Shown here: in pieces, positions 1-64,000 of the stretch
How the letters are laid out: each line of letters opens with the position of its first letter
Numbering within the stretch: the first letter of the stretch is position 1
Origin: an uncultured Pelagibacteraceae bacterium
GTDB lineage: Bacteria > Pseudomonadota > Alphaproteobacteria > Pelagibacterales > Pelagibacteraceae
Assembly: GCA_902567685.1 (NCBI GenBank)
Contig: CACFNH010000002.1
Location: 62,001-126,000 of the forward strand
Reading direction: 5' to 3'
DNA: 64,000 bases
Notes under the pieces: model-generated
Databases searched by the model: none
Told to the model about the DNA's origin: nothing
Seen by the model: only the letters and a program-made list of their open reading frames with translations
Translations under genes and position numbers: made by a program

Positions 1-2
1 AG

Positions 3-170
3 TCATTTATAATTCCACCTGGTATAGGTATCAACTACAAAACTGGAACATGGCATTTTCCGCTTATATCTACCGAAGATATGAATTTTTTAGTTATAGA
101 TAGAAAAGGATCAGGAAATAATCTTAAAATTGAAAATTTTGATAAAGATCAAATTGTCCTAAAATACTAA
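3..170 (+). CDS. allA: Ureidoglycolate lyase, C-terminal fragment
   Basis: Partial gene entering from the left edge; 55 codons plus the TAA at 168-170 are present in frame 3. The peptide carries the family's C-terminal signature: a PPG..YKTGTWHFPL block, where the cupin His follows the Trp, and then FLVIDRKG.GNN, typical of ureidoglycolate lyases (AllA), which split ureidoglycolate to glyoxylate and urea at the end of allantoin breakdown. It is followed by a strong hairpin terminator and, convergently, by an NCS1 permease whose family includes allantoin carriers. The N-terminal two-thirds is outside the window, so the start and full length cannot be judged. Confidence 0.8.
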   Translation, partial: SFIIPPGIGINYKTGTWHFPLISTEDMNFLVIDRKGSGNNLKIENFDKDQIVLKY

Positions 171-171
171 A

Positions 172-201
172 GCCCGCCGTATTTCTACGGCGAGCTTTTT
201 A
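172..201. terminator. Rho-independent terminator, likely bidirectional
   Basis: A 9-bp stem (172-180 with 187-195, one G-T pair) with a 6-nt loop is followed by a T-run on the + strand. Read on the minus strand the same stem is followed by TTTAGTATTTT. It sits between the convergent allA end (170) and NCS1 permease end (217), so it can serve both genes. Confidence 0.85.
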
Positions 202-216
202 TAAATTAATTTTTAA

Positions 217-1671
217 TTATCTTTTGCTTCCTGATGAAATTGCTAAATGTACTATAGCACCAAGAGCTGCTCCAATCATCCAAGCATAGCCTCCGCCGCC
301 ACCTAAGTTAGCAAAGAAATCACCTAATGCACCAGGTAAAATATTTGGCCAAACAGAACCAATAGCAATGTAACCTGAAAGTATCCAAGCTATCATTCCT
401 TTCATGTTGAAACCACCATTGTAGTGGTATTTTCCACGAGGATCTTCGCTGAATAAAGCATTTACATCTATTTTCTGCTGTTTGATTATATAGTAGTCTG
501 TAATCATTATACCAAATACAGGTGCAAGTATTGCTCCAAGCGTATTAACAAATGGAAATATTCCCATTTTGGTAATAACTGCAACCCACATACCGCCAAT
601 GATGAATCCACAAATAGCAGTAATTAAACCGCCCATTCTGAAATCAATTTTACTCGGTATCAAGTTAGCCAAGTCATAAGCTGGAGGGATAAAGTTTGCA
701 ACCATGTTTATACCCACTGTTGCAGCAAAGAATGCAAATGCAGCAACAATTGTTAGTACCATGTTATCAACTTTTGCAACCATATCTGTTGGCTGAGCAA
801 CATACTCACCAAAAAGCGCGATCGTTCCACCTGTAATCATAAGTGTAATGAAAGAGAAGAAAATTACGTTACCTACTAAACCCCATAGGTTTCCTTTTTT
901 CATTTCTTCTTCATTTTTTACGAATCTCGCAAAGTCACCGAAGTTAATTACAACAGCAGCAAAATATCCTACCATAATTGAAAATACAGCTAGGAAAGCT
1001 CCAAATGATCCCAGTCCTTCAAAACCACCTGAACGTTGTCCGCTAGAAAATATATTTCCAACTTCAGACAAAAGTCCGCCACCAGCTTTAGCCCAAATAG
1101 CTATCATTAAAAGAATCATAACTACATAAACTGCCGGTCCAGCAAAGTTCAAGAATTTTCTAACTAGATCAATACCTTGCCAGAATAAGTAAACTTGGAA
1201 TACTGAAACAAATATGAAAGAAATCCACATTACTCCAGTCATGCCAAGAAACATTTCTGTGCCTGGATTGCCTGTTATTGCTGAAATAAGAAGCGCTACC
1301 GCTGTAGATGCTGCGTAAGTTTGTGCACCATACCAGAACATTGCAACAAGACCTCTGGCCATTGCTGGAAAGTTCGCACCGAAAACTCCCATACTAACTC
1401 TTGCAAATACTGGGTATGGAATTCCGTGTATAACACTTGGTTTACCTGAAAGGTTGACAAGCCACATGATAAAGAATCCAGCTAAAATTAAAGCTAGAAA
1501 CACAGCCCAACCATTAAGCCCTGAGGCCAAAAACAAAGATGCAGCTAAAGTGTATCCAAACAAACTTTGCACATCATTGGCCCAAACGTTAAAGATTTCA
1601 AACCATCCCCATTTCTTTTGAGAACTTGGAGTTGGAGCTAAATCTTTATTATAGAGTTTTTTTGAGTTCAT
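217..1671 (-). CDS. NCS1-family nucleobase/allantoin-type permease
   Basis: A 484-residue integral membrane protein with about 12 hydrophobic segments. The N-terminus has the NCS1 hallmark: NKDLAPTP, then W.WFEIFNVWANDV (residues about 8-35), followed by a G-rich first helix. NCS1 proteins are Na+- or H+-coupled symporters for cytosine, uracil, hydantoins, allantoin or thiamine. The neighbouring allA end makes a purine-derived substrate such as allantoin plausible, but the substrate cannot be read from the sequence. The start is well supported by an AGGAG Shine-Dalgarno seven bases before the ATG. It lies downstream of azlD on the same strand with a 117-bp AT-rich gap, so it may have its own promoter. 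Confidence 0.88.
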   Translation of the reverse strand: MNSKKLYNKDLAPTPSSQKKWGWFEIFNVWANDVQSLFGYTLAASLFLASGLNGWAVFLALILAGFFIMWLVNLSGKPSVIHGIPYPVFARVSMGVFGANFPAMARGLVAMFWYGAQTYAASTAVALLISAITGNPGTEMFLGMTGVMWISFIFVSVFQVYLFWQGIDLVRKFLNFAGPAVYVVMILLMIAIWAKAGGGLLSEVGNIFSSGQRSGGFEGLGSFGAFLAVFSIMVGYFAAVVINFGDFARFVKNEEEMKKGNLWGLVGNVIFFSFITLMITGGTIALFGEYVAQPTDMVAKVDNMVLTIVAAFAFFAATVGINMVANFIPPAYDLANLIPSKIDFRMGGLITAICGFIIGGMWVAVITKMGIFPFVNTLGAILAPVFGIMITDYYIIKQQKIDVNALFSEDPRGKYHYNGGFNMKGMIAWILSGYIAIGSVWPNILPGALGDFFANLGGGGGYAWMIGAALGAIVHLAISSGSKR

Positions 1672-1788
1672 ACATATCTCCTATGTTGATTAAAACTTTA
1701 AGTTTTTTTTTGACAATTAAAAGGTTAAAGAAGGTCCTGTTTATCTAAGTTTTTTTAAAAAAAACCTATATTGGACAAATTTTCTTCT

Positions 1789-2130
1789 TTAATTGATTCC
1801 GCTTAAAAAGCTTAAAATTACAGCTGAAAGGATTGTAGGGATAACCAAATTTTTTTTACTAAATAAAAAAATTGTTAAACAAATCACCAAAACTAAGAAT
1901 CTAATAAATATATCGGATTCAGACAAAATTCCTGCTGGAAATATTATTAATCTGCTTAAAAGCGCCGCTAGTACAGAATAAGCAATGCAGTTAAACCAAT
2001 GAAAAATCTTAGAATTTGCATTTAGTTGCTCCGAAGTTAGAGCTCCTAAAAATCTAGATAAAAAAGTTGCTAAAGAAGTAACTGTTATAACTAAAAAAAT
2101 TGAGTAATTAATTTCCATTTTTCTCTCCAA
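1789..2130 (-). CDS. azlD: AzlD-like branched-chain amino acid exporter subunit
   Basis: A 113-residue hydrophobic protein with about four membrane segments, the usual size of AzlD-family (PF05437) small subunits. These pair with AzlC to form an amino acid exporter in the inner membrane. It overlaps the 3' end of the AzlC gene by 23 bases, the standard azlC-azlD arrangement. The residues around TFLSRFLGAL (about 20-29) match the conserved first-helix region of the family. The start could also be the second Met (residue 5, MEINYS), which would shorten the overlap. Confidence 0.82.
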   Translation of the reverse strand: MERKMEINYSIFLVITVTSLATFLSRFLGALTSEQLNANSKIFHWFNCIAYSVLAALLSRLIIFPAGILSESDIFIRFLVLVICLTIFLFSKKNLVIPTILSAVILSFLSGIN

Positions 2131-2812
2131 ACAAAAATGCTATTGTTCCAGCTGTTAAACCAGCAAGAAGTATGGACCATTCTGCAGAAAATAAATAAAA
2201 AACAGGTCCCAAAATCACACCGCCTCCTACTGCAATAATTATTCTTAAGGTTTTCATCGAACCAACTATCATACAAAAAAAGTAAACTGGATTAACGATT
2301 GCTAGACCTATCAACATATCTTTGTTTAAAAAGTCAGCAATTAGGTAACCAAAAAATGTTGTGAGAACTGCTGTAGACCATGTTCCCATTCCAATTCCCA
2401 TCCAATAGTCTATACGGTATTTTTTATCTATTTTTTTATAACCATCTTTTGCTATTAACCAAGATGAAATTGCTAAAAAATGACATGACAAATAGTATTT
2501 CCATTTAGGTTGGGATTTGTGTTTTAATAAAGGGAACAATGAAACTGTCATAGGATAAAGTCTAAAATTAACTAACCAAACTGCTAAAAAAATATTAATC
2601 AGAGAAGCGCCTATTAAAAATGACTCTGCCATTACTAATTGACCAGGTAATGCATAAGTAAAGAAACTTGAGGCAACACTTTGTTCAAGATTGAACCCGG
2701 CATCTCTGAGTAAAGCTCCTAAAGCAATAAAACATGCAGCTAAAGGGATTGCAGGACTTCTGACACCACTAAGTGCTCTTAAACCTTGAAAAAAAATTTT
2801 TTGATTAATCAT
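2108..2812 (-). CDS. azlC: AzlC-family amino acid exporter large subunit
   Basis: A 234-residue membrane protein of the AzlC family (PF03591). It contains the conserved P..P.A..FIALGALLRDAGF N-terminal block (about 20-40) and the F.YALPGQLVMAE helix (about 50-63), and later LVNFRLYPM. AzlC/AzlD pairs export branched-chain amino acids or, in some bacteria, azaleucine or methionine. Its ATG shares one base with the stop of the upstream LivF-type ATPase (TAATG), so it should be cotranscribed and translationally coupled with the uptake operon. Confidence 0.87.
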   Translation of the reverse strand: MINQKIFFQGLRALSGVRSPAIPLAACFIALGALLRDAGFNLEQSVASSFFTYALPGQLVMAESFLIGASLINIFLAVWLVNFRLYPMTVSLFPLLKHKSQPKWKYYLSCHFLAISSWLIAKDGYKKIDKKYRIDYWMGIGMGTWSTAVLTTFFGYLIADFLNKDMLIGLAIVNPVYFFCMIVGSMKTLRIIIAVGGGVILGPVFYLFSAEWSILLAGLTAGTIAFLFGEKNGN

Positions 2813-3597
2813 TAGCCTCCTAGAAACAATCTACCAACATCAGGATTTTTAAGAAGATCGTCTCCTTTTCCCGCAATAGCAGTTTGTCCAGAAACTAATA
2901 CATAGCCGATGTCTGCAAATTCAAGACCTTTTTTTGCATTCTGTTCAACCATAATAATTGTTTTTTTTTCATTTTTCTGAAGATCATTAAGTATCTCGAA
3001 AACCATATCGATATATCTTGGCTCTAAACCAATTGATGGTTCATCAACCAAAAGAATTGAAGGTTTCATTACTAATGCCCTTGATATTTCTAATAATCTT
3101 CTTTCGCCTCCCGATAAAACTTTAGCTGGTTGACTTCTTCTGTTTCTTAATCTTTCATATTTTTTAAAAATTCTTTCAGCTTCTTCGTAAGCTTCGTCTT
3201 GTTTTTCTTTAATAAATCCGCCCATTAATAAATTTTCCTCAACTGTCATGTCTGGAAAAACAGAATTGTCTTGTAAAATATAGGCGATACCAACAGATTG
3301 TAACTTTTCAGCTGGTGTTAAGTTTGTAATTTCTTTCCCATCAATTTCGATCTTCCCAGAAAAAATGTTTGTGAATCCGTAAATAGAATGAAGTATTGTA
3401 GATTTGCCTGCTCCATTTGGACCAATTAAGCATAATGACTGAGCTCGACTTACTGTTAAATCAAAGTTGTGCAAAATTTCCATTTTACCGTATCCCGCTG
3501 ATAGTCCTCTTATAGTTAAATGAACATCTTTTGGAGATAGTTTTTTTAACTCTTCTGAACCTGGTGCTTTTCCTAAAACTTCATATTGGTTAGCCAT
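2812..3597 (-). CDS. livF: ABC transporter ATP-binding protein, LivF-type
   Basis: A 261-residue ABC ATPase. Walker A GPNGAGKST is at residues 59-67, the signature LSGGERR at about 162, and Walker B ILLVDEPS follows at about 180, with EQN as the switch region. LivF-type proteins energise the branched-chain amino acid/amide (HAAT) uptake transporter. A 25-residue N-terminal extension precedes the usual start. It sits between LivG and azlC with one-base overlaps on both sides. The ligand (branched-chain amino acids, amides or urea) is not determined by the sequence. Confidence 0.9.
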   Translation of the reverse strand: MANQYEVLGKAPGSEELKKLSPKDVHLTIRGLSAGYGKMEILHNFDLTVSRAQSLCLIGPNGAGKSTILHSIYGFTNIFSGKIEIDGKEITNLTPAEKLQSVGIAYILQDNSVFPDMTVEENLLMGGFIKEKQDEAYEEAERIFKKYERLRNRRSQPAKVLSGGERRLLEISRALVMKPSILLVDEPSIGLEPRYIDMVFEILNDLQKNEKKTIIMVEQNAKKGLEFADIGYVLVSGQTAIAGKGDDLLKNPDVGRLFLGG

Positions 3598-4337
3598 TAT
3601 TGTGCTCCTAGATAAGCGTCCACAACTCGCTTATCATTTTTTATTTGATCAGGTGAGCCTTCTGCTAAAAGTTTGCCGTGAGCTAAACAAAAAATACTTT
3701 GAGCTAAACTCATTATAACTTTCATATTGTGTTCTATTACTAGCAAAGTTATTCCGTAATCTTTATTAATCTTTATCAATCTATCTATAATTCCATTAAT
3801 TAAAGTAGGGTTTATACCAGCTGTTGGTTCGTCTAATAAAAGCATTTTCGGTTCATTCATTAATGCCATTGCTAATTCCAAAAGTTTTTGTTGGCCAAAT
3901 GACAAATCTCCAGCTCTTAATTTTCTTTTTTGATAAAGGCCTACAAAATTTAAAAGATTTTCAGCTCTTTCTGTTAATTCAGAAGGAATTTTAGAAAATA
4001 TTTTTGTAAATCCTTGATCGCTCGCCTTATGACTTATTAGCATATTTTCTACGCAATTTAATTTGCTATAAATTCTAGTTTGTTGGAAAGTTCTTAGTAA
4101 GCCTAATTTAGCAACTACGGGTACCGGTAATTCTGAAACCTCTTTGTTATCAAATTTAATAGAACCTTTATCAATCGGGTGTGTTCCAACAATTGAATTA
4201 AATAAAGTAGTTTTGCCTGATCCATTTGGTCCTATTAATCCCACGATTGATCCTTGTTTAACATTCAAAGAGATATCAACGTTAGCTTGAACACCGCCAA
4301 AAGATTTACTGACATTTTTTACTTCTAAAATACTCAT
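3597..4337 (-). CDS. livG: ABC transporter ATP-binding protein, LivG-type
   Basis: A 246-residue ABC ATPase. Walker A GPNGSGKT is at residues 36-43, the signature is LSFGQQKLLE, and Walker B LLLDEPTAGINP is the variant typical of LivG rather than LivF. The C-terminal region (LAHGKLLAEGSP..I) is also LivG-like. It overlaps livM by four bases (ATGA) and livF by one. It works with LivF as the nucleotide-binding dimer under the LivH/LivM permease. Confidence 0.92.
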   Translation of the reverse strand: MSILEVKNVSKSFGGVQANVDISLNVKQGSIVGLIGPNGSGKTTLFNSIVGTHPIDKGSIKFDNKEVSELPVPVVAKLGLLRTFQQTRIYSKLNCVENMLISHKASDQGFTKIFSKIPSELTERAENLLNFVGLYQKRKLRAGDLSFGQQKLLELAMALMNEPKMLLLDEPTAGINPTLINGIIDRLIKINKDYGITLLVIEHNMKVIMSLAQSIFCLAHGKLLAEGSPDQIKNDKRVVDAYLGAQ

Positions 4338-5389
4338 TTTAATTCCACCTGTGCTTTACGATCTTTTTCATCAACAACTTCCCCAAATCTTTCAGGGTAC
4401 TTTTCTCTTAACCAACCCATTAGCCCTTCTGGGAAATAAATTACTATCACAACAATTAAAACTCCTAATGCAACGTACTGCCAACCTAATATGAAAGTCC
4501 AGAAACCCTCTTTTAAAAAATGAAATAAAGTAGCTCCAATTACAGGTCCCCATAAAGTTCCTTTGCCTCCAAGGATTGCCATTAAAACCATGAACACTCC
4601 CATCTCTCTTCCATCAAAAGCAACATCAGTAGAGTCTATATAACCAATAAGTCCGCCCATAATTCCTCCGGCAAGACCACAGAAAAATGCGGATACCATC
4701 CAGCCAACAATTTTATATTTCATTGTCTGAATACCCATGGCTTCAGCTTTGTCCTCATTATCTCTAATTGCGTTTAAAATTAATTTAAATCTTGATCCAT
4801 AAATCCATTTAACAAAAATAAAAGTTGCAATTAGCATAATAAAACTTAGAAAGTAAAAAAACTTTCCTCTAGCTTCAGGGTCAACTATATCTTTTGGAAA
4901 CGGTGGAGTAGTAAAACCTTGGCCTGCTCCAATGATTTCTATTCCTCCAGCAATTTCACCTGCTGCGATACCTAAACCTAAAGTACAAATTGCAAAGTAA
5001 TGTCCTCTTAATCCTAAAATTGCATATCCAATTAAACCTGCAACAATTGTTGGTATGATAGCTGCAACTAACAAACCAAAACCCATACCTTGAAAAAATT
5101 GTGTTGTTGTATGCTCAAATGTTTTTTCTCCACCACTTTCTGTCCATTCTGCTAAAGGGAAAAACATACCAACCTGAACAGATGCGCATAAATACATTCC
5201 AAGACCATAGAAAAGAATATTTCCAAAAGAATTGTAACCCATTTCTCCACCTTGTAGGTTCCAAGTCATTGCCAATACTATTAAAACGCAAAGTATTGTT
5301 AACTGAACTTTAAATGCAGGAAATATATAGGGTGCTGCTAAACCTAAAATAATTAAACCAACATACAAAATTAAATCTTTTTGCTTCAT
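4334..5389 (-). CDS. livM: Branched-chain amino acid-type ABC permease LivM
   Basis: A 351-residue membrane protein of the LivM family with about nine to ten hydrophobic helices. The conserved cytoplasmic coupling block R..L.AIRDNEDKAEAMGI appears at about 205-225 and the GGKGTLWGPVIGA segment follows at about 275. The region TESGGEKTFEHTTTQF (about 83-98) is a soluble insertion between helices. The gene abuts livH with no gap (start at 5389, livH stop at 5390) and overlaps livG. Confidence 0.92.
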   Translation of the reverse strand: MKQKDLILYVGLIILGLAAPYIFPAFKVQLTILCVLIVLAMTWNLQGGEMGYNSFGNILFYGLGMYLCASVQVGMFFPLAEWTESGGEKTFEHTTTQFFQGMGFGLLVAAIIPTIVAGLIGYAILGLRGHYFAICTLGLGIAAGEIAGGIEIIGAGQGFTTPPFPKDIVDPEARGKFFYFLSFIMLIATFIFVKWIYGSRFKLILNAIRDNEDKAEAMGIQTMKYKIVGWMVSAFFCGLAGGIMGGLIGYIDSTDVAFDGREMGVFMVLMAILGGKGTLWGPVIGATLFHFLKEGFWTFILGWQYVALGVLIVVIVIYFPEGLMGWLREKYPERFGEVVDEKDRKAQVELK

Positions 5390-6283
5390 TTATTTTAAAT
5401 ACTCCCTTTTTCTTGAAAGTTTAAATCTTCTATAAACAAGTATTAAAACTAGAAGCATGAACACAGAACCTATTCTGAATTCTGTACCTAAAATATAATC
5501 AGCAAATTCCTCAAAAACTCCAAGTCCCATACCTGAAAGAGCAACTGCAGGTAAATTTCCTAATCCAGCTACAATTACAATCATGAAAGATCTTACCGTA
5601 TATGGTAATCCAACATATGGATGGAGTGTAAAGGTGATTGCGATTAAAGCGCCAGCAACACCACAAAGTGCAGCGTTAATTCCAAATGTTGCTGCATAAA
5701 CTTTTTCAGTATCAACACCTAAGATCTTTGCTGCTCTAGCATTTTGTGCTGTAGCTCTAATAGCTCTACCCAATTTTGATTTCTTCATATAAATAACTAA
5801 TATCACTGCATATAAAAGACTTATAAAAGCTGAAAATATTTTTGAATTTGGCAAGGTAACAGAATTGTCAAATAACATTGTTGTTCCATATTCTGATTGT
5901 GCAACTACTACGTCTGCACCAAATATAAAATTCATTAATTGTTGAAATACAATTGCAATACCAAAAGTTGCTAAAATTGAAATGAAAAGGTCTCTATCCA
6001 CTACTTTGTTAATGACAAGTTTGTATAAACCCCAGCCAACAAAATACATTATGATAGGCGAAACAATTACTCCCCAGCCAGGATGAATTCCAGCGAGATA
6101 CATGCTGTAAGCAATATATCCTCCTAAAATTACTAAATCACCTTGAGCAATATTTATTATATTCATTACGCCCCATTGAAGAGCCATGCCATATGCGATT
6201 AATGCAAATAAAATTCCTAACAAGATTCCATCCAAGGAAGCTTGGACCATTAAAATCGGAGCCTGAAAAATCAAAAAATCCAT
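5390..6283 (-). CDS. livH: Branched-chain amino acid-type ABC permease LivH
   Basis: A 297-residue membrane protein of the LivH family. The QASLDGILLGILFALIAYG start (about 14-32) and the MNIINIAQGDLVILGGY block (about 40-56) are diagnostic, as is the RA.AQNARAAKILGVDTEKV coupling helix. It forms the heterodimeric pore with LivM. It is first after the terminator-like hairpin that separates it from the binding-protein gene, so its expression is probably lower than that of the binding protein. Confidence 0.92.
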   Translation of the reverse strand: MDFLIFQAPILMVQASLDGILLGILFALIAYGMALQWGVMNIINIAQGDLVILGGYIAYSMYLAGIHPGWGVIVSPIIMYFVGWGLYKLVINKVVDRDLFISILATFGIAIVFQQLMNFIFGADVVVAQSEYGTTMLFDNSVTLPNSKIFSAFISLLYAVILVIYMKKSKLGRAIRATAQNARAAKILGVDTEKVYAATFGINAALCGVAGALIAITFTLHPYVGLPYTVRSFMIVIVAGLGNLPAVALSGMGLGVFEEFADYILGTEFRIGSVFMLLVLILVYRRFKLSRKREYLK

Positions 6284-6299
6284 AAAAAATCTTTAAAAA

Positions 6300-6328
6300 A
6301 AATGCCCCCTAAAATTTAGGGGGCATTT
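6300..6328 (-). terminator. Intra-operon hairpin between binding protein and livH
   Basis: A perfect 14-bp inverted repeat (6300-6313 with 6315-6328) has a GGGGGC/GCCCCC core and a T-rich flank on the minus strand. It lies 21 bp past the stop of the binding-protein gene and 17 bp before livH. In this position it can act as a partial terminator or as a 3'-end stabiliser, giving more binding protein than permease. That role is inferred from position and stem strength. Confidence 0.75.
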
Positions 6329-6348
6329 AATAAAATACTTATAAAGTA

Positions 6349-7590
6349 TTAGCCTCTTTCAGACCACTTAGGGATCGGGTGAAAGAATTTGTCAGAAGCC
6401 CATTTTGTTGGAGCAACAACTTTATTCTCACACACATCACCTTTACATCTTACTTGGAACAAGATCATTGGCTTAGCAGTGTTTTGACCACCAGGTCCAA
6501 ATTTAATATTTCCATAGAAAGTTTGCATTTCAGTAGTCTTTAAAGCATCTCTTACTTTGTCTCTGTCAAAAGAATTTGCTCTTTCGAACGCATCTTTAAA
6601 CACTAACAAAGCTGCAGATGACTCAGCTGATTGATATGGTGGAGCATAACCAAATTCTTTTTTAAAGTCTTTGTCATACTTTTTACCACTACCAAAAAAC
6701 TTATCTTTATAGCTTAAGTTTTTATGCCACTGAGAGGCACATAGTGCATACTCTGACTTCTTTCCGTGTTGTTTAGAAAGTTTTGCAGCATCACAGTGTG
6801 TCATTGCTAACATAGGAACATCTACTTTCATTTCAGAAATTTGTCTGATTGCAGTTAATGCTCCTTTAGTGTGACCAGATACAACAAGTACATCAGGCTT
6901 AGTTGCTTTAACTTTAGCCAATGTAGCGGCCATATCATTTAACTCTTTTGGCAATTTGTCATCAATAATGATTTTAGATCCAGTTCTTTTTGCAGCATCT
7001 AAGATTCCAAGTCTCACGTCTTGTGAGAAAGCATCTTGTTCAAATGCTTGCGCAATTTTAACTGGCTTACCACCATTTTTTTCAACAGCAAGATCGATTG
7101 CTACTTCAAGGTATTGGTTTGCAGGTGATAAAACCGCAAATAAATATTTATATCCTTTTGTAAATAAAGATCTTGATGCACCATTTGCTTCTACCATAGG
7201 AATTTTATATTTCTCGGTTACTGGTGCAATGGCCTTCGTTAAACCTGAACTGTATGGTCCAAGCATATAATGAACACCATCTTGTTTGATTAATCTTTCA
7301 GCTAACTGAGCAGCTCTTTTAGGATTTGATTCATCGTCATAATAAATGATTTCAAATTTATAACTTTTTCCTCCAACTTTTACACCACCCATTTTATTAA
7401 TTCTTTCAACGGCCATATTGTAACCATTTTGAGTGTGTACTCCATTAGAAGAATATTTTCCTGTAAGAGATATCGCAGATCCTAACACTATGTATTCGCC
7501 TTCAACTTTTGCAAAAGAAGAAGAGATACTAGCTAGTGATAAAGTGATAGCAGAAAGAAATGTAATAAATAGTTTTGTTAATTTATTCAT
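6349..7590 (-). CDS. Periplasmic binding protein of the LivK/HAAT type
   Basis: A 413-residue type I periplasmic-binding-fold protein. The signal peptide covers about residues 1-27 (cleavage after SSFA). The body shows the amino-acid-binding layout GSAISLTGKYSSNG, GYNMAVERIN..GG, and D..SNPKRAAQLAERLI, then GPYSSGLTKA. It delivers the ligand to the LivHMGF transporter in the same operon. Four Cys are present in the mature protein (HCDAAK, ALCAS, VRCKGDVCE), so disulfides are possible. A GGGG-type Shine-Dalgarno precedes the ATG, and an AT-rich 83-bp leader lies upstream. The ligand could be a branched-chain amino acid, amide or other small solute. Confidence 0.9.
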   Translation of the reverse strand: MNKLTKLFITFLSAITLSLASISSSFAKVEGEYIVLGSAISLTGKYSSNGVHTQNGYNMAVERINKMGGVKVGGKSYKFEIIYYDDESNPKRAAQLAERLIKQDGVHYMLGPYSSGLTKAIAPVTEKYKIPMVEANGASRSLFTKGYKYLFAVLSPANQYLEVAIDLAVEKNGGKPVKIAQAFEQDAFSQDVRLGILDAAKRTGSKIIIDDKLPKELNDMAATLAKVKATKPDVLVVSGHTKGALTAIRQISEMKVDVPMLAMTHCDAAKLSKQHGKKSEYALCASQWHKNLSYKDKFFGSGKKYDKDFKKEFGYAPPYQSAESSAALLVFKDAFERANSFDRDKVRDALKTTEMQTFYGNIKFGPGGQNTAKPMILFQVRCKGDVCENKVVAPTKWASDKFFHPIPKWSERG

Positions 7591-7673
7591 TTTTATTCCC
7601 CTTTGTTAATTAATTAATTAATAATTTATTAAAGCAACTTTTGGCTTTTTTAACAACAGGTTAAAAAATAAAA

Positions 7674-8282
7674 TTAGGTTCTAAATGCCACGGTAACGGC
7701 AATGATTACAAGAACACACGCTGAGATTGTATTTAATGTTCTCGGATTCCCTTTTAACCATTCAGATATTCTTCCAGCGGCAAGACCATAAATCATTAAA
7801 CTTAGAAAATCTAAAACAAGCCAGGTGATTGTTAGAATTAAAAATTGTGAGATAACATTATTATCAAAATTAATAAATTGAATAAAAACAGTAGAAAAAA
7901 AAACTAAAGCTTTCGGGCTTAATCCTGCTACTAAAAATCCATCCCTATACATTGCTAAATTACTTTTTAGTTCTTTTTTTTCTGAACCCAAATCTTTGAT
8001 CTTTAAAGTAACAGTTTCATAAGCAAGATACAAAATATACAGAATCCCTGCCCATTTTAAAAATACATAAATTTCTGGTTTTTCAATAAGCAAAGTGCCA
8101 ATAACAAATGTAACCAAAGTTGCTTGAACAGCGTTTGCAGAAATATCTCCAAAAGCAGTCCAAACAGATTTTTTTAAACCATAATTAATAGTATTTGAAA
8201 CAATCACAACTCTTGGAGGTCCAGGTGTGATAAAAAGAAACAGCAACAACTGGACATATATAAAGTAATTTTCGGGGAACAT
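7674..8282 (-). CDS. LysE/RhtB-family amino acid exporter
   Basis: A 202-residue protein with about six membrane segments. Near the N-terminus it has the family core TPGP.RV.IV (about 18-30) and NTINYGLK. LysE/RhtB proteins export amino acids such as lysine, threonine or homoserine. The reading frame stays open to 8423, but that extension overlaps the divergent gene at 8305 and reads as non-family sequence. The ATG at 8282 (MFPENYF) gives the usual family length, so I chose it. Only 22 bp separate it from the divergent DUF2805 gene. Confidence 0.82.
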   Translation of the reverse strand: MFPENYFIYVQLLLFLFITPGPPRVVIVSNTINYGLKKSVWTAFGDISANAVQATLVTFVIGTLLIEKPEIYVFLKWAGILYILYLAYETVTLKIKDLGSEKKELKSNLAMYRDGFLVAGLSPKALVFFSTVFIQFINFDNNVISQFLILTITWLVLDFLSLMIYGLAAGRISEWLKGNPRTLNTISACVLVIIAVTVAFRT

Positions 8283-8304
8283 AATGTAGAGTATATATTT
8301 TTTT

Positions 8305-8601
8305 ATGAAGAAAAGAAGTCTTATTCCAGAAACAAGAGTTAAAAATCCTGAGCCAAAAAAAAAACAAGACGGTTGGATTATTTGGGCCGCTTGGGCTGAT
8401 CGAATTACATTTGAAGAGATCAAAGAAAAAACAGGAAAATCAGAGTCCGAGGTTATAAAAATAATGCGAAGAAGTTTAAAGCCTTCTTCGTTCAGACTTT
8501 GGAGAAAAAGAATTCATAATAAGAGTATTAAACATAGAAAGAAATTTAAATTGTCTAGAAAAAAAATGGTTGAAAAAATTAAAATAGATCATATGTATTA
8601 G
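8305..8601 (+). CDS. DUF2805 / TIGR03643-family protein
   Basis: A 98-residue basic protein. The middle region GWIIWAAWADRITFEEI (about 23-39) followed by G.SE.EVI.IMRR.LKPSSFRLWRKR is the signature of the DUF2805 (TIGR03643) family, whose function is unknown. The layout resembles a short helix-turn-helix-like protein with a basic tail (HRKKFKLSRKK), which would fit nucleic-acid binding, but that is an inference. It is two bases upstream of grxC and likely cotranscribed. Confidence 0.78.
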   Translation: MKKRSLIPETRVKNPEPKKKQDGWIIWAAWADRITFEEIKEKTGKSESEVIKIMRRSLKPSSFRLWRKRIHNKSIKHRKKFKLSRKKMVEKIKIDHMY

Positions 8602-8603
8602 AT

Positions 8604-8858
8604 ATGAAAAAGGTAACAATGTATTCTGGAACACCATGCTCATATTGTGAAGCTGCAAAAGCTTTGCTTAAAAGTAAAAATATTCCCTTTGACGAAATTG
8701 ACGTTTGGAAAAGTAAAGATAAAGCAAAAGAGATGCTGCAAAGAACAAATGGCGCAAGAACTATTCCTCAAATATTTATTGGGGACCACTACATTGGTGG
8801 AAACGACCAACTTCAAGCCGCTAATAGAAGTGGAGAGTTAGATAAACTTTTAGCCTAA
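8604..8858 (+). CDS. grxC: Glutaredoxin 3
   Basis: An 84-residue single-domain glutaredoxin. The dithiol active site CSYC is at residues 12-15, followed by the TIPQIFIG cis-Pro loop (about 53-60) and the GG(N)D glutathione-binding turn. It reduces protein disulfides and glutathione mixed disulfides in the cytoplasm. It follows the DUF2805 gene closely, and its 3' end overlaps convergently with ccdA by nine bases. Confidence 0.95.
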   Translation: MKKVTMYSGTPCSYCEAAKALLKSKNIPFDEIDVWKSKDKAKEMLQRTNGARTIPQIFIGDHYIGGNDQLQAANRSGELDKLLA

Positions 8859-9563
8859 AGTTGTAAGAAAAGGAAAATTTGTCAAAATAAAATAACTAAT
8901 TACCTGAATTTGATTAGTTAAAATTAAAACTCCTGTAATAAGCAAAATTATTCCACCCATCTTTGTTACTCTGCCGTAATATTTACTGAAGCCTTTTTTT
9001 GAATTTAAAAATACACTCATAAAATAACCTGACAAAATAAATGGAATAGCAAGTCCTAGTGAGTAAAATAAAAGTAAGATAAAGCCTTTGTTAACTGTTG
9101 CTTCGGTTGCTGACAAAGCAAGAATTGATCCTAAAACTGGACCAATGCAAGGTGTCCATCCAAATGCAAAAGCTGCGCCCACTATAAAAGGGAAAGCATA
9201 ATTGTCCTTGTAAGATTTAGTCTGAATTTTTTTTTCTTGATTAAGTAAACTTAAGTTTAAAACTCCAAGTAATTGAAGTGAAAAGAGTATTATAATTAAA
9301 CCAGCAACTATTCTTAGTTCGTTTGAGAAAAATAATAATACATTTCCAATGAATGATGCAGCAACTCCAAGAGATATAAAAATTGATGAAAATCCTAAAC
9401 AAAAAAGAATAGTTTTTATTAAAACAACTCTTTTATCTTTCTCTATTTCATCTAATTTTTTTCCAGTGATATAAGAAATATATCCAGGAATAATTGGAAG
9501 TACACAGGGAGATAAGAAGCTTATAAGCCCAGCACCAAATGCAATGAACAATTTAGCAATCAT
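8850..9563 (-). CDS. ccdA: CcdA-type thiol-disulfide membrane transporter
   Basis: A 237-residue membrane protein with about six helices. Each half of the protein carries one of the two redox cysteines: LSPCVLP (Cys about 20) and WTPCIGP. CcdA passes electrons from cytoplasmic thioredoxin to periplasmic thiol proteins and supports cytochrome c maturation. The length matches CcdA (short DsbD family, no periplasmic domains). Its 3' end overlaps grxC, and its start is divergent from the small membrane protein at 9612 across a 48-bp gap. Confidence 0.92.
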   Translation of the reverse strand: MIAKLFIAFGAGLISFLSPCVLPIIPGYISYITGKKLDEIEKDKRVVLIKTILFCLGFSSIFISLGVAASFIGNVLLFFSNELRIVAGLIIILFSLQLLGVLNLSLLNQEKKIQTKSYKDNYAFPFIVGAAFAFGWTPCIGPVLGSILALSATEATVNKGFILLLFYSLGLAIPFILSGYFMSVFLNSKKGFSKYYGRVTKMGGIILLITGVLILTNQIQVISYFILTNFPFLTTLG

Positions 9564-9611
9564 GTAACCTTTATATTTGCCTTTGTTACTAGTGGCAATT
9601 ACAATAATGTC

Positions 9612-9956
9612 ATGGTCTTTAAATATATCGGATTTATATTCACTCTACTTTGGGCTTATACTTTCATTAGAGCTCAGGGAATTTTTGGTAAAAAGGCTGG
9701 AATTCTTTTTACAATCTTTATCTCTAAAATTTCTTGGATTACTTTCATAATCGCCTGCTACTATGGAATAAAAAACTTTTCTTTTTATTATGCTCTTGGA
9801 GGCATAGCGTTTAGCATAATTGCTGTTCATTTAGTTTTTAATAAGCTTGCTACATACATCAAAGATAAAATAAATGATGATGAAAAATTGCTGAAAATAA
9901 AAACTGTAGCAGAGTACTTAATTATTACTTTAATTGTTTATTATATTTTTATTTAA
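9612..9956 (+). CDS. Small four-helix membrane protein, unknown function
   Basis: A 114-residue hydrophobic protein, not recognised. It has about four hydrophobic stretches (roughly 4-20, 30-50, 58-76 and 99-113) with a charged loop KDKINDDEKLLKIK before the last. The ATG at 9612 gives a helix right at the N-terminus. It is divergent from ccdA and convergent with the glycosidase gene, with only four bases between stops. It has no domain I can name. Confidence 0.6.
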   Translation: MVFKYIGFIFTLLWAYTFIRAQGIFGKKAGILFTIFISKISWITFIIACYYGIKNFSFYYALGGIAFSIIAVHLVFNKLATYIKDKINDDEKLLKIKTVAEYLIITLIVYYIFI

Positions 9957-9960
9957 CTCT

Positions 9961-10971
9961 TTAAAAATCTATTGTTTTTTTAGAACCGTCAGCCATAGTA
10001 AATTCGGCTTTTTTCTCTGAAATTAACTTCATAGAATTAAATCCATCAACTTCTTCTATAAATTCATTTAGTTTTTTTCTTGCGCCCTTGCCCATTTTCA
10101 TTCCTGGCGCGTTAACACCTACATCTATGATTACTTCTGCTCCATTTGCAAAAGCATTAATATAAGTTGGTATAACTCTGCATTTCCCTAACATAGCTTC
10201 TGTTACCCAAATAGGTTTGTTAATGTTTAAGCTTTTTAATAAATCTAAGAATTCATCTACCCAAAATTCTTTATCACATTGTCCCTCAGGAGGAGTTATG
10301 TGGTGTATAGCGGCTATATCAAAATGATCTTTGATTTTTGGTAAAGCTGATTTCCAATATCTTTTGTTTTCCGGAAACATTCCGGCAGCACCAGCCATAA
10401 CAATCACAGCGTCTTTTTGTTTTGATTTTATTATTTCTGAAGAAAAATTAAAAATTTCAACAAAATCCTCTTCTTTGCCTTTAAAAAACATTTTAAACTC
10501 AGGCTCGTTCATTATTTGCCAATGTTTAATTGGCTTAGTTAAGCCTGGCATATCATTTTTACCGTCACCATCATAACGGTCTACTAATTTTATAAGAAAA
10601 TTTTTATAATTTTCCATTGAACAAGGTTTGCTTAAATATTTTGTAAATCTTTTTCCAAATGGACTTCTAGCCTTTTTTCTCTTGCATGATTTTTGTTCCC
10701 AGTTTGCATGCGGCCAAATAGTTGCTAAAATCTTTTGATTGTGATCTTGTGCGTAAGAAACATATTTATCTGTTTCTTCCCAAGAGAAAACTCCTTGTTC
10801 TTTTTCAATTCCATTCCAAATAAAGGGTCCAGGATGAGGTCTAACCCACTTACCATCTTTGCCTCGCATCCTTTCATCACGCATCTCTGTTAGATCGCCA
10901 AATCTTGATTCTCCATAAAGAAAACTAGAGCTAAAAACTAAACAGAGTAAAGTTAATAAAAGTTTTTTCAT
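9961..10971 (-). CDS. Secreted glycoside hydrolase-like protein (clan GH-A fold)
   Basis: A 336-residue protein with a signal peptide at residues 1-19 (MKKLLLTLLCLVFSSSFLYG). The frame extends nine codons further up, but the ATG at 10971 places the signal peptide correctly. It looks like a (beta/alpha)8 glycosidase: HWQIMNEPEF carries the Asn-Glu acid/base pair typical of clan GH-A (GH39, GH5 and relatives), and IWVTEAML is a candidate nucleophile strand. Cys pairs (SCKRKK, KPCSM, GQCD, GKCR) suggest disulfides in the periplasm or outside. The substrate is unknown. Convergent with the gene at 9612; msrB lies upstream on the same strand. Confidence 0.72.
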   Translation of the reverse strand: MKKLLLTLLCLVFSSSFLYGESRFGDLTEMRDERMRGKDGKWVRPHPGPFIWNGIEKEQGVFSWEETDKYVSYAQDHNQKILATIWPHANWEQKSCKRKKARSPFGKRFTKYLSKPCSMENYKNFLIKLVDRYDGDGKNDMPGLTKPIKHWQIMNEPEFKMFFKGKEEDFVEIFNFSSEIIKSKQKDAVIVMAGAAGMFPENKRYWKSALPKIKDHFDIAAIHHITPPEGQCDKEFWVDEFLDLLKSLNINKPIWVTEAMLGKCRVIPTYINAFANGAEVIIDVGVNAPGMKMGKGARKKLNEFIEEVDGFNSMKLISEKKAEFTMADGSKKTIDF

Positions 10972-11020
10972 TAATTTAAAGTTAATTTCTTTAAACAACT
11001 AGATCAATATAAAGTTCTAT

Positions 11021-11383
11021 TTATTTTTTTGGCTTAAAAGTAAGACAAATACCGTTATTACAGTATCTTTTGCCTGTAGGTTGTGGTCCATCATCAAATA
11101 TATGTCCGTGATGTCCGCCACATTTTTTACAATGATATTCTGTTCTTGGATAACCAATGAGAGTGTCAGTTTTTGTTTCAAAAACATTAGGTAAAGACTG
11201 ATAAAAAGATGGCCAACCTGATCCACTTTCATACTTAGTTTTAGACTCAAAAAGTTTAGTTCCACAGCCTACACAATAATAAGAACCTTCCCTCTTTTCA
11301 TGATTTAAAGAACTTGAACCAGGAGCTTCAGTGCCCTCTTCATAAAGTATATATTTTTGTTCTGACGTTAACTTTTTATCCAT
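11021..11383 (-). CDS. msrB: Peptide-methionine (R)-S-oxide reductase
   Basis: A 120-residue MsrB. Structural Zn is bound by CVGC (about 37-40) and CKKC (about 85-88). The GSGWPSF substrate loop and HHGHIFDDGP are family-diagnostic. The catalytic Cys lies in KRYCNNGICL near residue 108; the usual sequence is RYC.NS, so the Gly after the Asn is a small departure. It reduces the R-sulfoxide of protein methionine. It is divergent from the metY leader. Confidence 0.93.
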   Translation of the reverse strand: MDKKLTSEQKYILYEEGTEAPGSSSLNHEKREGSYYCVGCGTKLFESKTKYESGSGWPSFYQSLPNVFETKTDTLIGYPRTEYHCKKCGGHHGHIFDDGPQPTGKRYCNNGICLTFKPKK

Positions 11384-11433
11384 TGTCTTAATTTATATCA
11401 CTTATAGCCGCTTTAAAATGAAGCAAATTGTTA

Positions 11434-11463
11434 TTGACTTATAGGTTTCAAGTCTAATATAAT
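11434..11463 (+). promoter_or_regulatory. Sigma-70-type promoter for metY
   Basis: TTGACT at 11434-11439 and a perfect TATAAT at 11458-11463 are separated by 18 bp. Transcription would begin near 11470, exactly at the first base of the SAM-II aptamer. The placement agrees with a riboswitch-led transcript. Assigned by eye. Confidence 0.7.
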
Positions 11464-11470
11464 TCCTGCT

Positions 11471-11522
11471 GTAGCGCTGATTTAAAACAAATTGCGAGCG
11501 CTTTATAAAATCCGCTAAAGCG
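11471..11522 (+). ncRNA. SAM-II riboswitch aptamer
   Basis: P1 pairs 11473-11478 (AGCGCT) with 11497-11502 (AGCGCT). The loop holds the conserved TGATTTAA, and the downstream strand has ATAAA....GCTAAAG, as in known SAM-II aptamers. SAM-II aptamers bind S-adenosylmethionine through an H-type pseudoknot and precede methionine genes in alphaproteobacteria. It lies between a strong promoter and an intrinsic terminator ahead of metY. Confidence 0.88.
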
Positions 11523-11534
11523 ACTAAGTCTTTG

Positions 11535-11563
11535 ACCACCGCTTTAGTCGGTGGTTTTTTTTT
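11535..11563 (+). terminator. SAM-II-controlled intrinsic terminator
   Basis: A 7-bp stem (11535-11541 with 11549-11555), a 7-nt loop and a 9-T tract. CTAAAGCG at 11515-11522, the 3' strand of the aptamer pseudoknot, is exactly complementary to CGCTTTAG at 11540-11547 inside the terminator. Without SAM this pairing would block the terminator; with SAM the strand is held in the aptamer and termination follows. A second alternative pairing, 11521-11527 with 11544-11550, has the same effect. Confidence 0.82.
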
Positions 11564-11581
11564 GAATTTTCAAAATTTAAC

Positions 11582-11637
11582 CGGGCATTTGAACTGTATT
11601 GTACGCCTGACATTTTGTCGAAGTACTAAAAAGGAGG
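11582..11637 (+). ncRNA. SAM-V riboswitch element overlapping the metY ribosome site
   Basis: After the terminator comes a second compact element: GGC (11584-11586) can pair with GCC (11605-11607), then a spacer hairpin GACATTTTGTC, then AAGTACTAAAAAGGAGG running into the Shine-Dalgarno of metY. This matches the SAM-V class described from marine SAR11-type bacteria, a SAM-II relative whose 3' pseudoknot strand abuts the ribosome site. It would block translation when SAM is bound. Identification is by motif memory; a covariance-model match would settle it. Confidence 0.8.
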
Positions 11638-11643
11638 AGAAAA

Positions 11644-12936
11644 ATGGCTAACTTTAAACATCCGGAAACTATTGGTTTACACGGAGGTGAGTACAGAAGC
11701 GATCCAGCTACAACAGCAGTAGCGGTTCCAATTTACCAGACATCTTCTTATCAATTTAAAGATGCAGAAACTGCTGCAAATTTATTTGGTTTGAAAGAAT
11801 TTGGTAATATTTACACGAGGATCATGAATCCAACATGTGATGTTCTTGAAAAAAGAGTTGCCGCTTTAGAAGGTGGATTAGCTGCGGTAGCAGTTGGTTC
11901 AGGCCAAGCTGCATCTGCATTTTGTGTACAGAACGTTTGTCAAGCTGGTGATAACATAGTTTCATCAACTGACTTATATGGTGGAACGGTAAACTTATTT
12001 AAAAATACTTTAGGTATGCAAGGTATTGAAGTTAGGTTTGCTGACCCTTCTGATCCTAGAAACTTTGAAAAGTTAACGGATGAAAAAACAAGAGCTTATT
12101 ACGGAGAGTCTTGTCCTAATCCCTACCTAAGAGTATTTCCAATTAAAGAAGTTGCTGACATTGGAAGAAAGCGTGGTATCCCACTAATAATTGATAACAC
12201 TGCTTCTCCAGTAATTTGCAAACCCATAGAACATGGTGCTGCTGTTGTGATGCATTCTTTAACAAAATACATCGGAGGTCATGGAACTTCTATTGGTGGA
12301 ATTATTGTTGATGGAGGAAATTTTGACTGGACTGCGAATCCAAAAAGACAACCTTTATTTAACCAAGAAGATCCGAGTTATAAAGGAGCTGTTTGGGGAA
12401 GAGATGTTCCTAAACTGACTGGAGCTAATGTTGCTTTTGCTATTAGAGCTAGAGTGGTTTTACTTAGAGATTTAGGAGCACCACTTAGTCCGTTCAATGC
12501 TTTCCAAATTATACAAGGCTTGGAAACTGTAGCTATAAGAATGAAACAACATTGCAGTAATGCAGAAAAAGTTGTTAAATTTTTAGAGACACAGAAAAAA
12601 GTTAAAAATGTAATCTATCCTACAAACCATCAAGGTGAGATTAAGGATAGAGCTAAAAAATATATGAAGGGTGGATATGGCTCATTAGTTGGAATGGATG
12701 TTGGAACTAGAGAAGCTGGTTCTAAGTTCATAGACAATTTAAAAATGCTTTATCATGTTGCAAATATTGGAGACGCTAGAAGTTTAGCAATTCATCCTGC
12801 AACTACAACTCATAGTCAACTTAACGATAAAGAGTTGTTAGCAGCTGGTGTAACCCCAGGTTATGTAAGACTTTCTATAGGTATCGAACATCCTGACGAT
12901 ATTATTGGAGATATTAAGCAAGCTTTAGCTGCATAA
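11644..12936 (+). CDS. metY: O-acetylhomoserine sulfhydrylase
   Basis: A 430-residue Cys/Met-metabolism PLP enzyme. The PLP lysine is Lys208 in HSLTKYIGGHG. The N-terminus GLHGGE.RSDPATTAVAVPIYQTSSY and C-terminal STTTH-like ATTTHSQL....GV.PGYVRLSIGIEH are typical of MetY. It makes homocysteine from O-acetylhomoserine and sulfide (or methionine from methanethiol). A strong AAGGAGG site precedes the ATG. It is controlled by the promoter, SAM-II, terminator and SAM-V leader described separately. Confidence 0.95.
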   Translation: MANFKHPETIGLHGGEYRSDPATTAVAVPIYQTSSYQFKDAETAANLFGLKEFGNIYTRIMNPTCDVLEKRVAALEGGLAAVAVGSGQAASAFCVQNVCQAGDNIVSSTDLYGGTVNLFKNTLGMQGIEVRFADPSDPRNFEKLTDEKTRAYYGESCPNPYLRVFPIKEVADIGRKRGIPLIIDNTASPVICKPIEHGAAVVMHSLTKYIGGHGTSIGGIIVDGGNFDWTANPKRQPLFNQEDPSYKGAVWGRDVPKLTGANVAFAIRARVVLLRDLGAPLSPFNAFQIIQGLETVAIRMKQHCSNAEKVVKFLETQKKVKNVIYPTNHQGEIKDRAKKYMKGGYGSLVGMDVGTREAGSKFIDNLKMLYHVANIGDARSLAIHPATTTHSQLNDKELLAAGVTPGYVRLSIGIEHPDDIIGDIKQALAA

Positions 12937-12949
12937 ACTAATTTACATG

Positions 12950-12982
12950 TTGATACGTCAAGCACTTAACTTGACGTATCAA
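12950..12982 (+). terminator. Perfect 13-bp hairpin downstream of metY
   Basis: Arms 12950-12962 and 12970-12982 are perfectly complementary around a 7-nt loop, 13 bp past the metY stop. No T-tract follows on either strand, so it is not a canonical intrinsic terminator. It may be a 3'-end barrier or processing site separating metY from the next gene. Confidence 0.5.
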
Positions 12983-13006
12983 AACGATGTATTAAAAAGA
13001 ATCTAA

Positions 13007-13576
13007 ATGAGTAGAGTATTTTTAGTCTATGGTCACTATAACGACAAATCTTTTAATGCTGCTATAAAAGAAACTTTTATAGAAACTGCAAAACAAAAAG
13101 GTCATGAGATAGACTGTGTAGACCTGTATAAAGAAAAATTTGATCCCGTTTATGCTGGTGAAGATCCTACTCCTGATGTTTTAGATCATAGAAAAAGAAT
13201 TGAAAAATGTGGCACAATAGTTTTGATTGCTCCAATTTGGAATTTTAGAATGCCTGCAATTGTTGAGGGATGGATTGATAAAGTTTTAGCTCCACCTTGG
13301 GCTTTTAGGTTTAAAAGGTTAGTTGGTAATTATGGATATCCTCTAGGAAATTTAAAAGACAAAAAAGCCATAATATTTTGCACTTATGGCTCGCCAAGAT
13401 TAGCGGTAACTACATTTTTTTTAAATTTACCAATAAGGAGATTAAAAAGAGGAGTTTTTCACATATGCGGAATAAGAAATATTAATTATAGAAGATATTT
13501 TGCTGTTCCGTTTGTTAGTGAAAAAAAAAGAAAAGAGTTTTTAGAAGATGTTAAAAAAACTGCAAATAAATTATGA
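13007..13576 (+). CDS. NAD(P)H:quinone/flavin oxidoreductase, flavodoxin fold
   Basis: A 189-residue protein of the NAD(P)H dehydrogenase (quinone) family (PF02525). It has the N-terminal beta strand VFLVYGHYNDKSFN, where FMN phosphate binds, then APIWNFRMPAIVEGWIDKVLAPPWAF (about 78-103), the conserved flavin-binding loop. A two-electron quinone or flavin reductase role is inferred from the family. It shares four bases (ATGA-type overlap) with the following gene. Confidence 0.82.
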   Translation: MSRVFLVYGHYNDKSFNAAIKETFIETAKQKGHEIDCVDLYKEKFDPVYAGEDPTPDVLDHRKRIEKCGTIVLIAPIWNFRMPAIVEGWIDKVLAPPWAFRFKRLVGNYGYPLGNLKDKKAIIFCTYGSPRLAVTTFFLNLPIRRLKRGVFHICGIRNINYRRYFAVPFVSEKKRKEFLEDVKKTANKL

Positions 13577-14037
13577 TTAAATTATTAAAACTTTCAATAA
13601 TAATATTTTTTTTAAAACTGAGTTTTTTAAAAGCAGAAATAATTAAACCGAGTATTGAAATTGACCCTACGCAAGTTGTTAAAATACAGCTGACTGGATT
13701 AATGAAAAATGACTCACCTTACAAGGATAAGGGTATTGAACAAACTTGGGAGTTTGCCCATCCAAATAATAAAAAGTTTACAGGTCCGCTAAATAAATTT
13801 AAAGAAATGATAAAAGGTGATTCTTATAAGATGCTTATAGATCATGAAAATCATGAGGTTAAACAAATTTTTTCTAACAATGAGGTAGTTGTTTTTGAAG
13901 TAATCATTATGGATATAGATAAGAAATATTTTAAATTTAAATGGCAGGTTGAAAAATATTTAAATAACGGCCCTCTTGAAAACTGTTGGCTGACAACAGT
14001 TGTGTCGCAACCAGTGCCTATGGGAGCGTCTATATAA
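13573..14037 (+). CDS. Secreted DUF4864-like protein
   Basis: A 154-residue protein with a signal peptide (about 1-21, ending KAE). The mature part contains GIEQTWEFAHPNNKKFTGPLNKF..M, resembling DUF4864 proteins, which have no assigned function. Its start overlaps the stop of the flavodoxin-fold reductase by four bases, so the two are translationally coupled. I cannot assign a role. Confidence 0.65.
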   Translation: MIKLLKLSIIIFFLKLSFLKAEIIKPSIEIDPTQVVKIQLTGLMKNDSPYKDKGIEQTWEFAHPNNKKFTGPLNKFKEMIKGDSYKMLIDHENHEVKQIFSNNEVVVFEVIIMDIDKKYFKFKWQVEKYLNNGPLENCWLTTVVSQPVPMGASI

Positions 14038-14092
14038 ATATTTTAATCATTTAAATCTGGATTAAATTATCATATTCTAATTATTAAAATAT

Positions 14093-16525
14093 ATGAAATC
14101 AAAAGCTAAAGTAGTTGTTGTAGGTGGAGGTGTAGTTGGAGTAAGCGCACTTTACCACTTGGCTAAAAAAGGTTGGTCAGATGTTGTTTTGGTTGAAAGA
14201 AAAGAATTAACATCAGGTTCAACGTGGCACGCAGCAGGTTTATTGCCTCTTTTCAACATGAGTTATTCTGTGGGTCAACTTCATAGATACGCGGTTAAGC
14301 TTTACAAGTCATTAGAAGAAGAAACAGGAAAAAAAGTCGGATTTAGTGTGGTATCAAATATTCGTTTAGCTCAAACAAAAGATCGTATGGATGAATACCA
14401 TCAGTATGCTGGTGTTGCAAAAACGATCGGAGTAAATGTAAAATTTTTAAAACCAGAACAAGTAAAAGAAATTTGGCCTTTGTGTAATATTGAAGGTTTG
14501 GTTGGAGCTATTCAGCATCCTGAAGATGGTTACATTCAGCCTGCGGATCTAACTCAGTCTTTAGCAGCAGGCGCGAGAAGCAGAGGAGCAGAAATTTATA
14601 GAAATACAACAGTCACAGGTATTAAACAAACTAAAGATGGTTGGGTTGTACAAACTGATAAGGGTGACATTACTTGTGAGCATGTGATCTCATGCAGTGG
14701 AAACTTTGCTAGACAAACTGGTCGTATGGTTGGATTAGAAATACCAGTTATCCCTGTAGAACATCAGTTCATTGTTACTGAACCTCATCCAGAAATTCAA
14801 AAAAGAAAAAAAGAAGGCAAACCAGAAATGGGTGTGCTTAGAGATAGTGACTACTCATGGTATATGAGAGAAGAAGCTGGAGGTCTTTTACTTGGTCCTT
14901 ATGAAAAAGGAGCACCATGTTGTTATGTAGATGGCCCTTCAAAAGATAGTGAGTATGAATTATTTCAAGAAGATTTAGATAGATTAGCTCCACATATAGA
15001 AGGAGCTATAAAAAGAGTTCCTGCTTTTGGGGAAGTAGGAGTTAAAAAAGTTTATAACGGTGCAATAGCCTATACACCTGACGGGAATCCTATTGTAGGT
15101 CCGGCATGGGGACTTAAAAATTTTTGGATAAATGAAGGACATAGTTTTGGAATTACAGCTGCAGGTGGTGCGGGATGGCAGCTTGCTGAATGGATTATTG
15201 ATGGCGAACCAACGATTGACATGCTTGGTGTAGAACCTAGAAGATATGGTTCTTACGCAACTAAGTCATATTTAAAAGAAAAAAATGAAGAAGCTTATGC
15301 AAATGTTTTTACCGTTCATTATCCTGATGAAGAAAGAGAAGCGGGTCGGCCACTAAGACAAGCTCCTTGTTACGATCGTTTAAAAAAATTAGGAGCAGTT
15401 TTTGGTGCAAAATTTGGATGGGAAAGAGCTAATTTTTTTGCAAAAAAAGGAGAGAAACAAGAAGATGATTGGTCATTTAGAAGATCTAAATGGTTTAAAA
15501 ATATCGAAGATGAATGCAAAAATGTTAGAGAAAATGTTGGTCTGTTAGATATGACGGCTTTTGGCAAATGTAGAATTAAAGGTCCAGGAGCAGAAGAATT
15601 TTTGGATAAATTGGTGGCTAACAAACTTCCAAAAAAAATTGGACGTATAAATCTCTGTCATGCACTAAATACAAAAGGCGGAGTTCATTCTGAATTTACA
15701 ATTATGAGAGAGGCAGAAGATAGCTTTTATTTAGTTTCTGCTGGTGCTTTTCAAAGATTAGATCATGATTGGATACATAAATGGATGCCGAAAGATGGAA
15801 CAGTTCAATTTGAAAATTTAACTAATAGTATGGGTGTTCTTGTGGTTTCTGGACCAAAAGCAAGACAGTTAATGCAAAAAGTTTCTAAAGCAGATTTTTC
15901 CAATGATAAATTTAAATGGTTAAGTGCACAAAATATTAATATTGGTTTAGCTCCTTGTAATGCGATGAGGGTAAACTTTGTTGGAGAGCTAGGGTGGGAA
16001 TTACATCATCCTATTGAATACCAAAATCATATATTTGATAAATTAATGGAAGCGGGTAAAGATTTAGGTCTTAAACCATTTGGTATTAGAGCTATGAATA
16101 GTTTAAGAGTAGAAAAATCTTATAAATTAGTCGGAACAGAACTATCAATCGAATATTCTCCTTATGAGTCCGGCCTAGATAGATTTATACATCCAAATAA
16201 AGGAGATTTTATTGGACGTGCGGCATTAGATAAATGGAGAGCAAAAGGATTTTCAAATAAATTGGTGACTATGGAAATACATGATATTTCAAATGCTGAT
16301 GTCCTAGGAAACAATCCTATTTATGATAATGGAAAAGTGGTCGGTAGAGCTACTGGCGGAGACTTTGGTTTTAGATTAAATAAATCTTTGGCTTTAGGAA
16401 TGGTAAAACCTGAACTGGCAAAAGTTGGACAAAAATTAGAAATTGATATACTAGGTAAAATGCACAAAGTTTCTATTATTGAAGATTCTCCATACGACTC
16501 AGAAAACAAATTACTAAGAGCTTAA
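14093..16525 (+). CDS. dmgdh: Dimethylglycine dehydrogenase-like FAD enzyme with GcvT domain
   Basis: An 810-residue two-part enzyme. Residues 1 to about 380 form a DAO-type FAD domain (GGGVVG at 11-16). The GSTWHAAGL block puts His46 where mammalian dimethylglycine dehydrogenase covalently binds FAD. Residues about 420-810 are a GcvT-like tetrahydrofolate domain (WFKN.EDECKNVRENVGLLDMTAFGKCRIKGPGAEEFL). It would demethylate dimethylglycine (or sarcosine) and hand the methyl group to folate. etfB starts on the very next base, consistent with electron transfer to ETF. Sarcosine dehydrogenase is the main alternative. Confidence 0.82.
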   Translation: MKSKAKVVVVGGGVVGVSALYHLAKKGWSDVVLVERKELTSGSTWHAAGLLPLFNMSYSVGQLHRYAVKLYKSLEEETGKKVGFSVVSNIRLAQTKDRMDEYHQYAGVAKTIGVNVKFLKPEQVKEIWPLCNIEGLVGAIQHPEDGYIQPADLTQSLAAGARSRGAEIYRNTTVTGIKQTKDGWVVQTDKGDITCEHVISCSGNFARQTGRMVGLEIPVIPVEHQFIVTEPHPEIQKRKKEGKPEMGVLRDSDYSWYMREEAGGLLLGPYEKGAPCCYVDGPSKDSEYELFQEDLDRLAPHIEGAIKRVPAFGEVGVKKVYNGAIAYTPDGNPIVGPAWGLKNFWINEGHSFGITAAGGAGWQLAEWIIDGEPTIDMLGVEPRRYGSYATKSYLKEKNEEAYANVFTVHYPDEEREAGRPLRQAPCYDRLKKLGAVFGAKFGWERANFFAKKGEKQEDDWSFRRSKWFKNIEDECKNVRENVGLLDMTAFGKCRIKGPGAEEFLDKLVANKLPKKIGRINLCHALNTKGGVHSEFTIMREAEDSFYLVSAGAFQRLDHDWIHKWMPKDGTVQFENLTNSMGVLVVSGPKARQLMQKVSKADFSNDKFKWLSAQNINIGLAPCNAMRVNFVGELGWELHHPIEYQNHIFDKLMEAGKDLGLKPFGIRAMNSLRVEKSYKLVGTELSIEYSPYESGLDRFIHPNKGDFIGRAALDKWRAKGFSNKLVTMEIHDISNADVLGNNPIYDNGKVVGRATGGDFGFRLNKSLALGMVKPELAKVGQKLEIDILGKMHKVSIIEDSPYDSENKLLRA

Positions 16526-17275
16526 ATGAAAATCTTAGTCGCCGTTAAAAGAGTTATTGATTACAACGTTCAAATTAGAGTTAAAGAAGATGGCTCGGGT
16601 GTTCACACAGATAACGTTAAAATGTCAACTAATCCTCCTGATGATAATGCAATCGAGGAAGCAGTAAAACTTAAAGAGTCAGGCAAAGTTAAAGAAGTTG
16701 TTGCAGTTACAGTAGGTGAAGAAAAAGCACAAGAAACTGTTAGAAAAGCTTTAGCTGTAGGCGCAGATAGAGGAATTCATGTTAAAGCTGATAGCTATAT
16801 TGAACCTCTAGGCATTGCAAAAATTTTAAAAAAAGTAGTAGAAAAAGAAAAACCAGATATGGTTTTTCTAGGCAAGCAAGCTATAGATGATGACTGTAAT
16901 CAGACAGGTCAAATGTTGGCTGCGATGTTAAATTGGCCACAAGCAACTTTTACATCCAAAGTTAATTTAAAAGATAAAGCTATGGAGATAGTGAGGGAGA
17001 TTGATGAAGGTTTAGAAACTTTAGAGGTGAATTTACCTGCTGTAGTTACTTGTGATTTAAGACTTAATGAGCCCCGTTTTGCATCTTTACCAAACATTAT
17101 GAAAGCAAAGAAAAAACCTATAGATCAAATGATTGCAAAAGATTTAGGTGTAGATATTGCAAATAGAATTCAACAGTTAAAAGTAGAAGAACCGCCTAGG
17201 AGAAAAGGTGGAGTCAAAGTTTCAAGCGTAGCAGAATTAGTAAGCAAACTTAAAAATGAAGCGAAGGTAATATAA
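16526..17275 (+). CDS. etfB: Electron transfer flavoprotein beta subunit
   Basis: A 249-residue EtfB. It begins [19 protein letters not shown] and contains the beta-subunit signature [26 protein letters not shown] and [17 protein letters not shown]. It binds AMP and forms the heterodimeric electron carrier with EtfA. It starts immediately after the dehydrogenase stop and shares a base with etfA, so the three are an operon. Confidence 0.95.
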
Positions 17276-18228
17276 TGTCCGTCTTGTTAATAGCAGAGCA
17301 CGATAATTCAACTTTAAAAGTATTTACATTAAATGCTATTAGCGCAGCTTCAAAAATGGATGCAGATATCCATGTTTTAGTTGCTGGAAGCGGATGTGAA
17401 AATGTTTCAAAAGAAGTTGCCGCAGTTCCTTTGGTAAAAAAAGTTTTAATTTGTGACTCACCCAATTATAAAGATTATTTGCCTGAAAACTTAGCTCCGT
17501 TAGTATCAAAACTTGCTGAGAAATATGATCATATCGTTGCATCAGCTAATACTTTCGGAAAAAACTTTATGCCAAGAGTGGCTGCTGCATTAGATGTTTC
17601 CCAAGTAAGTGATGTTATTAAAGTTAATAGTCCAGATACTTTTCTTAGACCTATTTATGCTGGTAATGCATTTGCAACAGTCAAAAGTAATGACAAAAAG
17701 AAGTGTGTAACGATTAGACCAACTTCTTTTGATCCTGCTCCAAAAACAGGAGGATCGGCACAAGTTGAAAAAGTTGAGGCAGTAGCTGTACCCAATGTTT
17801 CAAAATTTATTAAAAGAGAAGAAACAAAATCTGAAAGACCTGAGCTTGGAACTGCTAGAGTAGTAATTTCTGGTGGAAGAGGAATGGAAAATGCAGATAA
17901 TTTTAAACTCATAACTGCGATAGCCGATAAACTAAATGCTGCGGTTGGTGCATCTCGTGCAGCTGTAGATGCAGGATACATAAGCAACGACCATCAAGTT
18001 GGACAAACAGGAAAAGTAGTTGTTCCAGATTTATATATTGCTGTTGGAATCTCTGGGGCAATTCAACACTTAGCAGGTATGAAAGAGAGTAAAATAATTG
18101 TCGCAATTAACAAAGATGGTGAAGCTCCAATTTTTAGCGTTGCTGATTATGGTTTAGAGGCAGACTTGTTTAAAGCTCTTCCTGAATTTTTAGCAGAATT
18201 AAATAAACTCAATACTATCCAAAAATAA
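17275..18228 (+). CDS. etfA: Electron transfer flavoprotein alpha subunit
   Basis: A 317-residue EtfA. The C-terminal FAD domain is clear: VVISGGRGM (about 201-209), GASRAAVDAGY, GQTGKVVVPDLYIAVGISGAIQH and AINKD..APIFSVADYG. It carries FAD electrons from flavin dehydrogenases to ETF-quinone oxidoreductase, encoded less than 1 kb downstream. It starts at the last base of the etfB stop (TAATG). Confidence 0.95.
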   Translation: MSVLLIAEHDNSTLKVFTLNAISAASKMDADIHVLVAGSGCENVSKEVAAVPLVKKVLICDSPNYKDYLPENLAPLVSKLAEKYDHIVASANTFGKNFMPRVAAALDVSQVSDVIKVNSPDTFLRPIYAGNAFATVKSNDKKKCVTIRPTSFDPAPKTGGSAQVEKVEAVAVPNVSKFIKREETKSERPELGTARVVISGGRGMENADNFKLITAIADKLNAAVGASRAAVDAGYISNDHQVGQTGKVVVPDLYIAVGISGAIQHLAGMKESKIIVAINKDGEAPIFSVADYGLEADLFKALPEFLAELNKLNTIQK

Positions 18229-18229
18229 T

Positions 18230-19153
18230 TTAGTTAAGTACTTTGGCTTTAGCCTTTTCAAATTCTTCTTTTGTAAGAACTCCAGACTTATATAGTTCGT
18301 TTAAATCTTTTAACTTTTTCAAGACATCTTTATCAACATTAGTTTGTTTAATTTCTTCCCTTTGAAGTTCCAATCTATGATGTTTTTTTGCTCTCATAAA
18401 ATCTTCAAACTTGATATGTTCTTGTTCAGCTTCTTTTATAAATTTGTTTACAAATTCTTTTTTTTTCGGATATTTGTCTAAATTTACTTTGTTGTATTCA
18501 GTATTATTTTCATCTCCAGTTATTGTTTTGCCAGCTCCATAAAATTCTGGGTTCATATAATGAATAAACATAGACAATCTTCCACCAGCTAAAGTTGAAA
18601 AGTAAAGATGTTCTCTAGAAACTAATATTTTGGGAGCTTCAAACATTTTGCCAGCTCTTGATTTAAATTTTGCATCTTGAAGTAAAGTCCAGGGATATTC
18701 CAGAACTATTCTTGTATTCATTTTTTTTCTCACATCAGTATATCTAACTACTAAACAGTTAATAGTGGTGCCTTTAATGTAAGATTTTATATAATATTTA
18801 TCTTCTGTTTCATAACAACCATCATATGGATTCTCAATAAAGTTTGATCTTAGCCAAGGCGCTACCACTTCCATAAGAGCACTGCTACCTATGGAAACAT
18901 CTCCTATTTCTATAGCTCCCTTAAGCTTTCCGTCTTCAATTTGGGCAAATGCTCTTGCATGATATACGATTCCATAAACTTCCCATGTCAGTTCTCCAAT
19001 ATAAGTCCATAGTCCTTCGGGTAAAGTATGATTCTTTCCCATGATCCTTACGTCTCCCTCATAGGTTTGATCATAAACAAAGATTTCCCTGGAATGTAGT
19101 GAGGGGCTATAAAAAAATAAAGTTATAACTATGATTGTTAGAAACTTTTTCAT
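18230..19153 (-). CDS. Secreted protein with C-terminal SHOCT motif, unknown function
   Basis: A 307-residue protein with a signal peptide (about 1-21, MKKFLTIIVITLFFYSPSLHS). The central region (about 40-200) is not recognised; it has single Cys residues in GCYETED and INCLVV that could pair. The last 30 residues, LKKLKDLNELYKSGVLTKEEFEKAKAKVL, are a SHOCT (short C-terminal) motif, usually an oligomerisation tail. A lysine-rich helical stretch precedes it. It converges with etfA with a one-base gap and is divergent from the ETF-QO gene. Confidence 0.62.
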   Translation of the reverse strand: MKKFLTIIVITLFFYSPSLHSREIFVYDQTYEGDVRIMGKNHTLPEGLWTYIGELTWEVYGIVYHARAFAQIEDGKLKGAIEIGDVSIGSSALMEVVAPWLRSNFIENPYDGCYETEDKYYIKSYIKGTTINCLVVRYTDVRKKMNTRIVLEYPWTLLQDAKFKSRAGKMFEAPKILVSREHLYFSTLAGGRLSMFIHYMNPEFYGAGKTITGDENNTEYNKVNLDKYPKKKEFVNKFIKEAEQEHIKFEDFMRAKKHHRLELQREEIKQTNVDKDVLKKLKDLNELYKSGVLTKEEFEKAKAKVLN

Positions 19154-19182
19154 AATAAAAATTCTATGATATAAGTTTTTAC

Positions 19183-20790
19183 ATGTCTAGAGAATCAATG
19201 CAATATGATGTGGTGATAGTTGGCGCAGGACCAGCAGGATTATCTACGGCTATTAAATTAAAACAGCTCGATCCTAAATTGAATGTTTGTATTCTTGAAA
19301 AAGGATCAGAAGTTGGAGCTCATATTTTAAGCGGAAATGTATTTGAAACTAAGGCGCTTGATGAATTATTACCTAAATGGAAAGAAGAAGGAGCACCTGT
19401 TAAAACAAAAGTTTCTAAAGAAAAATTCTTATTTTTAGGAAAAAATTCCTCTTTGAGTTGGCCAACTTGGCTTTTACCTTCGGTACAAAAAAATCATAAA
19501 AATTATATTATTAGTCTTGCTAATCTTTGCCGTTGGTTAGCTGAACAAGCTGAAAAGCTTGGTGTTGAAATATTTCCAGGATTTCCAGCTAGTGAGGTTC
19601 TTTATAATGAAGATGGATCTATAAAAGGTGTAGCCACTTTAGATATGGGTTTAGATAAAGATGGAAACAAGAAAGAAGGCTACCAAGAAGGAATGGAACT
19701 TCATGCCAAAGTTACTGTATTTTCTGAAGGTTGCAGAGGCCATTTAGGTAAAGAATTAATTAAAAAATTTAATCTTGATGAAGGTAAAAATCCTCAACAA
19801 TACGGTATTGGTTTTAAAGAAATATGGGAAGTTAGTGAAGAACAACACCAAGAAGGTTTGGTTATGCATACAGCTGGATGGCCATTAGATAGTAAAACTT
19901 ATGGAGGAAGTTTTGTTTATCATGCAGAAAAAAAACAAATTTATATTGGTTATGTGATCGGGTTAGATTATCAAAATCCTCATTTGTCACCTTTTGATGA
20001 GTTTCAAAGATTTAAAACTCATAAAGCAATTAGAAAAATGTTGGAAGGTGGAAAACGAATTGCTTTTGGAGCAAGAGCTTTGATTGAAGGTGGAATTCAA
20101 AGTTTACCTAAAATGCATATGCCAGGAGGATTATTGATTGGTTGCGATGCTGGAACTTTAAATATGCCAAAAATAAAAGGTTCTCATACTGCAATGAAAA
20201 GTGGAATGATTGCCGCTGAAACTATTATTGAACATATGAAAAATAAAAGAAAATTATCTTTCTACGAAGAACTATTTAAAAAAAGCTGGATTTATAAAGA
20301 GCTTCATGCTGCAAGAAATGTAAAACCAAGCTTTAGCTGGGGTTTAATACTTGGAATTATTTTCACAGGTTTGGATCAAATTTTATTTAGAGGAAAATTA
20401 CCTTTTACTTTAAAACATAAACATGCTGACCACGAGTCTCTAAAACCAGCTAATCAAATGCCCAAAATAGAATATCCTAAACCAGATGGTAAACTTACTT
20501 TTGATAAGACAAGCTCAGTTTATTTAACTGGAACTAATCACACAGAAAATCAGCCAGTACATCTTAAATTAAAAGATCCTAATTTGCCTATTAGTTACAC
20601 GTTAAAAGAATATGATGAACCTGCTCAAAGGTACTGTCCTGTTGGAGTGTACGAAGTACAACAAGAAAAATTTGTTATTAACTCTCAAAACTGCATTCAC
20701 TGCAAAACATGTGATATTAAAGAACCATCTCAAAATATTACCTGGGTCGCACCTGAAGGTGGTGGCGGTCCTAAATATGGTAATATGTAA
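19183..20790 (+). CDS. etfD: Electron transfer flavoprotein-ubiquinone oxidoreductase
   Basis: A 535-residue ETF-QO. The FAD site GAGPAGLSTAI is at about 14-24 (DVVIVGAGPAGLS), the ubiquinone/membrane region is in the middle, and the single [4Fe-4S] cluster ligands are at the C-terminus: RYCPVGVY, then NCIHCKTCDIK. The protein ends PEGGGGPKYGNM, as the family does. It oxidises reduced ETF and reduces ubiquinone at the inner membrane. Together with dmgdh and etfBA in this window it completes a route from methyl-group oxidation to the respiratory chain. Confidence 0.95.
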   Translation: MSRESMQYDVVIVGAGPAGLSTAIKLKQLDPKLNVCILEKGSEVGAHILSGNVFETKALDELLPKWKEEGAPVKTKVSKEKFLFLGKNSSLSWPTWLLPSVQKNHKNYIISLANLCRWLAEQAEKLGVEIFPGFPASEVLYNEDGSIKGVATLDMGLDKDGNKKEGYQEGMELHAKVTVFSEGCRGHLGKELIKKFNLDEGKNPQQYGIGFKEIWEVSEEQHQEGLVMHTAGWPLDSKTYGGSFVYHAEKKQIYIGYVIGLDYQNPHLSPFDEFQRFKTHKAIRKMLEGGKRIAFGARALIEGGIQSLPKMHMPGGLLIGCDAGTLNMPKIKGSHTAMKSGMIAAETIIEHMKNKRKLSFYEELFKKSWIYKELHAARNVKPSFSWGLILGIIFTGLDQILFRGKLPFTLKHKHADHESLKPANQMPKIEYPKPDGKLTFDKTSSVYLTGTNHTENQPVHLKLKDPNLPISYTLKEYDEPAQRYCPVGVYEVQQEKFVINSQNCIHCKTCDIKEPSQNITWVAPEGGGGPKYGNM

Positions 20791-21689
20791 TGTCAAAAGA
20801 TAGAGCTGCCTCAGCAATAGTTGTTGTTTTAATTGCTGGACTATTTTGGTCATTTGGACCATTAGTGGTTAGAAACATAGACAATGCTCAATTAATTCCA
20901 TGGCAATATCTTTTTTTTAGAGGTTCAGTAATCTTTCTAGTTTTAAATATTTATCTATTCTTAGTTGAGGGAATAAAATTTACAGATAATTATAATAGAA
21001 TAGGTTTGTCTGGATTTATTGGTGGAATAAGTCTTGGTATTGCTAACATTTCTTTTATTCTTTCTATAACATCAACAACGGCAGCCATTACAATGATGAT
21101 GCTAGCTACCCAACCTTTTGTAGCAGCAATTTTAGCATATGTTTTCTTAAAGGAAAAAATCTCAAAAACAACATTGATAGCTATAACAGTTGCAGCAGGC
21201 GGAATAATTTTTATGTCATTTGATAGTAAAATGGAAGGTACTTTATTTGGTTTATTAAACGGATTGCTTTCATCGTTAGGTTTTGCAGGATTTACCGTTT
21301 CTCTTAGATGGAGAAAAAAGACTCCAAAATTTACCACAGTAGCTATTGCAGGAATTTTCTGCTCGATAGTAGCTATTTTAGTTCTTATATTTAATGAGAG
21401 CAGTATATTAATATCTTTAAAGAATTCTTCGCTATCAGCATTGCATGGATTTTTAGTTTGTTCAGGTCTTATTTTGTATTCTTCAAGATCAAGATATTTA
21501 CCAGCTACTGATTTAACACTTCTTTCACTTACAGAAGTTTTGGGTGGAATTTTCTGGGTTTGGTTACCATTATTTGGAATTAATGAAATTCCTAGTACTA
21601 ATAGCTTAATTGGAGGAGTTATAATTACTTTTGCAATAATCTTCTACGGTTTAAACACCAAAAGTTTTATGTTTAGGTATGCGAGATAA
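20790..21689 (+). CDS. EamA/DMT-family transporter
   Basis: A 299-residue protein with about ten membrane helices arranged as two EamA repeats. The first repeat has SITSTTAAITMMMLATQPFVAAILAYVFLKEKIS (about 91-124), the typical repeat end. It is a drug/metabolite transporter superfamily member; direction and substrate are unknown. The ATG overlaps the ETF-QO stop by one base and the 3' end overlaps the next gene by 11 bases. Confidence 0.83.
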   Translation: MSKDRAASAIVVVLIAGLFWSFGPLVVRNIDNAQLIPWQYLFFRGSVIFLVLNIYLFLVEGIKFTDNYNRIGLSGFIGGISLGIANISFILSITSTTAAITMMMLATQPFVAAILAYVFLKEKISKTTLIAITVAAGGIIFMSFDSKMEGTLFGLLNGLLSSLGFAGFTVSLRWRKKTPKFTTVAIAGIFCSIVAILVLIFNESSILISLKNSSLSALHGFLVCSGLILYSSRSRYLPATDLTLLSLTEVLGGIFWVWLPLFGINEIPSTNSLIGGVIITFAIIFYGLNTKSFMFRYAR

Positions 21690-22254
21690 ATTGCTTTTCT
21701 TATCAAGTTTAATTTCTTTTATTTTTTTGTTTAGTGTGAGTTTTGCAGATATCAATTTTAATAATTTGGAAAATAAAAAAGTTTCTTATTTAGATTTTTT
21801 CTTATTAAAATATGAAAGTGCTCTTATGAGAAAAGCAGGCGTTTTGTCGGCACAAATGTTTCCTACTAGAGTTCAATATTCTAATATTGGAGTTAGAGTT
21901 AAATACTTAAGTAAAAAGAATGAAATTCATACAGAATTATATGCAATTATGGATAAAAATAGATATTCTAAAAAAAAATATAACCAAAAAATAACAGATT
22001 GTAATCAAGTTAGAAATTTAATGTTCTATGGAAGAACTGGTTATTCTCTTTTCAGACAGAAAAGAAGTGCAGATCTTTCTACAGATTTAATGAATCGTCG
22101 TTTTAAAGCAAATTTTTTTCAAGATGTTCGTTTTACCGAAAAAGAAATTAACTTTTTAATAAATAACATGTTTGTAAAAGTTACAGTATTCCATCCAATT
22201 AATAAAAATGAAATAAGCTGCTCAGGCAAAATTAATGATTACGAGTTAAAGTAA
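21679..22254 (+). CDS. Secreted protein of unknown function
   Basis: A 191-residue protein with a signal peptide (about 1-24, ending VSFA). The mature part is basic and not recognised; two Cys (TDCNQV, ISCSGK) could form a disulfide. It overlaps the upstream EamA gene by 11 bases and converges with the LysE gene at 22262. I see no known domain. Confidence 0.55.
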   Translation: MRDKLLFLSSLISFIFLFSVSFADINFNNLENKKVSYLDFFLLKYESALMRKAGVLSAQMFPTRVQYSNIGVRVKYLSKKNEIHTELYAIMDKNRYSKKKYNQKITDCNQVRNLMFYGRTGYSLFRQKRSADLSTDLMNRRFKANFFQDVRFTEKEINFLINNMFVKVTVFHPINKNEISCSGKINDYELK

Positions 22255-22261
22255 TTATAAG

Positions 22262-22876
22262 TTAAAATATTCGTGTATACATGTCATAAATAATATAAAA
22301 TACTAAAACCGACATAAAGCCTATTATAAAAGTATTTATATACTTCCAAGTACTTCTCATTTTAATAAAATTTGCAAATAGGCTGGACATATAGCCCAAA
22401 GAGTAAAAAAATATAATAGAAGCAAATGATGCTCCAAAAGCAAAATTAAATTTGTTAAGTAATGTAAAATTTTTTGATAAATTTCCTAAAATAAAAACTG
22501 TATCTGAATAAACATGGGGATTTAAATAAGTAAATCCTAAAGTTTTTAAGATTATACTTTTAAGATCTTGTAATTTTTTAGTTTGTTTAACTTTGTGATT
22601 TTTTTTTAAATTTTCAATTTTGTCTTTGATAAATTTTACCAAAAATAAAATTAAAACAATATTTAAAATTATTTCTACTTCTGAAGATATAAAATTGAAA
22701 ATATGATAAATGAAAATGCCTAGAAAGATTAGTAATATATCTGAAAAAGCACAAATCGTAGTGACAGTAAATATAAAATTTCTTTTTAATCCTTGCTCAA
22801 TTACAAAAAGATTCTGAGGTCCTATAGCTAAAATTAGGCTTCCTCCAGTTAAAAAACCTAATATTAAACTTTCCAT
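22262..22876 (-). CDS. LysE/ArgO-family amino acid exporter coupled to sox operon
   Basis: A 204-residue protein with about six membrane helices. Near the start, GGSLILAIGPQNLFVIEQGLKRN (about 11-33) matches LysE/ArgO, including the GPQN motif; GFTYLNPHVYSDT in the middle is also characteristic. It exports amino acids (lysine/arginine in studied members). Its ATG overlaps the soxG stop by one base (TAATG), so it is the fifth gene of the sarcosine oxidase operon. An export role for an operon-related amino acid is an inference. Confidence 0.88.
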   Translation of the reverse strand: MESLILGFLTGGSLILAIGPQNLFVIEQGLKRNFIFTVTTICAFSDILLIFLGIFIYHIFNFISSEVEIILNIVLILFLVKFIKDKIENLKKNHKVKQTKKLQDLKSIILKTLGFTYLNPHVYSDTVFILGNLSKNFTLLNKFNFAFGASFASIIFFYSLGYMSSLFANFIKMRSTWKYINTFIIGFMSVLVFYIIYDMYTRIF

Positions 22877-23397
22877 TATACATTTACGGAGTCTAAAAGA
22901 CGTTCTCTGAAATATTCCTCAAAAGAACTATTACAAGTAATAAGATATTTGTCTTTTAGGTTATAAACTGAACAGTCAATCTTAGCTATTAATGTTTGAG
23001 CCATTGTAAACACTGGAAATTTTTTTTCACGTAAATCAAAATGAGTTAATTTATTTAAATAATAATTTCTTTTTTCTCCTGAGATTTCAAAATATACTTG
23101 GCCATATGAATAGTCGGATGCCAATATTTCTTCATCTGAATTAACTGTTGAAATGAATTTTAATACCTCTTCATGTTTCTTTTCTTTCAAATAAAAAAGA
23201 TTCCACTGATCAAAAGATTGTTTGGCAAATAAAAAATTTTCATTATTTGTAATTGCCAAATTGGAAGATGGTGGCAAAAGTGATGTTTCTTTGTTAACAA
23301 TTTCATTAAATTTGTCTCCCCCTTTACTTCTAAGAACAACCTGTTGAAAATTTTTTTGAAAAATATCTAATCCTCTTATTGAAAATATTTCTTTCAT
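22876..23397 (-). CDS. soxG: Sarcosine oxidase gamma subunit
   Basis: A 173-residue protein with low-complexity conservation typical of SoxG (a GcvT/YgfZ-like fold). The DLREKKFPVFTMAQTLIAKIDCSVY segment corresponds to the family's HG..FR..LAQT..A.I......Y region. Its position directly after soxA, with a four-base overlap, supports the assignment more than the sequence alone. It is a subunit of heterotetrameric sarcosine oxidase. Confidence 0.82.
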   Translation of the reverse strand: MKEIFSIRGLDIFQKNFQQVVLRSKGGDKFNEIVNKETSLLPPSSNLAITNNENFLFAKQSFDQWNLFYLKEKKHEEVLKFISTVNSDEEILASDYSYGQVYFEISGEKRNYYLNKLTHFDLREKKFPVFTMAQTLIAKIDCSVYNLKDKYLITCNSSFEEYFRERLLDSVNV

Positions 23398-26387
23398 GAC
23401 AATAGCCTTCTATTATTTGGGTCAAGAAATACTGGATTCACAATTTCTGACTCAACAGTTTCTGAACTGTTTGATTTGGACACAAATATTTTTTTTCCCA
23501 TTAGCTGATTTCCACCTTTAACTAAAGCCATTGCTATACAATGTTTAAGAGCAGGACTATGATAACTTGAGGTAATGTGACCAAGATATTCTATGGGCTC
23601 TTTTATATTACTGGGTAGTGACTTAATTTCTACTATGTGTTGTCCTTCTTCTATATTTTTATTCTTATCTATCGGAATAATTCCAACTAATTGCTTTCTA
23701 TTTTTTTTAGAAGTGTCGCTTCTACTTAAAGATCTTTTGCCTATAAAATCTTTTTTCTTTTTACCAATCATCCAATTAAGATTAAGATCCACTGGGGTCA
23801 CAGTACCGTCTGTATCTTGTCCAACAACTACATAACCTTTTTCAGCCCTTAAAAGATGCATGGTTTCTGTTCCATAAGGTATAAGTCCCAAATTTTTTCC
23901 ATTTCGAAATATTTTTTCCCAAAGTTCTAGAGCGTATTTTGGAGGAACATAAATTTCATAACCTAATTCACCTGTAAAGCTTGCACGCATAATTCTTACC
24001 TTTGTGTCTAAATAATTAAATGTATTAAAAGTCATGAAAGGAAACTTTTCATTACTGAAATCAACTTCGCTAAAAACTTTCCTCATTATAGCTCTTGATT
24101 TAGGACCACTTATATTAAATGTAGAAAATTGTTCAGTAATTGAGTTCATATATACTTTTAGATGTGGCCATTCAGTTTGAGCATACTCTTCCATATCGCC
24201 TAAAACTTTTGGTGCACCCCCTGTTGTTGTTGTGGCTATAAAGTGTTGATCATTAATTTTACTGACAATTCCATCATCTTTGACCATGCCGTCTTCACCT
24301 AACATAAGAACATATCTAGAAGTCATAGGTTTCATTTTTGTAAAAGCGTTGGTGTACATAAGATTCATAAATTCTAGAGCATCTTTTCCTTTTACTTCTA
24401 TCTTTCCAAGTGTGCTCCCATCTAAAATTCCCGCTGTCTCTCTGAGCTGTCTTGACTCTCTTTGAACCGCTTGATGCATAGTTTCACTTTGGTTTAACTT
24501 GAAATACCATGGTCTTTTCCATTGTCCCACATCTTCAAACACAGCGTTATTTTTTATATGCCAAGAATGAATAGCGGTTTTTCTTTTTGGATCATAAAAT
24601 TCATAAGTATTTCTTCCAGCAATCGCCGAAAAGCTTAATGGTGAATAAGGTGGTCTATAGATTGTTGTACCTACATCTGAAATATTTTTGTTTAATATTT
24701 TTGATACAATGCCTAGAGAATTAATACTACTTATTTTTCCTTGATCAGTTCCCATACTATTTGTGGTAAAACGTTTCAGGTGTTCGATACGATCAAATCC
24801 TTCTGATACTGCTTGGCTAAGATCCTTGGTAGTCACATCATTTTGAAGATCTATAAAAGATTTTGACCATAAAGTTTCTTTTTCATGTTTTGTTTCCCAA
24901 ATTTCTCTAATATTTAAATCATCAGCAGTATTTAAATTTAATTTAATCTTTATTTCTTTTGCGCCTTTTAAAAAAGATAATTTATCATTCACTTCTTCAT
25001 TAAGGCTTTGATAATTAAAATTTCCACTCGCTGATCCAAGGGTAATAGTATTTTGAAATGGTTTATCAGGTTTAAAAGTTAGATATTTTGAATCCCACTT
25101 AATAAGGCCTTTTGACTGAGTGAACAAATGCACATCTGGATTAATTCCTCCCGAAACACACAGCATTGAAGTTTTTATCTTTATAATATTTTTTTTATCA
25201 TCCCTTATAGAAACTTCCTTTAGGATATTAGTTCCATCGCAACCTTCGATTTCAGAACTTGTATAGGTTTGAATATTATTATTTTTTAAAAAATCTAATA
25301 TGTTTTTTTCAATTGAAGAGTTATTTCTATAATCTATATAAGCTAATGGTTTGCAACCAAGATCAACCAATGATTTTAACAAACTAAATGTAGAGGAGTT
25401 ATTTGTAAAAATAATAGGGTTAGAGTCTGGAACAACACCATATCTGTGAATATATTTTTCAAAAGAAGAGGCAAGCATTACTCCTGGAAGATCATTGTTT
25501 CTGAAAGAAATAAATCTTTCAATATGACCGTTTGCTAAAATTGTATGTTTTGTTCTAATTTTGTGAAGAGCAAGTTCAGATTTATATGATGTTGGGGCGC
25601 TTTCAACCGCTTTATCTTCAATAGCAATTAAATGATCTTTAAAATTATACGTTGTAACTAAGGTATCTTTTAAAATCTTTATGTTTTTTGATTTTCTAAT
25701 CAAATCTTCCGTATTTTTTAACCACTCTACATTTTCTTGACCATCAATATCTTTTATTTTTTTAGAATTATTTAAAACTCCTCCCAAAAAACTATCTTGC
25801 TCAATTAACAAAACATCATAATCAGTATTTATTAGTTTCTTTGCGGCTATTAACCCGTTAAGTCCTCCTCCCACAATTACAATGTCAACATTATGATAAT
25901 GATGAACGCTTTTAGACCTAAAATCTTTAGGGGGTTTTCCAAGACCGGCTGTTCTTCTGATTATGGGCTCATAAACTTTTTTCCAAAATCCTTTTGGACC
26001 CATAAAAGTTTTGTAATAAAATCCTGCAGAAAATATTGGAGACAAAAGATTATTAATTGATCCGATGTCCATTTTTAAAGATGGCCAACGATTTTGGCTT
26101 ACTATTACCATCCCTTCATAAATTCTTTTAACTGTGGCTCTTGTATTTGGTTCGCTGTGCTCACTTAAGATTTGAATAAGAGCATTAGGTTCTTCTATCC
26201 CACATGTATAAATGCCCCGAGGTCTGTGATATTTAAAGCTCCTTCCTATTAATTTTATATTATTTCTTAATAGTGCAGAGGCAACCGTATCTCCTTTAAA
26301 ACCTGTGTATTTTTTTCCATCAAAAGTAAAAGAAATTTTTTGGCTACTAATTAAATGAAAACTTTTTGTGTTGTTTATTGCGCTCAT
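23394..26387 (-). CDS. soxA: Sarcosine oxidase alpha subunit
   Basis: A 997-residue subunit. An N-terminal ferredoxin-like domain (FDGKKYTGFKGDTVASALL, then RSFKYHRPRGI and GIEEPNA) precedes an NAD/FAD-binding domain (DIVIVGGGLNGLIAAKKLI, about 167-185). The C-terminal 400 residues are a GcvT-like folate domain starting near WKRPWYF. Heterotetrameric sarcosine oxidase converts sarcosine to glycine, transferring the methyl group to tetrahydrofolate with H2O2 formation. It overlaps soxG and soxD by four bases each. Confidence 0.93.
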   Translation of the reverse strand: MSAINNTKSFHLISSQKISFTFDGKKYTGFKGDTVASALLRNNIKLIGRSFKYHRPRGIYTCGIEEPNALIQILSEHSEPNTRATVKRIYEGMVIVSQNRWPSLKMDIGSINNLLSPIFSAGFYYKTFMGPKGFWKKVYEPIIRRTAGLGKPPKDFRSKSVHHYHNVDIVIVGGGLNGLIAAKKLINTDYDVLLIEQDSFLGGVLNNSKKIKDIDGQENVEWLKNTEDLIRKSKNIKILKDTLVTTYNFKDHLIAIEDKAVESAPTSYKSELALHKIRTKHTILANGHIERFISFRNNDLPGVMLASSFEKYIHRYGVVPDSNPIIFTNNSSTFSLLKSLVDLGCKPLAYIDYRNNSSIEKNILDFLKNNNIQTYTSSEIEGCDGTNILKEVSIRDDKKNIIKIKTSMLCVSGGINPDVHLFTQSKGLIKWDSKYLTFKPDKPFQNTITLGSASGNFNYQSLNEEVNDKLSFLKGAKEIKIKLNLNTADDLNIREIWETKHEKETLWSKSFIDLQNDVTTKDLSQAVSEGFDRIEHLKRFTTNSMGTDQGKISSINSLGIVSKILNKNISDVGTTIYRPPYSPLSFSAIAGRNTYEFYDPKRKTAIHSWHIKNNAVFEDVGQWKRPWYFKLNQSETMHQAVQRESRQLRETAGILDGSTLGKIEVKGKDALEFMNLMYTNAFTKMKPMTSRYVLMLGEDGMVKDDGIVSKINDQHFIATTTTGGAPKVLGDMEEYAQTEWPHLKVYMNSITEQFSTFNISGPKSRAIMRKVFSEVDFSNEKFPFMTFNTFNYLDTKVRIMRASFTGELGYEIYVPPKYALELWEKIFRNGKNLGLIPYGTETMHLLRAEKGYVVVGQDTDGTVTPVDLNLNWMIGKKKKDFIGKRSLSRSDTSKKNRKQLVGIIPIDKNKNIEEGQHIVEIKSLPSNIKEPIEYLGHITSSYHSPALKHCIAMALVKGGNQLMGKKIFVSKSNSSETVESEIVNPVFLDPNNRRLLS

Positions 26388-26734
26388 TTTTTTACCGTGA
26401 AATTTCCTGAACCTAGCTCAGGTTCACCAGAAGGAGTTTGAAGAGTATGTTTAAATTCGTCTAAAGATGGAGGTTTTTCATCTAGTTTATATATTTTTAG
26501 TATTTCATCAGTAGAAGTATTTCTAACCGCGTTAAACCATTTCCTGCAACCATGTGAATGAACCCAACGTTCATAAAATATTCCTTTTGGATTCGAACGT
26601 ACAAAAACATACTCAGCCCATTCTTTGTCACTAATTGAATCTGGGTTTTCTGGCCTTTTAACATGAGCTTCACCTCCGTTAGAAAACTCTGACTGGTCTC
26701 TCTCTCCGCAATATGGACAATTTATTAAAAACAT
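26384..26734 (-). CDS. soxD: Sarcosine oxidase delta subunit
   Basis: A 116-residue small subunit. The zinc site is visible: CPYCG (residues 7-11), then HSHGCRKWFN (about 61-70), plus the conserved RPENPD, EYVFVRSNPKG and RWVHSHGC blocks. It is a structural subunit of the heterotetramer. It lies three bases after soxB and overlaps soxA by four. Confidence 0.95.
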   Translation of the reverse strand: MFLINCPYCGERDQSEFSNGGEAHVKRPENPDSISDKEWAEYVFVRSNPKGIFYERWVHSHGCRKWFNAVRNTSTDEILKIYKLDEKPPSLDEFKHTLQTPSGEPELGSGNFTVKK

Positions 26735-26737
26735 ATT

Positions 26738-27988
26738 TTAATGTGCTACTGCAGCAGCTCCATGTTCATCTACAAGTCTGCCAGTTACAAAACGATCTAA
26801 GCTAAAGGCAGCATTTATTTTGTGAGGTTTGTCATTTGCAATGGTATGAGCAAAAACATTTGCGCTTCCAGGTGTTGCTTTAAATCCCCCAGTTCCCCAT
26901 CCACAATTAAAATACAAACCTTTAACATCACATTTACTAATTATAGGACTAGCATCAGGACATATATCAACAATACCACCCCATTGACGTAACATCTTCA
27001 TTTTTCCAAATATTGGATACAGTTCAACAATTGCTCTAACAGTTTCTTCAATAACATCATATCCACCTCTTTGAGTGAAAGAGTTATATCCATCAGTACC
27101 TGCTCCTATAACAAGCTCGCCTTTGTCAGATTGACTAACATAAGCATGAACTGCATTAGACATAACAACAGTATTAATAACTGGTTTAATAGGTTCAGAA
27201 ACCAATGCTTGTAATGGTCTGCTTTGCAGAGGAAGTCTTATTCCAGCAGTTGCAGCTAAAACGCTAGTGTGACCCGAAGCTACTACTCCTACTTTTTCTG
27301 AATTTATAAATCCTTTAGACGTTTCGACACCTAAAACTTTTCCATTTTCTGTTTTTATTTTTTTTACTTCACAATTTTGAATTATGTCTACTCCCATCTC
27401 ATCTGCTCTCATAGCAAAACCCCAGGCAACTGCATCGTGACGAGCGACTCCACCTCTTGGCTGAAATGCAGCACCAAGAACAGGATATCTTAAATTGTCA
27501 GTATTCATAATTGGAACAAGTTTTTTAATTTCATTAGTATCTATCCACCTAGAATCTAATCCATTAAGTCTATTTGCACTTATTCTTCTCCTCATTTCTT
27601 TTATGTCATGTTCGTTATGAGCTAAATTCATAACTCCTCTTTGACTAAACATGACATTATAATTAAGCTCTGAAGACAAATTTTCCCAAATTTTTAACGA
27701 ATGATCATAAAGAAAAGCACTTTCATTCCAAAGATAGTTAGATCTTATAATGGTTGTATTACGACCAGTGTTCCCACTTCCAAGCCAGCCCTTTTCGATG
27801 ACAGCAATATTTTTTATACCATGTTCTTTTGCAAGATAGTAAGCTGTTCCCAGTCCATGGCCTCCTCCTCCTACAATAATAACTTCATAAGACTTTTTAG
27901 GTTCAGGGCTTCTCCACATCTTCTGCCAATTTTCATTTTTTGACAAAGTGTTTTTTATAATATTAAAAATGGAGTATTTTTTTTTCAC
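26738..27988 (-). CDS. soxB: Sarcosine oxidase beta subunit
   Basis: A 416-residue FAD subunit. It has the family's N-terminus [14 protein letters not shown]...W...WRSPEPKK, the dinucleotide site [18 protein letters not shown], and [22 protein letters not shown]. Sarcosine is oxidised at the FAD/FMN site of this subunit. The frame has no upstream ATG. I chose the GTG at 27988, which gives MKKKYSIF as in relatives; a TTG at 28003 is the other option. No clear Shine-Dalgarno is present. First gene of soxBDAG-lysE. Confidence 0.92.
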
Positions 27989-28039
27989 AGAGAAAATTAA
28001 CAAAAAAAAATGATGCCAGCTAGTTTCTTATTTTTTATT

Positions 28040-28366
28040 TTAGTTTAAACTTTGGACTTTAGACAGTTTAAGAATTCTTTTTTTAAGAGCTGTACAAATA
28101 TCCTCACTTACAGGCTCTAAAAATTCTACGCAAGGTTGTATTCTGTTTTCTGCTTTTTCTTTTACCATTTTCTTTTCTTCAGCATAACTTAAAGCGTGTT
28201 GAAAAGGCGTCTTTCCGGTTTTTTGCTTTACCCCATAGCTTAAAGCTGAATTAAAACTTGATTGAACAATTTTTCCGTTCGTCGCACTAGTGCCAAGCAA
28301 AGCCATCGACTCTGCACAACCATTAAGCAGAAAAATTAAAGTTAAAAAACAAAATATTCTTCTCAT
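28040..28366 (-). CDS. Small lipoprotein, unknown function
   Basis: A 108-residue protein with a lipoprotein signal peptide: charged start MRR, hydrophobic core, lipobox LNGC with Cys17 as the lipidation site. The mature part has ATNGKIVQSSFNSALSYGVKQKTGKTP, a short conserved-looking helix, and two later Cys (QPCVE, DICTA). A strong AGGAAGGAAG ribosome site precedes the ATG. It lies just upstream of soxB on the same strand, 36 to 51 bases away depending on the soxB start. Confidence 0.7.
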   Translation of the reverse strand: MRRIFCFLTLIFLLNGCAESMALLGTSATNGKIVQSSFNSALSYGVKQKTGKTPFQHALSYAEEKKMVKEKAENRIQPCVEFLEPVSEDICTALKKRILKLSKVQSLN

Positions 28367-28467
28367 ACTTCCTTCCTAGAATCGTCTTATTGCACTTATA
28401 CACTAACAATAAAACAAATCACCCGCTCAATTTGAGCTTATCAGATCAACTTAAAATTGTAAGCAAT

Positions 28468-29421
28468 TTATTCTAATAAAACTCTTATAGGCTTCTTTTC
28501 TATGCAAGAGATAAGGTTTTCGACCATTTGAGGATAAAACTTATAATAGTTTTCAGCTGTCACATATCCAAGGTGTGGCAATAATAGCGCGTTAGAAAAA
28601 AATCTTAATTTGTGATCTTGAGGCAATGGCTCTTTATCATAAACATCTAATCCGACACCAGCAATTTTTTCTTCATCCAAAGCTTCGATTAAATCTTTTT
28701 CATTAACGATAGGTCCTCGAGATGTGTTAATTAGAAATGCACTTTTTTTCATCATTTCAAATTCTTTTTTTTTGATTAAATCTTTATATCTTTCTCCTAA
28801 AACAACATGAATTGAAATAATGTCAGAGTTTTTAATTAGTTCTTCTTTGCTCATAGGAAGTACCCCTAAATTATTAGCATCTGTAAGATTCAAATTTTCA
28901 CTCCAAGCTACTACTTGCATGCCAAAAGCTTTACCTATTTTTGCAACTTGAGAACCTACTTTTCCAAGGCCTATCAAACCCAACATTTTTCCTTTAAGTT
29001 CTAGCCCAAAAGTTGTTTGCCAGTAACCTTGAAACATATTGTCTATTTCTTGTTTTATATTTCTCATAAGACCCAAAATTAATGTCCACGTTAACTCAGC
29101 AGCAGGATTAGAATTAATTTCTGTTCCACAAACTAAAATTTTTCTGCTTTTTGCAAACTCAAGATCAATAGCCTTATTTCTCATCCCGCTAGTCATTATG
29201 TATTTTAAATTGGGTAAACTATTAATTAAAGATTTCGTCATAGAAGTTCTTTCTCGCATTAAAAATACTGCATCAAATTCTTCAAGTGCTACACTTGCTT
29301 CTTTCTCGTTTTGAAAAGCTTCGTTGAAAACTTTAAATTCAAATTTGTCTTTATGACTATTTAAATCAATTATTTGTTCGAAAATATTTTGATAATCGTC
29401 TAATACAGCTACTTTAATCAT
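28468..29421 (-). CDS. D-2-hydroxyacid dehydrogenase, NAD-dependent
   Basis: A 317-residue member of the D-isomer 2-hydroxyacid dehydrogenase family. The Rossmann motif GLIGLGKVGSQVA is at about 149-161. The catalytic set is visible: Arg in NTSRGPIVNE, Glu in DVYDKEPLP and His in LLPHLGYVT. The family includes phosphoglycerate, glyoxylate and hydroxypyruvate dehydrogenases; the exact substrate is unclear. The start overlaps the upstream EamA gene's stop by eight bases. Confidence 0.87.
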   Translation of the reverse strand: MIKVAVLDDYQNIFEQIIDLNSHKDKFEFKVFNEAFQNEKEASVALEEFDAVFLMRERTSMTKSLINSLPNLKYIMTSGMRNKAIDLEFAKSRKILVCGTEINSNPAAELTWTLILGLMRNIKQEIDNMFQGYWQTTFGLELKGKMLGLIGLGKVGSQVAKIGKAFGMQVVAWSENLNLTDANNLGVLPMSKEELIKNSDIISIHVVLGERYKDLIKKKEFEMMKKSAFLINTSRGPIVNEKDLIEALDEEKIAGVGLDVYDKEPLPQDHKLRFFSNALLLPHLGYVTAENYYKFYPQMVENLISCIEKKPIRVLLE

Positions 29422-30307
29422 TGGTTTTTTTATTTGAAAAATAAAGTGCTGAGATTATAAATCCTGCTCCAATAAAATGATACATTTGAAATTTTTCATT
29501 AAATATAGCTATTGCCATCAAAGCACTAAATAAAGGCATTAGCTGAATAAACATACTTGAACGATTAGGTCCAATAAGTAGAATTGCTTTTTGCCAACAA
29601 TAATATGCAGCGATTGCTGGAAAAAGAACAACATAAACTAAGATTATATAAAAACCTTTGCTTGGATTTAACTCTAAACCGACAGAGTGTTCATAATAAT
29701 ATTGTGGAATTAAAAATATTAATCCCACAGTTGCCATCAATTGAATAAGTGTAAACTGAGAAAACGGTAGTTTTTTCTTTTTAAGCAAGGTTGAATAAAG
29801 AGACCAAGAAAAAATACAAATCAGCATTGATAAATCGCCCTTATTAAAACTTAAAGATAAAATTCTTTGAATATCAGCTTTAGAAATTATTACTAATATT
29901 CCAATTATAGATAGAAAAAGTCCTAATAACTGGAAAAAATTGGTTTTTTCAATTTTAAACAAAGAAGAAAGAACCATTACTGCTGCTGGGATAGCTGCCA
30001 ACATTAAAACAGCGTTTATAACTTGAGTGTAGTTAAGAGAAAAATAAACTACTGAATTAAATGTACTAATAGTTAATATTCCTAAAATACTTATTAAAAT
30101 CCAGTTCTCTTTTACGTGATCTATCTTTTTAATAATTTCATTAAAAGTAAAAGGCATTAATATTAACCAAACAACTACCCATCTAAAAAAGTTCAAAGTT
30201 AATGGAGGGACTTGAAATAATGTTGCAAATTTTCCTACAATAAAATTTCCTGACCAAAATAATGTGGCAAGGATAAGCAAAATATAAGCTAAATAATTCT
30301 TTGGCAA
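29414..30307 (-). CDS. EamA/DMT-family transporter
   Basis: A 297-residue protein with about ten membrane helices and two EamA repeats. The first contains LLILATLFWSGNFIVGKFA, typical of the family's opening helix, and the second SWSLYSTLLKKKKLPF followed by the P..AAYYCWQKAI block. Substrate unknown. It is seven bases downstream of the DadA-like gene and overlaps the hydroxyacid dehydrogenase, so the three may form one unit for amino acid or hydroxy acid use. Confidence 0.85.
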   Translation of the reverse strand: MPKNYLAYILLILATLFWSGNFIVGKFATLFQVPPLTLNFFRWVVVWLILMPFTFNEIIKKIDHVKENWILISILGILTISTFNSVVYFSLNYTQVINAVLMLAAIPAAVMVLSSLFKIEKTNFFQLLGLFLSIIGILVIISKADIQRILSLSFNKGDLSMLICIFSWSLYSTLLKKKKLPFSQFTLIQLMATVGLIFLIPQYYYEHSVGLELNPSKGFYIILVYVVLFPAIAAYYCWQKAILLIGPNRSSMFIQLMPLFSALMAIAIFNEKFQMYHFIGAGFIISALYFSNKKTND

Positions 30308-30314
30308 TTTATTC

Positions 30315-31574
30315 CTATTTAAATCTTGAAGAACTGTAAGGAGACAAATCTAAATTAGTTTTTTCATCTGCTACGATTCCTGAAACAATCTTGCCTGTAA
30401 CTGCTCCTAATGTCCAGCCCAAATGATGATGGCCAAAAGCATAAATGATATTTTTATTTTTTAGTGAAGGACCTAATATAGGAAGAAAGTCAGGTAATGT
30501 TGGTCTAAACCCTAACCATTCATCTTCATGCTCTTTAAGTTGTGGCAAAAGTTCTTTTGCACATTTAATAACATAGCCAATTCTTTTTTTTGAGATAGGA
30601 TTTTTGAGACCCCCTAACTCAACTGTTCCAACCGCTCTTAATCCTTGGTTCATAGGAGTCATACCAAATCCTCTGTCCAAAAAAATTACAGGTCTAGAAA
30701 TTAAATGAGCCATGTCTTTAAAATGCACATGGTATCCTCTCTCAGTATCTAAAGGAATTTTTTCACCCAATTGATCTGTTAAATTTTTTGAAAAAGCTCC
30801 TGAAGCAATAACAGTTTTTTCAAAACTATATTCTCTATTTTCTGATTTAATGACGGTTTCACTTTCACTAATTTGTTTTAAACTTTTAATATCTTCTTTA
30901 ATAAATTTTCCTCCTTTTTTTAAAAAAAGTTTAAATATCTCTTTTAAAATTCCATGAGGATCTTTTGCATGCATAGCACTTTCAAATATTACTCCTGAGT
31001 CAAAAACTGGACTTAAATTAGGTTCCAATTCCAAAATTTCTTTTTGTGTTAAAAGTTTTTGCTCTATACCTAAATCTCTTCTAACTTTTATCTCTAGATT
31101 TCTGCTTTTGAGATTTTGATTAGTCCACACATAAATAATTCCTTTTTTTTCAACTAAGTTTGTTGTGTCTATTTCTCTAAATATTTCTTCGTATGAGTCG
31201 ATGGATAAATTTAGTATTTGGTGCATATACTTAGCTGTATACAACATAGATTTTTTATTACAGTTTTTTAAATAATGCAAAAACCATTGGGTCATTTTAG
31301 GTACATAACCCCATTTAAGTGCTAAAGGTCCATTAGAACTAAATAACATCTTAGGAACGTCATACAAAATATCAGGTCGATTAAATTGTAAAACTGCATA
31401 AGGTGAAAAATGGCCAGCGTTCCCATAAGAAGCTGATTTAAATTCCGAAGATAGTGGATCATAGCGATCAAATACAGTAACGGGAATTCCTTTTTTAATT
31501 AACTGAAGGCCGCTACAAATTCCTTGAATCCCAGAACCAATAATTCCTACTGACTTACATTTATAATTTGCCAT
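30315..31574 (-). CDS. DadA-like FAD-dependent D-amino acid dehydrogenase
   Basis: A 419-residue DAO-superfamily flavoprotein. The N-terminal SVGIIGSGIQGICSGLQLIKKG is the FAD-binding betaalphabeta unit (about 8-29), followed by VTVFDRYDP. SASYGNAG.FSPYAVLQ and the C-terminal GHHHLGWTLGAVTGKIV fit D-amino acid dehydrogenase-type enzymes. It would oxidise D-amino or secondary amino acids to keto acids, passing electrons to the respiratory chain. The exact substrate is open. Confidence 0.85.
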   Translation of the reverse strand: MANYKCKSVGIIGSGIQGICSGLQLIKKGIPVTVFDRYDPLSSEFKSASYGNAGHFSPYAVLQFNRPDILYDVPKMLFSSNGPLALKWGYVPKMTQWFLHYLKNCNKKSMLYTAKYMHQILNLSIDSYEEIFREIDTTNLVEKKGIIYVWTNQNLKSRNLEIKVRRDLGIEQKLLTQKEILELEPNLSPVFDSGVIFESAMHAKDPHGILKEIFKLFLKKGGKFIKEDIKSLKQISESETVIKSENREYSFEKTVIASGAFSKNLTDQLGEKIPLDTERGYHVHFKDMAHLISRPVIFLDRGFGMTPMNQGLRAVGTVELGGLKNPISKKRIGYVIKCAKELLPQLKEHEDEWLGFRPTLPDFLPILGPSLKNKNIIYAFGHHHLGWTLGAVTGKIVSGIVADEKTNLDLSPYSSSRFK

Positions 31575-31619
31575 AAGAAAATTATATTCTAAAGTCTGAT
31601 TAATTTGTAGTGTGTTAAA

Positions 31620-32108
31620 TTATACTAAGGCTTCTTTGGAGTCTTTGTTTACTGATGATGACGGTTTTCCGTTTTTCTTTGATTTCTTTTCTTCTGACGA
31701 CTTCGAAAATAAAAAATCTCCAGCTGATCTAGATTCTTTTTTGCCAGCAGAAGCTGTCTTTTTAATATATCCTTCGATATCAGCCCCATCCTCTGTTCTA
31801 AGATTTTGAGAAAATTCGATATCTCCTTTGACTACTCCTGTGCTTCCAATAACAACATTTTCAGCTGATATTTTTCCATCTAAATGTCCGTAAATTTCTA
31901 CTTTCTCAGCTTCAACTTCACCAGAAATTGAACCTGTATCTTTGATAACTACTTCCTGAGAGTGTACCGGTCCTTTAATTAACCCTGCAATATCGATTGA
32001 TCCTGAACTATTAACTGTTCCATCTATACTTACAGTCTCACTAATTAAAGATCTCTCTGTATCTTTTCTTTTTTCGCTGAAAATTTTATTTTTATCTGAT
32101 CCAAACAT
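31620..32108 (-). CDS. Bactofilin-family cytoskeletal protein
   Basis: A 162-residue bactofilin (PF04519). Residues about 22-115 form the right-handed beta-helix with repeating strands: ETVSIDGTVNSSGSIDIAGLIKGPV, KDTGSISGEVEAEKVEIYGHLDGKISAENV, and so on. A short charged N-terminus and a Lys/Ser-rich C-terminal tail flank it. Bactofilins polymerise without nucleotide and organise the cell envelope. The gene lies beside the mre/rod shape cluster on the same strand. Confidence 0.9.
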   Translation of the reverse strand: MFGSDKNKIFSEKRKDTERSLISETVSIDGTVNSSGSIDIAGLIKGPVHSQEVVIKDTGSISGEVEAEKVEIYGHLDGKISAENVVIGSTGVVKGDIEFSQNLRTEDGADIEGYIKKTASAGKKESRSAGDFLFSKSSEEKKSKKNGKPSSSVNKDSKEALV

Positions 32109-32195
32109 TTTATAATTTTTCTAAATTTAACCATCAACAATCAAAATAAACAAGCTTTAATTAGAGAAATATTAGCCAAAACAGGTCTAAAATAT

Positions 32196-33320
32196 CTAAT
32201 TTACAGGTGAGTCCTTGTAAATTCTAAATGACATGGCCACGCCTAACCCAAACATTATGGCAAGCATAGAGGAGCCGCCATAAGACATAATAGGTAGTGG
32301 AGCGCCCACTATGGGTAATAAACCTAGTACCATACCCATATTAACCACTACATATATAAAGAATGCAGTGGCAAAACTATAGCAATAAAGTTTTCCAAAG
32401 TTACTCCTAGTTATATGTCCTATTTTGACTATTCTTGAGATTATTAAGTAGTACAGCAAAAGAATAAAAACTGAACCAAAAAATCCGAATTCTTCAGAAA
32501 ATAATGTAAAAATGAAATCTGTATGCTTTTCAGGAAGAAAGTCCAAATAACTCTGTGAACCATTCAAAAAACCTTTGCCAAAAAAACCTCCAGAGCCTAT
32601 AGCTATTTTTGACTGAATAATTTGGTATCCAGCTCCTAAAGGGTCCTTATCAGGATTAAAAAAAGTAAGAATTCTTGCCTTCTGATATGGTTTTAAAAAA
32701 GAAATGGCAATTGGAGCTAAAGACAAAAATATAATAGATGCATAGGCAAAAAATTTAATTCTTACTCCTGCAAGCCATGCTACAATTACTCCTCCAGCTG
32801 CGATTAAAAGAGCCGTTCCAAGGTCAGGCTGGGTTACAACTAATAATGCTGGAGCTATCAGTACAACAATAGGTAAAAATAAAAACTTTATTTTGTTTAC
32901 ATCTGTAGTAGGCATTCGATGATAATATTTGGCTAAAAACATTATTAGACCAATTTTCATTAATTCCGAAGGTTGCAAGTTAATTACATAAAGATTTATC
33001 CATCTTTGAGACCCTGATGACGTTAATCCAAAATATTTAACACCCAAAAGTAGTAGAAAAAAAACAATATATATAACTGTAGCAGTTTGATACCAAAACT
33101 TTGACTGAAAAAAAGAAATAGCAATAAAAAAGAAAAAGAAAACTACAAATCGCAGAATGTGACTTTTGGTATGATAGTCATAAGTTCCTCTGCCTGTAGA
33201 ATACATAGCAAACATACTAATAATTCCTAAAATCAAAATCGAAAAAACTAAAATATAATCAATGGAGTATACCTTTTCCCTAAATGATAAAGTTGATTGA
33301 ATTGATCCAGAGGTAAACAT
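32196..33320 (-). CDS. rodA: Rod-shape peptidoglycan polymerase RodA
   Basis: A 374-residue SEDS-family membrane protein with about ten helices. The motif RWINLYVINLQPSELMKIG (about 107-125) contains the conserved NL..QPSE.MK, and QPDLGTALL and the C-terminal PLPIMSYGGSSML are diagnostic. It polymerises glycan strands with PBP2. It starts one base inside the mrdA stop region and is the last gene of the cluster. Confidence 0.94.
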   Translation of the reverse strand: MFTSGSIQSTLSFREKVYSIDYILVFSILILGIISMFAMYSTGRGTYDYHTKSHILRFVVFFFFFIAISFFQSKFWYQTATVIYIVFFLLLLGVKYFGLTSSGSQRWINLYVINLQPSELMKIGLIMFLAKYYHRMPTTDVNKIKFLFLPIVVLIAPALLVVTQPDLGTALLIAAGGVIVAWLAGVRIKFFAYASIIFLSLAPIAISFLKPYQKARILTFFNPDKDPLGAGYQIIQSKIAIGSGGFFGKGFLNGSQSYLDFLPEKHTDFIFTLFSEEFGFFGSVFILLLYYLIISRIVKIGHITRSNFGKLYCYSFATAFFIYVVVNMGMVLGLLPIVGAPLPIMSYGGSSMLAIMFGLGVAMSFRIYKDSPVN

Positions 33321-35257
33321 TATATTTCCTTTCCAACCAGATTTGATTGAGATTCTCTTAACTTATCTCTTTCTAAGAATTTTTTAATAACCTTTTTAGC
33401 TATCGGAGCCGCTGCACTGCTTCCTGAACCTCCATGCTCAACAACCACACTTATAGCATACTTTGGATCGTCATATGGCGCGAACGCTATAAATAAAGCA
33501 TGATCTCTATCTTTGTAATCTAAATCTTTTTGTTTAACTTCTAGCTCTCTTTGTTCTGCGGTAAATCTTTTAACTTGTGATGACCCTGTTTTTCCAGCAA
33601 ATATAAATTTTTTATCCTTAAGTCTTGATTTATATGATGTTCCTCCTGGCTCATTAGTAGAAGCAAACATTGCATCTTTCACAAAATTTATATTTTCTTG
33701 ATTTCTAAATAAAGGATTAAGATTAAAATTTGAAATCAAAATATCTATTGGTAGAGGGCTGTTTGGATTTTCATTTTTATATTTTATATATTCTTTAAGT
33801 CTATTGCCTTCTTTATTTGATGCTGTCAACAATCTCGGTTTAATTTCATAACCTCCATTTGCTAATTGAGCAGTCATTAGACAGAGTTGCATAGGCGTGC
33901 TTTGAAAATATCCTTGACCTATTCCTGAGTGAAGAGTTTCTCCTAAATACCAATTTTTTCCTATGTATTTTTTCTTCCATTTTGTATTTGGAACCACTCC
34001 AGGCCTTTCTTCTTTAAAGCCTTCTAAAACTTTTTTTCCTAAACCAAATTTTTTTGAAGTTTCAGACAGTCTATCTACCCCCAGTCTTCTCGCTACTTCA
34101 TAAAAGTATATATCGCAAGAACGTTTAATAGCATCTTTCATTTTCATAAACCCATGTCCTTTTTTCTCCCAGCAGTGAAATCTTTCTCCATAAAAATCTA
34201 TATAGCCTTTACATTGAACTACTAAATTTGGATTAATAATATCGTTCTCCAAAGCACTTAATGCTACTAATGTTTTTATTGTGGATCCCGGAGGATAAAG
34301 TCCTGATATCGCCTTATTGATTAAAGGTTTGTCTCTATGTTTTAATAATGCGCTCCATGTTTTTCTATCAATACCGTGGACAAATGCATTAGGGTCGTAT
34401 GCTGGAGATGATGCCATCGTAATAATATCACCATTGTAAATATCCATTACACAAACTGCACCACTAACCTCTTCTAATAGTTTTGATGTAAAATTTTGAA
34501 CCTCTAGATCAATAGTTGTTTTGTAATTTTTTCCAGATTTTCCTTTATCAAGTTTTATCTGACGAATTCTTTTGCCATAAGCATTAACCTCATATCTCTG
34601 AAAACCTACTTCCCCGATAATATCTTTGTCTAACTTACTTTCTAATCCAGTTTTACCAACAGAAATTCCTGTAACCGACATTTCTCTTAGATATTCTTTT
34701 TGCTCTAAATCTTTAACGCTAGCCTGGGAAACATAGCCAACGATATGGGATGTGGAATTGTGAGGATAAATCCTTGCGACTGAAACCAGGGGTTCAGCTC
34801 CATCAAGTTCGTGTAAAAATAAATTTATTCTAGAAAATTCCGACCAGGTCAAATTATCTGATACAATAATCGGCTCCCACGGCTTTTGTTTAGCTATTTT
34901 TCTTCTTAAAGCGAATATTCTTTTATTAGACAAATTAAGAATACTTTTAAGTCTTACAAACAGACGTTCGATATCTTGGGTATTTTCTGGAGTTATGTGA
35001 AGTTGATAAACCTTTTTATTAGAAGCTATTTCTTTATTGAAATAATCTGTAATTGTTCCTCTTTTTGGTGCTAGCCTCCATTCCCTAAATCGATTTTTAT
35101 CTGATAAAGTTCTATATTTCTTGCTTTCATTAATTTGTAGAGAAACTAGTCTACCAAAAATACCCACAAGAACGACTGCTTTAGCAATTGATGTGATAAA
35201 CATTCTTCTGCTGATCATTCTTGATTTATTTACTGTTCCAGAAGATGTACTAATCAT
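33320..35257 (-). CDS. mrdA: Penicillin-binding protein 2
   Basis: A 645-residue class B PBP. One N-terminal membrane helix (about 20-43) is followed by the dimerisation domain with REWRLAPKRGTITDYF. The transpeptidase motifs are PPGSTIKTL (SxxK), KRSCD (SxN-type, here SCD) and KTGSSQ (KTG). It cross-links side-wall peptidoglycan with RodA. It overlaps mreD by eight bases. Confidence 0.94.
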   Translation of the reverse strand: MISTSSGTVNKSRMISRRMFITSIAKAVVLVGIFGRLVSLQINESKKYRTLSDKNRFREWRLAPKRGTITDYFNKEIASNKKVYQLHITPENTQDIERLFVRLKSILNLSNKRIFALRRKIAKQKPWEPIIVSDNLTWSEFSRINLFLHELDGAEPLVSVARIYPHNSTSHIVGYVSQASVKDLEQKEYLREMSVTGISVGKTGLESKLDKDIIGEVGFQRYEVNAYGKRIRQIKLDKGKSGKNYKTTIDLEVQNFTSKLLEEVSGAVCVMDIYNGDIITMASSPAYDPNAFVHGIDRKTWSALLKHRDKPLINKAISGLYPPGSTIKTLVALSALENDIINPNLVVQCKGYIDFYGERFHCWEKKGHGFMKMKDAIKRSCDIYFYEVARRLGVDRLSETSKKFGLGKKVLEGFKEERPGVVPNTKWKKKYIGKNWYLGETLHSGIGQGYFQSTPMQLCLMTAQLANGGYEIKPRLLTASNKEGNRLKEYIKYKNENPNSPLPIDILISNFNLNPLFRNQENINFVKDAMFASTNEPGGTSYKSRLKDKKFIFAGKTGSSQVKRFTAEQRELEVKQKDLDYKDRDHALFIAFAPYDDPKYAISVVVEHGGSGSSAAAPIAKKVIKKFLERDKLRESQSNLVGKEI

Positions 35258-35768
35258 GGATTCGCACCCCTAATAATGCTCTATAAGAATTAAATATTAC
35301 CCAGAACAATGGATAAAATAGAAAAGTAAATAGAGAGTTGTAAAAAAGATCTAGATAAGTAATAGCGACATTTGAGAAATTAGATATAAGAATAAGATAA
35401 ATTAAATTTGCAAAGAAAATTGCTAATATAAAAGTAAACCAGTCCGTAAATAGAGTCATTTTCACAGTAACATTTCTTATATATATGCCCATAAAGGATA
35501 CCACTAAATAAGTTAACGGGCTCGTACCCATTGGTAGACCCATAATTACATCATTTATGATTCCCGCAAAAAATACATGGCCATTTCCAAGTACTGATGG
35601 ATCTCTAAGAACCCAATAATAAATTATAATAAACTGTAAATTGAAAGATAATATTTGAAAGTAATTACTAAATTGAGTGTCTATTTCTGTTATTGAGAGA
35701 AAATACAAAAAAATTATTGGTACTGAATTAATTAATTTTGATCTAAAATTTTTAAATATTATTGCCAT
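35250..35768 (-). CDS. mreD: Rod-shape protein MreD
   Basis: A 172-residue membrane protein with about five helices. The central GHVFFAGIINDVIMGLPMGTSPLTYLVV block (about 81-108) is the conserved MreD region. It is part of the elongasome at the inner membrane. The assignment is helped by its position between mreC and mrdA, with a one-base gap and an eight-base overlap. Confidence 0.88.
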   Translation of the reverse strand: MAIIFKNFRSKLINSVPIIFLYFLSITEIDTQFSNYFQILSFNLQFIIIYYWVLRDPSVLGNGHVFFAGIINDVIMGLPMGTSPLTYLVVSFMGIYIRNVTVKMTLFTDWFTFILAIFFANLIYLILISNFSNVAITYLDLFYNSLFTFLFYPLFWVIFNSYRALLGVRIHD

Positions 35769-35769
35769 T

Positions 35770-36636
35770 TTAAAATTGTTCTTTTATCGATGACTCTGTT
35801 AGAATTACATTAACAAACGAAAGCTGATCAGGATCAGCAAATAAATCTACTTCGATAAGCCCTTTATCAATAATTGTTTTACCGACAGGAATACCTGGGG
35901 GAAAAATTCCATCTTTTCCTGATGTAAAAACTGTAGTAGCTTCTGATAGCTCGAAACCCTCAGGTAGATACTCCAATCTTGGTCTTTTTTCTCCAAAACC
36001 AGATAGAATTGCGTGTATGCCAAACTTTTCAATAATTATTGGTATTTTACTATTTAAATCACCTAATAATAAAATTCTTGAAGACAGATAGTTAACTTCT
36101 ACTACCTTTCCTATTAAATAACCTTCATTAATTACTGGCATCCCTTTTTTTATTCCTGCACGACTACCTTTTGATACTATAATTGATTTTAAAAAAGGGC
36201 TTTCCTTATCTAATAAAACTTTTGCTGAGATGTTGTCTTGAGTATTGTTTTCAATAGCTGTTTGCGAGGATTCTATCGCTTTTTTTAAATTTTTATTCTC
36301 AGTAGATAGATATTCACTTTTAAAGTCTTGTTCTTTAAATTTTTTTAATTCTTCTTTAAGAATTTTATTTTCACTATAGGTGAAAAAATGTAATTTGGTT
36401 TTTTCTTTTAAATAAGAAAATCCTCTAATTGGTGATGTTGCTACTGATGAAGTTACATAAATACCATCATTTAGTACAGATCTTGCTTTGTCCATGACTT
36501 TACTTGGAAAACTATCCAGAAAAAAAATTAATCCAGATAAACAAATTAAGAAAAATAAAGAAAATTTTTGCCTAGCCCCTCTTTGTAAAAGAGCTGAACG
36601 TATGACTATCCCAAAATCATCTCTGCTTGCAGACAT
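35770..36636 (-). CDS. mreC: Rod-shape protein MreC
   Basis: A 288-residue protein with one N-terminal membrane helix (about 25-42), a coiled coil rich in Lys and Glu (about 85-125) and the beta-rich MreC domain, including GSRAGIKKGMPVINEGYLIG, LLGDLNSKIP and VFTSGKDGIFPPGIPVG. It links cytoplasmic MreB to periplasmic PBP2. It lies 21 bp after mreB. Confidence 0.93.
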   Translation of the reverse strand: MSASRDDFGIVIRSALLQRGARQKFSLFFLICLSGLIFFLDSFPSKVMDKARSVLNDGIYVTSSVATSPIRGFSYLKEKTKLHFFTYSENKILKEELKKFKEQDFKSEYLSTENKNLKKAIESSQTAIENNTQDNISAKVLLDKESPFLKSIIVSKGSRAGIKKGMPVINEGYLIGKVVEVNYLSSRILLLGDLNSKIPIIIEKFGIHAILSGFGEKRPRLEYLPEGFELSEATTVFTSGKDGIFPPGIPVGKTIIDKGLIEVDLFADPDQLSFVNVILTESSIKEQF

Positions 36637-36657
36637 TTAATAAATCTACTAACCAAA

Positions 36658-37695
<1,038 letters not shown>

Positions 37696-39279
37696 TTATA
37701 TTCCTTTCAGTTTATGCTCCCCATAACTTGAAGTAGAACTTGAAGAAGGAGGAGCGGTTTTTTTTCTTTTAATAATCATTTTATTTAACGCATTTAGATA
37801 AGCGTTTGCTGATGCCACCAAAGTATCTGTATCGGCAGCTTGTCCAACTGTTGTTTTACCCTTTTCTTCAATTCTAACACTAACAGTAGCCTGTGCATCG
37901 GTTCCTTCTGTTACAGCATGAACTTGGTACAATTGAAGGTTTACTTCGTGAGGGTATAATCTTTTTATACATTTAAAAATCGCATCAACAGGTCCATCGC
38001 CTGTTTCTGAAGCTTTTTTAATTTCTCCATAGACTTCCAGGGTCATATCAGCTTTTTGAGGTTCTCCAGTTCCTGCGAATACTTTGAGAGATTTTAATTT
38101 AATAACATTTTCTTCTTTAATTAAACTATCATCAACTAAAGCAGCGATATCTTCATCATAAATATGTTTCTTTTTATCAGCAAGAACTTTGAACTTGCCA
38201 AAAGCTGTTTGAATTACATCGTCAGTTATATTGCTGTAGCCAAGGTCAGTTAGTTTATCTTTAAAAGCATGTCGTCCAGAATGTTTTCCCATCACCAAAG
38301 AAGTTTTTTTAACTCCAACACTTTCAGGAGTCATAATTTCGTAAGTATTTCTGTTTTTTAGCATCCCGTCTTGATGAATTCCTGATTCATGAGCGAAGGC
38401 ATTTTTTCCAACAATAGCCTTATTATATTGGACTGGAAAACCTGTAGCATTTGAAACAACTTTAGAAGCCTTACTCAATAATTTTGTATTAATTCCAGTA
38501 TTAAAAGGCATCAAATCAGGTCTTGTTTTCATTGCCATCACAATTTCTTCTAAGGCAGCGTTTCCTGCTCTTTCCCCAATTCCGTTTATTGTACATTCAA
38601 CTTGTCTTGCTCCAGCTGCTACTCCTGCTAAAGAATTTGCAACAGCTAAACCTAAATCATTGTGACAATGAGTTGATAAAATTGCCTGGTCAATATTTGG
38701 TACCTTATTAATTAATGTTTCAATAATTTTTTTAAATTCTGAAGGAACAGAATAGCCAACTGTATCTGGTATATTTATTGTTTTTGCTCCACACTTAATA
38801 GCAAGTTCAACTGTTTTGCACATGAAATCCATATCAGTTCGTGTTCCATCTTCACAAGACCATTCAACATCATCAGTAAATTTTCTTGCGTAAGTAACAT
38901 GTTCTTTGATTGACTCTATTACTTCTTCTGGAGATTTATTTAACTTGTGTTTCATATGCAGATCACTAGTAGAAATAAAAGTGTGAATTCTAAATCTTTG
39001 AGCTGCTTTTAAAGCTTCGTGGCAAGCATCAATATCTTTTTTTGTATGTCTTGCTAATCCTGCTGGAATTGATTTTTTTAAAATTTTACTTATAGCTGAT
39101 ACAGCCTCAAAATCTCCAGGTGAAGCAATAGGAAATCCGGCTTCTATAATATCAATTCCAAGTTCGTCAAATACTCTGGAAATCTGAATTTTTTCTTCTA
39201 AACTCATTGATGCACCAGGAGACTGCTCTCCATCTCGCATCGTTGTGTCGAAAATAATTACTCTATTTTTATCGCTCAT
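37696..39279 (-). CDS. leuA: 2-Isopropylmalate synthase
   Basis: A 527-residue LeuA. The catalytic barrel starts at RVIIFDTTMRDGEQSPGASM and includes the metal-binding STHCHNDLGLAVANSLA; the C-terminal third is the LeuA regulatory domain that senses leucine. It condenses acetyl-CoA with 2-oxoisovalerate, the first leucine-specific step. The frame extends 21 codons further up, but the ATG at 39279 (MSDKNRV) fits the family. It ends three bases before mreB and begins 91 bases after ilvC. Confidence 0.95.
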   Translation of the reverse strand: MSDKNRVIIFDTTMRDGEQSPGASMSLEEKIQISRVFDELGIDIIEAGFPIASPGDFEAVSAISKILKKSIPAGLARHTKKDIDACHEALKAAQRFRIHTFISTSDLHMKHKLNKSPEEVIESIKEHVTYARKFTDDVEWSCEDGTRTDMDFMCKTVELAIKCGAKTINIPDTVGYSVPSEFKKIIETLINKVPNIDQAILSTHCHNDLGLAVANSLAGVAAGARQVECTINGIGERAGNAALEEIVMAMKTRPDLMPFNTGINTKLLSKASKVVSNATGFPVQYNKAIVGKNAFAHESGIHQDGMLKNRNTYEIMTPESVGVKKTSLVMGKHSGRHAFKDKLTDLGYSNITDDVIQTAFGKFKVLADKKKHIYDEDIAALVDDSLIKEENVIKLKSLKVFAGTGEPQKADMTLEVYGEIKKASETGDGPVDAIFKCIKRLYPHEVNLQLYQVHAVTEGTDAQATVSVRIEEKGKTTVGQAADTDTLVASANAYLNALNKMIIKRKKTAPPSSSSTSSYGEHKLKGI

Positions 39280-39323
39280 TTTATAATTTCTAAGATTGTA
39301 TATATTACAATTAAAAGTAGAAT

Positions 39324-39342
39324 TTGCAAAATGTTTTTGCAA
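39324..39342 (-). other. AT-rich stem-loop between ilvC and leuA
   Basis: TTGCAAAA at 39324-39331 pairs with TTTTGCAA at 39335-39342 around a 3-nt loop. It sits in the only sizeable gap of the ilv-leu run, 29 bases after ilvC and 45 before the leuA ATG. It is too weak to call as a terminator; it may be a leader structure or chance in AT-rich DNA. Confidence 0.25.
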
Positions 39343-39370
39343 TTTGTAAAAATTTTTTGATCAGTTTGGG

Positions 39371-40399
<1,029 letters not shown>

Positions 40400-40403
40400 C
40401 TAC

Positions 40404-40952
40404 TTATTTAAAAATTTCCGCTCCTCTTGTCATGGCTACAGCGCCTGTCCTAGACACACTTGCTAATCCGAGAGGCTTTAAGTTTTCGACTAATTTATCA
40501 ATTTCTCTTCTTAATGCAGTTACTTGAATAACTAAAGACTTTTTTGATTTATCTATCACAATAGAATTATATTTTTTACAAGCTTTTTTTGCTTTTTCTT
40601 GATTTTTCTTAGCTGAGACTACTTTAAATAAAGCTAATTCTCTAAATAAGATTTTAGGATCATTTCTAGAAAAATCAGCTACTTTGTGTACTGGAATTAA
40701 TTTTTTAAGCTGAAGCTTTATCTGCTCTATTACTTGAGGAGTACCTGATGTTACAATTGTAATTCTGGAGATATGTCTTTTCTTGTCTACTTCTGCAACA
40801 GCTAATGACTCTATATTGTATCCTCTTCCAGAAAATAAACCGACTACTCTTGCTAAAACTCCTGCTTCGTTATCTACCCAAACCACAATAATATGATGTT
40901 CTGATTTTCCAACTTTCCCTGGTTCGCTATAAGCAGATTTGGATTTTGTCAT
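40404..40952 (-). CDS. ilvH: Acetolactate synthase small (regulatory) subunit
   Basis: A 182-residue IlvH. The N-terminal ACT domain (about 19-95) contains VDNEAGVLARVVGLFSGRGYNIESL, and the C-terminal domain has the LFRELALFKV block and ends G.VAM.RG. It activates the catalytic subunit and confers valine sensitivity. It overlaps ilvB by one base. Confidence 0.95.
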   Translation of the reverse strand: MTKSKSAYSEPGKVGKSEHHIIVVWVDNEAGVLARVVGLFSGRGYNIESLAVAEVDKKRHISRITIVTSGTPQVIEQIKLQLKKLIPVHKVADFSRNDPKILFRELALFKVVSAKKNQEKAKKACKKYNSIVIDKSKKSLVIQVTALRREIDKLVENLKPLGLASVSRTGAVAMTRGAEIFK

Positions 40953-42718
40953 TAAACTAATACTTTCCCTTCTTCAGAAATCTCCTCTTCATCCTGTTCG
41001 CCCAATAGCATCTGATTATGAGGTTTGCCAGATGGAATCATTGGAAAACAATTTTCATTTTTATCCACCACGCAATCAAAAATTACTGGTTTATCAATAT
41101 TTATCATTTCATTAATTTTTTCATCAAGCTCACTAGGTTTTGTTGCTCTTATTCCAACACATCCATAGGCTTCTGCTAATTTCACAAAGTCTGGTAAAGC
41201 TGCTGTATAACTTTCTGAGTAATTTTTTTCATGTAATAGTTCCTGCCACTGTCTAACCATCCCCATATATTCATTGTTAAGAATAAAAATCTTTATTGGC
41301 AGTTTGTACTGAACAGCTGTCGACATTTCTTGCATTGTCATAAGCACTGAGGCCTCTCCAGCAATATCTATAACTAATTTTCCGGGATTAGCTATTTGCA
41401 CTCCAACTGCTGCGGGTAAACCATATCCCATTGTTCCTAATCCTCCAGAAGTCATCCATCTGTTAGGTTTGTCAAATTTGTAGTGCTGAGCTGCCCACAT
41501 TTGATGTTGTCCTACTTCAGTAGTAACATAGGTGTCTTTGTTCTTCGTTAATTCATAAAGCCTTTGAACAGCATGCTGAGGTTTAATTAGGGTATCACTA
41601 TTCTTAAAATTTAAAGATTTTTTTTGTCTCCATTTATCAATTTGATTCCACCACTTAGCAGTTTTTTGTTTATTAGAATTTAAAAAATCTTTATTTTTTT
41701 CTTTAAAAGTCTTGATCAAACTTTTAAGCAAATCTGAAACATCGCTAATTATTGCAAGATCAACTTTAATATTTTTTCCAACTGAAGAAGGGTCAATATC
41801 AATATGAACTTTTTTTGATTTTGGAGAAAATTCATCAACTTTCCCTGTGATCCGATCATCAAATCTTGCTCCAATATTTATCATTAGGTCACAATCATGC
41901 ATTGCATTGTTTGCTTCATAAGTTCCGTGCATACCAAGCATGCCTAAAAATTGTGGATCATCTCCAGGGTAAGCCCCTAAACCTTGAAGCGTTGATGTAA
42001 TAGGAAAACCAGTTAAAGAAACTAATTCCCTTAATAATTTACTAGCCTCAGGTCCTGAATTAATGACTCCACCTCCAGTATAAAATATTGGCTTTGAAGA
42101 TTCTTTAATCATATTGATTAATTTTTCTATATCTTTAAAATTAACTTTTTTACTTGCTCTACCATTAAGTTTTTTACTCAAAGTATTTTTAGTAAATTTA
42201 TAATTCCCCTTTTTGAATTGAACATCTTTAGGAATATCAACTAAAACTGGTCCAGGTCTTCCTGTTGTGGCTACTTCAAAAGCTTTATGTATAGTTTTTG
42301 CTAAATCGTTAACATCTTTGACTAACCAATTATGTTTCGTACAAGGTCGAGTAATTCCAGTTGTGTCAGCTTCTTGGAATGCATCAGTTCCTATTAAGTG
42401 AGTTGGAACTTGTCCTGAAATGCAAACTAGAGGAACGGAGTCCATATAAGCATCTGTCAAAGCAGTAACCGCATTGGTTGCTCCAGGTCCAGAAGTTACT
42501 AATAACACACCTGGCTTTCCTGAGGAACGAGCATAACCTTCAGCGGCATGACCTGCGCCTTGTTCGTGTCTCACTAAAATATGTTTTATAGATTTATGAT
42601 TTTTTAATTCATCATAAATAGGAAGTACAGCACCTCCAGGATAACCAAAAATATGTTCTACTTTTTGATCCTCAAGACACTTAAATACAATTTCTGCCCC
42701 ACTTAATAATTTTGACAT
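40952..42718 (-). CDS. ilvB: Acetolactate synthase large subunit
   Basis: A 588-residue ThDP enzyme. The cofactor Glu is in LVRHEQGAGHAAEGYAR (about 50), the FAD region in the middle has GGGVINSG and GTYEANNAM, and the ThDP/Mg motif is DIAGEASVLM...NNEYMGMVRQW near 440-475. It condenses pyruvate to acetolactate or with 2-oxobutyrate. The Mg motif reads GEA where GD(A/G) is usual. It follows miaA-side genes in the alphaproteobacterial order miaA-ilvB-ilvH-ilvC. Confidence 0.95.
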   Translation of the reverse strand: MSKLLSGAEIVFKCLEDQKVEHIFGYPGGAVLPIYDELKNHKSIKHILVRHEQGAGHAAEGYARSSGKPGVLLVTSGPGATNAVTALTDAYMDSVPLVCISGQVPTHLIGTDAFQEADTTGITRPCTKHNWLVKDVNDLAKTIHKAFEVATTGRPGPVLVDIPKDVQFKKGNYKFTKNTLSKKLNGRASKKVNFKDIEKLINMIKESSKPIFYTGGGVINSGPEASKLLRELVSLTGFPITSTLQGLGAYPGDDPQFLGMLGMHGTYEANNAMHDCDLMINIGARFDDRITGKVDEFSPKSKKVHIDIDPSSVGKNIKVDLAIISDVSDLLKSLIKTFKEKNKDFLNSNKQKTAKWWNQIDKWRQKKSLNFKNSDTLIKPQHAVQRLYELTKNKDTYVTTEVGQHQMWAAQHYKFDKPNRWMTSGGLGTMGYGLPAAVGVQIANPGKLVIDIAGEASVLMTMQEMSTAVQYKLPIKIFILNNEYMGMVRQWQELLHEKNYSESYTAALPDFVKLAEAYGCVGIRATKPSELDEKINEMINIDKPVIFDCVVDKNENCFPMIPSGKPHNQMLLGEQDEEEISEEGKVLV

Positions 42719-42755
42719 TTATACAATCTATCGGAGAATTGAATTGCGTCAAGTT

Positions 42756-43691
42756 TTAGCTTATTTCTTTTAAAGCTTTTCTTGCAAGAACTGGGAAATC
42801 TTTAGAATAAAGCTTTTTCCAAGTCTTCATGTGGCCTCTGGACCAAGTATTTTGCCGTTTGGCATATTGTCTAGTCCTGATATTAATAAGATCAGTAATC
42901 TCTTCTATATTTTTTAAACCATGAAAGTATTCTTCTATTTCCCTAACGCCAATAATTTTATTTGCAGAAAGAGATTTATCTATATTCATTTTTAAAAATT
43001 TTTTGACCTCTTGAACGCAATTTTTTCTAAACATTAAGTTAGTTCTTTTAGCTATATTTCTCAAAAGCCTGTCTCTTGGTATGTCTATAAATATCTTTCT
43101 TATATCAAAATCCAAAAAATCTGATTTAGTGTTAGATGACCATTCGTAGATAGATTTTTTTGTTAATGTTTTTACTTCATAGGCCCTTATTGTCCTTTGA
43201 GTGTCTGTGGGAGAAACTCTGCTCTTGGACATTGGGTCAATTGATATAAGTTTTTGATAAAATTTTTTTTGTCCCATCTTTTTATGTAAACTTCTAATAT
43301 TCATTCTAAGCTCATTTTTTATTGCAGGAATTTTGCTAATACCTTTTGTTATTGCATTAAAATATAAGCCAGTTCCTCCAACCAAGATTGGTATTTTTTC
43401 TTTCTTTATACATAGATTTATTTTCTCTTTTGCTAAAGCTAACCATTCTCCTGTGGAAAAATATTTTTTGACAGACAAAATGCCGTATAAATGATGCTTA
43501 GATTTTTTAAGATCAAATTTTGAAGGTCTAGATGATAAAATAGAAAATTCCTTGTAAATTTGCATGCTGTCAGCATTAATTATCTCACCATTAATTTTTT
43601 TTGCCAAAGTTAAAGCTAATTTTGATTTGCCTGAAGCTGTAGGGCCTGCAATGAGTATTATCTTTTTTTGAAAATTCAATTTGTTAGTCAA
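42756..43691 (-). CDS. miaA: tRNA dimethylallyltransferase
   Basis: A 311-residue MiaA. The P-loop GPTASGKSKLAL (about 16-27), NADSMQIYKEF with the catalytic Asp, the GGTGLYFNAI block and the C-terminal IRTRQYAKRQNTWSR are all present. It adds a dimethylallyl group to A37 of tRNAs reading UNN codons. It lies five bases after degP. Confidence 0.95.
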   Translation of the reverse strand: MTNKLNFQKKIILIAGPTASGKSKLALTLAKKINGEIINADSMQIYKEFSILSSRPSKFDLKKSKHHLYGILSVKKYFSTGEWLALAKEKINLCIKKEKIPILVGGTGLYFNAITKGISKIPAIKNELRMNIRSLHKKMGQKKFYQKLISIDPMSKSRVSPTDTQRTIRAYEVKTLTKKSIYEWSSNTKSDFLDFDIRKIFIDIPRDRLLRNIAKRTNLMFRKNCVQEVKKFLKMNIDKSLSANKIIGVREIEEYFHGLKNIEEITDLINIRTRQYAKRQNTWSRGHMKTWKKLYSKDFPVLARKALKEIS

Positions 43692-43696
43692 AAAAA

Positions 43697-45097
43697 TTAA
43701 TTAATCTTAACTCCAAGATATTTTCTTCTATTATTACTATCAATAATTGTTAAAAGTAGATTTTTTTTACCTTTTTTAATAATTTCATTAACTAATCTAT
43801 TTAAAGAATTTGATGTAATTGGTCTTTTCTGGACTTCTAAAATAATGTCATTCACGCTAAGAAGTCTAATAAGTGGACTGTCATTCGAGATCTCAACAAC
43901 CACGACACCTTTTAATTTTTTTGACAAACCTCTTTTTTGAATATCTTCTTCGTTAACTTCTCTGACTTTAATTTTTAAAGTTTCTATCTCAGTTTCAGGT
44001 TTTTTATTTCCTTGTTTGAATTCTTTTGAAGATTCAAGACGTCCAAGTGTTAGTCTTTTAGATATTTTTTTCTTATTTCTCCAAATCTTAACAACAACTT
44101 GTTTTCCTACTGCTGTATTTCCAACTTCTTTGGGAAGTCTTCTCATAGACTCAATTTTTTTGCCATCAAATTCTAAAATTATATCGCCAGCTTTTAAACC
44201 CGCTTTGTCCGCTGGACTACCTTCTGATACGCTTGCAACAAGAGCTCCTTCTGGTTTTTTTAAACCTTCTACTTCAGCAATTTCTTTTGTAACCTCTTGG
44301 ATACGAACTCCCAACCATCCTCGTCTTGTTTCTCCATACTTGATTAATTGATCAATAACTTTTGATGCAGCATTAGATGGAATTGCAAAACCAATTCCAA
44401 TTGAACCAGTTTGACCAGGAGCAATTATTGCTGTGTTTATTCCTATTACCTCTCCTTTTAAATTAAAAAGAGGACCTCCAGAATTTCCCTGATTAATAGA
44501 TGCATCTGTTTGAATAAAATCATCATAACGAGTTAAATTAATATCTCGATTTCTTGCAGAAATAATTCCTGATGTAACTGTTCCACTAAATCCAAATGGA
44601 TTTCCTATGGCTATAACCCAATCTCCAACTCTTGCTTTATTAGAATCTCCAAAATTCACTGGAATAAAATTTTCTCCAGAGTCTATTTTTAAAACAGCTA
44701 AATCCATATAAGGATCAGAACCTATAACTTTTGCTTTGTATTCTTTGGAATTAACCTTGACCACGATATCTTCAGCATCTGCAATAACGTGATTATTAGT
44801 AACTACTGTTCCATTTTTATTAATTATAAAACCAGATCCTAGGGATGAGGCTTTTCTCTCAGTTGGTCTTTGAAAGTCTTTAAACATTTCCTCAAAAGGT
44901 GATCCAGGAGGAAATTGAAAAGGAAATTGATTTCCAGATGTTTTGATTGTTTGAGTAGTAGAGATATTAACTACTGAAGGCATTAATTTTTCTGCTAAAT
45001 CTGCAAATGAATCTGGAATATTTCTAGCTTTACCCTGGATATTAAAAATGAAATAAAAGAATAAGAAGTACGTAAATATTTTTTTAAAATTCTTCAT
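43697..45097 (-). CDS. degP: Periplasmic Do/DegP-type serine protease
   Basis: A 466-residue HtrA-family protease. A signal peptide covers about residues 1-24. The triad is His in VTNNHVIADAEDI, Asp in PYMDLAVLKI and Ser in NQGNSGGPLFN. Two PDZ domains follow (about 245-340 and 370-460), as in DegP/DegQ. It degrades or refolds misfolded periplasmic proteins. The degP-DUF2065-hflC-hflK order is characteristic of alphaproteobacteria. Confidence 0.94.
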   Translation of the reverse strand: MKNFKKIFTYFLFFYFIFNIQGKARNIPDSFADLAEKLMPSVVNISTTQTIKTSGNQFPFQFPPGSPFEEMFKDFQRPTERKASSLGSGFIINKNGTVVTNNHVIADAEDIVVKVNSKEYKAKVIGSDPYMDLAVLKIDSGENFIPVNFGDSNKARVGDWVIAIGNPFGFSGTVTSGIISARNRDINLTRYDDFIQTDASINQGNSGGPLFNLKGEVIGINTAIIAPGQTGSIGIGFAIPSNAASKVIDQLIKYGETRRGWLGVRIQEVTKEIAEVEGLKKPEGALVASVSEGSPADKAGLKAGDIILEFDGKKIESMRRLPKEVGNTAVGKQVVVKIWRNKKKISKRLTLGRLESSKEFKQGNKKPETEIETLKIKVREVNEEDIQKRGLSKKLKGVVVVEISNDSPLIRLLSVNDIILEVQKRPITSNSLNRLVNEIIKKGKKNLLLTIIDSNNRRKYLGVKIN

Positions 45098-45283
45098 TTA
45101 GTTTTTTATATACCAAACAATTATAAAACCTACGATTAAAAAAAAACTCCCTATACCTCTTAGTTTATTTTCAGGAGTGTTCTCAATCAATTTCAACATA
45201 TTTTTTATTTTTGACGGAAACAAGGCAATGACAAGACCCTCGATGAATAAGATTAATCCTATAGCCGTTATAAGATCTCTCAT
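45098..45283 (-). CDS. DUF2065 (YjeT-type) membrane protein
   Basis: A 61-residue protein with two membrane helices (about 4-22 and 42-58). The pattern DLITAIGLILFIEGLVIALFP followed by LR..G......G is DUF2065. It abuts degP with no gap and lies eight bases after hflC; the same position is conserved in many alpha- and gammaproteobacteria. Function unknown, probably linked to the HflKC complex or DegP. Confidence 0.85.
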   Translation of the reverse strand: MRDLITAIGLILFIEGLVIALFPSKIKNMLKLIENTPENKLRGIGSFFLIVGFIIVWYIKN

Positions 45284-45291
45284 ATTATAAA

Positions 45292-46170
45292 CTATTGTTT
45301 TTTAGGAGATTTAGATTTGACTTTTCCAAAAAATTTAAAGAATTCACTATCAGGAGAAAGAATTAAAGATGTTTCGCCTCCTATTAAAGCTTTTTCATAA
45401 GCTTGCATCGCTCTATAAAATGCAAAGAACTGAGGATCCCTGCCAAAAGCATTAGCAAAAATTTTATTTCTTTTTCCGTCACCTTCTCCTTTCATAATTT
45501 CTGATTGTTTATTTGCATTTGCCAGAATTACTGTTACATCTTTGTCGGCTGTAGAAGTAATTTTTGCTGCTATTTCAGCTCCTTGAGCTCTAAATTCTTT
45601 AGCTTCTCTCTCACGTTCAGTCTGCATTCTTTTATAAATTGCTTCACTGTTAGCAGGAGGAAGGTCGGCTCTTTTGATTCTCACGTCAACGATGGTTATT
45701 CCAAAATTTTTTGCTTCCTCATTTACATCATTTTGAATTATTTCCATTTGTCTTACTCGGTCCGTAGAAAGAAGTGTCGCTAATTCTTGTTTACCTAAAA
45801 CACCTCTGAGTCTTGAGTTTATTATTGTAGAAAGTCTTGATCTTGCTACTCTCTCGTTGCCTACTGAAATATAAAATTTTAAAGGATCAACTATTTTAAA
45901 TCTGGCAATGGCATCAACTATTAATCTTTTTTGATCTGCAGCAATAACCTCTTCTGGAGGATTATCTAAATTTAATATTCTTTTATCCAAATAAACTACA
46001 TTTTGAATAAAAGGTATTTTAAAATTTAACCCTGCTTTTGTAATAATCTTTTTTGGATCTCCAAACTGCAGCACAATAGCCTGGTTAATCTCTTGAACAA
46101 TTATTATAGATTGAAAGAGAAGAACTGCTAAAACGACTATAGCTGGAAGTATAAATTTAGGTGCTTTCAT
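45292..46170 (-). CDS. hflC: HflC, FtsH-modulating SPFH-domain protein
   Basis: A 292-residue membrane-anchored SPFH protein. One N-terminal helix (about 6-24) is followed by the band-7 domain (EINQAIVLQFGDPKKII..AGL.FKIPFIQNVVYLDKRIL) and a long Arg/Glu/Ala-rich coiled coil (about 180-240). With HflK it forms a large membrane cage around FtsH and limits its proteolysis. It lies two bases after hflK. Confidence 0.95.
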   Translation of the reverse strand: MKAPKFILPAIVVLAVLLFQSIIIVQEINQAIVLQFGDPKKIITKAGLNFKIPFIQNVVYLDKRILNLDNPPEEVIAADQKRLIVDAIARFKIVDPLKFYISVGNERVARSRLSTIINSRLRGVLGKQELATLLSTDRVRQMEIIQNDVNEEAKNFGITIVDVRIKRADLPPANSEAIYKRMQTEREREAKEFRAQGAEIAAKITSTADKDVTVILANANKQSEIMKGEGDGKRNKIFANAFGRDPQFFAFYRAMQAYEKALIGGETSLILSPDSEFFKFFGKVKSKSPKKQ

Positions 46171-46172
46171 AA

Positions 46173-47273
46173 TTAATTAGCTTTCTTTTTTAATTCAGGT
46201 AATGGTAAATAAGGAACAACACCTGAACCAGTTTTTTTATCTATAATAACTTTGTCTATATCTGCTAAAACTTTTTCCATTGTTTCTAAGTACATTCTTT
46301 CCTGAGTAACTTGTTTTGCATTTTTGTATTCATTGTAAATTGCTAAAAATCTACTTGCTTCACCTTCTGCTTTTGCAACAACTTCTTTTTTATATGCTTC
46401 GGCTTTTTGTAAAATTTGTTCAGCTTCACCTCGTGCTCTAGGAATAACATCGTTAGCGTAAGCTTCAGCTTCATTTTTTGATCTTTCTCTATCTGCTCTT
46501 GCAGCTTGCACATCTCTAAATGCATCTATTACTTGACTTGGAGGATCAGCTTGCTGAGTTTGAACCTGAGTAATTTGAATTCCAGATTGATACTCATCCA
46601 AAATTTCTTGCATAATCGCTTGAACTTCAACTTCTATTTTGGATCTACCTTCAGTTAGAATTGATTGAATGGGACTTTTTGCTATAACTTCTCTCATAGC
46701 CGTTTCGGAAGTTGCTTTGACTGTTTCTACAGGGCTTTGAATATTAAATAAAAATTTTTGTGCATCCTTAATAACCCAAAATACTGAATAATTAATATCA
46801 ACAATATTTTCATCACCTGTTAACATTAAGCTTTCTTCGTCAACATCTGCTATTCCTGTGGATCTACCGCTATCACTTGCAGGTCTAAAACCAACATCAA
46901 TTCGATTAACTTTAGTAACTTTAGGAGTTAGAGCTCTTTCTATAGGCAAAGGTAAATGATAATTTAATCCAGGTTGAGTAGTTTTTACGTATTTTCCAAA
47001 TCTAAGTACGACTCCTTGTTCGTCTGGTAAAACCCTGTAAAGTCCACTGGCAGCCCAAACTGCAATTAAAAATAATAATAGTAAAAAAATTGATTTACCT
47101 CCACCAGATCTTCCACCTGGTAAAAATTTATTTATCATTTTTTGAAAATTTTTTATAACATCATCAATACTTGGTGGCTCTCTTCTTGTTCCTGAACCAT
47201 TTCCATTATTGCTGCCTCCTGGTGAGGATCCCCAAGGAGACTGATTTTTAAATATGCTTCCTTTGCTAACCAT
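46173..47273 (-). CDS. hflK: HflK, FtsH-modulating SPFH-domain protein
   Basis: A 366-residue protein. A Gly/Ser-rich N-terminal tail (about 10-45) is typical of HflK, then one membrane helix (about 60-80) and an SPFH domain with GLYRVLPDEQGVVLRFGKYV and GLNYHLPLPIE. The C-terminal part is helical with EAEAYANDVIPRARGEAEQI. It pairs with HflC. It is divergent from mrp across 54 bp. Confidence 0.95.
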   Translation of the reverse strand: MVSKGSIFKNQSPWGSSPGGSNNGNGSGTRREPPSIDDVIKNFQKMINKFLPGGRSGGGKSIFLLLLFLIAVWAASGLYRVLPDEQGVVLRFGKYVKTTQPGLNYHLPLPIERALTPKVTKVNRIDVGFRPASDSGRSTGIADVDEESLMLTGDENIVDINYSVFWVIKDAQKFLFNIQSPVETVKATSETAMREVIAKSPIQSILTEGRSKIEVEVQAIMQEILDEYQSGIQITQVQTQQADPPSQVIDAFRDVQAARADRERSKNEAEAYANDVIPRARGEAEQILQKAEAYKKEVVAKAEGEASRFLAIYNEYKNAKQVTQERMYLETMEKVLADIDKVIIDKKTGSGVVPYLPLPELKKKAN

Positions 47274-47327
47274 GACACTTTATATAGTTACTTTTTGTAT
47301 AAAAACAAGTTAAGTTAAGCCATTATT

Positions 47328-48155
47328 ATGCGAGAAAAAGAAGCAGAAACCAATAAAGACATTAAAGCAAAGCTTTCACCTAAGAAATTTGTAAAAAATC
47401 CAATCAAGGGGACAAAATATACAATAATGGTTTCAAGCGCAAAAGGAGGTGTTGGGAAGTCCACTTTTGCAATTAATATTGCTTTTGCTCTTCAAAACTT
47501 GGGATGTAAAGTTGGCTTCTTAGATGCTGACATTCACGGTCCTTCTCTTCCAAAATTGATCGCTATTAATGAAAAACCAAAAACGGAAGACGGAAAATTT
47601 CTTATTCCTATAGAAAAATATGGTGCTCAATTTATTTCTATGGGATTTTTGATAGATGAAGTTACTCCAATGATCTGGAGGGGTCCAATGGTAATAAGTG
47701 CAATTAAAACTTTAACACAAAGAGTTATGTGGAAAGATCTTGATTTCATAGTTGTGGATATGCCTCCTGGAACTGGTGATGCTCAACTAACCTTTGCTCA
47801 AGAAGTAAAAGTTGATGGATCAATAATTATTTCCACACCACAAGATTTGGCATTAATGGATGTTAAAAGAGGTGTTCAGATGTTTGACAAAACTAAGGTA
47901 AAAATTATTGGCTTAGTTGATAACATGAGCTTTTTTAAAGGAGATGATGGAAAAAATTATAATATATTTGGAGAAGGAGGAGTGGAAAAAACAGCTAAAG
48001 AATTTAACAAAAGATTTTTAGGAAAAATTCCAATTAATATAGAGCTAAGAGAAGCTTCAGATTTAGGATTGCCTTTGGTCTACAAAAAACCAGATCATGA
48101 AGTATCGAAGGTTTTTTTAAATATTGCCTCAAAAATTAGAGAAGATTTTCCTTAA
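47328..48155 (+). CDS. mrp: Mrp/ApbC-type Fe-S cluster carrier ATPase
   Basis: A 275-residue P-loop ATPase. The deviant Walker [15 protein letters not shown] is at about 37-50, [12 protein letters not shown] at about 67-78, and [12 protein letters not shown] is the Mrp signature. These proteins deliver [4Fe-4S] clusters. It lacks the MIP18-like (DUF59) domain often found at the N-terminus of Mrp, and the CxxC motif near the C-terminus seen in many relatives is not evident: the region reads [18 protein letters not shown]. Convergent with thyX, overlapping by 20 bases. Confidence 0.88.
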
Positions 48156-49083
48156 AACCTAATGATTCCATTAACTCATTCCATTCTCGTTTAGAAAGTC
48201 CAGAATCTTCAAACTTACAATTTTCACCTTTTATCATTTTCTTTACTACTGACTTTCCTTTAGCGGATAGTTCCATTGCTCCAACTCTATAATCCATAAA
48301 AGCCTCATATGTTGTTGGAACCCATCTTTTTAAAGAATCTGTCATTACATCGGCGTAAGCTCTAATTTCGTATTGAGCGTGGCCATCCGCTCTTAATGAT
48401 AAAAAGTTGAGAAGATTTAACAAATCAGTTTTCCAGTACCATTGTGTATATGCATTCAATGTCAAATTCATTCTAGCTAATTCTCTGGCTAATCCCTGTT
48501 TTTTTTCGTCTATTACACTACCGTCATACTTTTCATTCAACATCTTCTCGTAATCATCATAATTTTTTTGGGCATCCTCTTTAAGCATAGTGAGAATTTC
48601 ATCTGCCTGCTTTCCGTTAATTAATGCCCCTCGTCCCTGACGATTATCTTTTGATTGCGCTGCCAAGTGTTCTTTTTCTGGAATATAGAATTCTTTATCA
48701 AGGATAGAATATCTAGCTGAGTATTCATTCACATTAGCAGTTCTATGTCTTATCCATTGTCGTGCTACAAAAATCGGAAGTTTGACATGATATTTTATTT
48801 CACACATTTCAAAAGGAGTGCTGTGTCTATGCCTCATCAAATATTTAATTAAGCCACTGTCAGTTGAAACTTTCTTAGTTCCTTTTCCATATGAAACTCT
48901 GGCTGATTGAACAATAGAAGTATCATCGCCCATATAGTCTACTACTCTGACAAAACCGTGATCTAACACGGGCAAGGCTTCATACAAAATTTTTTCTAAT
49001 TCAGGGGATGTAACTCTTTTAGTTACGTTTTCTTGAGATTGTTGGTCTATTATTTCTTGTTTTTGTTCTTTTGTAAGCTTCAT
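48136..49083 (-). CDS. thyX: Flavin-dependent thymidylate synthase
   Basis: A 315-residue ThyX. The signature [15 protein letters not shown] contains the RHRxxSxNExSxR-type motif used to bind FAD and dUMP. It makes dTMP using methylene-THF and NAD(P)H, replacing ThyA. About 70 residues longer than the shortest ThyX proteins, with N- and C-terminal extensions. The 3' end overlaps mrp convergently by 20 bases. It lies just upstream of the tmRNA gene on the opposite strand. Confidence 0.94.
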
Positions 49084-49097
49084 TTTGAATTAATTTA

Positions 49098-49125
49098 TTG
49101 AATCTCTGAAAACAAGTTTTATATT
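49098..49125 (+). promoter_or_regulatory. Candidate promoter of the tmRNA gene
   Basis: TTGAAT at 49098-49103 and TATATT at 49120-49125 with a 16-bp spacer; TATTAT two bases later gives 18 bp. The start would fall near 49132, just before the first stem of the acceptor piece. Assigned by eye. Confidence 0.5.
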
Positions 49126-49304
49126 ATTAGCGTTGGTTTTCCAACTATAACGATAAACGAATTTCGTAATAAACATTACGGACGTGGGGGCAGTACCCAC
49201 CACCTCCACCATTTACAACTTGAGGGGGTGAACTAGGATCGACGGGTGTCTAAAGGCTATTCTTTCGTTCGAGATAGTTCCGACGTAACGGGCTACTTAT
49301 AAAT

Positions 49305-49334
49305 GCAAATAATAAATTTGCACTTGCTGCTTAA
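49305..49334 (+). other. tmRNA proteolysis-tag reading frame
   Basis: The resume codon GCA at 49305 opens the frame ANNKFALAA followed by TAA. With the alanine carried by the tmRNA the tag is 10 residues. The ALAA end is the ClpXP/ClpAP degron. It is short compared with tags such as the 11-residue E. coli one. The stop is directly followed by a self-complementary stem (49330-49339 with 49342-49351). Confidence 0.82.
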
Positions 49335-49358
49335 TTAACTTGTTAATTAAGTGAACGG

Positions 49359-49389
49359 GGTTTGGGGCACCTGGCAACAGAACGCCCCT
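49359..49389 (+). repeat. tmRNA 3'-end repeat, copy 1 (resident att site)
   Basis: A 31-bp segment forming the 3' end of the tmRNA coding piece, with core GGCACCTGGCAACAGAACG. The GGGG/CCCC arms fold as the terminal tmRNA helix. It recurs exactly at 51477-51507 and with changes at 51706 and 52302. This is the copy attached to the intact tmRNA, so it is read as the living integration site. Confidence 0.85.
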
Positions 49390-49434
49390 GCGTATTGGCG
49401 TTAACACTTATTAATTCACAACTTTTTTTAATTA

Positions 49435-49453
49435 GATCACAATACGATCACAC
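49435..49453 (+). repeat. 19-bp direct repeat flanking the accessory operon, left copy
   Basis: GATCACAATACGATCACAC, itself two GATCAC units 11 bp apart. The identical 19 bp occur in the same orientation at 51404-51422, on the far side of the three-gene operon. It could be a recombinase arm site or a regulator operator. Confidence 0.75.
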
Positions 49454-49485
49454 TGAAGAAAGACAAACTTGGAGTGCGGGGGAAT

Positions 49486-49899
49486 TTAATCTAAAACTTG
49501 GCCAGTTTTATTTTGTTCAAAATAATCTATTAAAAAAAAAGCCATCTTTTGTCCTTTTATTTTATGTTTTTTATCGAAAACAAAACTTAATGTTTGAGGA
49601 TAAACTAAAGCACTTGCAGCTACCCAATGGTTTCTAACTACTTGGCCGGCTCCGTTAACAGATAGATCATGGTACTTTTTCTTCATAATCTTTTTAGTTA
49701 TCTTGTATTTTTTAATAATAGGTTGATTATTTTTATCTTCAAAAGCTAATTCTATTAAATCATCTATTGCTTTTTCTTTTTCTCTAGATTTCTTAAACAT
49801 TGAATTCATATCAAAATCCATTGATACATCAGATAGAACTCGACTGATCTTAACTAACTTAGTTGATTTTTTTATACTCCTAAATATTCCAAAAACCAT
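49486..49899 (-). CDS. Unknown protein, third gene of the accessory operon
   Basis: A 137-residue basic protein that I do not recognise. It starts MVFGIFRSIKKSTKLVKISRVL, has a Lys-rich middle (KKYKITKKIMKKKYHD) and a hydrophobic patch VNGAGQVVRNHWVAASALVYPQTL. The frame is open 19 codons further up, but the ATG at 49899 overlaps the stop of the preceding gene (TAATG), which marks it as the coupled start. Its 3' end lies about 100 bases from the tmRNA end. It lies inside the first repeat-bounded segment. Confidence 0.6.
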   Translation of the reverse strand: MVFGIFRSIKKSTKLVKISRVLSDVSMDFDMNSMFKKSREKEKAIDDLIELAFEDKNNQPIIKKYKITKKIMKKKYHDLSVNGAGQVVRNHWVAASALVYPQTLSFVFDKKHKIKGQKMAFFLIDYFEQNKTGQVLD

Positions 49900-50183
49900 T
49901 ATTTGCTTGGCCCCCAAATTTTTCCACCCCAAAGATAACTTAAATGAACATAGCACATTCTAAAAGAAAATAATCCACCAATTAATAACAAATAATATAC
50001 CCAAGTACTTTCAGCCCAGCTAATTGCGAGCCAAATCAGACCTACTCCAAGAATGAGATCGATAATCGCCCATGCTATCATTGTCCATTTAGGGAATGAT
50101 TGTCTTAAATCTTTTTTATCTCCGGACCAATAAACCTTTTTAGTATAATCTCTTGTTGAGTATTGGTTTTTTCTTTTTTTCAT
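49899..50183 (-). CDS. Small two-helix membrane protein in accessory operon
   Basis: A 94-residue protein with a charged N-terminus (MKKRKNQYSTRDYTKK) and two hydrophobic helices (about 36-56 and 62-82), ending WGGKIWGPSK. Its ATG overlaps the stop of the DUF3883 gene (ATGA) and its stop overlaps the next start (TAATG), so all three genes are translationally coupled. It has no family I can name. A membrane partner for the DUF3883 protein is possible but not shown. Confidence 0.62.
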   Translation of the reverse strand: MKKRKNQYSTRDYTKKVYWSGDKKDLRQSFPKWTMIAWAIIDLILGVGLIWLAISWAESTWVYYLLLIGGLFSFRMCYVHLSYLWGGKIWGPSK

Positions 50184-51376
50184 GATCTAAAATCTAAATT
50201 CAACGTCACTAAATCTATATTAAATTCTCCCTGCATTTTTTCAAATAAATTTAAAATTTTATCGAAATTAGCTACATCTTTTAGCTTTTCACTTGGGTTT
50301 TTAATCACTTCAATTTTTGCTTTAGTTAGTGCGTTCGTCACTAAATATATGTTGAATTTTTCTCTATTTTTTTTATTTAACATTGCAATAATTTCATTTT
50401 TTGTTAAGTCGATATCATTAATCGTTTTTCCCGAAGATGATTTAACCTCAATGAATATCTCCTCTCCTTTTTCGTTGTATGAGGTTATATCGTAGCCTGG
50501 TTTTTCGTTTAACTCTGCATGCCATTTAACTTTATTTGAAAGGTCTTTTAAACCAATTTTATTTAATTTATCTTTTTCATACTCAAAAACAATTTTCTCA
50601 CCTTTTCGACCTATAAAAGCTGAACGATCGCTCCTCCTCTTTTTTTGTTTTATTTTTTTGCTTTTTTTAGTTTTAGCATTTGTTTTTTTTTTCGGCGTTC
50701 TATTTTCAAAAGTCTTTATTTTTAAATCTTGATCTTGAAACTTAATTGGGTCTGCAACTGCGTTAACTAAACTATCAATGGATGGTGTTAGAGGATTTTC
50801 ATGAATCTCAACATAAAATTCTAACATCTTTTTGAAATCATTAATAAGTTCGTTATCTTCAGGCAAATTATCTATTTCATAAGACAAACTGAATATTGCT
50901 GATTGTTCATAGCCCTCTTGTCTAAATTCTTTTGGAGTGGCTGTTAAATCAATAGGATCTAACGTTAAGTTTTCAATATCAAGATCATTTTCAAAAACCT
51001 TTTGAATACGAGATGCTGCTTTTCTCATTTTAGAATAAGCTTCTTTTTTTGGAGAAAAAACTTCTAAAAATTGCCCGGTACCAAAAGCAATTGAAAGGTG
51101 AACTTTTTTTAGATCAACTGAATATAAATAGACTAAAGAATAACCTTCGCTTTGTTTATCTGCTAATCTAACATCTCTTGCGCTTATCCATGGAGCATAT
51201 GGGACCCTTTGTACTCCTTTAGTAGCTTTAATCTTTATATAATCTTTGTGATCGGAGTTAGATACAATACCTCCGAGAATGTTAGTTATCTTTTTATAAA
51301 TTTCATCTACGTTATTTGTCTTATTTTTAAAAAAAGCAGGCCACTCTTTTGAAAGGCTTTGAAGTTCTTCTCTCAT
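50180..51376 (-). CDS. McrB-N-terminal-like plus DUF3883 protein (possible defence)
   Basis: A 398-residue protein. The N-terminal half (about 30-190) resembles the MrcB_N/DUF3578 domain found at the N-terminus of McrB-like restriction proteins (VPYAPWISARDVRLADKQSEGYSLVYLYSVD, then LSIAFGTGQFLE). A Lys-rich linker (KKKTNAKTKKSKKIKQKKRR) leads to a DUF3883-like domain with GRKGEKIVFEYEKDKLN and DITSYNEKGEEIFIEVKSS, whose E-x-K core resembles a restriction-endonuclease-type fold. No AAA+ GTPase is present. The frame runs up to a GTG at 51409 through the GATCAC repeats; the ATG at 51376 is preferred. A nuclease or defence role is inferred. Confidence 0.7.
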   Translation of the reverse strand: MREELQSLSKEWPAFFKNKTNNVDEIYKKITNILGGIVSNSDHKDYIKIKATKGVQRVPYAPWISARDVRLADKQSEGYSLVYLYSVDLKKVHLSIAFGTGQFLEVFSPKKEAYSKMRKAASRIQKVFENDLDIENLTLDPIDLTATPKEFRQEGYEQSAIFSLSYEIDNLPEDNELINDFKKMLEFYVEIHENPLTPSIDSLVNAVADPIKFQDQDLKIKTFENRTPKKKTNAKTKKSKKIKQKKRRSDRSAFIGRKGEKIVFEYEKDKLNKIGLKDLSNKVKWHAELNEKPGYDITSYNEKGEEIFIEVKSSSGKTINDIDLTKNEIIAMLNKKNREKFNIYLVTNALTKAKIEVIKNPSEKLKDVANFDKILNLFEKMQGEFNIDLVTLNLDFRS

Positions 51377-51403
51377 GATCACACCATATCCGGACTCACT
51401 GGC

Positions 51404-51422
51404 GATCACAATACGATCACAC
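51404..51422 (+). repeat. 19-bp direct repeat flanking the accessory operon, right copy
   Basis: Identical to 49435-49453. With a further GATCACAC at 51377-51384, three GATCAC units lie within 46 bp around the 5' end of the DUF3883 gene, an arrangement that suits a protein-binding operator or recombinase arm sites. Confidence 0.75.
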
Positions 51423-51476
51423 CCAGCAAAGAAATAGGCGTTTTTTATGATCTAGAATTATTGTATAACGTTAAAA

Positions 51477-51507
51477 GGTTTGGGGCACCTGGCAACAGAA
51501 CGCCCCT
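51477..51507 (+). repeat. tmRNA 3'-end repeat, copy 2 (exact)
   Basis: All 31 bases match 49359-49389, and identity stops sharply on both sides (ACGGGG against TTAAAA upstream, G against T downstream). It has no tmRNA sequence in front of it. It closes a 2.1-kb segment with the three-gene operon. Confidence 0.85.
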
Positions 51508-51523
51508 TATGATAATTAAAATA

Positions 51524-51706
51524 ATGAAAAAAAATAATTCAAGAAAAGTTAAGATTTGGGGATTAGTTTCTGTTATTTGGTTTTTGATTGTTTATGCAGC
51601 AACTATGACTGGTAGTTCTTATTCTAAAGATACAGCTGCTTTTATTTGGTTAGCTTTGATACCCTTAGCAATAGGATGGGGGATCTATTTTATTAAGAAA
51701 AATTAG
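51524..51706 (+). CDS. 60-residue two-helix membrane protein between att repeats
   Basis: Starts MKKNNSRKVK; hydrophobic helices cover about residues 12-28 and 38-55, with a short loop TMTGSSYSKDTA between. It is not recognised. An upstream in-frame ATG at 51509 (MIIKI) is the alternative; the longer frame reaching back to 51359 runs through the repeat and is not used. The TAG stop (51704-51706) shares its last base with repeat copy 3. The gene fills nearly the whole 200-bp segment between copies 2 and 3. Confidence 0.6.
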   Translation: MKKNNSRKVKIWGLVSVIWFLIVYAATMTGSSYSKDTAAFIWLALIPLAIGWGIYFIKKN

Positions 51707-51729
51707 GCACCTAGCAACAGAACGCCCCT
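51706..51729 (+). repeat. tmRNA 3'-end repeat, copy 3 (one change)
   Basis: Twenty-four bases match the core with one substitution (CCTAGC for CCTGGC); the left GGTTTGG part is lost. The right arm GAACGCCCCT is intact. Confidence 0.8.
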
Positions 51730-51817
51730 AAAAAATCAACTAATCTTTTAAGTTTTTTTGGTCGCAGTGACAATCTAAAGGGTTAAATTAATAAATTTTT
51801 AATAATATTTTTAGAGC

Positions 51818-52246
51818 ATGTATAAGTTGATTTTAAAAATAACATTAATCTTATTTTTTATTTACCCTGCTCACAGCGCAGATCAAACCATAGAAATGGT
51901 TAATAGATTGGGAAAAGAGATTAATGTTTATTCCAAAAAACTTGTCAATGTTAATGTGGGTAATACTGTTTTTTGGAAATCAGTAAATCCTGGCCATAAT
52001 GTAGAATTCATAAAAGGTGGGGTTCCTGCTGGTGTGGAAAAATTCAAGTCTCCATATAGTAAGGATACAAGCTATACATTTAAAATTCCTGGAATTTATG
52101 CTTATTGGTGTACGCCTCACAAAAGTATGGGGATGATAGGTTTCGTCGTCGTAGGTAATGACAAGTCAAATCTAGAAGCAATTAAAAAAATTAAATTTTA
52201 CGGTGTATCAAAAAGAGTCGCTGAAGAAATAATAAGTTCTTTGTAA
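51818..52246 (+). CDS. Pseudoazurin-like periplasmic copper protein
   Basis: A 142-residue protein with a signal peptide (about 1-20, ending HSA). The mature part is a single-domain cupredoxin with type 1 copper ligands: His in PGHNVEF, Cys and His in YWCTPHKSMG, and Met in the same loop. The VNPGHNV and GIYAYWCTPHKSMGMIGFVVVG blocks are typical of pseudoazurin. It would shuttle electrons in the periplasm; the partner is not evident here. It lies between tmRNA repeat copies 3 and 4 and so may be imported cargo. Confidence 0.88.
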   Translation: MYKLILKITLILFFIYPAHSADQTIEMVNRLGKEINVYSKKLVNVNVGNTVFWKSVNPGHNVEFIKGGVPAGVEKFKSPYSKDTSYTFKIPGIYAYWCTPHKSMGMIGFVVVGNDKSNLEAIKKIKFYGVSKRVAEEIISSL

Positions 52247-52301
52247 ATTTTATTATACTGTTTTTAATTCAAATTATTCCCAAATAATGGTATAAAGTCT
52301 A

Positions 52302-52323
52302 GGGCACCTGGCAATAGAACGCC
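52302..52323 (+). repeat. tmRNA 3'-end repeat, copy 4 (most decayed)
   Basis: Twenty-two bases align with the core, with one internal change (GCAATAG for GCAACAG). The right arm is degraded (GCCTTT for GCCCCT). It is the copy furthest from the tmRNA. Confidence 0.72.
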
Positions 52324-52344
52324 TTTCTTAATTTAATCTTTAGA

Positions 52345-52794
52345 ATGAAAGCATATAAAATAATTAAATCTAATATTCATCGAAAAGGTCTTTGTGCTGC
52401 TCGTGATATAAAAAAAGGAGAAAGAATAATTCAATACAAAGGAAAAAGAATCACCCACAAAAAAGCTGATGAGGATCCTAAGTATAGATATGATATCACT
52501 TATTTGTTTACACTTAATAAAAAGTATCTTTTAGATGGAGATTTTAAATTTAATGTTGCTCGACTGATGAACCATTCGTGCAATCCTAATTGTGAAGTTC
52601 TTGATGAAAGTAAGTCTGTCATATGGATTACCGCTATGAAAGATATCAAAAAAAATGAGGAATTATCATATGATTATGGATTTAGTTATGATTGTAACTA
52701 TAAAGATCATGTTTGTAAGTGTGGATCTGAAAATTGTGTTGGCTTTATTGTTAGAGAAGGTTCTCGATGGCGGATAACTAAAAATAAATTCTAA
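52345..52794 (+). CDS. SET-domain protein lysine methyltransferase
   Basis: A 149-residue protein consisting almost only of a SET domain. SAM- and substrate-binding motifs are visible: HRKGLCAARDIKKGERIIQY, RLMNHSCNPNCE (about 73-84) and ELSYDYGF (about 105-112). A post-SET Cys cluster CKCGSENCVG follows, which binds zinc together with the Cys in SCNPNC. Bacterial SET proteins methylate lysines on proteins; the target here is unknown. It starts 22 bp after repeat copy 4, so it may be the oldest cargo or the first resident gene. Confidence 0.87.
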   Translation: MKAYKIIKSNIHRKGLCAARDIKKGERIIQYKGKRITHKKADEDPKYRYDITYLFTLNKKYLLDGDFKFNVARLMNHSCNPNCEVLDESKSVIWITAMKDIKKNEELSYDYGFSYDCNYKDHVCKCGSENCVGFIVREGSRWRITKNKF

Positions 52795-52871
52795 AAAATA
52801 TATTTGTCTCCTAAATAAATCAAAAGACCTACTGCGATACCTATGAGAAGCCAATAATAAATTTCTTTCAT
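52791..52871 (-). CDS. 26-residue single-helix membrane peptide
   Basis: Reads MKEIYYWLLIGIAVGLLIYL then GDKYIF and TAG. One hydrophobic helix covers most of it. The ATG comes one base after the TAA of the MazG-like gene (TAAAATG), which suggests translational coupling; its stop overlaps the SET gene's stop on the other strand. Being so short it is a tentative call. Confidence 0.4.
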   Translation of the reverse strand: MKEIYYWLLIGIAVGLLIYLGDKYIF

Positions 52872-52872
52872 T

Positions 52873-53244
52873 TTAATAGATATATTTACTAAGATTGGGT
52901 TTAAAATATTTTGGTCCTTTCATTACTTTTCCTTTGTCGTTAAAAATTGGTTTACCATCATCTCCTAACTTACTCATATTTGAATTTTGAACTTCTTCAA
53001 AACACTTATCTAGATCTATGCCAAAAGCATGTCCGGCTCCATACGTAACATAAAGTATATCAGTCAAAGCATCTGCGACTTCTTTGATATCTTTCTTTTC
53101 AATTGCCTGCTTAAATTCTTCTAATTCTTCCCTGATTAAATCTAATCGTAAATTAACTATTTTTTCCTCTGGAAATTCAGCTTTATTTTTAACTTCTTGA
53201 CCAAAAGTTTGCATAAATTTTTTTACACTTTGAAAGTTACTCAT
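52873..53244 (-). CDS. MazG-like nucleotide pyrophosphohydrolase
   Basis: A 123-residue all-alpha pyrophosphohydrolase (MazG/HisE-like). The metal-binding acidic motifs are visible: [15 protein letters not shown] (about 30-44) and [17 protein letters not shown] (about 55-71). The C-terminal [13 protein letters not shown]...G.V.KGP.YF.P is characteristic of this subfamily. It would hydrolyse non-canonical NTPs or dNTPs; the substrate is not determined. Divergent from fumC. Confidence 0.85.
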
Positions 53245-53261
53245 TTTTCCTCAATTCTAAT

Positions 53262-53289
53262 TTGTTTTATAATAAATAGGGTGTATTAT
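53262..53289 (+). promoter_or_regulatory. Candidate fumC promoter
   Basis: TTGTTT (53262-53267) and TATTAT (53284-53289) with a 16-bp spacer, 15 bp before the chosen ATG at 53305. A TATAAT also occurs at 53268. Weak call by eye. Confidence 0.3.
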
Positions 53290-53304
53290 ACCCTAGAATC
53301 ATTA

Positions 53305-54693
<1,389 letters not shown>

Positions 54694-54748
54694 TATCGAT
54701 TAATATAATTCCCTTAGTTATAGTATATAATTGAACATTTTCAGTTTT

Positions 54749-56781
54749 ATGAATTCTACAAATAAATTGTTAGATAACTTAAATAAAGAGCAAAAAGAAG
54801 CAGTTCTAAATACGGAAGGACCAAGTTTAGTTGCGGCTGGTGCCGGATCAGGAAAAACTAGAGTCTTAACCACTAGATTGGCTTATATCATTAACGAAAA
54901 AAAAGCTTGGCCAAACCAAATACTTTGCGTGACATTTACAAATAAAGCAGCAAAAGAAATGCAAGATAGAGTTTTAAAATTTATTAATCAAAAATCTTCT
55001 TCGGTTTCCTGGCTTGGAACATTTCACTCAATTAGTGTTAAATTCTTAAGAAGACATGCTGAAGCAATAGGTTTAAAAAGCAATTTTACAATACTAGATA
55101 CTGATGATCAGAAAAAATTAATAAAAAAGATTTGTAAAGCAGAAAATATTGATGCAAAAAAAATATCTCCTTCATTTATTATAGCTTTTATAGACAAGTG
55201 GAAAAATAAAGGTTTCTTACCTGCTGAGGTTAAAATAAAAAAAACTGATAATCTCGAAAAATTAATTTTAAGTGTGTACAAAATTTATCAAAATAAAATC
55301 AAAGATCTAAATGCATGTGATTTTGGTGATCTTATACTTTACTGTGTTAAACTTTTTGAAGATCACAAAGATATTAGGGAAATATACAGAAAAAATTTTA
55401 AATATATATTAGTTGATGAATATCAAGACACAAATTTTATTCAAAATAAATGGTTAAATCTTTTAGTTAACGATAAAGAAAATATTTGCTGTGTAGGAGA
55501 TGATGATCAGTCTATATATAGTTGGAGGGGTGCTGAAATAAAAAACTTTTTGAACTTTGACAAGATATATAAAAATTGTAAAATTTTTAAATTACAACAA
55601 AATTATAGATCAACAAAAAATATTCTTGAAACTGCCTCAGCTCTTATAGCACACAATAGTGATCGAGTTGGAAAAAAACTATGGTCATCAGGCCAACAAG
55701 GTGAGTTAATTAAATTAAACTGCTATCAAAATGGAAAAGAAGAAGCTGAAGGAATTTCTGATATAATTGAGCATAAATTAAAAAAAAAATATTCATTAAA
55801 TAATATTTCTATCTTGGTTAGGGCTATTTACCAAACACGGGAATTTGAAGAAAGATTCTTAAAAATAGGAATCGGCTACAGAATACTTGGGGGAATTAAA
55901 TTTTATGAAAGAGCAGAAGTCAAAGATGCAGTTTCTTATTTGAGAATTATTAATCAAAAATTTGACGATTTGGCCTTAGAAAGAATTATAGGTGTTCCAA
56001 GAAGAGGGATAGGAGAAAGTACGATAAATCAACTATATTCATTTGGAAATAAAAATAAAATCTGCCTTGAAGATTCAATTTTAAAAATGATTGAGTCTAA
56101 TAAGCTTAAGCCAAAAATTAAAACTAGTTTATCTCAGCTATTAAACATGATTAACAAATGGAGAAAAGACTCAAAAACAAATAAACATTATGATCTTTTG
56201 AAAATAGTTCTAGATGAATCTGGTTACTCTAAAATGTTAAAAGACAAAAAAGATCTTGAAAATGAAAACAGATTAGAAAATTTAAAAGAGCTTTTAAGAG
56301 CTATGCAAGATTACGACAACTTACAAAGTTTTCTAGAACATGTTGCTTTAGCTACTTCTGCTGATCAAGAATGGGAAGGTGAAAAAGTTAATCTAATGAC
56401 AATTCATGCTGCTAAAGGATTGGAGTTTGACTCAGTTTTTTTACCTGGTTGGGAAGAAGGTTTGTTCCCTCATCAAAAATCTTTGGAAGAAAATGGAGAC
56501 TTCGCTTTAGAAGAAGAAAGAAGATTAGCTTACGTTGGTATCACTAGGGCAAAAAAAGAGTCATTCATATCTTTTGTGATGAGGAGAGCTTATCATGGAG
56601 ACTGGATGGATGCCTTACCATCTAGATTTATAAACGAGATTCCTGAAGAAAGTGTTGAAAAAAACCAAAAAATCGAAAAAGATATAGTTGAAGATTTTGA
56701 TTTTAATCAAGATCAAAGTTTTGACTCCAATGAAGAGTATAGAAGTCCTGGTTGGGCAAGATTAAAAAAAAAATTAATTAA

Positions 56782-56785
<4 letters not shown>
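54749..56785 (+). CDS. uvrD: UvrD/PcrA-type DNA helicase
   Basis: A 678-residue SF1A helicase. Motifs in order: AGAGSGKTRVL (Ia Walker A), TFTNKAAKEM, DEYQDTN (Walker B), GDDDQSIYSWRGA, QNYRST, MTIHAAKGLEFD and RLAYVGITRAK. It unwinds DNA in excision and mismatch repair. It is shorter than E. coli UvrD at the C-terminus. A TTG start at 54731 is possible; the ATG at 54749 is preferred. It overlaps pepP by four bases. Confidence 0.93.
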
Positions 56786-60510
<3,725 letters not shown>

Positions 60511-61347
60511 TTAACCTAATATTTTTTTAATAGTCCTTTTTATTATCCCTGTATCTTTATCTTTTTTGGTGTTAGTTTTTTTTGGAATTTTATAATCTTT
60601 GTTAAGAAGCTTATATGATTGTTGATACCACTCACTTGAATTATAATTATATCCTAATAAGGCTGCTGTTGATTTAGCCTCATCTTCAAGACCAATCATA
60701 TAATAAACTTCAACTAGTCTGTGTAATGCTTCTTCTATAAAAACAGTTTCATCATAATCTTTGATAATTATTTTTAGTCGATTTATTGCGGGAATCCATT
60801 TTTTGGTTTCTATATAATATTTTGCAACATAAAGTTCTTTTGCTGCAAGTTGATTATTTATCAAATCAGTTTTAAATTTTAAATCCAACGCATATTCTGT
60901 ATTAGGATATCTTTCTAAAAAATCTTTAATCTTTTTTTTTGATACTAATAAAGGAGTTATATCTTTCGACTCATCAAGTATTTGTTCATAATAGATTATA
61001 ACTAATAAATAATACGCATAGGTAATATTTTTATCAGCTGGATATTTTCTAATAAATCTTTCAAGTCCTTCCTCTGCCTCAGGATAAAAATTTATTAAGT
61101 ATAGACAGTAACTTGACATAAGAGATGCTTTTGCAGAAAATTCTACCTTAGGTAAAATATTCTCAGCTTCTAAAAATTTATTTGATGCATAATAATATTG
61201 ACCTTCATCCAAAGCTTTTACAGCTTCATTATAAATTTCAAAAGATTTCTCTAAATTATTAGTTTCTGTATTAATTTTAGGTTCTTTTTTCGAGCAGGAA
61301 AACAGGAAAAATGAAATTATAAAAAAATAAATTAATTTACGATACAT
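60511..61347 (-). CDS. bamD: Outer membrane assembly lipoprotein BamD
   Basis: A 278-residue lipoprotein. The signal peptide ends in the lipobox LFSC (Cys18 of the chosen start), followed by TPR-like helical repeats (about 40-240) with the family's SFEIYNEAVKALDEGQYYYASNKFLEAE opening. It is part of the BAM complex that inserts outer membrane proteins. The frame reaches six codons further up; the ATG at 61347 (MYRKLIYFF) gives a normal signal peptide. It lies between lpxC and ligA. Confidence 0.9.
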   Translation of the reverse strand: MYRKLIYFFIISFFLFSCSKKEPKINTETNNLEKSFEIYNEAVKALDEGQYYYASNKFLEAENILPKVEFSAKASLMSSYCLYLINFYPEAEEGLERFIRKYPADKNITYAYYLLVIIYYEQILDESKDITPLLVSKKKIKDFLERYPNTEYALDLKFKTDLINNQLAAKELYVAKYYIETKKWIPAINRLKIIIKDYDETVFIEEALHRLVEVYYMIGLEDEAKSTAALLGYNYNSSEWYQQSYKLLNKDYKIPKKTNTKKDKDTGIIKRTIKKILG

Positions 61348-61397
61348 CCTAAAGACTAATATCAAATTAAATTAATTAGGTAAATTTTTAGATTCTA

Positions 61398-62321
61398 CTA
61401 AGCGTTAATTACTGCTGCTCTGGGGTACGATTTTTCTTTAATATCATCGATATCTTCTTTTTTTGCTTTAAAAGTTTCAAATTCCCAAGCAGAATCCTTT
61501 GAAAACAATTCTCGTAATAAAAGATTTGTAAGCTGATGGCCTCCTTGAGAAGTCTTTACATGACCATGAATTCTATAGCCAGACAACATTAAATCTCCTA
61601 AACAGTCTAGTATCTTGTGACCAACAAATTCATATCTATTTCTAAGACCGTCTTCATTTAATATTTCATTTTCTTTAACTACAATGGCATTTTCTAAAGA
61701 TCCACCCTTTGCTAAACCTTGGCTTCTTATTTGATCTATGTCTTTATACAAACAAAATGTTCTTGAGTTATAAATAGAATTTAAATCTCCACTACTTAAT
61801 ACAAACTCTTTTCTTCTAGTTCTAATTAAAGGATTATTGTAAACTATTTCAAAATCAATAATTAAATCTTTTTCTAAAGGTTCTATAGAAATATATTTGG
61901 GTCCATTTTTAATTTCAATTTTCTCTTTAATCTTTATAAATTTTCTAAGTGAATTTTGACTCTCGCTACCAACTTGTCTTAAAGCTTCCACAAAATCTAA
62001 AGCTGAGCCATCCATAATTGGAATTTCTGGAGCATCAATCTCTACTAAAACATTATCAATTCCCTCTCCGTAAAAAGATGCCATTAAATGTTCGATGGTA
62101 GAAACAGAAACTGAATTTGCATTTTCTAACCTTGTGCAAAGCACTGGGGATTTTACATTTTTGTAATTAGCATCTATTATATTGTTGATATCTAGGTCAG
62201 TTCTCTTAAACTTAATACCGTGATCAATTCCTGCTGGATGCAAATGTAAATTTACATTCTTTCCATTGTGTAAACCTACCCCTTGTAGTTTTATGGTATC
62301 TTTAAGAGTTTTCTGTTTCAT
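61398..62321 (-). CDS. lpxC: UDP-3-O-acyl-N-acetylglucosamine deacetylase
   Basis: A 307-residue LpxC. Zinc ligands are visible: His in STIEHLMASFYG, His in EFVGHKILDCLGDL and the Asp of the same block. The N-terminal GVGLHNGKNV and IPIMDGSALDFVEAL are diagnostic. It catalyses the committed step of lipid A synthesis. It sits 85 bases downstream of ftsA, where many alphaproteobacteria carry ftsZ between the two. Confidence 0.96.
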   Translation of the reverse strand: MKQKTLKDTIKLQGVGLHNGKNVNLHLHPAGIDHGIKFKRTDLDINNIIDANYKNVKSPVLCTRLENANSVSVSTIEHLMASFYGEGIDNVLVEIDAPEIPIMDGSALDFVEALRQVGSESQNSLRKFIKIKEKIEIKNGPKYISIEPLEKDLIIDFEIVYNNPLIRTRRKEFVLSSGDLNSIYNSRTFCLYKDIDQIRSQGLAKGGSLENAIVVKENEILNEDGLRNRYEFVGHKILDCLGDLMLSGYRIHGHVKTSQGGHQLTNLLLRELFSKDSAWEFETFKAKKEDIDDIKEKSYPRAAVINA

Positions 62322-62406
62322 TTACTTGTATTTGTTACAAATTTTATACAAAATTGCTTTTATAACCAAAAAACAATTTATGTTTCAAAAAAATACAAAA
62401 ACTTAT

Positions 62407-63603
62407 CTAATTAAAAAAAGTAGAAAATATCCTTGAAATGATTGATTTTTTTGTCTGAATCGTTGGTATTGCTTCTCTCTCCCATCCTTTTCCTATCAAT
62501 TCTGCTGACATTAAGCATGGGATTAAATGATCATCCTTGCTTCTTTCTTCAAACTTAATATTTCTGTTCTCTGCTAATAAAATTTTTTCGAAAATTTCCT
62601 TTAAACTTTTAAAAATATTAGAATCTTCAAATGAAAAATAAACTAGATTTACCTCTTTTTTTAAATCCTTTAAATTAATATTGCTTAAATAAATTAAATT
62701 AGTTAGCTCCTCAACTCTTGCAGATACTATATCTTTTATATGATTTAAGCTTATTTTTCTAAATGTCTCATCCTTAAAAAAAATTTTATCTAAATATTTT
62801 TCTTCTTTAGAATGATCAAATGTTAATTGGGAAAATATATTTTCAACGTTTTTGCTATTTAAGGAACAAACCTTTGAAACATCTTTCATTATAATATCTG
62901 TACCAAAATAAAATGTCTCTGAATAAACAAATGATGAATTTATAAAAATTGACAAGTTGGTTTTGCTTTTTCCAATATTTATTTGAGCAAATGACTCTTT
63001 AACATTTTCTTTAATTATTTTTTTTGCTCCTTGAGCAAAAGATTTCAAAATTATTCTCTCAATATTCAGATTACATTTATTTAAAAGTATTTTTAAATTT
63101 TTAAGATCATTTTTAGGTAGCAAAAAAAATGTTAAATGTTGATTGTAAAATTCTCCATGCAAACCAATTGGAGGATTTTTTAAAGGATTGTGATCTAAAA
63201 AAAAGTTTGAATTAAATAAATGAATTAAAGATTTATCTGGCTGATTGTCCAAAATCAGTTTTTTTATATTGTTTAATAAGTAAGATATATCTTCATCTAA
63301 AATCTGAGATCCGCCTAATTTTTTAAAACCAGAAATATTGATGCAGTTAAAATTATCTTGATTGCTTACTACAGTTATATCTTTAAAAATATAATCAATT
63401 TTTTTTTCAACTAATTTTAGACAATCTTTTATTATTTTTGCTGATGAGTCTATATTTGTAATTTTTCCATCTAATACTCCCTCAGATGATTTGGAAATAG
63501 AATAAATTACTTTGAAATTAAAATCTTCATCGTATTTTATAGCTAAAAATATGAAATTCTTTTCATTGATTTCCAGAAGTAAATGAGGTTTTTCTATTTC
63601 CAT
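62407..63603 (-). CDS. ftsA: Cell division protein FtsA (divergent)
   Basis: A 398-residue actin-fold protein. The sequence is diverged from model FtsA: the phosphate-1 loop reads LLLEINEKNF rather than the usual DIGTS-type loop. Still visible are GVLDGKITNIDSSAKII (SHS2-type insertion region), AQINIGKSKTNLSIF (phosphate-2 region) and PCLMSAELIGKG near the end. The C-terminal FSTFFN after IISRI could be the membrane-targeting helix. Placement between ftsQ and lpxC supports the call. It recruits FtsZ to the membrane in studied bacteria. Confidence 0.82.
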   Translation of the reverse strand: MEIEKPHLLLEINEKNFIFLAIKYDEDFNFKVIYSISKSSEGVLDGKITNIDSSAKIIKDCLKLVEKKIDYIFKDITVVSNQDNFNCINISGFKKLGGSQILDEDISYLLNNIKKLILDNQPDKSLIHLFNSNFFLDHNPLKNPPIGLHGEFYNQHLTFFLLPKNDLKNLKILLNKCNLNIERIILKSFAQGAKKIIKENVKESFAQINIGKSKTNLSIFINSSFVYSETFYFGTDIIMKDVSKVCSLNSKNVENIFSQLTFDHSKEEKYLDKIFFKDETFRKISLNHIKDIVSARVEELTNLIYLSNINLKDLKKEVNLVYFSFEDSNIFKSLKEIFEKILLAENRNIKFEERSKDDHLIPCLMSAELIGKGWEREAIPTIQTKKSIISRIFSTFFN

Positions 63604-63608
63604 AAAAT

Positions 63609-64000
63609 TTAATTTAAAATTAGCTGATCCTTTATCCTATAGTCAAAAATTTTATAGTTATCAAAGTTTTTATCATCATTTATAAGAAGAAAATTTTCTA
63701 AAATATTTAAATAATTTTCTTTAGGTAATTTAATTATTTTTTCATTATTTAAAACAATATCCCATCTTCCTATTTCAAAATATTGAAATGATTTTATACT
63801 ATTAATTGGAAAGTTAATGTTCTTTAAATCTTTAAAAAATTGGTTAAAGTTATTCATTTTTCCAAACAACATTGGTAAATTTTTATAATTTTCATGCTCT
63901 AAGTATTTAATCAGATCACCTTTTTCTGAAACATAAAACTTGTTCTCCTTATCAACATAAACAGCTACAGGCTTTTTCTCAAAAATTTTTATTTTAATAG
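63609..64000 (-). CDS. ftsQ: Cell division protein FtsQ, C-terminal part
   Basis: The frame continues off the right edge; the last 129 residues are present. The visible part begins IKIFEKKPVAVYVDKENKFY, the FtsQ beta-domain feature (I.I.E..P.A......), and contains IGRWDIVLNNEKIIKLPKENY, corresponding to the family's RRWDL....G..V.LPE region. It is a bitopic divisome protein bridging FtsBL and other components. It lies five bases upstream of ftsA. An internal Met at 63872 is not the start. Confidence 0.85.
   Translation of the reverse strand, partial: IKIKIFEKKPVAVYVDKENKFYVSEKGDLIKYLEHENYKNLPMLFGKMNNFNQFFKDLKNINFPINSIKSFQYFEIGRWDIVLNNEKIIKLPKENYLNILENFLLINDDKNFDNYKIFDYRIKDQLILN

Follow-up and report, generated by a model that had tools for sequence, protein, structure and literature searches.

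Integron arrays are built of units with a single gene or a few genes, whose sites lie in one orientation and to which new units are added at one end. Among islands at RNA genes, the accessible part of the report on Dehalococcoides strain VS describes 11 ssrA direct repeats in tandem downstream of ssrA, and a vcr island of ~11 kb that has three recombination genes next to ssrA, one of them for a putative integrase (PMC2764846). The additive flexible island fGI-2 of Ca. Methylopumilus, located at tRNA-Lys, is described in the accessible text as spanning 330 bp to 42 kb and 1-63 genes, mostly of unknown function and with azurin among them (PMC10872708). The same source relates, at second hand, that tycheposons range from 4 to 200 kb and that those of Methylophilaceae hold a tyrosine recombinase gene. 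Tandem ssrA-repeat and tRNA-Lys-repeat islands are already known, as far as these portions of the two papers go (PMC2764846, PMC10872708). In the open-licence literature searched, including the accessible parts of PMC7318151, PMC10504331, PMC9004378, PMC10872708, PMC2764846 and PMC12416821, no description came to light of arm-bearing cassettes without an integrase that are as small as those described below and lie at a permuted tmRNA.

The window, by which we mean the whole 64-kb stretch of SAR11 (Pelagibacteraceae) DNA that was analysed, contains GGTTTGGGGCACCTGGCAACAGAACGCCCCT at 49359-49389, an exact second copy of these 31 bp at 51477-51507, and copies at 51706-51729 and 52303-52323 that each have 1 mismatch to the 21-base core GGCACCTGGCAACAGAACGCC. 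The first-pass annotation had reported four copies in the same orientation, and these are indeed the only matches on both strands of the window at up to 5 mismatches and the only ones in the whole assembly (G000) at up to 3; no match at up to 5 mismatches appeared when 48600-54500 was shuffled 20 times by mononucleotide. The two-piece tmRNA that it had recognised is a permuted alpha-type gene according to both RF01849 (218.4 bits) and ARAGORN (tag ANNKFALAA). Its reading of the repeat as the tmRNA 3' end holds with regard to tmRNA origin and is corrected as to position: the repeat corresponds to the 3' end of the mRNA-like coding half, and the tRNA-like CCA part lies upstream within the gene. 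The cargo agrees with its description and consists of a three-gene minus-strand unit, a 59-aa ORF and a PF00127 protein. The parts of the locus are as follows.

49094-49392, plus strand: permuted (two-piece) tmRNA gene (RF01849, ARAGORN), target of attachment, which the newest insert restores
49359-49389, plus strand: repeat copy 1, with which the coding half has its functional 3' end; the core (GGCACC...) occupies 49366-49386
49390-51476, unstranded: cassette 1 body, start-to-start 2118 bp, putative attP-type ends (left-end family 0, right-end family 0) around three minus-strand genes
49391-49434, plus strand: cassette 1 conserved left end (GCGTATTGGCGTTAACACTTATTAATTCACAAC...), present in 28 of 151 genomes
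49435-49456, plus strand: cassette 1 left arm sites GATCACAATAC-GATCACACTGA, in tandem with an 11-bp step
49486-49956, minus strand: cassette 1 ORF, 156 aa, GTG start, no Pfam, PHROG or PADLOC match
49899-50183, minus strand: cassette 1 ORF, 94 aa, membrane-like by eye, no family match
50180-51409, minus strand: cassette 1 protein, 409 aa, MrcB_N + NOV_C, partial matches to PADLOC models PDC-S36, TmtA and PD-T4-1
51377-51424, plus strand: cassette 1 right arm sites GATCACACC, GGACTCACTGGC, GATCACAATAC, GATCACACCC
51429-51476, plus strand: cassette 1 conserved right end (AAGAAATAGGCGTTTTTTATGATCTAGAATTATTGTATAACGTTAAAA), common to cassettes with other cargo
51477-51507, plus strand: repeat copy 2, matching copy 1 exactly over 31 bp
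51508-51705, plus strand: cassette 2 body, a single 59-aa ORF (ATG at 51527) whose stop overlaps copy 3
51706-51729, plus strand: repeat copy 3, 1 core mismatch
51730-52302, plus strand: cassette 3 body, pseudoazurin-like gene at 51818-52246 (PF00127, plastocyanin/azurin family)
52303-52323, plus strand: repeat copy 4, 1 mismatch
52345-52794, plus strand: SET-domain gene (PF00856), after copy 4 and ahead of the old junction
52795-52872, unstranded: ancestral downstream flank, the sequence directly after the tmRNA end in empty-site genomes (empty-site comparison)
52873-53244, minus strand: mazG-like gene (PF01503), conserved right border of the locus

Judging from its domains and partial model matches, the 409-aa protein is likely to have a defence function. 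For cassette 3, with its pseudoazurin-like gene, L052 holds a full-length relative. The SET-domain gene is older accessory DNA, with no repeat copy after it.

RF01849 matched in 118 genomes, of which 19, mostly contig ends or fragments, were left out, giving 99 loci from 99 genomes of the window's genus; L072 and L073, which have a second-site cassette and no tmRNA, were excluded from the counts. At all 99 loci the tmRNA gene is the first copy, and 75 genomes have 1-7 displaced copies downstream of it. All 193 displaced copies lie in the sense orientation between thyX-tmRNA and mazG-fumC, with none outside the tmRNA-mazG interval in the 1.546 Mb fetched for these loci. Fifteen loci fall short of mazG or fumC; the 84 closed loci carry 0-7 displaced copies each, and three of them (L175, L190 and L191) are empty, with 102-103 bp from the tmRNA core to mazG. 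In the arrays L066, L167, L035 and L145 the junction after the last copy is that of the empty sites, and a filled/empty pair (L306, L304) is also found in the sister family. Segments have a median size of 793 bp and mostly 1-3 ORFs, the latter called mechanically at 45 aa or more, so that cluster counts include some non-genes. The cargo differs from genome to genome and is in part defence-like, its functions being a sample because the Pfam and PADLOC tables for mixed cargo sets cover the 25 commonest families only; 240 of the 273 representatives stand in three sets that pool unrelated proteins and are not true alignments. The first-pass annotation had pictured the tmRNA end as a landing pad for tandem small insertions and had suggested that relatives be compared for empty sites and differing cargo; empty sites, variable cargo and the spread in copy number all support that picture.

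Displaced copies of higher rank tend to carry more mismatches (Spearman 0.315, p 8e-6), with means of 0.89, 1.38, 1.21, 1.95, 2.91, 1.6 and 2 from the first rank outwards. The order is not strict, and in 8 loci the last displaced copy has fewer mismatches than the first; with these exceptions the trend agrees with integron-like entry of new units at one end.

One main right-end family is common to 83 of the 193 segments and absent from 110, and many segments have tandem arm sites with a period of 11 bp. Arm words match between the two ends within a cassette and differ between cassettes: over 82 cassettes the mean within-cassette match was 8.11 against 6.91 (sd 0.19), a value reached in 0 of 2000 shuffles, although in several of the 82 the ends have only AT-rich words in common. 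End words in bodies shorter than ~300 bp were excluded from this comparison because they derive from overlapping windows. The first position in the arrays is enriched in arm-type cassettes (43/75 vs 40/118). For a large subset the arrangement is a core with arm sites on both sides and the same code on both, a layout which, to judge by the sequence, is that of a lambda-type attP without an integrase. The presence in many units of conserved, putatively attP-like ends with paired arm sites makes them more than repeat-bounded pieces. The array had been called unusual in the first-pass annotation; Dehalococcoides strain VS provides a precedent in the accessible part of its report (PMC2764846), but the attP-like ends and paired arm sites go beyond it.

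We consider it quite probable that the SAR11 tmRNA 3' end is an attachment site capturing very small recombinase-less cassettes, which would be integrated by a trans-supplied tyrosine recombinase to form a polar array; the likeliest mechanism is site-specific integration through a trans-acting recombinase. An active cassette able to circularise would comprise right arm sites, conserved right end, core, conserved left end and left arm sites, together with ~1-4 cargo genes. The trans-supplied recombinase would exchange strands in or beside GGGCACC, whereupon the cassette's own core would restore the tmRNA end and the old end would be displaced downstream as a copy. Repeated capture would yield a polar array in which the newest cassettes adjoin the tmRNA and older, decaying ones lie further out. 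Within this scheme the data show insertion at the tmRNA end, empty sites, cassette ends held in common with paired arm sites, and recent movement between lineages, whereas the chemistry, exact crossover, circular form and helper are what we infer; the likeliest helper would be an integrase that binds arm sites and belongs to a phage, or to another mobile element, absent from these genomes.

No PF00589 (tyrosine recombinase) match was seen by eye on any tmRNA-bearing contig of the 151 genomes, a search that a very divergent one could escape, and a single serine resolvase in a 7.9-kb insert is the only recombinase match in the arrays examined. An intI gene beside the array and a recombination gene block of the Dehalococcoides type adjoining ssrA are both absent. 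A recombinase with this specificity was not found in the genomes, viral contigs and host integrase loci searched. Scans of viral contigs gave no attP, nor did blastn of the predicted attP against phage records; the eight viral contigs in which the core occurs exactly hold complete phage tmRNA genes (tag ADENLALAA), a known kind according to the accessible part of the report on Melnitz (PMC9004378). Ten host integrase loci, some from the same genome (eight phage-type PF00589 and two serine recombinases), had no core at up to 6 mismatches in the 3-4 kb read.

It is unlikely, though the best of the alternatives, that the resident Pelagibacteraceae tyrosine recombinase performs the integration, as in an integron with its integrase gene at a separate chromosomal location. 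This Cre/Xer-like protein of 306-325 aa, normally one per genome, is strongly conserved in the family and is nearly always the sole PF00589 match, 107 of the 151 genomes having one such match. The sister family has only weak matches (best E 8.9e-14) and a second core in 1 of 53 genomes. The pattern is weak in the sister family, and the contrast between the families amounts to a single event. Displaced tmRNA ends also occur in sister-family genomes that lack the orthologue (in 2 of the 8 loci read), which lowers the probability of this reading. The near-complete genome G134 has an array and no match to the resident recombinase, which may be a gap. The match to Cre starts at residue 19-20, so there is no room for an arm-binding domain, yet the cassettes bear arm sites; the protein may simply be an Xer substitute. 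Its AlphaFold model, from a single sequence, has a mean pLDDT of 31 and was set aside as uninformative.

In the window's genus the repeat is mostly confined to the tmRNA locus, unlike the dispersed family that would have spoken against insertion in the first-pass annotation. The exceptions are one array at tRNA-Thr and, in at least 6 genomes, a cassette at a second site. In the tRNA-Thr array (G060) the right part of the core arrived with the cassette, and a native displaced tRNA-Thr end was looked for there and not seen. As a common second site tRNA-Thr was rejected: 10 of 151 genomes matched and only G060 exactly, the matches in G125 and G128 being tmRNA-locus cores, that in G081 ambiguous, and six others apparently plain tRNA ends followed by AT-rich sequence.

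Cassettes appear to have moved between lineages, because 94 of 105 cassettes common to two genomes are more alike than the flanking genes of their hosts, 11 being no more alike, in a set of pairs that have members in common. Transfer was recent in the clearest pairs, where cassette identity reaches 99.6% and the flanking genes are 76-84% identical. Conserved flanks and repeats would permit homologous recombination, and some arrays, such as L043 and L187, have runs of neighbours in common; we judge it quite improbable that the array consists of old insertions shuffled in this way through flanking genes and repeats, with no current site-specific recombination. Near-identical cassettes sit at different ranks and beside different neighbours in hosts whose flanking genes are ~80% identical, arm sites match within cassettes, and the tRNA-Thr array occupies another locus. 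A contribution of homologous recombination to the mixing is very probable.

That the repeats are a hairpin, terminator or other dispersed repeat merely resembling the tmRNA end is disfavoured and hardly plausible: GGGGC...GCCCC is able to pair and another genus (g4) has single cores after protein genes, but all five stem pairs are kept in only 41 of the 193 displaced copies, a result that also speaks against attC-like hairpin sites, T-runs after displaced copies are barely richer than after the tmRNA (mean 4.6 vs 4.3 T per 10 nt), and within the genus the copies stand chiefly in line behind the tmRNA. Least credible of all is an assembly or amplification artefact of single-cell genomes, which most of the named records, from their AG- names, presumably are, since the same frame and cassette ends recur in dozens of genomes and G153 (locus L251), a genome from another genus that is 99% complete on a single contig, also has a displaced copy, 2.3 kb from its tmRNA.

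Returning to capture by a recombinase acting in trans, we put forward more tentatively the possibility of a class of minimal mobile units: ~200-bp attP modules with exchangeable arm codes, carrying one to few accessory genes (some defence-like) and no recombinase, which integrases of several arm specificities might address in trans to the tmRNA end family-wide. If true, such units would let very abundant ocean bacteria exchange genes at one locus across the family, much as integrons do. Although SAR11 genomes are streamlined, their accessory genes differ among strains, and one chromosomal site with a partly readable insertion order accounts for a set of these gains and losses and reveals recently moved genes. 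Paired arm codes predict an integrase for each code somewhere in the SAR11 mobile pool, whose discovery would name the vector, and the array could act as a rough log of defence-like gene turnover per lineage.

Compared with tycheposons, as defined at second hand in the accessible text of PMC10872708, the locus likewise has units of cargo at an RNA gene of streamlined marine bacteria, and is unlike them in that its segments are tiny (median 793 bp) and lack a recombinase. As in the tRNA/tmRNA islands with a tyrosine integrase treated by Islander (accessible part of PMC4383910), the target is restored, a displaced fragment lies at the far end and empty sites occur; those are usually single integrase-bearing islands, whereas here several units stand together and an internal tyrosine integrase is absent. 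Methylopumilus fGI-2 also belongs to streamlined aquatic bacteria and has azurin cargo, and differs in target gene and phylum, with arm sites and polarity unmentioned in the accessible text (PMC10872708). Small units, one orientation and entry at one end recall integron cassette arrays, from which the SAR11 array is set apart by the lack of an adjacent integrase, by sites that are not paired hairpins (attC) and by its attP-like arm sites. Dehalococcoides offers the resemblance of a streamlined genome with tandem ssrA 3'-end repeats, similar sequence around the repeats and strain-specific cargo, as far as the accessible part of PMC2764846 describes it; in contrast, the SAR11 array combines segments of median 793 bp and no tyrosine recombinase with paired arm sites, a permuted tmRNA and an alphaproteobacterial family.

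Downstream of the permuted tmRNA gene in the window, whose source genome is of the SAR11 type and 82% complete, lie three further copies of the last bases of that gene, all on the + strand. These four are the sole copies in the assembly at up to 3 mismatches, which bears out the repeats reported in the first-pass annotation. What recurs is not the CCA end of the tmRNA but the 3' terminus of its coding half, and the copies bound three cassettes:

49094-49392, permuted tmRNA gene
Cassette 1, 2118 bp between repeat starts, three ORFs on the minus strand
Cassette 2, 222 bp, one 59-aa ORF
Cassette 3, 597 bp, pseudoazurin-like protein

One ORF of cassette 1 encodes a 409-aa MrcB_N and NOV_C protein that matches defence models. 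Cassette 3 is followed by a SET-domain gene and after it by mazG and fumC, both conserved. The window also contains a SAM-V riboswitch (11574-11639), which is ordinary for the group.

Within the genus, 122 of 151 genomes, including all 12 near-complete ones, contain a 21-base core of the repeat (up to 3 mismatches); its reversed control pattern had no matches in the 151. We analysed 99 loci (the window and 98 further tmRNA loci); a tmRNA was detected in every one, and 84 are closed, reaching mazG or fumC. Closed loci possess one copy in 18 cases, two in 22, three in 15, four in 14, five in 7, six in 4, seven in 3 and eight in 1. The displaced copies (193 at up to 5 mismatches, spread over 75 loci) are all in the sense of the tmRNA, and none was found upstream of the tmRNA, beyond mazG or on the opposite strand in the 1.546 Mb of the 99 loci. 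mazG lies 102 to 13,401 bp (median 3162) from the tmRNA core, and segments have a median length of 793 bp, 64/193 being no longer than 500 bp and 185/193 no longer than 3000 bp. As the earlier annotation had anticipated, the cargo varies among relatives and is mostly private, with 211 of 292 ORF clusters limited to one locus; among the matches listed are candidate defence proteins, some of them of the restriction-modification type, as well as methyltransferases and various enzymes. A single-gene DUF2784 cassette (~409 bp) is found at varying ranks in 14 loci. One array is exceptional in that its first insert after the tmRNA spans 7880 bp, with ~14 ORFs and a serine resolvase (L063, G048:C1). 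Across the family the core occurs in 257/297 genomes and 13/14 genera, in many of them only as part of the tmRNA itself. Arrays were also found in a second genus, g2 (L246-L250), and one displaced copy in a one-contig genome of a third, g4 (G153, L251). Genus g4 also has cores away from the tmRNA, mostly single and directly after protein genes (L234, L243, L235, L244, L236, L240, L241).

The proposal that these segments were inserted is right in outline, given the empty sites and the one-way array at the tmRNA end. Three genomes with an empty site were found (L175, L190, L191), in which the tmRNA end runs straight into CCT(T/A)AAAA(G/A)ATATATTTATC..., with mazG 81-82 bp past the core. In L066, L167, L035 and L145 the same flank comes directly after the last displaced copy, so comparison of these loci indicates an ancestral tmRNA-mazG order, with gain of DNA at the tmRNA end. 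In the window a relative of this flank lies beyond the SET gene, at 52795. In 75/84 arrays mazG is separated from the last copy by extra DNA, which we read as older inserts whose end copies are now unrecognisable. Mean mismatches at ranks 1-7 are 0.89, 1.38, 1.21, 1.95, 2.91, 1.6 and 2 (Spearman 0.315, p 8e-6), and in 24 loci the first displaced copy has fewer mismatches than the last, in 8 more and in 16 the same number (sign test, p 0.007). Comparison of full-length cassettes in different genomes showed 94 of 105 pairs, which are not independent because they share members, to be more alike than the flanking genes of the same genomes (mazG, fumC, thyX and uvrD, where present in the sequence compared), and 11 not to be. 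For example, a 251-bp pair is 99.6% identical against 75.9% for the flanks, and a 1332-bp pair, at rank 5 of 6 and rank 1 of 5, 99.2% against 82.3%.

Clustering of cassette ends revealed one large right-end family, comprising 83/193 segments, and left-end families whose members hold differing cargo. A search of the genome collection for the right-end pattern gave 34 stretches, every one in a record titled Pelagibacteraceae or Candidatus Pelagibacter. At left ends the arm sites recur every 11 bp; at right ends the periods are 23 and 11 bp. Of the right-end family, 82 cassettes have bodies of 300 bp or more, and in these the arm words are often common to both ends of one cassette (GATCACAATA, GGACTCAC, GGGCACA, TCGTAATCTACTCGTA, GGGCGGAGCT and others); several of the 82 share AT-rich words only. 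Their longest shared word averages 8.11, compared with 6.91 (sd 0.19) after right ends were redealt within their own subtype, and 0/2000 shuffles reach the observed value. In lambda-type attP sites the core lies between arm sites on both sides; a circularised cassette would have this plan, in the order right arms, core, left arms. Right-end-family cassettes make up 43/75 first segments against 40/118 later ones (p 0.0017), and 155/178 of their ORFs point towards the tmRNA, against 78/145 in other segments. Their last ORF, where it runs on the minus strand, mostly begins 55-125 bp ahead of the next core; the right end may thus double as the leader of the cargo.

Displaced copies retain GGCACCTGGCAACAGAACGCCCC, and leftward of this many match the cassette (TTAAG, TTCAC, GTCCGG) and not the tmRNA. 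In one genome, G060, cassettes form an array at the tRNA-Thr(UGU) 3' end (...GTGTGAGGGCACCAGACAACAGAACGTCCCT), a rare site with 1 exact match in 151 genomes; in two other genomes unrelated sequence lies downstream of this tRNA. As only GGGCACC(A) is common to this site and the core, the right part of the core arrived with the cassette, and strand exchange would fall in or beside GGGCACC. The native displaced tRNA-Thr end was not found in 19 kb around the array. A protein of ~196 aa whose N-terminus resembles a signal sequence is present in this array (L232, G060:C1:113000-132000) as many tandem paralogues. A 272-bp cassette lies at a second site near tRNA-Leu(TAA) in at least six genomes (L072, L073, L238; also G006, G105, G111), and its 71-aa ORF is also found in tmRNA arrays.

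A helper integrase is our preferred candidate for the enzyme. The alternative is the resident tyrosine recombinase: PF00589 matches occur in 107/151 genomes, nearly always one each, and among those listed none is on a tmRNA-bearing contig (compared by eye). This Xer/Cre-like protein has 306-325 aa, a Cre match beginning at residue 19-20, scores far below the XerC/XerD cut-offs (about 66-82 bits against 330-335) and, by eye in three loci, glycosyltransferase-like neighbours; it is possibly the XerC/XerD replacement in Pelagibacteraceae. As a rule each Pelagibacteraceae genome has one divergent copy (L296, G000:C4; L085; L095), and many sister-family genomes have two weak matches. In its favour is its conservation throughout the family: 216/247 genomes of the order have matches, 46 of these (our count) belonging to the sister family, where the matches are weak (best E 8.9e-14) and a second core occurs in 1/53 genomes, one core in 39/53 and none in 13/53. 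However, the core pattern detects diverged copies poorly in that family, and two of the eight sister-family loci read (L306, L308) hold displaced tmRNA ends, which is why the helper integrase is preferred. L306 forms a filled/empty pair with L304 within one sister-family genus. Scans of viral contigs and a search of phage records did not turn up a cassette-type attP. Resolvases occur in 2/151 genomes, one within the 7.9-kb insert of an array. Eight viral contigs (L074-L081) contain whole permuted tmRNA genes whose tag ends in ADENLALAA; such phage tmRNAs have been described before (PMC9004378).

The earlier description of the array as unusual holds in part. The principle of repeated RNA-gene ends at islands is already known from excerpts of two published accounts. 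Our literature searches found no report of an array in which cassettes so small lack an integrase and have matching arm sites, located at a permuted tmRNA and spread over a SAR11 family. We do not claim membership in integrons or tycheposons. In the excerpt on Dehalococcoides VS, 11 ssrA repeats with similar surrounding sequence are described (PMC2764846), resembling the displaced tmRNA repeats of SAR11 and their similar flanks; VS, however, has recombination genes adjoining ssrA, whereas no tyrosine integrase match was found on the tmRNA-bearing contigs of the SAR11 genomes. In the excerpted text on Methylopumilus, the likeness is that small additive islands are accompanied by repeats of the final 20 nt of tRNA-Lys (PMC10872708). 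The SAR11 array appears to work like site-specific islands cut down to attP and cargo.
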